A DNA stretch of 39,684 nucleotides. Source: Patescibacteria group bacterium (lineage in GTDB: Bacteria > Patescibacteriota > Patescibacteriia > UBA9570). Location: the NCBI GenBank assembly GCA_024277435.1, contig JAJRVJ010000016.1, positions 1-39,684 on the forward strand, written 5' to 3'. Positions 1-39,684 of this stretch are shown in pieces. Under the pieces are notes generated by a model, which was not told the origin of the DNA, made no database searches, and saw only the letters and a list, made by a program, of their open reading frames with translations. How positions within the stretch are numbered: position 1 is the stretch's first letter; each line of letters opens with the position of its first letter. Made by a program: the position numbers and the translations under genes.

Positions 1-138
1 GATCTTTCCATAATGACTGATGAAGATATTTATGCTATACAAGAAAGGTTAAACAACCGACCTCGCAAAGGTCTTAATTATCTAACTCCTAATGAGGTTA
101 TTGCTAGAGAGGTGGGGCATTAGATTCTAGAATTCAGG
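1..138 (+). mobile_element. IS30-family insertion sequence, 3' end fragment (transposase C-terminus in 1..123)
   Basis: Frame 1 reads DLSIMTDEDIYAIQERLNNRPRKGLNYLTPNEVIAREVGH*, with the IS30 transposase C-terminal motif (LN.RPRK.L.Y.TP.EV). Identical to the reverse complement of 39544..39681. Confidence 0.85.
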
Positions 139-175
139 ACCAATAAACACATACATACACTAGTGATATCAATAA

Positions 176-206
176 AATAACCCCGGGTATAAAACCCGGG
201 GTTATT
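176..206 (-). terminator. Intrinsic terminator downstream of the Wzz-like gene; member of a conserved hairpin family
   Basis: AATAACCCCGGG-TATAAAA-CCCGGGGTTATT, perfect 12-bp arms, T-rich on the minus-strand 3' side. Confidence 0.75.
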
Positions 207-232
207 GCGCTAACATTAGCGTTTTTATATAT

Positions 233-1027
233 CTACTCGTCGCCTTTTATGTGATTATTCATAGAAATTACGTCACTATCACCAGGGTCTTCAGTAACAG
301 CCCCGAAATTCATCTCTTCATTTGGGTACTCGTCTAACACCTTGTATTTAGGTGATTCTAGTGGAAATACCGGACCAGAACCAGGTAGGGATTCATACTG
401 TATTTGCTGTCGATCGGAAACAATCTCTTTCGATTCCATTCGCAATAGAAAGAAACTATATGCCACCATCAAGCCTAAGGCGGCTGCCGCCACCCCATTT
501 AATGGGATATTTGGTTTTACTGGTTTTGTTGATGTAATAGGGCCATCAATTAATGTAATATCAACCGATTCCCCTCCTCCATGATAATCGGAAGCGCTGG
601 TTGTAAATACTTGAGCAACGCCCAGGGCAATATCTTCGGCTTTTCCTGGATTTGTTGAATACCCTTCAATAATTAATATTCCCGTTTCAGGAATCATCCT
701 TGCATCAACCTTTTCCTCCCACTGATCTTTTCGATCCTTAGCATCTACAGAAAACTCTTCTTCCGTAAGATATCCTGTCGCGATAACCTTATCTAAAAAA
801 TTAAATGTTTCAATAACATTCACTAAGTTATTACCTAATTTTTCAGCGGCCTTTTGTGATGTGTATGAATCAGCCGTTTCCTGCTGTTCCTGCACAATTA
901 ATAACTGCACCTCTGAACGATACAGTTGATCTGGTAAAAATGATAAACCCGTAACAACTACTCCGGAAATAACGGTAGCTATTAACAGTACTAGCCAGTG
1001 TTGGCGCACGAGTTGTAAATATTTCAT
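233..1027 (-). CDS. Wzz/YveK-like polysaccharide chain-length determinant domain membrane protein
   Basis: 264 aa; N- and C-terminal TM segments and P-rich pre-TM2 motif (STKPVKPNIPLN). Confidence 0.7.
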   Translation of the reverse strand: MKYLQLVRQHWLVLLIATVISGVVVTGLSFLPDQLYRSEVQLLIVQEQQETADSYTSQKAAEKLGNNLVNVIETFNFLDKVIATGYLTEEEFSVDAKDRKDQWEEKVDARMIPETGILIIEGYSTNPGKAEDIALGVAQVFTTSASDYHGGGESVDITLIDGPITSTKPVKPNIPLNGVAAAALGLMVAYSFFLLRMESKEIVSDRQQIQYESLPGSGPVFPLESPKYKVLDEYPNEEMNFGAVTEDPGDSDVISMNNHIKGDE

Positions 1028-1074
1028 GATTGCCTTAGTATAGCAAAAAAATAGCTATAAATCAAGGCGGTTTG

Positions 1075-1109
1075 TAGGTAGAGACGCTCCGACGGGACGT
1101 CTCTACCTA
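1075..1109. repeat. Dispersed-type palindromic element TAGGTAGAGACG...CGTCTCTACCTA
   Basis: Perfect 12-bp inverted repeat with an 11-nt spacer between two minus-strand genes. Confidence 0.7.
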
Positions 1110-1113
1110 GTAC

Positions 1114-2223
1114 CTATTCTAATATCGCCTCAATTTTTTTGCGTTTACCATTACGCGTAAGCGCAAATTCTATCGTAGAGCCCAACGGGGTGTTTGCCAA
1201 TATAGTTGCCAGGTCATCACTATCCGCATTTAACGACTTACCATTCATTTCTAATATAATATCACCTGGTAATAATCCGGTAGTTCCAGTAGAAATACTT
1301 ATTACCTTCACCCCACGCTTACGCACTCCGATATCTGGATCGATAGTGCGATATAGTGGTTGGTATGAAAAATCCCAACTATGATGCTCAATCTGCTCTT
1401 CTGAAAATATATCAAATAACTTCGTTGCGAGCACACTAATTGGTAGTATCTGATGATCGAGCAAATTCATACCTACAAGCAAGCCTGTGCTATCAAAAAC
1501 AGGTGAGCCGTAATATGCTTCACGACTAACGTTATCTGTTAAATAGACAAGATTATTTGCAGAAGCTGAAAACTCATTATCAGAACTAAACGCCGTATTT
1601 TCAATAATGCCCTTCGCTACCCTATCCCCACTAGTTACCGATGTAGTATAGAGCAATATCGGCTCCGCCAATGTTACGGGCGCTGTTTTAAAATCGGCAA
1701 CCGGTAATTGGGTTGCATCAATTTTTATAAATGCCACACCACTATATGGATCAATTTCAATTTGATCAGAAACAAATACGCGAGCATCATGCGTTACCAC
1801 GCTTACACTCAATACATTACCAATCGCTTCCGCAGGTACAGCTATCCAACCATCGGTACTAAGAATAATACCCTTCGCCAGCTCATTCGCCTCTTTGTAC
1901 TGTACTGTTGAACTTGCAAAAATACTTACAATAGTTTTACTTTGCTTAGCCTGGATTACTTCAATTAATTTTGCCGAATCTGAATTATCCTGAGAATCAA
2001 CAAACACAATTTCCGGACTATCCACACTTGTAATTAATAACTGCTCTGCAAATGGCCAATCTGGCGGATAATTACGGCCAACAATAGCAGAGATAAACCC
2101 AATAAACGAGCTCACTACTATAGCAATTACCATTATCCAAAAAGCATTATGGTTACGTGCGGCACGTTGCTCAGTGCGTTTAGCACGTTCGCTTGGCGCG
2201 GTTGGGATAATTTCTTTTTTCAT
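1114..2223 (-). CDS. Membrane-anchored HtrA/DegP-like trypsin-fold protein with C-terminal PDZ; catalytic triad apparently lost
   Basis: 369 aa; N-terminal TM; DGWIAVPAEAI, DPYSGVAFIKID, YYGSPVFDSTGLLVGMN align to HtrA motifs; PDZ GVKVISISTGTTGLLPGDIILEMNG. Confidence 0.7.
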   Translation of the reverse strand: MKKEIIPTAPSERAKRTEQRAARNHNAFWIMVIAIVVSSFIGFISAIVGRNYPPDWPFAEQLLITSVDSPEIVFVDSQDNSDSAKLIEVIQAKQSKTIVSIFASSTVQYKEANELAKGIILSTDGWIAVPAEAIGNVLSVSVVTHDARVFVSDQIEIDPYSGVAFIKIDATQLPVADFKTAPVTLAEPILLYTTSVTSGDRVAKGIIENTAFSSDNEFSASANNLVYLTDNVSREAYYGSPVFDSTGLLVGMNLLDHQILPISVLATKLFDIFSEEQIEHHSWDFSYQPLYRTIDPDIGVRKRGVKVISISTGTTGLLPGDIILEMNGKSLNADSDDLATILANTPLGSTIEFALTRNGKRKKIEAILE

Positions 2224-2233
2224 AGTCTTAAAT

Positions 2234-2995
2234 TTATAACCAACGTGAAGTTGCTAATACAATAACGAATGCTAATCCTGTAACAGTAACGTAACGTATT
2301 ATTGTTGCGCGATTTAACATATCCGTTACATACATACGAGACAAATGTAACAGACAATATAATGATAATGTTAACACTCCTCCACTTACATAATATGCTA
2401 CCGGCCAGAAGTGTAAGGCCCAAAATGCCTGTACCATTACAGCGCTAATCACAATAACGAACAACCATGCGCGACGTTGTGGAATTTTCTGAATCCAGAA
2501 GGTTTGCCAAATCAATACCACGGTACTTATTGCTACATATAACAATATGTAGCGCAAACGACCCACTCCAAGAATGAAAAACATCGCCGCACTTACATAC
2601 AAAAAGAATGAGGCCATAAGATTACTGTAGATGGATATATGCTCCAACGAATAGGTAATGTATTTAGCTGGCTGATACAAAAATACAGCTATATTTTTCA
2701 TGAATAAGAAATAGAGAACCAATATAATAGCTATTACCATCCATATAAACAAAGGTGACTCATGTATTAATATAAAGCTATACCCGGATAGTGTAAGTAC
2801 GAGAGGTACTATAGAAAAACCAATGTATTCCAAGCGCCATTCGGGCTTACGCATAATAACCGTTGCCACTATAGAAGTAGTAACCAGCGCAATAATAACT
2901 TGCATCCAGTTATCAGGATATTCTACGCCTACCCACAAGGTGAGTAGTATAATTATGCTGCTAATATAAGGGATTATCCGCTTTAGGATGATCAT
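2234..2995 (-). CDS. Polytopic membrane protein of unknown function
   Basis: 253 aa with multiple hydrophobic segments. Confidence 0.6.
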   Translation of the reverse strand: MIILKRIIPYISSIIILLTLWVGVEYPDNWMQVIIALVTTSIVATVIMRKPEWRLEYIGFSIVPLVLTLSGYSFILIHESPLFIWMVIAIILVLYFLFMKNIAVFLYQPAKYITYSLEHISIYSNLMASFFLYVSAAMFFILGVGRLRYILLYVAISTVVLIWQTFWIQKIPQRRAWLFVIVISAVMVQAFWALHFWPVAYYVSGGVLTLSLYCLLHLSRMYVTDMLNRATIIRYVTVTGLAFVIVLATSRWL

Positions 2996-2998
2996 ACA

Positions 2999-4036
2999 TC
3001 AAAGGGTAAATTCATTACTGACGTACTGTACAGGACTTGCAATTGAATGTCCATTTTCAATAACAATCGTTTTATTTAGTCCGGCAGCGGTGGCGGACAT
3101 TATTGTTGGAAGGATATTTCCATCATCATCCACGGAAGACTCAATATAATACACCATATCAAGATGCGATGACCAGCTCACACCATATACATTCGTAAGA
3201 GCAAGTTTTGGAACATCCTTATCGATGTGTAACATCCATACCTGCGGTAGTAACGTTGTATCATTGGGGCGCACGTATATGATGCGATCGCCATTATTTG
3301 GCTCTAATTGCATCACTACGTCATTAGCGGGTTGCGTAAAGCGCAGCGATGTAAATGGCTCAACTAATTGCGTTGCAAGATTATATGCGAGCAGTGTATA
3401 TTCACCCTCATATTCTCCTTCAAATAACAGTGTTCTTTCATCGAGAAACGTGAGTGATAATATGTCATCAGTAAATAATTCGGACGGATCATCCAGCTCT
3501 GCATTGATGGTAAAATCTTGCAGTAACACCCTATTATCAGATGTAAGAAATGCTATAGCTTTACTATCTGGGGACCACGCTGCCTCTTGAATACCTTCAT
3601 GTAAACGAGTGCGTTCTAGCGTTTCCAAATCTATCAAAAATAAATTATCTACTTCTTGGTACAATAAAAATTTACCGGAATTTGCAATTTGAAGATGACT
3701 AGGTTTATTGCGGGTACCAATCACGAATGTTCGCTCGTCACTTACGAATGAGTATTTCCAAAGCTCATAATAGTCATCAGTGATCGTTCCATACATAATC
3801 TCCTCAGCGCCAGGTAACCACACAGGAGCAAAATGCTCGGTATCACTGGAACTAATATTTTTACGATTCTCACCAAACGAATCACTTACATATAAAGCTC
3901 CGTCCTGAATATACGCTATCGGATGACTTGGTAATTCCCAGGAATCTACGTTGACAACTTCTGTACTAGAAATACAGCCGGTACTGAATGCTACCGCTAT
4001 CATACATGCACCTACCGTTATCCAACGTGGAATCAT
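2999..4036 (-). CDS. TolB-like beta-propeller lipoprotein
   Basis: 345 aa; lipobox-like FSTGC; WD40-like/PD40 motifs (AAWSPDSKAIAFLTSDN). Confidence 0.7.
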   Translation of the reverse strand: MIPRWITVGACMIAVAFSTGCISSTEVVNVDSWELPSHPIAYIQDGALYVSDSFGENRKNISSSDTEHFAPVWLPGAEEIMYGTITDDYYELWKYSFVSDERTFVIGTRNKPSHLQIANSGKFLLYQEVDNLFLIDLETLERTRLHEGIQEAAWSPDSKAIAFLTSDNRVLLQDFTINAELDDPSELFTDDILSLTFLDERTLLFEGEYEGEYTLLAYNLATQLVEPFTSLRFTQPANDVVMQLEPNNGDRIIYVRPNDTTLLPQVWMLHIDKDVPKLALTNVYGVSWSSHLDMVYYIESSVDDDGNILPTIMSATAAGLNKTIVIENGHSIASPVQYVSNEFTL

Positions 4037-4176
4037 GCTATGGAATATCGAAGATAAATAAAGGCCAACGTTGCCGACATAAACAGCACAAGCACCGATA
4101 AAATAACCATTGCCTTCGATACATGCTTTGCGTACCGCTCTAACTTAGTAGGGATATGATGTGATTCGTTCTTCAT
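4033..4176 (-). CDS. Small single-TM protein
   Basis: Internal start MKNESHHIPTKLERYAKHVSKAMVILSVLVLFMSATLAFIYLRYSIA (47 aa). The longer ORF start would overlap the stomatin gene. Confidence 0.4.
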   Translation of the reverse strand: MKNESHHIPTKLERYAKHVSKAMVILSVLVLFMSATLAFIYLRYSIA

Positions 4177-4189
4177 AGCTATAAAATTA

Positions 4190-4978
4190 CTAATTCTTAT
4201 TACTACCATCCATGCACCTCTGCATTCCTTCAACGGCTCGTAATACCTCTAATGGTACAGCAAATATAACTGTATTGGATTGATCGGAAGAAATATCATT
4301 AATGCTGTTAAGTGTACGTAAATGTAAGGCGCCAGGAGATTTAGCAATCGTGGCAGCAGCTTTGGCTAGATTGTCGGCAGCTACTACTTCACCTTCTGAA
4401 TTAATAATTGTAGCGCGCTTTTCACGTTCAGCTTCGGCTTGCTTAGCCATGGTACGTTTTAAATTTTCAGGCAATTCAATGTGTTTTAATTCTACACTTA
4501 CTACCTCAATCCCCCATGGGTAGGTAGCTTCATCCACGATGTGACGAATTTTTTTTGCGATATCATCACGATTGGTTAATAACTCATCCAAACTTACTTC
4601 ACCTACTACATTACGCATTGTGGTTTGTGCCAACTGCGATGTAGCGTAATAAAAATCTTGCACTTCCAAAATAGCTTTTTCTGGATTCACTACTTTATAA
4701 TAAATTACTGCGTTCACGCGCACAGAAACATTATCCTGTGTAATCGCATCCTGATCTGGTACATCTACAGCTTTAATACGAATATCTACCTTGCGTATTC
4801 GTTGCAATACAGGAATAACAATCCGCCAACCTGGATCTTTAATAGATGAAAATTTACCCATTGTAAATAATAATCCCCGCTCATATTGATCCACCTGACG
4901 AATGAAGGCTGCAAAAGCAATGATGCCACTAAAAAATACTGTGGCAGCTAAGAATAAGAGTACACCAACAATTTCCAT
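4190..4978 (-). CDS. SPFH/band 7 (stomatin/slipin-like) membrane protein
   Basis: 262 aa; ERGLLFTMGKF, PGWRIVIP, KAVDVPDQDAITQDNVSVRVNAVIYYKV, EAEREKRA typical of slipins. Confidence 0.9.
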   Translation of the reverse strand: MEIVGVLLFLAATVFFSGIIAFAAFIRQVDQYERGLLFTMGKFSSIKDPGWRIVIPVLQRIRKVDIRIKAVDVPDQDAITQDNVSVRVNAVIYYKVVNPEKAILEVQDFYYATSQLAQTTMRNVVGEVSLDELLTNRDDIAKKIRHIVDEATYPWGIEVVSVELKHIELPENLKRTMAKQAEAEREKRATIINSEGEVVAADNLAKAAATIAKSPGALHLRTLNSINDISSDQSNTVIFAVPLEVLRAVEGMQRCMDGSNKN

Positions 4979-5033
4979 AGCTTTTTTTTAATCATTAATA
5001 ACTTTATTATAACGCGTTTATACAGAACTGCAA

Positions 5034-6977
5034 TTAGCCAGCGCTAAAACCACCGCCGCCGTAGCCGCCGCCATAAAAACCACCACCGCTAGAAAAACCT
5101 GATGAACCACCAGCCGCACCACTATAACTACCGCTTGTAGAGCTGGATCGTACAGCTGTCATTGTGGTTGTCATAGTTTTTACCATGGCTCCGGATAAGT
5201 TATCGGTAAACATACCAATTGCAAACATATCCGCTCCAGAGTATCCACTATACCAATCTGGCTCATGAAGATAAAGTTCTTCAAAATTCTTTGCCCAATC
5301 CTTTTCCACTCCAAACACCATGGCATACGGTAGCATCCGCTCGAATATTTCTGGAGTAAGATTTTGCAAACGATAACGTTCAGCATGATGTAAGTACATC
5401 TTAAGCCCCTTACTCCACTCGGTGGCATGAACACCCTCTTGAGTTCGCTTAGGCATAGTTTTGCTAAATAGCAATGTAATGATGCCATACGCCAAAATTG
5501 GTAATCCTAAAAAGTAGAGGAACGTTCCAGCCAATCCAACTACTGTAAGAATCCAGCCAATCCGACGATATTTTTTGCGTACCTTATCAGGGCTACTTAC
5601 AAACCAACCATCATCCACTGCTTGTGTATACATCATTTCACGTAGATCAGGTAAATGATTGGCAAATTTGTAGCGTAAGCTACTTAATTTCACGTTAGTT
5701 TTCTTTCCTTTCGAAAAAAATATATCCAACAGCTCGCGCTCGTACTCAACCAACGTTTTATCATTACTATATTTCTTATGCAATAACTCAAATTCATAAC
5801 TCCCTTTCCTCTTCTCTATAATTTTCATTACACCCTTTATGGCCAAATCAACCACCGTTGAAGAAATGTCCTCTAAATCTACAGTTTCATCTATCACCGT
5901 ACCTACAATACCAGGTTTCATTTCTCGATATGGTTCATATTGTGGAATAATGGTTTTTCTACCTAATGGATCACGACCTTTACGGCGCCACCGTAAAAAT
6001 AGTACTCCAAAATAAAGCACCGGTGATAAAAAGTATCCAATAACTAGCAATAATAATAACACTGCGAGTAAGCCATACCACCAGGTTATTTGTAATTTTG
6101 TATCAATGTACATATCACCCTGTTCCGGAGTTGTAAATGTTTGTTCATAGGGAGAATATCCAACGTTTGAAACAATAACGGTAAGCTCCCCTTCCGGAAC
6201 ATCCTCTGAATCACCTACATATAATGTGAGAGGCGTTACTCCTGTATACACTTCCTTAGATCCTTGCTTAATTATTACATCCGCATAATCTGGATCGCTA
6301 CTAATATGTACGCGCGGAGGATCTGGTACTGACCCCTTAGGAAATCCGGCTACGATTGTAAAATTATCATAATCACCTAACGCGTAACCCTCATAATGTA
6401 ATGTATCTTGATCCTCGATCCAATAGCTCTGCACTTCATCAAGTGTGCCATACGCGCCGCTAAACAAACGTTGTTGCAATTCATTGGTATTCACTGGTTG
6501 TGGTAGATGTACATCGGCGCTTACATTATACATTGCCACCCCTCGCGCATCAGGTACTGCGTTCCAATATAATTCATCCCACGTTGAATAATTATTTATC
6601 ACATTGTGAGCTGTATACGAAATTGTCCAATATCGCTCAATATCTGTACTGTTATGATTAACAGTAACTGAGGTTGCATAACCGCTATCTACTATCTCTG
6701 ATAGATCTGTTACATCAACATTGTTTAAGTGATCATATACAGTGATATCACTAATAGTCATGCCACCCGGTGTAGCAATATCACGTGTAAACCAACTAAA
6801 AGAGCCTGTAAATGAAATGCCAAAATATTCATCAATCACTGCATCTCCATCGCTTGTGATATTGATATCACTATTCCATTCTGTAAAATAAAACGATTTG
6901 TAATCCTGTGCTTGAGCTACACTCGGCAGAATACTGGCAAATAGTATTGCGATGGCCGTAAGCCAGCGAAACATCAT
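5034..6977 (-). CDS. DUF2207-family membrane protein with an embedded PEGA-like domain
   Basis: 647 aa; signal peptide, extracellular domain, PEGA-like VHISSDPDYADVIIKQGSKEVYTGVTPLTL, TM segments, C-terminal SGGGFYGGGYGGGGFSAG tail. Confidence 0.8.
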   Translation of the reverse strand: MMFRWLTAIAILFASILPSVAQAQDYKSFYFTEWNSDINITSDGDAVIDEYFGISFTGSFSWFTRDIATPGGMTISDITVYDHLNNVDVTDLSEIVDSGYATSVTVNHNSTDIERYWTISYTAHNVINNYSTWDELYWNAVPDARGVAMYNVSADVHLPQPVNTNELQQRLFSGAYGTLDEVQSYWIEDQDTLHYEGYALGDYDNFTIVAGFPKGSVPDPPRVHISSDPDYADVIIKQGSKEVYTGVTPLTLYVGDSEDVPEGELTVIVSNVGYSPYEQTFTTPEQGDMYIDTKLQITWWYGLLAVLLLLLVIGYFLSPVLYFGVLFLRWRRKGRDPLGRKTIIPQYEPYREMKPGIVGTVIDETVDLEDISSTVVDLAIKGVMKIIEKRKGSYEFELLHKKYSNDKTLVEYERELLDIFFSKGKKTNVKLSSLRYKFANHLPDLREMMYTQAVDDGWFVSSPDKVRKKYRRIGWILTVVGLAGTFLYFLGLPILAYGIITLLFSKTMPKRTQEGVHATEWSKGLKMYLHHAERYRLQNLTPEIFERMLPYAMVFGVEKDWAKNFEELYLHEPDWYSGYSGADMFAIGMFTDNLSGAMVKTMTTTMTAVRSSSTSGSYSGAAGGSSGFSSGGGFYGGGYGGGGFSAG

Positions 6978-7543
6978 TATGATTTTAGATTTAGTTTATC
7001 TACCACAACTACTTGTGGGCTATTTAATAATGTAAATAGGAATTTATCGGTAACATCTTTACGATAATTAAACTCGGTTGAGCTCATTAATGTGTAGCGC
7101 AACTCTCTGCCAAATTGTGTGTTAAATTCTTCCAGAAGATTTTTTAGGTGTTTTTTGGGTAGTGAACCAACGATAAATATATCAACAGCACTAGACATAT
7201 CATCAACGAAGTATCCCATTAACGTAAGATGCTGGATATGCCCCATATCTTGTAAACGACCGATAAACTGTTTTTCTAAGGTTAAACGCGATTTAAGAAT
7301 CAGCGCTTTTAATTCTGGATATAAGCTAAAATCTATATCAACTCTGTAATACTTTTTTCGCTGCTTGGTTTCAGATTTAAGCAAACCAAGCTTCTCTAAA
7401 TGAGATAGTTCTCGACGAACCGAATTGATATGCTCATTCACGCGGCGAGTGAGCTCTCTAACAAAAAACTCATCGTGCGGATGGGTAAGTAATAACCGCA
7501 ACAGTTTAACTCGAGTTCGTGAACCAAATAAGTGATCAAGCAT
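6977..7543 (-). CDS. Winged-helix transcriptional regulator with C-terminal nucleotidyltransferase-like domain
   Basis: 188 aa; wHTH RTRVKLLRLLLTHPHDEFFVRELTRRV...HLEKLGLL, then LTLMGYFVDDMSSAVDIFIVGSL resembling a minimal NTase strand-helix-DxD. Confidence 0.6.
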   Translation of the reverse strand: MLDHLFGSRTRVKLLRLLLTHPHDEFFVRELTRRVNEHINSVRRELSHLEKLGLLKSETKQRKKYYRVDIDFSLYPELKALILKSRLTLEKQFIGRLQDMGHIQHLTLMGYFVDDMSSAVDIFIVGSLPKKHLKNLLEEFNTQFGRELRYTLMSSTEFNYRKDVTDKFLFTLLNSPQVVVVDKLNLKS

Positions 7544-7599
7544 ATCTGATGCAGATTATAACCTATTTTCCTTGAAATCAAAAATTGTTCAACGAGTCC

Positions 7600-7628
7600 T
7601 TGCCCATTTATTGGTTTTTCAGTATAAT
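7600..7628 (+). promoter_or_regulatory. Sigma70-type promoter, -10 located 7 nt from ATG (leaderless)
   Basis: TTGCCC (7600-7605) N17 TATAAT (7623-7628); ATG at 7636. Confidence 0.7.
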
Positions 7629-7635
7629 TGGTGGT

Positions 7636-9591
7636 ATGTATAAGCTGGTTATTGCCGAACTATTTCTAGATAATGCAGAGGGCGATCGCAATGCGATTCA
7701 CCTCTATATATCTGATCCCACACCTCTGGAAGAAAAGAACTTGGGTAAGGTATTCATTATACTTGAATTTGATAGTGCGGATAAATTTTCTGAAGATATT
7801 GTTCAACGAATTGACGAAACATTTACGCAATCCTTTTATCATTCAGCTGATTTTGAAATAGAAGCCGCCTTTGAACGAGCGCTACAAAAAGTAAATGCTA
7901 CTGTAAAAGATTTAATTAGCAATTACGGTGAAAACTGGGTATACGCACTTAATGGCGTGATTGGTGTGATGCATGGTACTGAACTGCATTTTAGCTATGT
8001 ACGCTCCATGGAGGCGTTTATGGTGCAGGGTAATGAAATTATAGATGTTATTCAATCCCCAAAGGATACCGATGTAAAACCTCTTAAGTTGTTCAGCAAC
8101 ATTATTAGTGGTCAATGTGCTGAGGATTGTAAAATGTTATTTTCTACGTCGAATTTACTAGATTATCTTTCACTTGAAAAGATCCGTAGAGTTGTTCAAG
8201 AGCACGATCCACTGAGCGCTGTTACCTATTTTGAGGGTGTATTAACTGAGCAAACGGCTTTATCAAATATCGCCGGTATTATTGTGGCTTCAGAAAAATC
8301 TTCGAAGCCAGCCTCACCCATGTCTGACCAAACTGAAGAACTCAAACATAGTGAATTTGGCAACTTGGAAGATTCAATGTCGAAATTGAGCACTCAGGAA
8401 CAACAAACTGATGACTTACTCGCTCCATCCATTTGGCCAACATTGCGCAAGCGTGTACAAACAGCTATGGGGTCAACTACAAATAAGGGAGCTAGTAGCA
8501 CAAGTAGCAATGATTCATTAAATTATGGTAGGGCTCAAAACAAATTCTTAGGAGTCTTGTTAATGATAGGTAACTTCTTGAAGAATGTAGGCATTCAAAT
8601 TCTCGTGGGCTTAAGTTTTATAGGAAAACAAATAGCTAGATTATTTAATAATAGAGATGCTATCTCCCATCGAGTTGGTGGATCGGTAAATGGTGCAACT
8701 GGATGGTTTGGTCGCTTATCTAAGCCACGAAAAATACTGCTATTTGCATGCATCGCTCTTTTCTCCATCTTTATGGTGAGTGTATTTGCAAAAAATCGCA
8801 CAGTTGAAAAGGAGCAGATAGCTGAAAATTATGAAGACACCTTAATCGATGTAGAAAATCAACTTGGTGAGGTAGAATCACGTAGCATCATGAACGATGA
8901 ATCAGGGGCGCGTAGCTTAGTAATAGACGCAACAGATTTACTGAATACAGTTCCAGCTGACGATGACCGCTATATAGAACGCATTGCAAATTTACGTGGT
9001 CGGATTCAAGAGTATGATAATCGCTTTAATAAAGTTACTGTAGTAAATGAACCTACATTCATTGGTAATTTTTCGGATGCTAACAACCAAGCGTCGGTTG
9101 TGGATTTAGTGCAAATTGGTGATAACATATTTGGATTCGATAGCGATAACAATAGTGTATACCGCATTAACTTAGGTACAAATACTGTGAGTGAAGTGGT
9201 AACAGGCACTGGTGAGCGTTATAGCAGTGTAGAAAATGATTCTGTAGGTACAAGTTTGGCCCTTACTGAATCTGGCGAATATGTACAATTTAATCCAATT
9301 CTAGAAAAAACATCATCTGTTACCGTGGCCTCACTACCAGAGGGTTCTGATATTAAAGATATTGATATATTTGGAAGTCGTTTATATACCCTGGACTCTG
9401 GTAATGATATGATTTATCGTCAGCAACAATCTGGTGAAAATTATGGATCTGCTACTGAGTGGTTAACGGAAGAAGCGAACTTAAGCTCTGCCGTTGCCTT
9501 CGATATTGATTCATCAATTTATGTACTATTCGCCGATGGTAGCATTAAGCAATATGATGGTGGTAGCGAAACAGCTATCAGCATTGATTAA
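7636..9591 (+). CDS. PP2C-like N-terminal domain, TM and C-terminal beta-propeller-like protein; reading frame continues past an in-frame TAA to 9828
   Basis: ATG 7636 (internal start of the listed ORF). The same frame reads FSPNLAGSTELVKETPDGNFYVFNPTTQRIVVLNADGTLNKQITSDQFSDARDMVIDEANNRAFVLAGTNVFEVSLSE* after the TAA at 9589-9591. Confidence 0.6.
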   Translation: MYKLVIAELFLDNAEGDRNAIHLYISDPTPLEEKNLGKVFIILEFDSADKFSEDIVQRIDETFTQSFYHSADFEIEAAFERALQKVNATVKDLISNYGENWVYALNGVIGVMHGTELHFSYVRSMEAFMVQGNEIIDVIQSPKDTDVKPLKLFSNIISGQCAEDCKMLFSTSNLLDYLSLEKIRRVVQEHDPLSAVTYFEGVLTEQTALSNIAGIIVASEKSSKPASPMSDQTEELKHSEFGNLEDSMSKLSTQEQQTDDLLAPSIWPTLRKRVQTAMGSTTNKGASSTSSNDSLNYGRAQNKFLGVLLMIGNFLKNVGIQILVGLSFIGKQIARLFNNRDAISHRVGGSVNGATGWFGRLSKPRKILLFACIALFSIFMVSVFAKNRTVEKEQIAENYEDTLIDVENQLGEVESRSIMNDESGARSLVIDATDLLNTVPADDDRYIERIANLRGRIQEYDNRFNKVTVVNEPTFIGNFSDANNQASVVDLVQIGDNIFGFDSDNNSVYRINLGTNTVSEVVTGTGERYSSVENDSVGTSLALTESGEYVQFNPILEKTSSVTVASLPEGSDIKDIDIFGSRLYTLDSGNDMIYRQQQSGENYGSATEWLTEEANLSSAVAFDIDSSIYVLFADGSIKQYDGGSETAISID

Positions 9592-9884
9592 TTCTCTCCT
9601 AACCTTGCAGGATCTACTGAGCTTGTTAAAGAAACACCAGATGGAAACTTTTACGTATTTAATCCTACCACTCAACGTATTGTGGTTCTTAACGCTGACG
9701 GAACTTTGAACAAGCAAATTACAAGCGATCAATTTAGTGACGCACGCGATATGGTTATTGATGAGGCAAATAACAGAGCTTTTGTACTAGCTGGAACAAA
9801 TGTGTTCGAAGTTAGCTTGAGTGAATAAATTGCAAGTATAACCCCAAGTTTAAACCAGGGGGTTGCGTGCATTATCGTTAACAA

Positions 9885-9913
9885 AAAACCCCAGGTTTTA
9901 TACCTGGGGTTTT
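9885..9913 (+). terminator. Intrinsic terminator, conserved hairpin family
   Basis: AAAACCCCAGGT-TTTAT-ACCTGGGGTTTT, perfect 12-bp arms. Confidence 0.75.
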
Positions 9914-9925
9914 AGATTAGCCATG

Positions 9926-9951
9926 AACCCAGGGTATAAAAACCCTGGGTT
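9926..9951 (-). terminator. Intrinsic terminator downstream of rplL, conserved hairpin family
   Basis: AACCCAGGGT-ATAAAA-ACCCTGGGTT, perfect 10-bp arms. Confidence 0.7.
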
Positions 9952-9955
9952 TTAA

Positions 9956-10387
9956 CTATTTCAAGTTTACAGAAGCACCAGCTTCTTCAAGCTGGCCTTT
10001 AATTGCCTCAGCTTCTTCCTTCTTCAAACCTTCTTTAACTACTGCAGGAGCCCCGTCTACTACATCCTTAGCTTCTTTAAGCCCAAGATCTGTAATTGCA
10101 CGAACTGCTTTAATTACCGCAATTTTGTTTGCGCCAACTTCAGCTAATTCAACGTCGAAACTATCCTTTTCTTCAACTTCTTCTCCGCTAGCCCCTGGAG
10201 CCATAGCCATAGCCATTGGTGCAGCAGATGAAACACCGAACTTATCTTCAAGAATCTTTACTAGTTCTGCAAGATCTAGAACAGACATTTTTTCGATTTC
10301 CTCTACAAGTTTTTTGAACTTTTCAGGAACCTCAACTGCCTTATCTTCTTCTACTGCTGCATCGTCTTTTTTTTCTTCTTCTGACAT
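9956..10387 (-). CDS. rplL: 50S ribosomal protein L7/L12
   Basis: 143 aa; [72 protein letters not shown]. Confidence 0.97.
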
Positions 10388-10425
10388 ATGATTATATTAG
10401 TATTAATTATCTATAATTAAGTCTC

Positions 10426-10944
10426 CTAACTTTCTTTCTGCTCCTTAATGGCATTTAATGCAGTCACTAATCCGCGTAGATTACCGGACATTACATTTAC
10501 AAAGCCAGACATCGGTGCATTTAGTGATCCAACCACCTTAGCAAGCAATTCTTGCTTCGTAGGTAGAGTAGACATTTGTTGAACTTGCGCAGCGTCAATG
10601 AAGTTAGACTCTAGTAGTCCACCATAAAACTCAATGTCTTTATGGTCCTTCTTGAAATCTGCGATTACTTTAGCTGGCAGAACTTCATCGCTACCAGTAG
10701 CAATTGCTACTTGTGCGGATACAGCATCGTCAGCCACCTCTATCTTTTTGTTTTTAAACGCTAATTGCAATAATTTGCGCTTAATTACTCGCACCTTAGT
10801 ATCTTCTTCGCGTAATTTACTGCGAAGCTCCTCAAACTGGTGCACAGTAAGATTAGCGTAGTTGAAGAATACAACACCCTTATTATCAAGTGTTTCTTCA
10901 AGCAATGCTAACTCCTCTTTCTTCTGTTGTAGAGTTTTAGCCAT
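10426..10944 (-). CDS. rplJ: 50S ribosomal protein L10
   Basis: 172 aa; MAKTLQQKKEELALLEETL...FFNYANLTVHQFEELRSKLREEDTKVRVIKRKLLQLA; adjacent to rplL. Confidence 0.95.
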   Translation of the reverse strand: MAKTLQQKKEELALLEETLDNKGVVFFNYANLTVHQFEELRSKLREEDTKVRVIKRKLLQLAFKNKKIEVADDAVSAQVAIATGSDEVLPAKVIADFKKDHKDIEFYGGLLESNFIDAAQVQQMSTLPTKQELLAKVVGSLNAPMSGFVNVMSGNLRGLVTALNAIKEQKES

Positions 10945-10957
10945 AAAAAAATAAAAA

Positions 10958-10976
10958 TGCGGTTAATTCTACCGCA
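10958..10976 (-). terminator. Putative attenuator terminator immediately upstream of rplJ
   Basis: Minus strand: TGCGGT-AGAATTA-ACCGCA followed by TTTTTATTTTTTT, directly abutting the rplJ ATG. Confidence 0.6.
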
Positions 10977-11019
10977 GACAATAAGCATCCAACTATTGGA
11001 TGTACACATTAATTTGTGT

Positions 11020-11066
11020 GCCTCTACATAGGTATTACGCAATTAATCTTGCTCCTATGGTCTACG
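11020..11066 (-). ncRNA. Ribosomal protein L10 leader-like element
   Basis: Minus strand GUAGACCAUAGGAGCAAGAUUAAUUGCGUAAUACCUAUGUAGAGGC, resembling the L10 leader core (GUAGAC..AGG...CCU...GAGG), located between promoter and rplJ. Confidence 0.6.
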
Positions 11067-11077
11067 ATAGCCAGGTA

Positions 11078-11106
11078 ATAATACCCAATCACATAAAATT
11101 GGTCAA
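11078..11106 (-). promoter_or_regulatory. Sigma70-type promoter for rplJL
   Basis: TTGACC (11106-11101) N17 TATTAT (11083-11078) on the minus strand. Confidence 0.7.
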
Positions 11107-11151
11107 GCACTCTTGTGGAAAAGTACGGCATGCGCTATTGTACCTTCAGTT

Positions 11152-12936
11152 ATGAAGTTTTATTCATCTATAAAGCCATATCTATTAATATTATCTGCAT
11201 TTACTGCGGTATTATTGATGGCCCCGAATTTTTCTAAATTTCTTACCGGATTCATTGAAGGGCAAAGTGATGATGGTCATAAATTGATGGTACTTGTGAC
11301 CATCATTTTGGTATTCTCCGTAGGTTTTATAGTGTACTACTTAGCGAAATCAACCTTTATACCTTCTTTTGTACTGGTGATTCTATTTGGATTTGCTGCG
11401 AAGGACCTCTTTCAACCTATTTTCTACGATCAATTCACTATTAATGTAATTACAACGCTCGGTGCTGTGTACATTTTGTTTGGCGGCGGTTTGGAAACTC
11501 CATTCAAAAATTTCAAGAAGTTATTCCGTTACATATTTTCACTAGCATTTGTTGGAACGTTTATTACTTCAATTTCACTATCCTGGATTATCGTTGTTGT
11601 GGCTAAGCTGGCTGGTTTTGAAATATCATTACCAGCTATTATTGTATTAGGTACTGCGCTGGCTTCAACTGATCCCGCTGCGATTATCCCCTGTTTTGAA
11701 AATCTTGTATTCAAAAAACATAGGGTTAAATATATTGCCATAAGTGAAAGCGCCCTTAATGATGTTATTGGCGCAATTCTCACGATTGCTTTTTTAACAC
11801 TCTTTCAAAATGGCCTGGATGTAAGTTCTATTGGTGAAGCATATGGATTCTTATTAACAGCTGATACATTCTTTCTTCTGGCTAAGAGCGTAGTTGTAGG
11901 AATTATTGTTGGTGTATTAGGCTACTACATTTTAGAATTTTGGAATAAATTTAAACAACGCTCACAAGCGGAAGAAGAAACGGATAATGCATTTTTCTTG
12001 GCAATTCCAATTCTCACATTTGCTATTGGTGAATTGTTTGGTGGTCCAGGCAGTGGCTTCCTCGCAGCGTTCCTCAGCGCTCTCTTATTCAGCCTGAGCG
12101 ACCATATTAAGCATGTAGAGCACTATTTCAATAGTACGGTAAAATCATTCATGAAACCGATGATTTTCATCATTCTAGGATCATTGATTGATTTACCAAA
12201 ACTCATTGAATTCGCCCCAATTGGTATCATTGTTGCCATTATTTTCATGTTCGTACTACGACCAATTGTCGTATTTAGTACACTTGGGCCGTTCGTTGGA
12301 AAAGGTGAGAAATTATCAATACGTGAATTAATATTTCTATCGTTTGTACGTGAAACTGGCGTTATTCCGGCAGTGTTATTAATTACGTTAGCGGGGTCTG
12401 GAATTGCTAGCGCTGAGGTCATTCTACCTATTGGTATGTGGGTTATTCTATTAACACTACTCATTGAACCGCCTCTCACGCCATGGCTAGCAAAACGCTT
12501 GAAAGTTGCTGACAGGATTGATCCAGAACCAATTACTCAACTTGGTGGCGGAACACAACCCACTGCCGTACTAGTATCGCGCGGAGCTTCGTTTGCTCGC
12601 CGCTTACCAAATGTAGTAGACTGGGCTGTAAAACATAATATATTTTCGGTTGCTATTTTGCATAGCCCTGAAGAAAAATATAGCGATGAATATGTTCAAG
12701 AAAAACAAGAGATTGCTGACGCGCTCTTCCTTAAAATAAATAAAGACCGCGCCAATAAACAAGAAAAAGAGATTCGGTTTGAATACATTTCTAGCCAAGG
12801 ATATTTACAAGATAATATTCAGCGTTATATTGATACACACGAAAATATTTCTATCATCTTTGCAGGAAAACGCATGCTTGATATACGATCTAAAGATATT
12901 AAAGAACTCTCTGTTCCATTCCTGTTTATCGATTAA
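11152..12936 (+). CDS. Cation:proton antiporter (CPA family)
   Basis: ORF 11113..12936; start MKFYSSIKPYL at 11152. Many TM segments, GTALASTDPAAIIPC, SESALNDVIGAILTIAF. Confidence 0.85.
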   Translation: MKFYSSIKPYLLILSAFTAVLLMAPNFSKFLTGFIEGQSDDGHKLMVLVTIILVFSVGFIVYYLAKSTFIPSFVLVILFGFAAKDLFQPIFYDQFTINVITTLGAVYILFGGGLETPFKNFKKLFRYIFSLAFVGTFITSISLSWIIVVVAKLAGFEISLPAIIVLGTALASTDPAAIIPCFENLVFKKHRVKYIAISESALNDVIGAILTIAFLTLFQNGLDVSSIGEAYGFLLTADTFFLLAKSVVVGIIVGVLGYYILEFWNKFKQRSQAEEETDNAFFLAIPILTFAIGELFGGPGSGFLAAFLSALLFSLSDHIKHVEHYFNSTVKSFMKPMIFIILGSLIDLPKLIEFAPIGIIVAIIFMFVLRPIVVFSTLGPFVGKGEKLSIRELIFLSFVRETGVIPAVLLITLAGSGIASAEVILPIGMWVILLTLLIEPPLTPWLAKRLKVADRIDPEPITQLGGGTQPTAVLVSRGASFARRLPNVVDWAVKHNIFSVAILHSPEEKYSDEYVQEKQEIADALFLKINKDRANKQEKEIRFEYISSQGYLQDNIQRYIDTHENISIIFAGKRMLDIRSKDIKELSVPFLFID

Positions 12937-12945
12937 TAGATAAAC

Positions 12946-13635
12946 TTAATTTGTCACGGTTGTTCCGCGGAACGACTTATTTGTAATAGCGTTACGAACG
13001 TTATCTAATTTATTTCCATTTAATATACGTACAGTAACATCATGTTTCTGAGCGATTTTTGCAGCAATCGGATCGAACGGCACGTTTAGTCCTGGATCCC
13101 AAGTTGATCCAATAATCTTACGAAACTCTTTCCAGTTGATATCAACTATTTTTTCAGCTGTTTTAAACTTTTGAGGATCTTTAGTATATACGTAATCAAT
13201 ATTTGATAGATTAATTACAGTATGAATATCATTTTCTACAGCTAAGCGTACCGCATCATAATCGGTAGACCTACCTGGCTTCCAACCAGCGCCAACAAAT
13301 ATTGGATACTTCCACCGTAATTTAATACGAGGATCAGTAATAATTTCCGCATTCACTTTAGTGCCGAATAATTGTTTTACTAATTGTGCATTTAATAATG
13401 ATGCTTGAATACCAATCCAATCTAACGAATCATTTGATATTGTAGAGTTTACCTTCCTTCCTGCATCCTGATAATCACGAGCCACAGAGCCTCCACCAGT
13501 AAAAATCACGAATCGATATCGACTTGAGAGTTGATTAATAAGCTTTGTAAATTTTCGTAAATATGTTGTATCAACGGCATCTGGAACAATAATTGATCCG
13601 CCGAGTGATAAAATTACAGTTGGACGTTTTGCCAT
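12946..13635 (-). CDS. pyrH: UMP kinase, archaeal-type-like
   Basis: 229 aa; LSLGGSIIVPDAVDTTYLRKF, FTGGGSVARDYQDA, TDYDAVRLA. Confidence 0.75.
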   Translation of the reverse strand: MAKRPTVILSLGGSIIVPDAVDTTYLRKFTKLINQLSSRYRFVIFTGGGSVARDYQDAGRKVNSTISNDSLDWIGIQASLLNAQLVKQLFGTKVNAEIITDPRIKLRWKYPIFVGAGWKPGRSTDYDAVRLAVENDIHTVINLSNIDYVYTKDPQKFKTAEKIVDINWKEFRKIIGSTWDPGLNVPFDPIAAKIAQKHDVTVRILNGNKLDNVRNAITNKSFRGTTVTN

Positions 13636-13641
13636 AATAGA

Positions 13642-14661
13642 TTAATCGTAATATTGTGCCCGTTTAGTTAGATGTTGATCGTATGTTTGTGAATACAATA
13701 CCTCGCCCTCAGGGGTTGTAAGAAAGTAATAATACGAACTCTCTTCAGGATACACGGCTGCTGTTAAAGAATCCAGCCCTGGATTAGCAATTGGCGTTGG
13801 CGGTAAACCATCATTACGATATGTATTATACGCCGATTCTACCTGTAAATCGGTACTGCTAGGAGTAGTAGTACCCTTATGGGTAACATAATTAATTGTT
13901 GCATCAGATTGTATGCGCATTCCCTGATCTAACCGCTTCCAAAAAATCCCAGCCACAATTGCTTTATCCTTGGGAGTCTGCACCTCTTTTTCAACAATAC
14001 TCGCAAGAATGAGTGTATCGTAATTTGTTCTACCGCTCGCAATAACATCATTAGCCATTTGCTCGGTGTATTGAGTGCCAAAATTATTTAATAGACGCTC
14101 AATAATACCAATTTCCGTTTCGCCATCAAAAATGCGATACGTATCTGGAAATAAATACCCAATCAATCCGGCGCTATTTGGCTTAGCTTGCAAAAATGGA
14201 TATTCTGTACCAGGAATAATATCCTCAACGTTTTTCGTGTTTGCAACAGCAATAAATGTGTCGTAATTTACCAATTCAGCATTAGCTAAATATTCTGCAA
14301 TATCATCAATTGTCCAGCCCTCAAGCAGAGTAATCTCCACCTCATCTTGCTGTTGACGTTTCTCGGTAATTTCATCTAGTACATCAGACATAGAAATCTC
14401 ACCAGAAAACTGATAAGTACCCGACTTAATGTTCGTGCGCTCTCCGGTGAGAACTGCGTGCGCTAAAAATGCGGAACGAGAATTAATCACACCAGCCGTA
14501 AAGAGCACATCAACCGCTCCTTCAGTTCCAATATTATCCTCTATAGTAACTGATATCGTATCATCTAAAGAGATTACCTTCCCAACTTGAAACAAATACA
14601 CGCTAAACACAATAGCGAGCATAACAAATAGGCCTATAACCAGGCCAACTATATACCTCAT
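13642..14661 (-). CDS. mltG: Endolytic transglycosylase MltG (YceG-like)
   Basis: 339 aa; YLFPDTYRI, LILASIVEKE, GMRIQSDATINY, YNTYRNDGLPPTPIANPG. Confidence 0.93.
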   Translation of the reverse strand: MRYIVGLVIGLFVMLAIVFSVYLFQVGKVISLDDTISVTIEDNIGTEGAVDVLFTAGVINSRSAFLAHAVLTGERTNIKSGTYQFSGEISMSDVLDEITEKRQQQDEVEITLLEGWTIDDIAEYLANAELVNYDTFIAVANTKNVEDIIPGTEYPFLQAKPNSAGLIGYLFPDTYRIFDGETEIGIIERLLNNFGTQYTEQMANDVIASGRTNYDTLILASIVEKEVQTPKDKAIVAGIFWKRLDQGMRIQSDATINYVTHKGTTTPSSTDLQVESAYNTYRNDGLPPTPIANPGLDSLTAAVYPEESSYYYFLTTPEGEVLYSQTYDQHLTKRAQYYD

Positions 14662-15704
14662 AGCAATTCTGAACGACCTTGCTTTTTTAATTCGCTCACA
14701 AGTTTTTTTACATCTTGACTGCGTGATTTATCGCAAACCAATAACGCATCACCCGTATCAACAATAACGATATTGTGTAACCCAATGGTAGCTATAAACT
14801 TTTCCGTATCAGAAAAAACTAATGTATCACTGCTATTAATATCAATGTGATCGGCTTTACTGTAATTTTCATGTTCTGCGTTTGCTAATTCAGTTTTTAA
14901 ACGCGACCAATCACCAATATCATTCCAGCCAAAGCTACCGGAAATCGCCAATATCTTATCGGTTTTTTCGATAATTGCGTAATCGACAGCAACTTTTTCT
15001 ATCGATGAATATATCTCATTTAATCGTTCTGGATGCTCCTGAATTTCAATCAGTTTCTTATACATTTCTGGTTGATGCTTTTCGAATAGCTTCAAAACAG
15101 TATCGGCTCGCCATACGAACATATTTGCATTCCACAAATAATTTCCAGCCTGTATAAATTGTTCAGCAAGATCTGCGTTTGGCTTCTCTTTAAACGATTT
15201 TACTTTAAATACCTCGGCTTGCATTTCTTCATCCAACTCGATGTAGCCGTAACCTGTATCAGGAGTGGTTGGATTAATTCCAATACATAAAATATGATCA
15301 GGATTCTTTTTAATTGCTTCCTCGGCAAGCTTTAATACCCGTTGAAACTCTTTGGAATCGTTAATAACGTGGTCGGAGCCAAGACTGGCAATAATAGCCT
15401 GAGGATTTTCACGAGCAATGGTAATTGTTTCTAATCCAACAGCTGCAGCGGTATCACGCAATGATGGCTCGATAATTAAATTTTCCTTGGGTATATCTGG
15501 AACGTTTTCAAGAATACTCTCCTTGGCATCCGCATTGCAAGAAACATACACATGACTATCATCTGTAATGTCTTTTACACGATTTACAGACTCTTGCAGC
15601 AATGTATGCTGGCTCACAAGAGCATGAAGTTGTTTAGGTTTACTAACACGTGATACAGGCCATAATCTAGTACCTACACCACCGGCGCGAATAACAATGT
15701 ACAT
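14658..15704 (-). CDS. manC: Mannose-1-phosphate guanylyltransferase
   Basis: 348 aa; AGGVGTRLWPVSR..KPKQ, GSDHVI, GYGYIELDEE, FKEKP. Confidence 0.9.
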   Translation of the reverse strand: MYIVIRAGGVGTRLWPVSRVSKPKQLHALVSQHTLLQESVNRVKDITDDSHVYVSCNADAKESILENVPDIPKENLIIEPSLRDTAAAVGLETITIARENPQAIIASLGSDHVINDSKEFQRVLKLAEEAIKKNPDHILCIGINPTTPDTGYGYIELDEEMQAEVFKVKSFKEKPNADLAEQFIQAGNYLWNANMFVWRADTVLKLFEKHQPEMYKKLIEIQEHPERLNEIYSSIEKVAVDYAIIEKTDKILAISGSFGWNDIGDWSRLKTELANAEHENYSKADHIDINSSDTLVFSDTEKFIATIGLHNIVIVDTGDALLVCDKSRSQDVKKLVSELKKQGRSELL

Positions 15705-15714
15705 AGAGGCAATT

Positions 15715-16485
15715 CTACAATATTATGGTAATAATTACAACCGCAGCCAAAACTATCCGATACCAGGCAAATGGTCGCAAACTATATCGTTTAAAAAATT
15801 CAAGCAAGAACTTAATAACCACTATCCCTGTAATACACGAAATAATTACTCCTATTATCGTAAGTTGCAGCTCCGAACTCGGGATACCTACCTGCCACAC
15901 GTCGTACACCTTCTTTAGCGTAGCACCGCCTATTACAGGAACGGCCATAAGAAATGAAAATCGCGCTGCATCCGAACGGGTTAGTCCTAATAACAATCCT
16001 GTAGAGATAGTAACTCCAGATCGAGATGTACCTGGAATCAACGCCACTATTTGTGATACACCAATCAGCAAGGCCTGCTTATACGACAATTCTGTTAACT
16101 GCATACTTTGCTTTGCCTTACGCTCTACCCATAAGAATACCAGTGCGATTAATACAAGCATTACTACCACTACAATAGGTGCTCGCAAATATGCATCAAT
16201 AACATCTTCAAAGAGCAAACCAACTAGAGCGGCTGGAATACTACTAATAAGCAATAAACCGAATACTCTTGGTGCTGTTCGCAGATAGTGTATAATATCT
16301 TTACTAAAGAAAATGATTATTGCTAGCAACGTTCCTGCGTGCAAGGCTACGTCGAAGGCTAATTCTGAAGTAAGTTCTAAATTGACTACCTCATGAAGTA
16401 GTACTAGATGACCAGAGGACGATATTGGCGCAAACTCCGCAATACCTTGAACAACTGCTAGTATAATTGTATATATATATTCCAT
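15715..16485 (-). CDS. uppP: Undecaprenyl-diphosphatase UppP/BacA
   Basis: 256 aa; VVQGIAEFAPISSSGHLVL, IPGTSRSGVTIS. Confidence 0.95.
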   Translation of the reverse strand: MEYIYTIILAVVQGIAEFAPISSSGHLVLLHEVVNLELTSELAFDVALHAGTLLAIIIFFSKDIIHYLRTAPRVFGLLLISSIPAALVGLLFEDVIDAYLRAPIVVVVMLVLIALVFLWVERKAKQSMQLTELSYKQALLIGVSQIVALIPGTSRSGVTISTGLLLGLTRSDAARFSFLMAVPVIGGATLKKVYDVWQVGIPSSELQLTIIGVIISCITGIVVIKFLLEFFKRYSLRPFAWYRIVLAAVVIITIIL

Positions 16486-16942
16486 GTATCAATTTCTTCA
16501 ACAAATTCAATTGTTATTTATTCCATTAGCTGGATTGATTATAACACAGCTTGTTAAGGTAGCAATTGATCGCATAAAAAAACGAAATCTTCATTTTCGC
16601 CTGCGTTACTTGAATTACTATGGTGGCATGCCATCGGCGCATTCAGCCCTGTTCGCTGCCCTTATCACAACAAGTTGGCTACACTTTGGCTGGCAATCGT
16701 TTGAGTTTGCCGTAAGCGTTATATTATATCTTGTTGTTGTGCGTGACGCCGTTGGCATTCGTTGGCATCTTGGTGAACACGGTAGTATTTTGAAGCAACT
16801 TATTTTTGAGCATGTTAAAGATCACGATACCATTGCTCATAATAAAATTGTTACGAGGCTTGGCCATACGCCAGCCCAAGCCTTCGTTGGTACCGTATGC
16901 GGCACCATTATTGCTGCACTACTCTACTGGTGGCTCAATTAA
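16484..16942 (+). CDS. Divergent PAP2 family (DUF212) protein
   Basis: 152 aa; GGMPSAHSALFAAL, VVRDAVGIR, RLGHTPAQAFVGTVCG. Confidence 0.9.
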   Translation: MYQFLQQIQLLFIPLAGLIITQLVKVAIDRIKKRNLHFRLRYLNYYGGMPSAHSALFAALITTSWLHFGWQSFEFAVSVILYLVVVRDAVGIRWHLGEHGSILKQLIFEHVKDHDTIAHNKIVTRLGHTPAQAFVGTVCGTIIAALLYWWLN

Positions 16943-16951
16943 TATAATCTA

Positions 16952-17638
16952 TTAATATTGTTTTTCTGGGGGCTTTGGAAGAATGCGGCCAATCGCTGTT
17001 AAATTTCCCTCTCGCTCAATAACGGTTGTAAGAAGTACTTCTGTAGTGTGTAGATGTGAAGCATCGGCCTCTAGCACATAATCTTCGCCCTCAATGCGAG
17101 TAAGCAAACCAACGTGACCCGATTCAAAAAACAGAATGTCGAATTCATTACGATGCTCTTCTGGGTCAAGCTTGGCATTCATATGATCAAACCACGTCAA
17201 CCAATTTTGGGTATTACTTGAAAATTCATTATTACTTGGCTTGCCTTGATATCCAGTTGGATTACTTTCAAAATCAACTAGCATTTCTTGGCCAAAGAAT
17301 ATTCCTACATTTGCATAGGCGCGCTCTACCAAATGCTCTGAAGTAACAAAGCCAATACGTAATGGTACCTCAACAGACACGCCATTAGTATAATCATATA
17401 ACGAACCCTTCATGGAAAAGGTTTCTTTATAAAAATCTAAACTATTATCCTCTCCGTCATTATCAATATCTGTATCTTCAATATTATTAATTGCATCACC
17501 ATCAATATCTAAATCTTCTCGATTTAATATTCCATCATTATCTATATCACCGTAGTAGAAAAAACCATTTGCTTTATACACATGATTGTTCACATAGAAC
17601 AGCGCAGCAATACCCAGAATAAATACAATTCCCCCCAT
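16952..17638 (-). CDS. Membrane-anchored protein with thrombospondin type 3-like Ca-binding repeats and an NlpC/P60-like C-terminal region
   Basis: 228 aa; DIDNDGILNREDLDIDGDAINNIEDTDIDNDGEDNSLDF; later FDILFFESGHVGLLTRIEGEDYVLEADASH. Confidence 0.55.
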   Translation of the reverse strand: MGGIVFILGIAALFYVNNHVYKANGFFYYGDIDNDGILNREDLDIDGDAINNIEDTDIDNDGEDNSLDFYKETFSMKGSLYDYTNGVSVEVPLRIGFVTSEHLVERAYANVGIFFGQEMLVDFESNPTGYQGKPSNNEFSSNTQNWLTWFDHMNAKLDPEEHRNEFDILFFESGHVGLLTRIEGEDYVLEADASHLHTTEVLLTTVIEREGNLTAIGRILPKPPEKQY

Positions 17639-17677
17639 AACAATAAATGGTTTTATGAATTTGCGATGTGCGTCTCG

Positions 17678-18217
17678 TCAATACGTATATATCGCTAACA
17701 ATATTACAAACAACTCTCCTCCTAATCCTGTAACCTGACTATACTGCATGAATACGCTATTTCTATACCAAGAAATACTAGAGAAACCGTATAAATTATC
17801 GCTAAATGGAGCAAATAGAACGGTGAGGCCAATAATCATATCGGCTAGTACATGAGTAATCGTACCAGCAAAAAAGAGTAGTATAAGAATTACAAAAAAA
17901 CGCTTCTTCGTTAGCCAAGCAGCAATAAATAAAATTACAACCAGTGATAGATAAATAACAATGCTGTGAGTGTACAGCTGCCGATGAGATGCACCGGCAT
18001 CAATAAAATAAATATAGAGCAAATCGATATCCGGTATCATCGCACCAACAATAGTGGCAAGATACACGTAACAACGTTGCTTAGATGAAAAACCTTCTCC
18101 ATTCCACCATCGTTGTGTAACGCGAGCTGCAAGATAGCCAAAAGGACCGTGCCCAATAATCATATCGGCGGCAGTATACCACGCTAAAACCATATTGACA
18201 ATGAGCGATAAAATCAC
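17678..18217 (-). CDS. YdjM/DUF457-like metal-dependent membrane hydrolase
   Basis: 179 aa; MIPDIDLL, SHRQLYTHSIVIY, THVLADMI. Confidence 0.7.
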   Translation of the reverse strand: MILSLIVNMVLAWYTAADMIIGHGPFGYLAARVTQRWWNGEGFSSKQRCYVYLATIVGAMIPDIDLLYIYFIDAGASHRQLYTHSIVIYLSLVVILFIAAWLTKKRFFVILILLFFAGTITHVLADMIIGLTVLFAPFSDNLYGFSSISWYRNSVFMQYSQVTGLGGELFVILLAIYTY

Positions 18218-18231
18218 TATGATTGTGTCAT

Positions 18232-19329
18232 ATGCATCGTAAGCAACGAGTTGTTCTCAAAATCGGTAGTAGCGTTTTGCTCAATAATAAACCGAGGTTA
18301 GATCGGGAGTGGGTAAAAAAGCTAGCGCAGCAATTTAAAAAAATTCATGACGACCATGAACTTATTATTGTGTGTTCAGGAGCTGCTAGTGAGGGAAAGA
18401 ATCACGTGCAACTTACTCCTGAGGGGAAAAGTAAATATACAACTATTGCCCGTAGACAACTCTATGCTGCAGTTGGTCAACCAGCGATTATTCATAACTT
18501 TATAAATGCCTTCGCTCCTCTTGGGATTACTATCGGGCAAGCCTTACTTACCAGAAATACATTCTCGGAATTGAATCGCTATCATAATACTACGGCGGTA
18601 TTGAATCATATGTTGGAAGAAAATATTTTGCCATTTATTAATGGTAATGATGTTATTACTACTATGGAACTTTCGGCTGGCGGAAATGATGGATTAGCGG
18701 CCATCGTTGCTATTGCCCTAGATGCTGATCGGCTTATTCTAATGACCGATACCGATGGTGTATATGATAAAAATCCATTCAAAGAACCTGATGCTAAAAA
18801 ATTTCATACCGTGAAAGATCCGGATGTATTACTACGAATGATTGATAATCAAATAAGTGAAACGGGTGTTGGTGGAATGTATGCAAAAATTGAAGCCGCT
18901 CGCCTCGCCTGGTACGCTGGAATTCAAACGGTTATAGCTAATGGAATGAACTTAGATGCCTATCCACATATAATGGATAATGAACCTCCTGGAACACATT
19001 TTATCCCACCAGCTGTACCATCACATTCTGAGCAAGCTAAAATTCGTTGGTTTTTATCAGCCCGCAATAACTTTGGTTCCGTAATTATTGACGATGGGGC
19101 TGAGGCCGCCTTGAAAGATCGTAAGAGTTTATTATTTGTTGGCATTACTGAAGTAAAAGGTGAATTTTCATCTGGCGATATCATCAGCATTGAAAATACG
19201 CAGGGACAAATCATCGCCTGTGGCTGGGTAGCGTACAGTGCCAACGAATTACGTAAGCATCAAAGTACTACCGAGCCACTAGGGAAACCCGTGGTACACG
19301 CTAATAAGCTAAAATTATTATATGTTTAA
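18232..19329 (+). CDS. proB: Glutamate 5-kinase
   Basis: VVLKIGSSVL, NGNDVI, LMTDTDGVYDKNP, GVGGMYAKIEAA; C-terminal PUA-like domain. ATG at 18232 (listed start 18223 is TTG). Confidence 0.95.
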   Translation: MHRKQRVVLKIGSSVLLNNKPRLDREWVKKLAQQFKKIHDDHELIIVCSGAASEGKNHVQLTPEGKSKYTTIARRQLYAAVGQPAIIHNFINAFAPLGITIGQALLTRNTFSELNRYHNTTAVLNHMLEENILPFINGNDVITTMELSAGGNDGLAAIVAIALDADRLILMTDTDGVYDKNPFKEPDAKKFHTVKDPDVLLRMIDNQISETGVGGMYAKIEAARLAWYAGIQTVIANGMNLDAYPHIMDNEPPGTHFIPPAVPSHSEQAKIRWFLSARNNFGSVIIDDGAEAALKDRKSLLFVGITEVKGEFSSGDIISIENTQGQIIACGWVAYSANELRKHQSTTEPLGKPVVHANKLKLLYV

Positions 19330-20122
19330 AGATTCTATTCTACTTATTGGCGGAGGAACGATGGGTGAAATTGTTCTGCAAGGATTATTAAAGAATGTAT
19401 CACCAGATACAATTACTATTGGAGAAATGAATACTGATCGCGCTCAGTACCTTGAAGAAGAATACTCCATAACCGCACTTCCTACCACTTCTGAACATGC
19501 GAAAAAAGCTGGAACAATTATATTGGCTGTTAAACCACAAAATGTTACCGAAGTAGCGGAAATAATAAACGCAGGCCTCAACAAGCAATTGATTATTTCG
19601 GTAATGGCAGGAGTATCTACCAATCGACTATCTACACTCTTCAAGAGTAAGCGCGTAATACGCACAATGCCAAACACTCTTGCAAAAATAGGTTTGGGTA
19701 TGACCGTATGGACAGACACTGTTGATGTAAGTGATGAGGAACGCGAGTTCGTTACTGCCGTACTTGAACAATTTGGCAAAACCCTTTATGTAGATACGGA
19801 TGATGATATCGATAAGGCTACAGCGGTAAATGGTTCTGGACCGGCATATGTATTCCTATTTGCTGAACACTTAATCACAGCAGCTAAGGAACTTGGCCTT
19901 GATGAAATGACCGCTCAATTGTTAGTTGAACAAACATTGCGTGGTGCCGGAGAATTACTCAGCCTAAGTAAGGAACCAGCTAATGAACTTCGTTCACTGG
20001 TAACTTCCAAGGGCGGGACAACAGAAGCAGCCATCACATCTCTACCCCAAGAAGACTTACAAGCCGCCTGGACGCAAGCCTTGCAAGCCGCCTATGCTCG
20101 CGCCAAAGAATTGAACGACTAA
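19322..20122 (+). CDS. proC: Pyrroline-5-carboxylate reductase
   Basis: 266 aa; GGGTMGE, VKPQN, ISVMAGVS, RTMPNTLAKIGLGMT, AVNGSGPAYVFLF. Confidence 0.96.
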   Translation: MFKDSILLIGGGTMGEIVLQGLLKNVSPDTITIGEMNTDRAQYLEEEYSITALPTTSEHAKKAGTIILAVKPQNVTEVAEIINAGLNKQLIISVMAGVSTNRLSTLFKSKRVIRTMPNTLAKIGLGMTVWTDTVDVSDEEREFVTAVLEQFGKTLYVDTDDDIDKATAVNGSGPAYVFLFAEHLITAAKELGLDEMTAQLLVEQTLRGAGELLSLSKEPANELRSLVTSKGGTTEAAITSLPQEDLQAAWTQALQAAYARAKELND

Positions 20123-20126
20123 GCCT

Positions 20127-21389
20127 ATGAATGCACAACTCAAAAAACAACTTATCGCCGTTCGTAAAGCCTCCTATGAAGTTCTTACTCTTTCTGTAAA
20201 AGAAAAAAATGCGATACTTAAAACCTTAGCCGAATTATTACGCAAAAATAGCTCATTAATTTTACGGGCTAACAAAAAAGATTTTGCAAACCTACCTGAT
20301 GGGTATGCAATGAAGGATCGTTTATTACTCACTTCGGAACGCGTAGAATATATGGCGAAGAGTCTATTAGCTGTAATAAAACTCAAAGATCCTATTGGTG
20401 AAGTTCTTTCAACTCATAAACAAGCGCATGGAATAACTGTACAGCAAGTACGAGTTCCTATTGGTGTACTTGGAGTGATTTATGAAGCCCGCCCTAATGT
20501 AACGGTTGAAATAGTGAGTTTATGTATTAAAACAGGGAATGCCGTTGTATTAAAGGGAAGCCGGAGCGCACATCATACAAATCTTGTATTGGTTAAGCTT
20601 ATTCGACAAGCGCTAAAGAAGCACTCTATCGACCCACGGTGTGTTCAATTAATTGATCCGTTTAATCGCAAGCTTACTGAACAACTCATGCAGGCTGAAG
20701 AATATGTAGATATCCTTATTCCCCGTGGTAGCGATAGGCTCATTCAATTTGTACGAAAACATGCCAGCATTCCAACAATTGAAACTGGCGCCGGAGTATG
20801 CCATACCTACGTTGAACGCAGCGCGGATATTACCAAAGCTGCGGCTATTATTGTAAATGCAAAAACTCGTCGACCAACTGTATGCAATACACTTGATACG
20901 CTTGTGGTTGATGAAGTTATTGTGCGACAACTAGCTAAAGCTATGGCTAGCAACTTAGCGAAACATAATGTTACTATTTATGCCGATACTAAAAGTTATG
21001 CTGCGCTTAAAAAAATCTATCCTGAACGCTTGCTCAAAAAAGCAACTACGCGCCACTATGGAAAAGAATTTTTATCGTATACCATGTCTATCAAAACTGT
21101 AAAACAATTTGATGCTGGATTACGATTTGTACAAGAACATACCTCTGGACATTCTGAAGCGATTATTACTAAAAATACTAAACGTGCCAAACAGTTTATG
21201 CAGCAAATAGATGCTGCCGCTGTATATACTAATACATCTACCGCCTTTACTGATGGATTTGAGTACGGCCTAGGAGCCGAAATTGGCATTTCTACGCAAA
21301 AAATGCACGCCCGTGGACCAATGGGGCTTACTGCTCTTACAACCTACAAATGGATGGTTACTAGCGCCGGAGCAACTCGCGATTCATAA
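20127..21389 (+). CDS. proA: Gamma-glutamyl phosphate reductase
   Basis: 420 aa; PIGVLGVIYEARPNVTVE, VVLKGSRSAHHTN, LIPRGSDRLIQFV, FTDGFEYGLGAEIGISTQKMHARGPMGL. Confidence 0.97.
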   Translation: MNAQLKKQLIAVRKASYEVLTLSVKEKNAILKTLAELLRKNSSLILRANKKDFANLPDGYAMKDRLLLTSERVEYMAKSLLAVIKLKDPIGEVLSTHKQAHGITVQQVRVPIGVLGVIYEARPNVTVEIVSLCIKTGNAVVLKGSRSAHHTNLVLVKLIRQALKKHSIDPRCVQLIDPFNRKLTEQLMQAEEYVDILIPRGSDRLIQFVRKHASIPTIETGAGVCHTYVERSADITKAAAIIVNAKTRRPTVCNTLDTLVVDEVIVRQLAKAMASNLAKHNVTIYADTKSYAALKKIYPERLLKKATTRHYGKEFLSYTMSIKTVKQFDAGLRFVQEHTSGHSEAIITKNTKRAKQFMQQIDAAAVYTNTSTAFTDGFEYGLGAEIGISTQKMHARGPMGLTALTTYKWMVTSAGATRDS

Positions 21390-21402
21390 GTTAATGCTTC
21401 TA

Positions 21403-22158
21403 TTATCGCTGCTCGGATGCCAGATACCAATATGTAGCAACTGCGGAAACTATATTCGGTAATACCACTTTGTTCATCGCGCGATCAACTCGATGCGTCC
21501 ATCCTGATTTCATATATTCTTGATGCAGTTTGAGTTTGTGAATTTTTCTACTTACACCCATCATATGATCTTTAATTATAGAGTTGGAACGCTGCTTGCG
21601 ATTACGCGCACGACGAATAAGTTCACCGTTTAATTTTGATTTTACACGCTCCTTCATAGAGGCGCGCCACATGGCATTTAACTCAAAAAATGCATGACCC
21701 CAACCATGTCTATCGTGATCTTCAATCCAATCTGAATCTGCCTGCCAAAAGCCAAGCCAACGACGTTTACGCACTTTAATTAAGCGACCATGCTGATGCG
21801 GTGGCGTACATACATCGGCAACAATATGTGACAAATATGCCATCTGTTTAGCTAGGTCATTTTTTTCAGGATTCCGCTCCCATACTTCCACTAATTGCTG
21901 GTATTGATACTCTAGCTCTTCCAAGCCGTACCCCTGACATGTTTGAGGATTGTATGTTGATCGTGAAGGAAGGTGTTTATTCTGCAACCATAAACCATCA
22001 ATTCCATTCATACCTTCGTATGTGTTTATAGAATTAATATCCGGAAATTTACTTTCTGCCCTAACTTCAAGTAACTCAAAAGCCAGCGCATTTACACCAC
22101 AATGTGTACCGGGCCATCTATTTGGTAATAATTTGTGCAGTAATCTACCGCCGTACAT
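21403..22158 (-). CDS. Zinc-dependent phospholipase C-like protein
   Basis: 251 aa; GTHCGVNALAFELL and MAYLSHIVADVCTPPHQHG. Confidence 0.65.
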   Translation of the reverse strand: MYGGRLLHKLLPNRWPGTHCGVNALAFELLEVRAESKFPDINSINTYEGMNGIDGLWLQNKHLPSRSTYNPQTCQGYGLEELEYQYQQLVEVWERNPEKNDLAKQMAYLSHIVADVCTPPHQHGRLIKVRKRRWLGFWQADSDWIEDHDRHGWGHAFFELNAMWRASMKERVKSKLNGELIRRARNRKQRSNSIIKDHMMGVSRKIHKLKLHQEYMKSGWTHRVDRAMNKVVLPNIVSAVATYWYLASEQR

Positions 22159-22229
22159 AATATTAGTATACTTACTACTATGTGTAGTATACTACATTTT
22201 AGAATACAAAACTATAACCCACTCTATAT

Positions 22230-22691
22230 ATGAACGTACTACGTATACGTACTCTTAGCCTATGTCTTAGCATTATCCTCGTAGGAGCGGCTTGCACAAC
22301 CACCGATGCAGAAAATACTAACTCAAGTACCGCAGATACTATTAGCTTAGAGACTACCTCTACTGGATTATATACTGATTATTCCGCTGCAGCAGTTACA
22401 GAAGCTCAATCCAATGGTAAATATGTGCTACTATTTTTTTACGCAGACTGGTGCCCAACCTGTAAAGTGCAAGATCCTATCATGACAGATCTATTCAATA
22501 GTTTACCCGAAGATTCAAACGTTGTGGCATTTCGTACCGACTATGATACGGAAAAAGAATTAAAGAAACAATATAGCATTACATTGCAACACTCATTTGT
22601 ATTATTAGCACCCAACGGCGAGGTACTCACTACCTTTGTGGGGCAAAATACTCAAAACCAACTTCTCGAAATAATTGAAGAGTATCTTTAA
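22230..22691 (+). CDS. Thioredoxin-fold lipoprotein
   Basis: 153 aa; lipobox VGAAC; YADWCPTCKVQDPIM. Confidence 0.85.
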   Translation: MNVLRIRTLSLCLSIILVGAACTTTDAENTNSSTADTISLETTSTGLYTDYSAAAVTEAQSNGKYVLLFFYADWCPTCKVQDPIMTDLFNSLPEDSNVVAFRTDYDTEKELKKQYSITLQHSFVLLAPNGEVLTTFVGQNTQNQLLEIIEEYL

Positions 22692-23149
22692 TTGGTTAAA
22701 ATTTCCGCTACAACTATTTGCGCAGCAATATCCGATACATTCACAAGACGAACTGTGTAATTGGGTAATTTCACTACCTCACCCGGATGTGTAAATGATA
22801 CCGTTTGACTATTTATTGTATCGTCCTCAAATTCAATACGTACACTAGCAGATTCAAGTACACCCTCCACTGTGGTTAACTCCATTAATGTAATGGTGGC
22901 TGCAAGATTTTTCATTGCAGCAGTTTGCCCCTGATGCACAATAACAAGTTCATTATTGTGCGTTTCTAGATTCTGCACAGTAGCATCTTCACTAACCTCA
23001 TTATCTTTAGCATTGATAGTACGAGCCGTTTGATTTAAATATTTTAGCGTAAAAAATACAGAAGCAAGTACAATTACAGTTATAGAAACCATTACGAGCG
23101 CCCAAAACATTTTGCGTTTTTCCTGTTCAATTTTTTTTATATCTGTCAT
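22688..23149 (-). CDS. Single-TM protein of unknown function
   Basis: 153 aa; N-terminal TM and beta-rich extracellular domain. Confidence 0.55.
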   Translation of the reverse strand: MTDIKKIEQEKRKMFWALVMVSITVIVLASVFFTLKYLNQTARTINAKDNEVSEDATVQNLETHNNELVIVHQGQTAAMKNLAATITLMELTTVEGVLESASVRIEFEDDTINSQTVSFTHPGEVVKLPNYTVRLVNVSDIAAQIVVAEILTN

Positions 23150-23184
23150 ATATTTATGGAATCAATCTTGAATTGGCCTTATGA

Positions 23185-26028
23185 TTAATTAGCTAGTTGT
23201 GTTCCGCCGGAAAAACCAAAGCCATATCCCTTCCAGCTAAATAGTTGTTTAAGTTCTTTCTTCTTACTACGATAATTCCATACCCGCACCCGTGACTCAT
23301 CACTAAGCTGACTAGTTACCAACTCACTATCCCAATCATTATTAGAATCAATCTCACCTACACCAATACCACTGCTATATGATTTACCAAATGGATATTC
23401 TTGTAACCACAACTTAGCCTTACCGGATTTAGTAATATTATATAGGCTTATCCATGAATTAGTGCTAGAAAATAACACAAGTTCATCGGAATAGGAATTA
23501 TCAACGTCAGCAACGTGTATATCTACTGTATCAGAAAATCCTTCTGATATCCATGTTCGGCGCTGCTGCTTAAGCTTGTTCTTAGTTGAAAGTTTATATA
23601 CAAATAACGCATCCTCCATCCCACGAACATCTGTGACTAGCACTATTAAGCGCAATCGATTTGCGCTACCGAATTCACCAATTCCAACTGCACTGGCACT
23701 ATACGATGCTGGTAAGAACTTCGTAGCAACCTTGTGGAATCGTTTAGATTGAGTAATCTTATAGAGCTTCACTTTCTTTCCTGAATATTCCTTTGTAGTT
23801 ACTGCGATGTCTGCCTTGCTATCACCTGTGATATCACCAACCGCAACATCAATACCTCCCGTATAATTCTTATACGGTGTAATTGCATGTAATTTTTTTA
23901 ACTTACCTGCGTTTGTATACTTATATAATTTCATTTGCGGAACACCCTCCAACGATACTGTAATGAGATTCTCCTTTCCATTACCTGTCACATCAGCGTG
24001 ATATACACTAATCCCACCGGTATAGTCTTCACCATATGGGCTCTTGCTCACCAGCTCATTACCGTCTTGATCATAAACAGCTAGTAGACCACCATTACCC
24101 TCTCCACTTGCAACGATGATTTCATTATCAGCGTCACCGTCAAGATCGGCCTGAGTTATGGAATACGCGCCAGTCACTTGCGTTAATGCAAACCAATTTG
24201 AAAGATTATTTCCCGAATCGTTAAAAATACGCACCTGAGGATTTCCATCTGAGTATGGAACGGTGGCTACAGTTTCATTTCTGCGATCGGTAAGCATTTG
24301 TACATCAAAATTGCGTACGGCCTTATTTTTCTTATATACAAATGAGAGACTTCCATTTCCATTTGTTCCAACGCGTTCGTATAGCTCGTCATTTACTGAT
24401 ACAGAAAATAAACGATTAGCCGGTAAATCACCTATTGTGTATGTAGTATTGGCTTTTTTGTTATTAGGAGTTTCCACCCACTGCATACGATAATTATCCT
24501 GCGCACCTCCCCAATCGATATTTGATATCACTGAGGATTTCTTGCCAGGTACAGCTGTAATATTTAATGCTGTATCATTCGAAGATGGCTGGTCATCATA
24601 TGTTACTTGCCCTGTATATTTTATAGTATTCACCCTACCACTATGTAATTGCGTAGTTGGCGCAGCGGTATATGTCATTGTGGAGTTTGCTGGCGCATCA
24701 ACCTCAAGATACACTACTGTATAATCATCAAAAGTATGATAGTAGAGATTATCATAATAATTTCCATTTTGATCATATACAATATATGAATCGTAATCAC
24801 TATCTAGTTTAAATTTTAAGCGCACATATGGCATATCTTGTGTATCACTATTGGTTACCTCAGCTGTTGCTGTAGTGCTAGACCCAGTATTATCTGTATA
24901 TTCAACAGCTGTATCAAATGAGTTTTTATTCACTACCGTATGCTCTATTCCATCAGGACTTACACGAAGTATTGTAAAATGATATTTTCCATCAGGTTGC
25001 GCTAAATTACCACCAGCACCACCAGTGATAAGCTGATAGAACCCCCTCGTAATTGTGTTAATATCATCATTTGTTAAATATCGAAAATCATACCCTTGTG
25101 AGTGCCCTACTATGGCCATGTCCACAGCACTTTCATCTATTACCCGAGCCAACTGATCACGATTATCGGTATCTACATAACAACAGGCGCTATTATTCGC
25201 CCAATCTGGTCTTAATAAAGGGTGATGAAAAAAAGCTATACTATACTCCTGCTCATCGCTTGATAAATTCTCATCAAGCCAATCAAATGTGGCCTGATCA
25301 ACGCTTCCCTTCGAATCCGATCCGGCTGTGGAAATTCCTGTAAAATGCGTATTTGCAAAATCAAAACTATAATCATCAACTCCAAAATAGTCCTCAAATA
25401 CATTTAAACCGGGCCCATAATCATGATTACCAGCAATTGGATACATTGGAGCTATAGATTCATCCAAGGCCTCCAGAACAGCATCGTACATCTGCTCCAT
25501 CGTATCTGTATTGCTACTTCCCTGAACCAAGTCTCCGGAGTTTGTGTAAAAGACAGGATTAATAACGTTAATCTGCGAAATAAGTGTTTCGAATACAGGG
25601 TTTACATCAATGGTACCCTTTGCCTGATTATCAGACAGGGCCACAAAATAGAATTCATCTCCATACTCATGCCACGGCTCAATAACGATAGTCTCGCTAT
25701 CACCGGCTGCAACCGTAATTTGAAATTCAAGCGTGGTATCAGTTTTTGTTAATCCAGCTTCTGCATCATAATTATCTACCGTTACAAAATCAGGATCAAT
25801 ATTCTCGATATGAATAGTGATTATTTCCGCTTCAGTATCTGGATTATTTGCCACCAACGTACAACTCGGCGTTTGCATACGTACCGTATGCGTTGAATCT
25901 ACCGTTGTGCGAACAAAACAATCGGTTGCGCTAACACTCGTAGCCGCCTGACTAGCTAACGGCAAAATAGATGCTATAAACGCAATGGCGATAGTAAATA
26001 AATGTAGACGATATTTCATAGAGATCAC
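23185..26028 (-). CDS. Secreted metallophosphoesterase-like protein with C-terminal FG-GAP/VCBS-like beta-propeller repeats
   Basis: 947 aa; signal peptide; GDLVQG, GNHDYG, FFHHP, GHSQGYDF; repeated DxDGDxxxEIIV / GDITGDSKADIAV motifs. Confidence 0.8.
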   Translation of the reverse strand: MISMKYRLHLFTIAIAFIASILPLASQAATSVSATDCFVRTTVDSTHTVRMQTPSCTLVANNPDTEAEIITIHIENIDPDFVTVDNYDAEAGLTKTDTTLEFQITVAAGDSETIVIEPWHEYGDEFYFVALSDNQAKGTIDVNPVFETLISQINVINPVFYTNSGDLVQGSSNTDTMEQMYDAVLEALDESIAPMYPIAGNHDYGPGLNVFEDYFGVDDYSFDFANTHFTGISTAGSDSKGSVDQATFDWLDENLSSDEQEYSIAFFHHPLLRPDWANNSACCYVDTDNRDQLARVIDESAVDMAIVGHSQGYDFRYLTNDDINTITRGFYQLITGGAGGNLAQPDGKYHFTILRVSPDGIEHTVVNKNSFDTAVEYTDNTGSSTTATAEVTNSDTQDMPYVRLKFKLDSDYDSYIVYDQNGNYYDNLYYHTFDDYTVVYLEVDAPANSTMTYTAAPTTQLHSGRVNTIKYTGQVTYDDQPSSNDTALNITAVPGKKSSVISNIDWGGAQDNYRMQWVETPNNKKANTTYTIGDLPANRLFSVSVNDELYERVGTNGNGSLSFVYKKNKAVRNFDVQMLTDRRNETVATVPYSDGNPQVRIFNDSGNNLSNWFALTQVTGAYSITQADLDGDADNEIIVASGEGNGGLLAVYDQDGNELVSKSPYGEDYTGGISVYHADVTGNGKENLITVSLEGVPQMKLYKYTNAGKLKKLHAITPYKNYTGGIDVAVGDITGDSKADIAVTTKEYSGKKVKLYKITQSKRFHKVATKFLPASYSASAVGIGEFGSANRLRLIVLVTDVRGMEDALFVYKLSTKNKLKQQRRTWISEGFSDTVDIHVADVDNSYSDELVLFSSTNSWISLYNITKSGKAKLWLQEYPFGKSYSSGIGVGEIDSNNDWDSELVTSQLSDESRVRVWNYRSKKKELKQLFSWKGYGFGFSGGTQLAN

Positions 26029-26064
26029 GCTAATACCATAGCGTATATATAGGGTCGAATCAAG

Positions 26065-26433
26065 CTACTCGGCTTCCGAACTTATACGCGTAACAGCCTG
26101 TAACGGGAGCAAAGCGCACTTTAAGCGCGTGGGACTAAGTTCAATACCTAACAGCTCTAATACAAAGTCTTTTTCCAGCCCCTTAATATCTTCCATAGTC
26201 TTCCCTTTTAACTCTTCCGAGAGTAATGATGCCGATGCTGTACTCACCGCACAGCCCTCCCCGTCAAAACCAACTGCATCAACTCTACCAGCCTCATCGA
26301 GATGAATGGAGAATGTAAAGGTATCGCCACAAGTTGGGTTTAATTCTTTGCGAACAAACGTAGCATCTTTAAGTAGGCCAAAATTCTGTGGATCTTTATA
26401 ATGTTCTAAAATTTGCTCTTGATATGGATCCAT
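26065..26433 (-). CDS. sufU: Fe-S cluster scaffold SufU (NifU N-terminal-like)
   Basis: 122 aa; LNPTCGDTFTF, FDGEGCAVSTASASLL, RLKCALLPL. Confidence 0.93.
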   Translation of the reverse strand: MDPYQEQILEHYKDPQNFGLLKDATFVRKELNPTCGDTFTFSIHLDEAGRVDAVGFDGEGCAVSTASASLLSEELKGKTMEDIKGLEKDFVLELLGIELSPTRLKCALLPLQAVTRISSEAE

Positions 26434-26434
26434 A

Positions 26435-27643
26435 TTATTTAAACGTTTCTTTTACCTTCTCTAAACCAATAACTAATCGATCAACATCTTCCTGTGTATT
26501 ATACACGTATATGCTAGCCCGCGCTGTAGCGGAAACATTCCAATGCTGCATCAACGGTTGTGCGCAATGATGACCAGCTCGAATAGCCACGTTATTGTCA
26601 TTAAGAATATGTGCTATATCATGCGGATGAATACCCTGCAATGTAAATGATGCGATACTACTGCGTTGTTGCATATCGCTTGGTCCTAATACTGATAGTC
26701 CACCAACACTCTGTAATTGCTTTAGTAGATATTCGTATAATTCTTCAACATAGATATTAAGAGTATCTATACCGATACCTTGGAGATATTCTAATGCGGC
26801 GCCAAATCCAACAACACCCGCAATATTAGGTGTTCCCGCTTCAAACTTACTTGGTAGTTCTGCCCAGGTGGATTGCTGGCACGTCACTTCACGTATCATA
26901 TCGCCACCACCTTGCCATGGAGGCATTTTGTCTAACCACTCACGTTTTCCGTATAATATACCGACACCGGTTGGCCCCATCATTTTATGGGCTGAAAACG
27001 CTAAAAAATCACAATCAAGTTTTTGTACATCAATCACTTGATGCGGCGCACTTTGCGCAGCGTCCACAATTACTGGAATATCATACTGGTGCGCTAATTC
27101 AATTATTGTTTCAATAGGGTGTACGATACCCGACGCATTGGATATGTGACCAATTGATACAATAGCTACGCTATCATCAAATTTGTCTGCGAGTGCATCT
27201 AGATTAAGACTACCATCATCATTAAGGTCAAACCAACGCAATTCTGCATCGTAACGCTCTGCAATAATCTGCCATGGAACCAAATTACTATGATGCTCCG
27301 TGGGGCTTAGTAAAATAACACTCCCCTTCTTCAGTACTAATTCACCCAACGAGTTTGCTACTAAATTTAGGCTAGCTGTTGTACCACTTGTGAAAATAAT
27401 TTCTTCACGCTGCTTTGCATTAATAAATGCTTGTGTAGAATCACGCACAGCTTCATACATTGCTGTTGCCTTCTCGCTTAAATCATATAGCCCTCGGTGC
27501 ACATTAGCATTACTTGTACTATAAAAATTCGTAATGGCATCAATTACTACTCGAGGCTTCTGCGTAGATGCAGCGTTATCCAAAAATGCAACATCGCTGT
27601 TGGCTAGTAGTGGAAAATCTTTTTGAGGTGCCCCATTAAACAT
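26435..27643 (-). CDS. sufS: Cysteine desulfurase SufS
   Basis: 402 aa; FLDNAASTQKP, NVHRGLYDLSEKAT, TEHHSNLVPWQ, SAHKMMGPTGVGILYG, RAGHHCAQPLM. Confidence 0.97.
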   Translation of the reverse strand: MFNGAPQKDFPLLANSDVAFLDNAASTQKPRVVIDAITNFYSTSNANVHRGLYDLSEKATAMYEAVRDSTQAFINAKQREEIIFTSGTTASLNLVANSLGELVLKKGSVILLSPTEHHSNLVPWQIIAERYDAELRWFDLNDDGSLNLDALADKFDDSVAIVSIGHISNASGIVHPIETIIELAHQYDIPVIVDAAQSAPHQVIDVQKLDCDFLAFSAHKMMGPTGVGILYGKREWLDKMPPWQGGGDMIREVTCQQSTWAELPSKFEAGTPNIAGVVGFGAALEYLQGIGIDTLNIYVEELYEYLLKQLQSVGGLSVLGPSDMQQRSSIASFTLQGIHPHDIAHILNDNNVAIRAGHHCAQPLMQHWNVSATARASIYVYNTQEDVDRLVIGLEKVKETFK

Positions 27644-28409
27644 ATTCTAAACGTTTCTCAATAATTGCGTATAATTGTTTTCGAATGGTTTCATTAGTAA
27701 ATTCATCAATAATACCCTCTAGAAAACCTTGCACAATCATACGCTTACCATCTTCAAACTCTATGCCTCTACTCTGCAAATAGAATAACTTTTCATCATC
27801 AATGCGTGTGATAGCCGAACTGTGCGCCACCTGCACATCGTTGGTATCAATTTCTAATTGTGGAATTGCATCGCTGCGCGATCGTTCACCTAATAGTAAC
27901 GTATCTTCCGTGAGTGTTGCATCGGTATCTTTGCCAGATTGTGCAATTTTAATATTGCCCTTAAAATCTGCGTACGCCCTATCGAATAATACACCGTGTA
28001 CATAAATATGTCCTGACGTATGCTTTCCTAAATGATTACTCCAATAATTCATGGCAAATTTATCTTGCTCCTTGCCTAGAAAAATTCCTTTATGGTCGCT
28101 AGAAGATCCATCACCAACGTGCTGTGTAACAATTTCGTGTTCAGTAGAGCCGCTCATAATTGCAGAGCGCCATTGAATTGATGCATCTTTTTGTAGAGTG
28201 GCTTCTTTAAATACCTTGCCTTCTCCAGAGAATACAGAAATATATTCTACCGAGGCATTTTCCTTTACTTCAATATACGTAACTGCACGATGACTCGTAT
28301 CAATTACCGTAGCAGTAATTCCAGCATTAATAATAATACGCAAGTCTTCTCCATTACTTGGTAACTCTACTATTTCTTGCTGGTTTGAAATATGAATATC
28401 TTGCGCCAT
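27636..28409 (-). CDS. sufD: Fe-S cluster assembly protein SufD
   Basis: 257 aa; SufD/SufB C-terminal core (SDAIPQLEIDTNDVQVAHSSAITRIDDEKLFYLQSRGI). Confidence 0.92.
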   Translation of the reverse strand: MAQDIHISNQQEIVELPSNGEDLRIIINAGITATVIDTSHRAVTYIEVKENASVEYISVFSGEGKVFKEATLQKDASIQWRSAIMSGSTEHEIVTQHVGDGSSSDHKGIFLGKEQDKFAMNYWSNHLGKHTSGHIYVHGVLFDRAYADFKGNIKIAQSGKDTDATLTEDTLLLGERSRSDAIPQLEIDTNDVQVAHSSAITRIDDEKLFYLQSRGIEFEDGKRMIVQGFLEGIIDEFTNETIRKQLYAIIEKRLEYV

Positions 28410-28416
28410 GCTATTA

Positions 28417-29880
28417 TTATCCTACGGATCCTTCCATTTCTAATTCAATTAAACGATTCATTTCAACGGCGTATTCAAGTGGTAGTGTTTTCACAATAGG
28501 TTCAATAAATCCATTCACTACCATTGCGTGTGCCTCCGCTTCCGTCATACCACGGGACATTAAATAAAATACCTCTTCTTCTCCAATTTTTCCTACTGTA
28601 GCCTCATGACCAATTGTTACATCATTATTATGTACGTTCATATCAGGAATCGTGTCAGACGTTGAGTGATCATCAAGAATTAATGCATCACAAATAACGC
28701 GCGCTACCGCGCCTTTAGCTTTCGGCCCAATGGTTAATTGTCCACGATAAATAGAGTGTCCATTATCTTTACTCATCGATTTCATAATAACGCTTGAGGT
28801 TGTATCTGGAGCGACATGAATTACCTTCGCGCCTGTATCTTGAATCTGATCCTTACCAGCAAACGCGATTCCTAAATGCTCAGCATGAGCGCCCCGCCCC
28901 TGCAAGATACTACATGGATACAGCATCGTTACTTGGCTTCCCATATTTCCACCAACCCATTCAATTCTACCATCTTCACCCACTAAGGCTCGTTTGGTAT
29001 TTAAATTATAGGTGTCTTTACTCCAATTTTCTACACTAGAATACCGTAGACGGGCCTTCTTTTTAATGAATACCTCTACACATCCAGCATGCAAGGAATT
29101 TGAATCATATTTTGGAGCTGAGCACCCTTCAATATAATGCGCATCAGCACCCTCCTCAATAATAATAAGTGTATGCTCGAACTGCCCCATATTTTGCGCA
29201 TTCATTCGGAAGTACGCTTGCATGGGTGCGCTTACATGCACGCCTTTCGGAACATATAGAAATGTACCACCACTCCATACTGCTGCATGTAAGGCTGCAA
29301 ATTTATGATCATTAATTGGCACGCAGCGCTTCATGAAGTACTCTTGTACAATATCCGGATACTTTTGCACCGCCACATCCATATCTTCAAAAATTACACC
29401 AAGCTTTTCCCATTTTTCTTTCAATTTATGATACACCACCGAAGATTCATACTGCGCTCCTACGCCAGCGAGTACCTGACGCTCGGCTTCAGGAATGCCT
29501 AACTTCTCAAATGTTTCTTTAATCTCTGGCGATACATCATCCCATGATTTTGTCATGTCTTCATTAATTTCTCCCGGTGCTGCATAATAAATAATTTCAT
29601 CAAAATCTAGCTTTGATAAATCTGGCCCCCATGCTGGCAATGCCTTTTCATTAAATACACGTAATCCTTCCAAGCGGATATCAAGCATCCACTCTGGTTC
29701 ATTTTTTTCTGAAGATATTTTACGCACTAGCTCTTCACTTAAACCACGTGTAGCATACTTGGTGTACTCTGAAGAATTACGATGATCAAACGTTTCACGC
29801 TTTAAATCGGAAAATATTTTATCGGTTGTATCTAAGGTTTTTTGTGGGACAGCCATATCTCTATAAATTATCGTAACCAA
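28417..29880 (-). CDS. sufB: Fe-S cluster assembly protein SufB
   Basis: 487 aa; EPEWMLDIRLEGL, GTFLYVPKGV, EGCSAPKYDSNSLHAGCVEV, ISKSMSKD-like VIMKSMSKDNG. Confidence 0.97.
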   Translation of the reverse strand: MVTIIYRDMAVPQKTLDTTDKIFSDLKRETFDHRNSSEYTKYATRGLSEELVRKISSEKNEPEWMLDIRLEGLRVFNEKALPAWGPDLSKLDFDEIIYYAAPGEINEDMTKSWDDVSPEIKETFEKLGIPEAERQVLAGVGAQYESSVVYHKLKEKWEKLGVIFEDMDVAVQKYPDIVQEYFMKRCVPINDHKFAALHAAVWSGGTFLYVPKGVHVSAPMQAYFRMNAQNMGQFEHTLIIIEEGADAHYIEGCSAPKYDSNSLHAGCVEVFIKKKARLRYSSVENWSKDTYNLNTKRALVGEDGRIEWVGGNMGSQVTMLYPCSILQGRGAHAEHLGIAFAGKDQIQDTGAKVIHVAPDTTSSVIMKSMSKDNGHSIYRGQLTIGPKAKGAVARVICDALILDDHSTSDTIPDMNVHNNDVTIGHEATVGKIGEEEVFYLMSRGMTEAEAHAMVVNGFIEPIVKTLPLEYAVEMNRLIELEMEGSVG

Positions 29881-30626
29881 TCATAACCCTTATCTTCCAC
29901 TTCTGCAGCAAACTCTTTACCACCAGACCGGGCGATCTTTCCATCAATTAATACATGTACATAATCTGGCGTAATGTATTCTAGAATGCGATTATAATGT
30001 GTAATCATTAATACGCTCATATCGGTTTTAGCTTTTAATGTATTTACGCCATCGCACACAATACGTAGTGCATCCACATCTAATCCAGAATCTGTTTCAT
30101 CTAGCACGGCAACAGCTGGTTGTAGCAGAGCCATTTGCAGCATCTCGGATTTCTTCTTTTCACCGCCAGAAAAACCAGCGTTTAAATAGCGTTCAGAGAA
30201 ATCTGGATTGATTTTCAATTCCTGCATGTATTCTTCCAGCATTTTTTTGAACTTAAATACAGATAGCTTTTTGTGGTCTGGATTTTTAGCCTTTTGCTTA
30301 GCATTATATATAGAGCGCAAAAATGTAAGTAACTTTACGCCAGGAATTTCCTTTGGGTATTGAAAAGCTAAAAATAATCCAAGATTAGCTCGCTTATCAG
30401 CCGAGAGCTCAACAATATTCTCACCTTTAAACCAAATCTCTCCCGATTCTACAGTGTACGCTGGATGCCCAGCGATGACCTGAGACAATGTGGTTTCGCC
30501 AGATCCATTAGGGCCCATAATTGCATGAATCTCTCCAGGTTTAATTTCTAACGAAATACCTTTAAGTACAGTTGTGTCTTCTATAGAAACAACGAGATCT
30601 TTGATAGTTAGTGTAGTATCACTCAT
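29868..30626 (-). CDS. sufC: Fe-S cluster assembly ATPase SufC, Walker A Lys replaced by Glu
   Basis: 252 aa; IMGPNGSGETTLSQVIAGHPAY, SGGEKKKSEMLQ, LDETDSGLDVDAL. Confidence 0.95.
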   Translation of the reverse strand: MSDTTLTIKDLVVSIEDTTVLKGISLEIKPGEIHAIMGPNGSGETTLSQVIAGHPAYTVESGEIWFKGENIVELSADKRANLGLFLAFQYPKEIPGVKLLTFLRSIYNAKQKAKNPDHKKLSVFKFKKMLEEYMQELKINPDFSERYLNAGFSGGEKKKSEMLQMALLQPAVAVLDETDSGLDVDALRIVCDGVNTLKAKTDMSVLMITHYNRILEYITPDYVHVLIDGKIARSGGKEFAAEVEDKGYDWLR

Positions 30627-30632
30627 ATTATG

Positions 30633-31031
30633 TTATATAATTTCTTGTAACGTTTTATGCTCTAATAATGTATAAAGGTCCGCCTTTAATGTGTTCCAAA
30701 CCGGTTTAGTTAGGCAAGTTTCTTGAACTGGACACGACGCATCTTCATGCATGCATCGCACCATTTGTAAGTTACCCTCAATTGCTTCAATTATCTCTCG
30801 TAATGTAATCTGCTCGGCAGATTTAGCGAGTTGATAACCACCTGTTTTACCCTCTTTACTCTTTACTAGCCCAGCCTGTTTAAGGGGTGTTACGAGCTTA
30901 GATAAGTATTTCGATGAAATGTTATGCGCATCAGCAATCTCTTGAAGTGACACAAAATTACCGGCTGATTGCTTTGCCAGCTCAACCATGATAAGTAATC
31001 CGTAATCTACTTTAGTAGTTACTGTAAACAT
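30633..31031 (-). CDS. Rrf2-family transcriptional regulator with Cys cluster
   Basis: MFTVTTKVDYGLLIMVELA...CMHEDASCPVQETC; heads the suf operon. ATG at 31031 (listed ORF extends upstream). Confidence 0.9.
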   Translation of the reverse strand: MFTVTTKVDYGLLIMVELAKQSAGNFVSLQEIADAHNISSKYLSKLVTPLKQAGLVKSKEGKTGGYQLAKSAEQITLREIIEAIEGNLQMVRCMHEDASCPVQETCLTKPVWNTLKADLYTLLEHKTLQEII

Positions 31032-31070
31032 AACTACTACTAATATAGTAGGAGTTAAATAAAATGTCAA
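31032..31070 (-). promoter_or_regulatory. suf operon promoter with palindromic operator over the -10
   Basis: Minus strand TTGACA (31070-31065) N17 TATATT (31047-31042). Imperfect palindrome AACTACTACTA-ATA-TAGTAGGAGTT at 31032-31056 (one mismatch). Confidence 0.75.
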
Positions 31071-31078
31071 TTCAATGG

Positions 31079-31558
31079 CTAAAGATCCGTAGTGAGGTAA
31101 TATAATAACACTCCACCAACTACCGAAACATTCAGTGATTCTTTATGCCCTCGCATTGGAAGATGCACTATCTCATCACACACTTTCAACTCATCTTCTT
31201 GCAACCCTTCAACTTCAGCTCCAAATACTACCGCGATTTTATCCGTATAACTAGCTTCTGTGTACAATGTACTATCATCAGTTAATTCAGCGGCAACTAT
31301 TTGATAGCCCTCTTTTTTAAGAGCAGCAATAGCTTCAAGTGAAGATTCATATTGTTCCCACGGCACAGTTTTTTCTGCACCTAATGAAACTTTCCATAAT
31401 CGCTTGTTATCTGGCGTACCGGTAATTCCACAACACACGATTTTGGTTATCCCCGCCGCATCGGCTGTACGGAAAAACGCACCAACATTATAGAGTGAAC
31501 GAATATTCGATAGTACAACGACTATATCACGCCGCACCTTACTTGTAGGCTTTACCAT
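31079..31558 (-). CDS. SpoU/TrmH-family RNA methyltransferase
   Basis: 159 aa; VVLSNIRSLYNVGAFFRTADAAGI, VVFGAEVEGL, LPMRGHKESLNVSVVGGVLLY. Confidence 0.92.
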   Translation of the reverse strand: MVKPTSKVRRDIVVVLSNIRSLYNVGAFFRTADAAGITKIVCCGITGTPDNKRLWKVSLGAEKTVPWEQYESSLEAIAALKKEGYQIVAAELTDDSTLYTEASYTDKIAVVFGAEVEGLQEDELKVCDEIVHLPMRGHKESLNVSVVGGVLLYYLTTDL

Positions 31559-32114
31559 ACATATCCTTAAATGCCATATCCTTTAAGGCTTGCCGAGTTC
31601 GTGGTTTACGCTCCTTAGCACGAGTACGATCATCAAGATCGGATAACTTTCCTGGATACCCCATAGCCATAACGGCAAATACACTTGAAGATACGGGTAC
31701 TTTCAAGGCTTTTTTTACCGCCTTATGGTCGAACCCACCCATCTGATGGCAGCGCAACCCTTCATACTGTGCCTGTAACACAAAGCTCATCATAGCCATC
31801 CCAGTATCATATTCGAAATAATCTGTATTTTCGTACGATGGATCATCTTTTTTATTTGCACACACCACAACAAGTACAGGAGCTGCTTTTGCCCAAGCAT
31901 TACCACGTGACAATGTGGCTTCAAGCAATTTACGCTTTGGAGATTTCTTATCAAGAATAATAAAACGCCAGGGCTGACTATTGCTACTAGAAGGCGCCCA
32001 TCGAGCTGCTTCTAAGCAGTTTAGTACAGTGGCTTTGGATAGAGATTTTTTAGCATAGGCTCGACCACTTTTACGCCGATTTATAATAGCTGCTAATTTT
32101 CGCTTTGAATTCAT
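31539..32114 (-). CDS. Nitroreductase family protein
   Basis: 191 aa; RRKSGRAYAKKSLSKATVLNCLEAARWAPSSSNSQPWRFI. Confidence 0.88.
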   Translation of the reverse strand: MNSKRKLAAIINRRKSGRAYAKKSLSKATVLNCLEAARWAPSSSNSQPWRFIILDKKSPKRKLLEATLSRGNAWAKAAPVLVVVCANKKDDPSYENTDYFEYDTGMAMMSFVLQAQYEGLRCHQMGGFDHKAVKKALKVPVSSSVFAVMAMGYPGKLSDLDDRTRAKERKPRTRQALKDMAFKDMYGKAYK

Positions 32115-32181
32115 TGATATTTAGTGATAAATAATAAAGATACTAATAATACTATCAAAATACCAATATATTGCCCAACTC

Positions 32182-32209
32182 TTGCATTATTTTGAATTTC
32201 CGCTATACT
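32182..32209 (+). promoter_or_regulatory. Promoter of rpmB, -10 located 8 nt from ATG (leaderless)
   Basis: TTGCAT N16 TATACT, ATG at 32218. Confidence 0.6.
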
Positions 32210-32217
32210 ACTCCGGT

Positions 32218-32451
32218 ATGGCTAAACATTGTGTAATAACAAAACGTAAATCGTCTGTTGGTAATAACGTTAGTCACTCTAAACGTAGGACCAAGCGACG
32301 TATTTACCCAAACTTACAAAAACGTAAGTTAATAAATCCTGCTACAGGTCGGCAGATTTCCGTAGTGATTTCAGCTCAAGGCCTTCGAACTCTTACTAAA
32401 TGGGATAACGAAGGAAAGAATTACGATCTTCGAGAATTTCTACGAGATTAA
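32218..32451 (+). CDS. rpmB: 50S ribosomal protein L28
   Basis: MAKHCVITKRKSSVGNNVSHSKRRTKRRIYPNLQKRK...ISAQGLRTL. Confidence 0.92.
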   Translation: MAKHCVITKRKSSVGNNVSHSKRRTKRRIYPNLQKRKLINPATGRQISVVISAQGLRTLTKWDNEGKNYDLREFLRD

Positions 32452-32474
32452 ACTCCGGTAAATAGCAGTAAATC

Positions 32475-32500
32475 AAAAAGCGCGTATATCGCGCTTTTTT
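32475..32500 (+). terminator. Intrinsic terminator after rpmB
   Basis: AAAAAGCGCG-TATAT-CGCGCTTTTTT. Confidence 0.85.
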
Positions 32501-32520
32501 GTTTGCTTTTGATATAATTC

Positions 32521-32961
32521 TTATTCAGATGGCTGATTATAATTCCGAAGAATATCAATATTCGTTACCACAGCCTCTACAGCCCGTTTAGCATACTCAT
32601 CTACTCGCCCCATAAAATATTCTGGTTTAGCACCTGGGCCAATTACTCCAAATCCAACCGGCTTCATATATTCAACTGATAATTGAATAATTGCGCTTGT
32701 CATGGCATTTACAACCAACTCGTCATGCTGTGTCTCCCCTTTTGCAACCGCTCCTAATAATACGATTCCATCAAGACGCACATCTTCCATCATTTTCTTG
32801 GCTATTACCGGCATATCGAATGTACCGGTAGTCATAACGATACGTGCAATATCAACATTACGCTCAGTCGCCTCTTCACGCGCGGCAGCAAGCATTAGCT
32901 CAATAATATCAGGATTAATTTCAGTGGTTAATATTCCTATGCGATGGTTAAGTATATTCAT
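32521..32961 (-). CDS. Lumazine synthase (RibH)-like protein
   Basis: 146 aa; TTGTFDMPVIAKKM, DGIVLLGAVAKGETQHDELV, PVGFGVI. Confidence 0.8.
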   Translation of the reverse strand: MNILNHRIGILTTEINPDIIELMLAAAREEATERNVDIARIVMTTGTFDMPVIAKKMMEDVRLDGIVLLGAVAKGETQHDELVVNAMTSAIIQLSVEYMKPVGFGVIGPGAKPEYFMGRVDEYAKRAVEAVVTNIDILRNYNQPSE

Positions 32962-32970
32962 ATATATAGT

Positions 32971-34038
32971 TTACGCATTATTTGATAAATCTTCAACTAC
33001 GGCTTTTAAAATTGCTATGCTCTTCCTGTATTCATTCAGATCAATTCGTTCTTCAGGCGTATGATCTAATGTAGAATCACCCGGACTGTATGCTACCATT
33101 TCAGCCTGCTTCCACCTGGTTGATACTACACCCAAATCCGAGCTGCCAGTTTTTTTCTTTAGTACTGGTTTTTCGTCTTGTTGGCGAATAGCTTTTGTAA
33201 ACGCTCGTACAAGCTTACTACGTGAATCTGATTCATAACCAGCTAGCGATTCAGAATATTCGATATTCATTGGTGTATCAATATTTTTCACAAATTCTTC
33301 AAAGGCTGCATTATCAAAATTAGGTGGGATACGTAAATTACAAAATACCTTTACATCTTCTTGCAAGCCATCATTAGAGCTATTCCAATTGCGAATCTCT
33401 AAGCGTGGCGAAGCAAACGCAGATTCTCGATTAAAATCCAAATTCTCAATATATTCATGAATGCTACGAATCGTACTAAATGCAATTTCATTCACGGCGG
33501 CATCCTTACTGGCAAAATGTGTCATTGGTTGAGAATGCGTAAGCGCAAAGCGAACGCCGCCCTTGTACCCAATGGTTACTACGTTCCAGCCAGATGGCTC
33601 ACCATTAATAACGTAGTGTGGCTCTTCAAAATCCTCTAGTATCTGATGTGCCCCCTTTGATGTAGCGCACTCCTCTTCAACACAACCAGCAACGGTAACC
33701 GTAACCAACTCTTTTAATTCGCCCGGTAATTCCGTAAGTGCGCTAATAATTGCGCACATACCCCCTTTAGCATCGCACGATCCTCTACCCCATAATTGTT
33801 GCTTATCATCAATATATACATCAATTTTACCAGGCACAGTATCGATGTGACCAAGGAATAATATTTGAATTGGACCAGAACCCCATATCCCGATGGCATT
33901 ACCAGCGTTATCGCTATAGGACTTTTTAAAATTTCTCTCACTCATCTCTGCAACAAAAAACTCCGCCGCTGGCTGTTCATTGTAAGTTGGGCTATATACC
34001 TGCAAGCTGCGTTTAAGAAATTCTGATGCGTTATCCAT
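32971..34038 (-). CDS. lysK: LysK-like M20 deacylase ([LysW]-lysine/ornithine hydrolase)
   Basis: 355 aa; GHIDTVPG, GRGSCDAKGG, VEEECATSKGA, INGEPSGWNVVTIGYKG. Confidence 0.87.
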   Translation of the reverse strand: MDNASEFLKRSLQVYSPTYNEQPAAEFFVAEMSERNFKKSYSDNAGNAIGIWGSGPIQILFLGHIDTVPGKIDVYIDDKQQLWGRGSCDAKGGMCAIISALTELPGELKELVTVTVAGCVEEECATSKGAHQILEDFEEPHYVINGEPSGWNVVTIGYKGGVRFALTHSQPMTHFASKDAAVNEIAFSTIRSIHEYIENLDFNRESAFASPRLEIRNWNSSNDGLQEDVKVFCNLRIPPNFDNAAFEEFVKNIDTPMNIEYSESLAGYESDSRSKLVRAFTKAIRQQDEKPVLKKKTGSSDLGVVSTRWKQAEMVAYSPGDSTLDHTPEERIDLNEYRKSIAILKAVVEDLSNNA

Positions 34039-34051
34039 ATTATGAGTGTAC

Positions 34052-35212
34052 TTATGAAGTCAAAACCACTTCAACGCGACGAATAATTTCATCAGCTTCG
34101 TCTTGCGTGATAGTTAATGGTGGAAGCAACCGCAGCACCGTACCGGTAGGCATTGCGATTAAATGTTGTTCTCGTTGTAAACGCTGTGCATATAATCCAG
34201 ATTTCTTCTTTAATTCAATAGCCAGCATCAAGCCCACGCCGCGCACTTCACGAATAATTGAGCTATCTATTGCACTAAGGCCGTCATATAAATAACTTCC
34301 CATTGCCAATGCATTGTCATGCAAATTATTTTCTTTAATATGTAGCAATGTTGCATTTGCCGCCACACAAGCCAATGGATTTGAGCCAAAGGTTGTTCCA
34401 TGTGATCCCTTAGGAATGTGCTCCGCGTATTGTTCTTGAATAACTGTTGCACCAATCGGGAAGCCGTTACCTAGTGCCTTTGCTAGGCATAAAATATCTG
34501 GCACTACATCATACACTGTACTCGCCAACCAATCTCCAGTACGAAAACCAGTTTGCACTTCATCAAAAATTAATACCATACCTGTTTCATTACAGAAATT
34601 ACGAACGGATTGTAAGTATTCCTTTGTCGCTGGTACTACTCCACCCTCACCTTGAATTGGCTCCAGAATTACTGCTCCCATTTCTTCTGTGTACGCATTC
34701 TTTAAATCTTCAATATCATTGAAAATAACTTGTGCATTGGGCTCCAGCAATGGCTCAAATGGTTTGCGATATTTTGGAGTACCGTTTACCGATAAGGCTC
34801 CCATGGTACGACCATGATATGCTCGCTTAGTGGATATTACACCCGGCTTATTTGTAGATAGTCGCGCAAATTTCAAAGCCGCCTCAATGGCTTCCGTTCC
34901 TGAATTACATAAATATGTTCGAGTAAGCTCCTCAGGAAGTATGCTGTGTAATGTTTCTAGTAAGTTAGCGCGAGCATCACTATAAAAGCTACTATGTACA
35001 CCTATTATATTATTCAACTGTAGTGACAGAGCCACTGTAAATTCATTATGGCTATGACCAAGAATCACTGTTCCGTACCCCATCATACAATCAATGTATT
35101 CTTCTCCCTGTTCATCAATCGCAACTAAACCCTTACCGCGCGTTAGTGCTACGTCACGCTTGGGATATAATCCTGCTAAATGTTTATCTTCGATTTCTTG
35201 TATGTTCATCAT
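34052..35212 (-). CDS. lysJ: LysJ/ArgD-type aminotransferase
   Basis: 386 aa; GYGTVILGHSHNE, CNSGTEAIEAALKFAR, ILEPIQGEGGV, IFDEVQTGFRTG, AKALGNGFPIGA. Confidence 0.9.
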   Translation of the reverse strand: MMNIQEIEDKHLAGLYPKRDVALTRGKGLVAIDEQGEEYIDCMMGYGTVILGHSHNEFTVALSLQLNNIIGVHSSFYSDARANLLETLHSILPEELTRTYLCNSGTEAIEAALKFARLSTNKPGVISTKRAYHGRTMGALSVNGTPKYRKPFEPLLEPNAQVIFNDIEDLKNAYTEEMGAVILEPIQGEGGVVPATKEYLQSVRNFCNETGMVLIFDEVQTGFRTGDWLASTVYDVVPDILCLAKALGNGFPIGATVIQEQYAEHIPKGSHGTTFGSNPLACVAANATLLHIKENNLHDNALAMGSYLYDGLSAIDSSIIREVRGVGLMLAIELKKKSGLYAQRLQREQHLIAMPTGTVLRLLPPLTITQDEADEIIRRVEVVLTS

Positions 35213-35218
35213 ATACTA

Positions 35219-36010
35219 CTATTTAATAGTTGTTCCTTTACCCGATAAGGCATCACTTACTGGATGCTCTACTCGTCCATCACTAATATACACCGTTGGT
35301 TGACCATTTTCAAATAAACGGCGTAATGCTAGCATTTTACGCTTCATACGCCCCTCTACTTGTTGCTCGCGCTGCTCAAGCTCATCTTGCGTTAGTGTTT
35401 TTACAAGTGAATTTGCATCTTGAATATCATCCATAAACCCAGGCGCTTCGATAAGCTGTACGATAGTATCTGCTTGAATAGCTTGCTGTAATACATTAAT
35501 AATATCGTCATTCTCTGAATTAATGGCATAGCCATTCTCATCAATAATTGGAACGCACAATACCGGCGAGTAACCATTGTCTGTAAGTAATGAAAGAAGA
35601 TCTGCATTAATAGATTTAGGTTTACCAGAGAAGTCTCTTAAGATCTTCACCTTCTCGCCCACCTTAGCTTTGATACCTCGATTACGCATACCTTGAATCA
35701 TTCGGCCATCAATACCAGATAATCCAACAGCATTTACTCCAGCAACTTGCAGCATTTCAACCAAACGTTTATTTTGCACACCAGCATACGCCATCATTAA
35801 ATTATCTATCGCATCTTTATCTGATAGCACGCTCTGATAACCAGAAACAGACGTAACCACCTGCTTCGGTGTTCCGCGCTCCTCCGCTAGTGCATCACGC
35901 ACAGCATTGGCACCATGAATAATAATATACGGCTCTGATAATTCAGCCAAATCATTTACAACCCCCTCTAGATTAATTTCCGCTCCCCCGCCTATTTTTA
36001 TTAATATCAT
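35219..36010 (-). CDS. lysZ: LysZ/ArgB-type [LysW]-aminoadipate/glutamate kinase
   Basis: 263 aa; IKIGGGAEINLEGVVNDLAEL, IIHGANAVRD, EGRMKRKMLALRRLFENGQPTVYISDGR. Confidence 0.9.
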   Translation of the reverse strand: MILIKIGGGAEINLEGVVNDLAELSEPYIIIHGANAVRDALAEERGTPKQVVTSVSGYQSVLSDKDAIDNLMMAYAGVQNKRLVEMLQVAGVNAVGLSGIDGRMIQGMRNRGIKAKVGEKVKILRDFSGKPKSINADLLSLLTDNGYSPVLCVPIIDENGYAINSENDDIINVLQQAIQADTIVQLIEAPGFMDDIQDANSLVKTLTQDELEQREQQVEGRMKRKMLALRRLFENGQPTVYISDGRVEHPVSDALSGKGTTIK

Positions 36011-36047
36011 ATTTATTTAAGACATTCTTGCTCCGCTACTTAATTCT

Positions 36048-36124
36048 CTTGATATCTTACCTTGTCTTCCATGAGCGACTAGGCTTCCGTCAAAGTGAAT
36101 GGAAGGGCAAGGTGGGATGTCAAG
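36048..36124 (+). ncRNA. Long imperfect hairpin between lysY and lysZ; candidate structured RNA on the + strand
   Basis: CTTGATATCTTACCTTGT.CTTCCAT pairs with ATGGAAG.GGCAAGGTGGGATGTCAAG over 25 bp. All non-Watson-Crick positions are U-G on the + strand; one bulged G. Confidence 0.4.
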
Positions 36125-36133
36125 ATTTATCAT

Positions 36134-37168
36134 CTATACAGGGTGTAAGCCAAAGAATTCCAGACCTGCGGTTTCTGGCATTCCATAACGGATATTCACA
36201 GCCTGAATCGCCTGCCCTGCCGAACCACGAGTTAAATTATCAATGGCTGATAGTACGATTACACGATTACTGCTAAGGTCTCGTTCAAATCCAATGTCGC
36301 AAAAATTTGTTCCTTGTACAATCTTTGGTTCTGGATAACGATAAATTCCTTGCCGCTCTTTTACGATACGAATAAAGTGTTCTTCACCGTAATACTTACG
36401 GTATAATTTTCGTAGCTGTTTATCATTCATCTCTTCAGTAAGAAATACATGTGCTGTAGCAAGAATTCCCCGCACCATTTCTATAGCCGTTACAGAAAGT
36501 GAAATTTCTGCTGTGCCAAGCTCTTGCAGAATTTCACCCGTATGCCGATGACCAGACGGTTTGTATGAACGTACAGCTCGGCTGCGCTCTGGATGATGCG
36601 TAGCTAAACTAGCTTTATTACCAGCGGCCGTGGAAGAGATTTTTGTTTCTACTACCGTGCGTGTCTCATCTACAATACCAGCCTGATAGAGTGGATAGAG
36701 CCCAAGAATGATGGCAGTAGGATTACAACCTGGGGATGCAATGTAATTGGTAGATTTCAACTCTTCACGATGAATCTCGGGAATAGCATACACAAATTGT
36801 GAGAGTAATTCTGGTCGTGGATGTGGTGTTTCATGCCAAGCATTATATATCTCTTCTGTGCGAGCTCGAAAATCTTCACTGAGATCCACTAACACATCAC
36901 ATGCAGCATCCACCTTATCAAAACGGTCAATCAGCATTCCATGAGGTAGTGCTGTAAATATGACATCACACTCTTCAAGTTCTTCAGCTGAAGAAAATCG
37001 CATGTCAGTTTGTCCTCGAAAATTTGGATGCGCCAAATGCAGCGGCTTCTTTGCATACCGCTCGGATGTTACTTGCACTAATTCTAACTCGGGATGTCCA
37101 AGAATCAACCGAACAACTTCACCTCCAATATACCCCGATCCACCTACTACACTACATCGTATACTCAT
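36134..37168 (-). CDS. lysY: LysY/ArgC-type [LysW]-acyl phosphate reductase
   Basis: 344 aa; [61 protein letters not shown]. Confidence 0.93.
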
Positions 37169-38016
37169 AAATATGTTTCTTTAATATAACTAATAATTTC
37201 TTGCGGGATATTCACTCCGGTTGTCTTGATGCTGTTTCGAAATTCCATCGAAGAATTTATCTCTGTTACTAGTAATTCTCCGGACATTGCTTCAATAAGA
37301 TCAATTGCTACTATTTCCCCACCAACAGCTTTCGCAGCTCGAAGCGATACATCTGCAATGTCATCTGTTACCGGGCAATTACTTGCCTCAGCGCCACGAG
37401 CTGTATTTGTAACCCAATGGTCTGACTTGCGATAAATTGCGGCAATACAACGATCACCAACAACAAATGCCCGAATGTCACGACCCTGTTGTTTTTCGAT
37501 AAGCGGTTGAATATAAAAATTACTATGTTGATAATTTCCCAATAATTGTTTGTGCTCCAATACTGTTTCCGCTGCATCACGATCATTAATTTTACTTAGC
37601 AATCTCCCCCACGAACCCTGTGTAGGCTTCATTACTACAGGGTAACCAAATTCTTACATCGCCTGAATAGCCGCTTCTTCAGTGTAAGCCAATTTTGTTG
37701 GAATAGTGGCAACGCCAGCTTTCTGCAATACTAGTGACGCTGTAAATTTATCGTCACACATCTCTGTAGAGAGTACAGAATTTATCGTATGTACACCTTG
37801 GGATTCAAAAAAACGGAGCGTTGTTGGAATACGTCCGTGATTCATACTACGTTGCAATAGCACTTGCGACTCCAATTGTGGAGTGTTGGCTACAATATCA
37901 AGAATAAGATCGTTGTCTCGAACTTTTTCTAATTGCACACCCAACTCTTCGCAGGCTGCAAATAGAAGTTTTTCTTCTGGGCGAACCCGTGAATATATTA
38001 TTGCTAAGGATTTCAT
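37165..38016 (-). pseudogene. lysX: LysX-type ATP-grasp ligase interrupted by a single in-frame TAA (37654-37656)
   Basis: Two collinear in-frame ORFs: MKSLAIIYSRVRPEEKLL...[32 protein letters not shown]...[19 protein letters not shown]. Confidence 0.9.
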
Positions 38017-38029
38017 TTATAAATGATAA

Positions 38030-38203
38030 TTACTCTCCCCAATCCTCTTGAATTTCTGGAGCCAATTCAACCTTAGGTGGATCTACACTGATGAGCTCTA
38101 ATTCAGCTGAGCATTCACTGCATGTAAATACTTCGCCTATTTCTGGCTGTATTGATAACGCGAGGCTAGCATCGCATTCTGTGCATGAAACAGATTTTTG
38201 CAT
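38030..38203 (-). CDS. lysW: LysW amino-group carrier protein (absent from the ORF track)
   Basis: 57 aa: MQKSVSCTECDASLALSIQPEIGEVFTCSECSAELELISVDPPKVELAPEIQEDWGE. Two CxxC zinc motifs and the LysW C-terminus EDWGE; directly upstream of lysX. Confidence 0.96.
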   Translation of the reverse strand: MQKSVSCTECDASLALSIQPEIGEVFTCSECSAELELISVDPPKVELAPEIQEDWGE

Positions 38204-38237
38204 AATATTTATTTATAAATAATTTTTTAAAATAAAT

Positions 38238-38258
38238 GACCCACGTTGTATGTGGGTC
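38238..38258 (-). terminator. Attenuator terminator hairpin upstream of lysW
   Basis: Minus strand GACCCAC-AUACAAC-GUGGGUC followed by AUUUAUUUU. Confidence 0.75.
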
Positions 38259-38290
38259 TGTACTGGAATGGTAATTACCACAACAGCCCA

Positions 38291-38347
38291 CTACGAATGG
38301 GTCTTCTTGGCCTTCGCCTTATATGTTGTGAAAACTACATTTTCCAT
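38291..38347 (-). CDS. Putative lysine-rich leader peptide of the lysW operon
   Basis: ATGGAAAATGTAGTTTTCACAACATATAAGGCGAAGGCCAAGAAGACCCATTCGTAG = MENVVFTTYKAKAKKTHS*. Preceded by a consensus promoter and followed by terminator/antiterminator alternatives. Confidence 0.65.
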   Translation of the reverse strand: MENVVFTTYKAKAKKTHS

Positions 38348-38354
38348 TGCGCTT

Positions 38355-38382
38355 ATTATATATGCGTATAGTAATCTGTCAA
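38355..38382 (-). promoter_or_regulatory. lysW operon promoter
   Basis: Minus strand TTGACA (38382-38377) N16 TATAAT (38360-38355), 7 nt before the leader-peptide ATG. Confidence 0.85.
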
Positions 38383-38429
38383 GAATGTAACTATTCTCTA
38401 GAATCATTTATGCACCTAATCATTCCAAT

Positions 38430-38469
38430 AAAAACAGCCTCCACTATTTTTATTTTGGGGGCTGTTTTT
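38430..38469 (-). terminator. Intrinsic terminator (possibly bidirectional)
   Basis: AAAAACAGCCTCC...GGGGGCTGTTTTT. Confidence 0.75.
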
Positions 38470-38590
38470 GTGTATGACCTAACCGCAAGTGCAAGAACCG
38501 CCTTCACCGGTGGTACCGCCGCAATTTGGGCACGCCTCTCAGGATTAATTACTTAGTAAGTATATCACATGATATGCTACACTCAAGTAT

Positions 38591-39490
38591 ATGAAAAAAC
38601 CACAGGGACCAGAGGGATTTGAGGAATATTACGCAACACAGTTTCCTGATAATTGGCAGGAACTAAAAGCCGGCTTACTAAAAGAGACAAAGCCTATTTT
38701 ACGTTTCTCTGTTAAAAATAAAGAAACACTTGAACGTCTTTGGCAGAAAAATAATCTTACATGGCAGACACTATCCTGGTACCCGCATGCTATTGAATGG
38801 CCAGCGGAAATACTGTTGGGCGAAGAACTCCCGGGATACGCTGATAATCTATTTTATGTGATGAATGCAAGTTCTTTGTTGCCAATATTAGCACTAGATC
38901 CTCGATCTAATGAACGCATCTTGGATGCCTGCGCGGCTCCCGGCGGAAAAACCCTAGCGATAGCAGATACACTAGGAGATGCTAGCGAACTCATTGCCAA
39001 CGATACCTCTCCAAAGCGCCGACGCAGATTACAAGATAACCTGCGCAATTACGGACATGATGAGGTGCAAGTAACCGGTAAAAAATCTGAAACGTTATTT
39101 AAAACCCAACCTGATACGTACGATAAAATATTGGTTGACGCTCCATGTAGCTCAGAAAAACATGTACTGAATTCTCCTAAACATATTGAACAATGGAGTT
39201 ATTCACGAATCAAATCATTAAAGCAACGGCAGATTGCTTTGCTGAGTGGATTATTTCTTGCGTTGAAACCTGGAGGTAGGATGGTATATTCCACGTGTGC
39301 GCTTACTCCTGAAGAAGACGAAGAGGTAGTAAAGAAATTGCTTAAAAAGAAAAAAGACGCGATCTCTCTTATTTCTATGGATATTCAAGATATTCCCGGA
39401 AAACAAGGTGAATTTGGTTGGAGAGTATATCCTAGTGCTACAACCAACCTTGACCCTATGTTTGTAGCTATATTTATTAAAAACAGCTAG
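38591..39490 (+). CDS. NOL1/NOP2/Sun (RsmB/RsmF-like) rRNA m5C methyltransferase
   Basis: 299 aa; LDACAAPGGKTLAIAD, VDAPCSSEKHVLN, MVYSTCALTPEEDEEVV. Confidence 0.93.
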   Translation: MKKPQGPEGFEEYYATQFPDNWQELKAGLLKETKPILRFSVKNKETLERLWQKNNLTWQTLSWYPHAIEWPAEILLGEELPGYADNLFYVMNASSLLPILALDPRSNERILDACAAPGGKTLAIADTLGDASELIANDTSPKRRRRLQDNLRNYGHDEVQVTGKKSETLFKTQPDTYDKILVDAPCSSEKHVLNSPKHIEQWSYSRIKSLKQRQIALLSGLFLALKPGGRMVYSTCALTPEEDEEVVKKLLKKKKDAISLISMDIQDIPGKQGEFGWRVYPSATTNLDPMFVAIFIKNS

Positions 39491-39499
39491 TTTTAGGCA

Positions 39500-39532
39500 A
39501 ATTAACCCCAGGTTTTATACCTAGGGTTAATT
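39500..39532 (+). terminator. Intrinsic terminator, conserved hairpin family
   Basis: AATTAACCCCAGGT-TTTAT-ACCTAGGGTTAATT (one mismatch), downstream of the methyltransferase. Confidence 0.7.
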
Positions 39533-39543
39533 AGTTTCATATA

Positions 39544-39684
39544 CCTGAATTCTAGAATCTAATGCCCCACCTCTCTAGCAATAACCTCATTAGGAGTTAG
39601 ATAATTAAGACCTTTGCGAGGTCGGTTGTTTAACCTTTCTTGTATAGCATAAATATCTTCATCAGTCATTATGGAAAGATCGGC
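39544..39684 (-). mobile_element. IS30-family insertion sequence, 3' end fragment, inverted copy (transposase C-terminus in 39559..39684)
   Basis: Reverse complement reads ADLSIMTDEDIYAIQERLNNRPRKGLNYLTPNEVIAREVGH*. Identity with 1..138 stops sharply after ...ATTCTAGAATTCAGG. Confidence 0.85.

Follow-up and report, generated by a model that had tools for sequence, protein, structure and literature searches.

A predicted lysine-responsive, ribosome-mediated attenuator upstream of a LysW operon in Patescibacteria, with counterparts in Chloroflexota

The sequence analysed here, referred to as the window, is a 39,684-nucleotide stretch of DNA from a member of the Patescibacteria that carries an apparent lysine biosynthesis operon on its minus strand. 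The first gene of this operon is lysW (38030..38203), which encodes the amino-group carrier protein (TIGR01206, 59.4 bits against a cut-off of 53.2; PF21344). It is followed by lysX (37165..38016), lysY/argC (36134..37168; TIGR01850, 365.6 bits), the [LysW]-aminoadipate kinase gene lysZ (35219..36010; NF010659, 237 bits, cut-off 223), lysJ (34052..35212), for which the best NCBIfam match was LysJ_Th_th at 398.5 bits, below the model cut-off of 700, and the [LysW]-lysine hydrolase gene lysK (32971..34038; NF003367, 338.5 bits, cut-off 363; TIGR01902, above cut-off). A 6,7-dimethyl-8-ribityllumazine synthase-like gene (32521-32961; TIGR00114, 103 bits) lies at the end of the operon. Although TIGR02144 matches both halves of lysX, these are separated by a single in-frame TAA (37656-37654) that leaves the reading frame unchanged, while every other gene in the operon is open. 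This stop codon reflects a genuine nonsense mutation or else an error of assembly, and the operon may accordingly be decaying or simply misassembled at this base. Elsewhere on the same strand of the window, a SufC-like ABC ATPase (29868-30626) has the Walker A sequence GPNGSGETT, in which Glu replaces the catalytic Lys, and what looks by eye like the final part of an IS30-type transposase (39559-39684) extends past the window edge close to the lys operon.

Upstream of lysW, we read from the sequence a sigma-70-type promoter (38355..38382, minus strand), comprising a -35 TTGACA (38382-38377), a 16-nt spacer and a -10 TATAAT (38360-38355). It matches the consensus at 12/12 positions and is the sole such match within 30000-39684. 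Seven nucleotides (AAGCGCA) past the -10 element, an ATG at 38347 opens an 18-codon ORF (38291..38347, minus strand) that would encode the peptide MENVVFTTYKAKAKKTHS before its stop codon, and this short spacing makes the ORF apparently leaderless, or nearly so. Lys-rich leaders were found at the same place in relatives. The ORF contains four Lys codons, all of which are AAG and lie within codons 10-15 (AAG GCG AAG GCC AAG AAG; 38303..38320), the predicted sensing codons, and it contains no Arg codon. The promoter, ORF and codon content were thus found just where the original prediction had placed them. Upstream of these elements, at approximately 38478-38531 of the minus strand, a frame that lacks a usual start codon reads CPNCGGTTGEGGSCTCG up to its stop codon; it resembles a tiny zinc-ribbon peptide and has its own terminator-like hairpin downstream.

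The RNA that would be transcribed from this promoter contains a set of mutually exclusive pairings. Region 2 (38264..38291) starts at the leader stop codon and consists of GUGGGCUGU (38291-38283) followed by UGUUGUGG, AAUUAC and UUCCA. Region 3, ACAGACCCAC (38252..38261), can pair either with region 2, forming an antiterminator with one bulged A, or with region 4, forming the intrinsic terminator detected in our terminator scan (GACCCAC-AUACAAC-GUGGGUC plus the tail AUUUAUUUU; 38229..38258, with the hairpin itself at 38258-38238). The terminator has a 7-bp stem, a 7-nt loop and a U-rich tail in which the U-tract is broken by an A. All three overlapping pairings proposed originally are present. 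In the original 1:2 pairing, CCCA at the 3' end of the leader ORF (region 1', 38298..38301) is the partner of region 2, through UGGG at 38290-38287. This pairing exists in the sequence and in folds, but the minimum free energy fold is dominated by a longer 1:2 helix in which UGGAA, GUAGUU and UCACAACA (region 1, 38324..38346) pair with UUCCA, AAUUAC and UGUUGUGG, respectively, joining the start of the leader ORF to the region after its stop codon. In the free state, this long helix coexists with the terminator.

The 120-nt leader folds with a free energy of -41 kcal/mol versus -24.0 ± 3.7 kcal/mol for dinucleotide shuffles (z = -4.57), and 0/200 shuffles were as low. The terminator by itself is unremarkable, as 7 terminator-like sites were found in the scan versus 6.6 expected. 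We also scanned the genome of the window (1.33 Mb, 97% complete; 1,325,256 of 1,326,506 bases retrieved) for intergenic short ORFs with a cluster of any residue followed by a terminator. Seven such ORFs were recovered, among which the window leader has by far the strongest pairing between the stop-codon region and the terminator arm; this 2:3 duplex has a free energy of -15.7 kcal/mol, with the runner-up at -11.2 kcal/mol and the remainder at -6.4 kcal/mol or weaker. Elsewhere in the genome there are 28 intergenic K-rich short ORFs. The covariance model of the Rfam lysine riboswitch had no match in this region of the window, even at a lax threshold, or in sampled relatives, and other Rfam cis-regulatory and leader families likewise gave no match to the leaders of the window or its relatives.

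The effect of ribosome position was evaluated by masked folding, in which the downstream edge of the ribosome was placed, by assumption, 15 nt away from where the A-site codon begins. With no ribosome on the window leader, the terminator had a calculated probability of 0.98 and the 2:3 pairing was almost absent. Whichever of the four Lys codons held the stalled ribosome, 2:3 formed in the RNA preceding region 4, and a ribosome at the stop codon gave a terminator probability of 1.00 and no 2:3. The attenuation logic first put forward, in which a stalled ribosome promotes the antiterminator and a ribosome at the stop codon permits termination, was thereby reproduced for the window. In the equilibrium calculation, a stall at any of the three later Lys codons still leaves the terminator favoured over 2:3, and the switch would therefore need to be under kinetic control, as in known attenuators. 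In these models the geometry of the window leader is that of a three-state attenuator, region 2 being available while the ribosome sits on the sensing codons and covered once it reaches the stop codon.

As judged from sequence and modelling, the leader is very probably a classical four-region ribosome-mediated transcription attenuator that responds to lysine and controls the lysW-X-Y-Z-J-K operon. Transcription would start directly before the leader ATG or at it. Under a shortage of charged tRNA-Lys, the ribosome would stall in the KAKAKK run and mask region 1, so that regions 2 and 3 could pair before region 4 is made and transcription would continue into lysW. With ample lysine, the ribosome would reach the stop codon and cover region 2, leaving regions 3 and 4 to pair and terminate transcription. 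If the leader is not translated, region 1 would capture region 2, and termination would again be favoured. We infer from this arrangement that the leader is translated and that the operon is regulated by lysine; tRNA-Lys species with CUU and UUU anticodons are both encoded in the genome.

Comparison with related genomes bore out the expectation that Lys-rich ORFs and competing 2:3 and 3:4 stems would be found upstream of other lysW genes, both within the Patescibacteria and in the Chloroflexota. A protein similarity search for lysW in 59 close relatives recovered only the gene of the window genome itself, and the family model was needed to find others. With this model, LysW exceeded the family cut-off in 3 of the 389 genomes of the class, including that of the window. 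Most matches in the class or phylum below the LysW cut-off were other small zinc-ribbon proteins with no lysX nearby, and these were excluded from the counts. Both of the other lysW-bearing genomes of the class (loci L028/L002 and L079/L003) have a Lys-rich leader, a terminator and then lysW. The L028 leader reads MKIFISLNSYVKENKKSFWSGS up to its stop codon (Lys run VKENKK) and is likewise preceded by TTGACA, while the L079 leader, the first base of which falls off the contig end, reads (M)KSTNISLNVKKSKKGSSLGS (Lys run KKSKK). Each shows pairing of the stop region with the 5' arm of the terminator (GGGGAGUU with GGCUCCCC in L028; UGGGGAGUU with GGCUUCCCA in L079), as well as pairing of the Lys codons with the bases that directly follow the stop codon, for example GCAAAAAG with CUUUUUGC in L079. 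Simulated switching in L079 was similar to that of the window. In L028 it was less clean: a ribosome on the last Lys codons or the stop codon shifted folding toward the terminator, and read-through was favoured in the free RNA. The leader thus accompanies lysW in its nearest lysW-bearing relatives, but this conservation did not extend to L108, a more distant patescibacterial lysW-lysX-lysY locus that has no leader. In a LysY tree, the rows of which do not include Thermus, the window groups with the patescibacterial L028 (91/96) and outside the leader-bearing Chloroflexota groups.

In a broader scan, Lys-rich short ORFs were present upstream of lysW at 13 of 82 loci versus 1.25 expected, with Lys-rich leaders and terminators in many Chloroflexota and at one Planctomycetota locus. 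Among 90 additional upstream regions from Anaerolineae-type Chloroflexota (the class of G742, whose locus L045 belongs to the Anaerolineales), 22 carried a Lys-rich short ORF versus 0.47 expected, and a single one was found on the opposite strand. The leader was seen in only about 40% of Chloroflexota regions. No other residue was enriched upstream of lysW to the extent of Lys; Gln (5 versus 0.38 expected) probably reflects KQSK-like leaders. Across lineages, the leaders share the Lys run and the spacing between it and the stop codon, and their remaining residues vary freely. Two Lys-rich leaders in series precede a single lysW at L045, L050, L056, L069, L236, L242, L243, L276, L286, L289, L306, L308 and L313, and in several of these loci each leader has its own terminator; such pairs are possibly tandem attenuators. 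An FMN riboswitch (RF00050, 93 bits) was also detected near the lysW locus of a Chloroflexota genome (L266:523-689, minus strand).

Conservation of the stems was assessed in an alignment of 18 Chloroflexota leaders that spans the Lys codons through the U-tract. For 3:4 together with 1':2a, the counterpart of the CCCA/UGGG pairing of the window, 91.8% of alignment cells were paired, while slid controls reached at most 54%, and covariation was 0.375 versus 0.182 in shuffled alignments (0/500 shuffles). Changes on both sides were seen in 9 of the 17 pairs that make up the stop-codon hairpin and the terminator, and in 8 of the 10 pairs of the 3:4 helix. Since the terminator 5' arm and loop in Chloroflexota repeat a CCAGACC-like stretch of the leader, the stop-codon region can pair with either copy, the latter pairing being the 2:3 antiterminator. 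An alignment-based count of helix 1:2b over all Chloroflexota was dropped because its register shifts between subgroups (GAGCAAG:CUUGCUC in one, AGGCCA:UGGCCU in another), and it was replaced by per-sequence pairings and a swap test. In 35 leaders, including those of the window, L028 and L079, pairing within each leader was on average stronger than pairing between swapped partners for both 2:3 and 1:2, and 0/20,000 permutations reached the self mean in either case.

Among the alternatives, the one that survives best, although we consider it unlikely, is that the leader is a non-functional remnant, once a working Lys attenuator, before an operon now undergoing decay in this lineage. The in-frame TAA in lysX is consistent with such decay, as is the patchy distribution of the operon in the host family, lysW being absent from the 3 other same-family genomes searched. 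The upstream part of the pathway points the same way: queries from Chloroflexota and Deinococcus found no homocitrate synthase or homoisocitrate dehydrogenase in the window genome, and aconitase was not found there either, the one exception being a small HMGL-like fragment at an atypical contig end. Against decay, the promoter is intact, as are the leader frame and the three stems, the other operon genes are open, and a single-base assembly error would explain the lysX stop equally well. Aconitase is present in the L028 and L079 genomes. In both, lysW and lysX are separated by a divergent citrate-synthase-like gene (L028:5061-6254 and L079:365-1558), which could encode an unusual homocitrate-forming enzyme. 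The atypical end is L200 (G000:C23:65001-67046), where the last 2 kb of a contig of the window genome have a G+C content of 50-64% versus 40% for the genome; this end, which carries a LOG-family-like ORF and the HMGL-like fragment, is possibly foreign or misassembled.

A real attenuator could also serve a pathway whose product is ornithine or arginine, with lysine sensing as a form of cross-talk. Some archaeal LysW systems are bifunctional or arginine-specific (PMC10433800), and the missing homocitrate pathway would fit such a product, yet we regard this as improbable. Escherichia coli queries found no relatives of argG or argH in the genome, nor of dapA, dapB or lysA. The specificity motif, whose role has been described (PMC10433800), reads EFRNS in the LysX of the window, with Asn-Ser as in Thermus LysX (EFKNS) rather than Gly-Phe as in ArgX (EFKGF), and the LysX of L028 scores 294 bits to T. 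thermophilus LysX versus 173 bits to ArgX. Elsewhere, Lys leaders head complete homocitrate-to-lysW operons; at L068, for example, the leader precedes an operon that runs from homocitrate synthase to lysX. An arginine end product was accordingly set aside as less likely, given the lack of argG and argH hits and the resemblance of LysX to that of Thermus. Because Lys is the only clearly enriched residue in the leaders, LysX is Thermus-like and argG and argH were not found, the end product of the cluster is likely lysine. The suggestion that lysine is the regulatory end product is strengthened to this extent by leader enrichment and LysX, while the upstream aminoadipate genes that would complete the route were not found.

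It is more improbable still that the leader responds to something other than charged tRNA-Lys, such as arrest of the nascent peptide in the exit tunnel or direct binding of lysine by a riboswitch. The leader peptide is highly basic, and sequence cannot separate tRNA supply from nascent-chain effects; however, nothing but the Lys run and its spacing from the stop codon is shared across lineages, other residues being free to change, and the leaders match neither the lysine riboswitch nor any other cis-regulatory family of Rfam. The chance association of an ordinary constitutive terminator with an unrelated short ORF, for which the near-random number of terminator-like sites and the abundance of K-rich short ORFs in the genome might speak, is largely refuted by the comparative data and scarcely credible given the fold energy, the uniqueness of the arrangement in the genome and its recurrence and covariation in relatives.

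The lysine-responsive attenuator that we favour has a precedent, contrary to the initial impression that no LysW-operon attenuator of this kind had been described. Tsubouchi and colleagues reportedly described, in J Biol Chem in 2005, a leader peptide with Lys codons that acts as an attenuator for the lysine cluster of Thermus thermophilus. That system reportedly shares with the window a short leader with Lys codons, alternative stems, a terminator and a LysW/aminoadipate operon. The window differs in that its leader stands directly before lysW rather than before homocitrate synthase, in that its four Lys codons form a spread run, and in its reduced-genome patescibacterial host. We also found a counterpart in Deinococcus sp. 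NW-56, from the same phylum as Thermus, where, in the same layout as in the window, a TTGACA promoter, a near-leaderless ORF reading MTALATASKKPTAPPG up to its stop codon and a terminator lie directly before lysS; in this genome, as in L068, the Lys leader precedes homocitrate synthase. The trp, his, leu, phe and thr attenuators of Proteobacteria resemble the window leader in the regulatory codons of their short ORFs, their 1:2, 2:3 and 3:4 pairings and their U-tract terminators, and the same holds for the trp attenuators of Actinobacteria (PMC1262725). Unlike either group, the window leader is predicted to sense lysine, has an apparently leaderless ORF and matches no Rfam leader family. The lysine (L-box) riboswitch also controls lysine genes through alternative RNA structures, but it has no leader peptide, and the window has no Rfam match to it.

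What is new is the occurrence of a predicted Lys attenuator in Patescibacteria, its distribution across Chloroflexota, where tandem copies are seen, and the conserved architecture. A wider reading, which may well hold but which we advance tentatively, is that an uncatalogued family of four-region Lys attenuators runs the LysW operons of Patescibacteria, Chloroflexota (often with two in series) and at least one member of the Planctomycetota, and that in the host of the window, which has no recognisable aminoadipate enzymes, the attenuator gates the production of lysine from imported aminoadipate or from aminoadipate of unknown source. A literature search found no paper on attenuators in Patescibacteria, a group whose gene regulation is little studied and to which amino-acid attenuation would now extend. 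The Chloroflexota leaders, with their strong covariation, tandem copies and lack of a matching Rfam family, are ready to be modelled and searched for. A Lys leader would also point, at the level of sequence, to the end product of a LysW cluster, for which it is difficult to decide between lysine and arginine from the enzymes alone.
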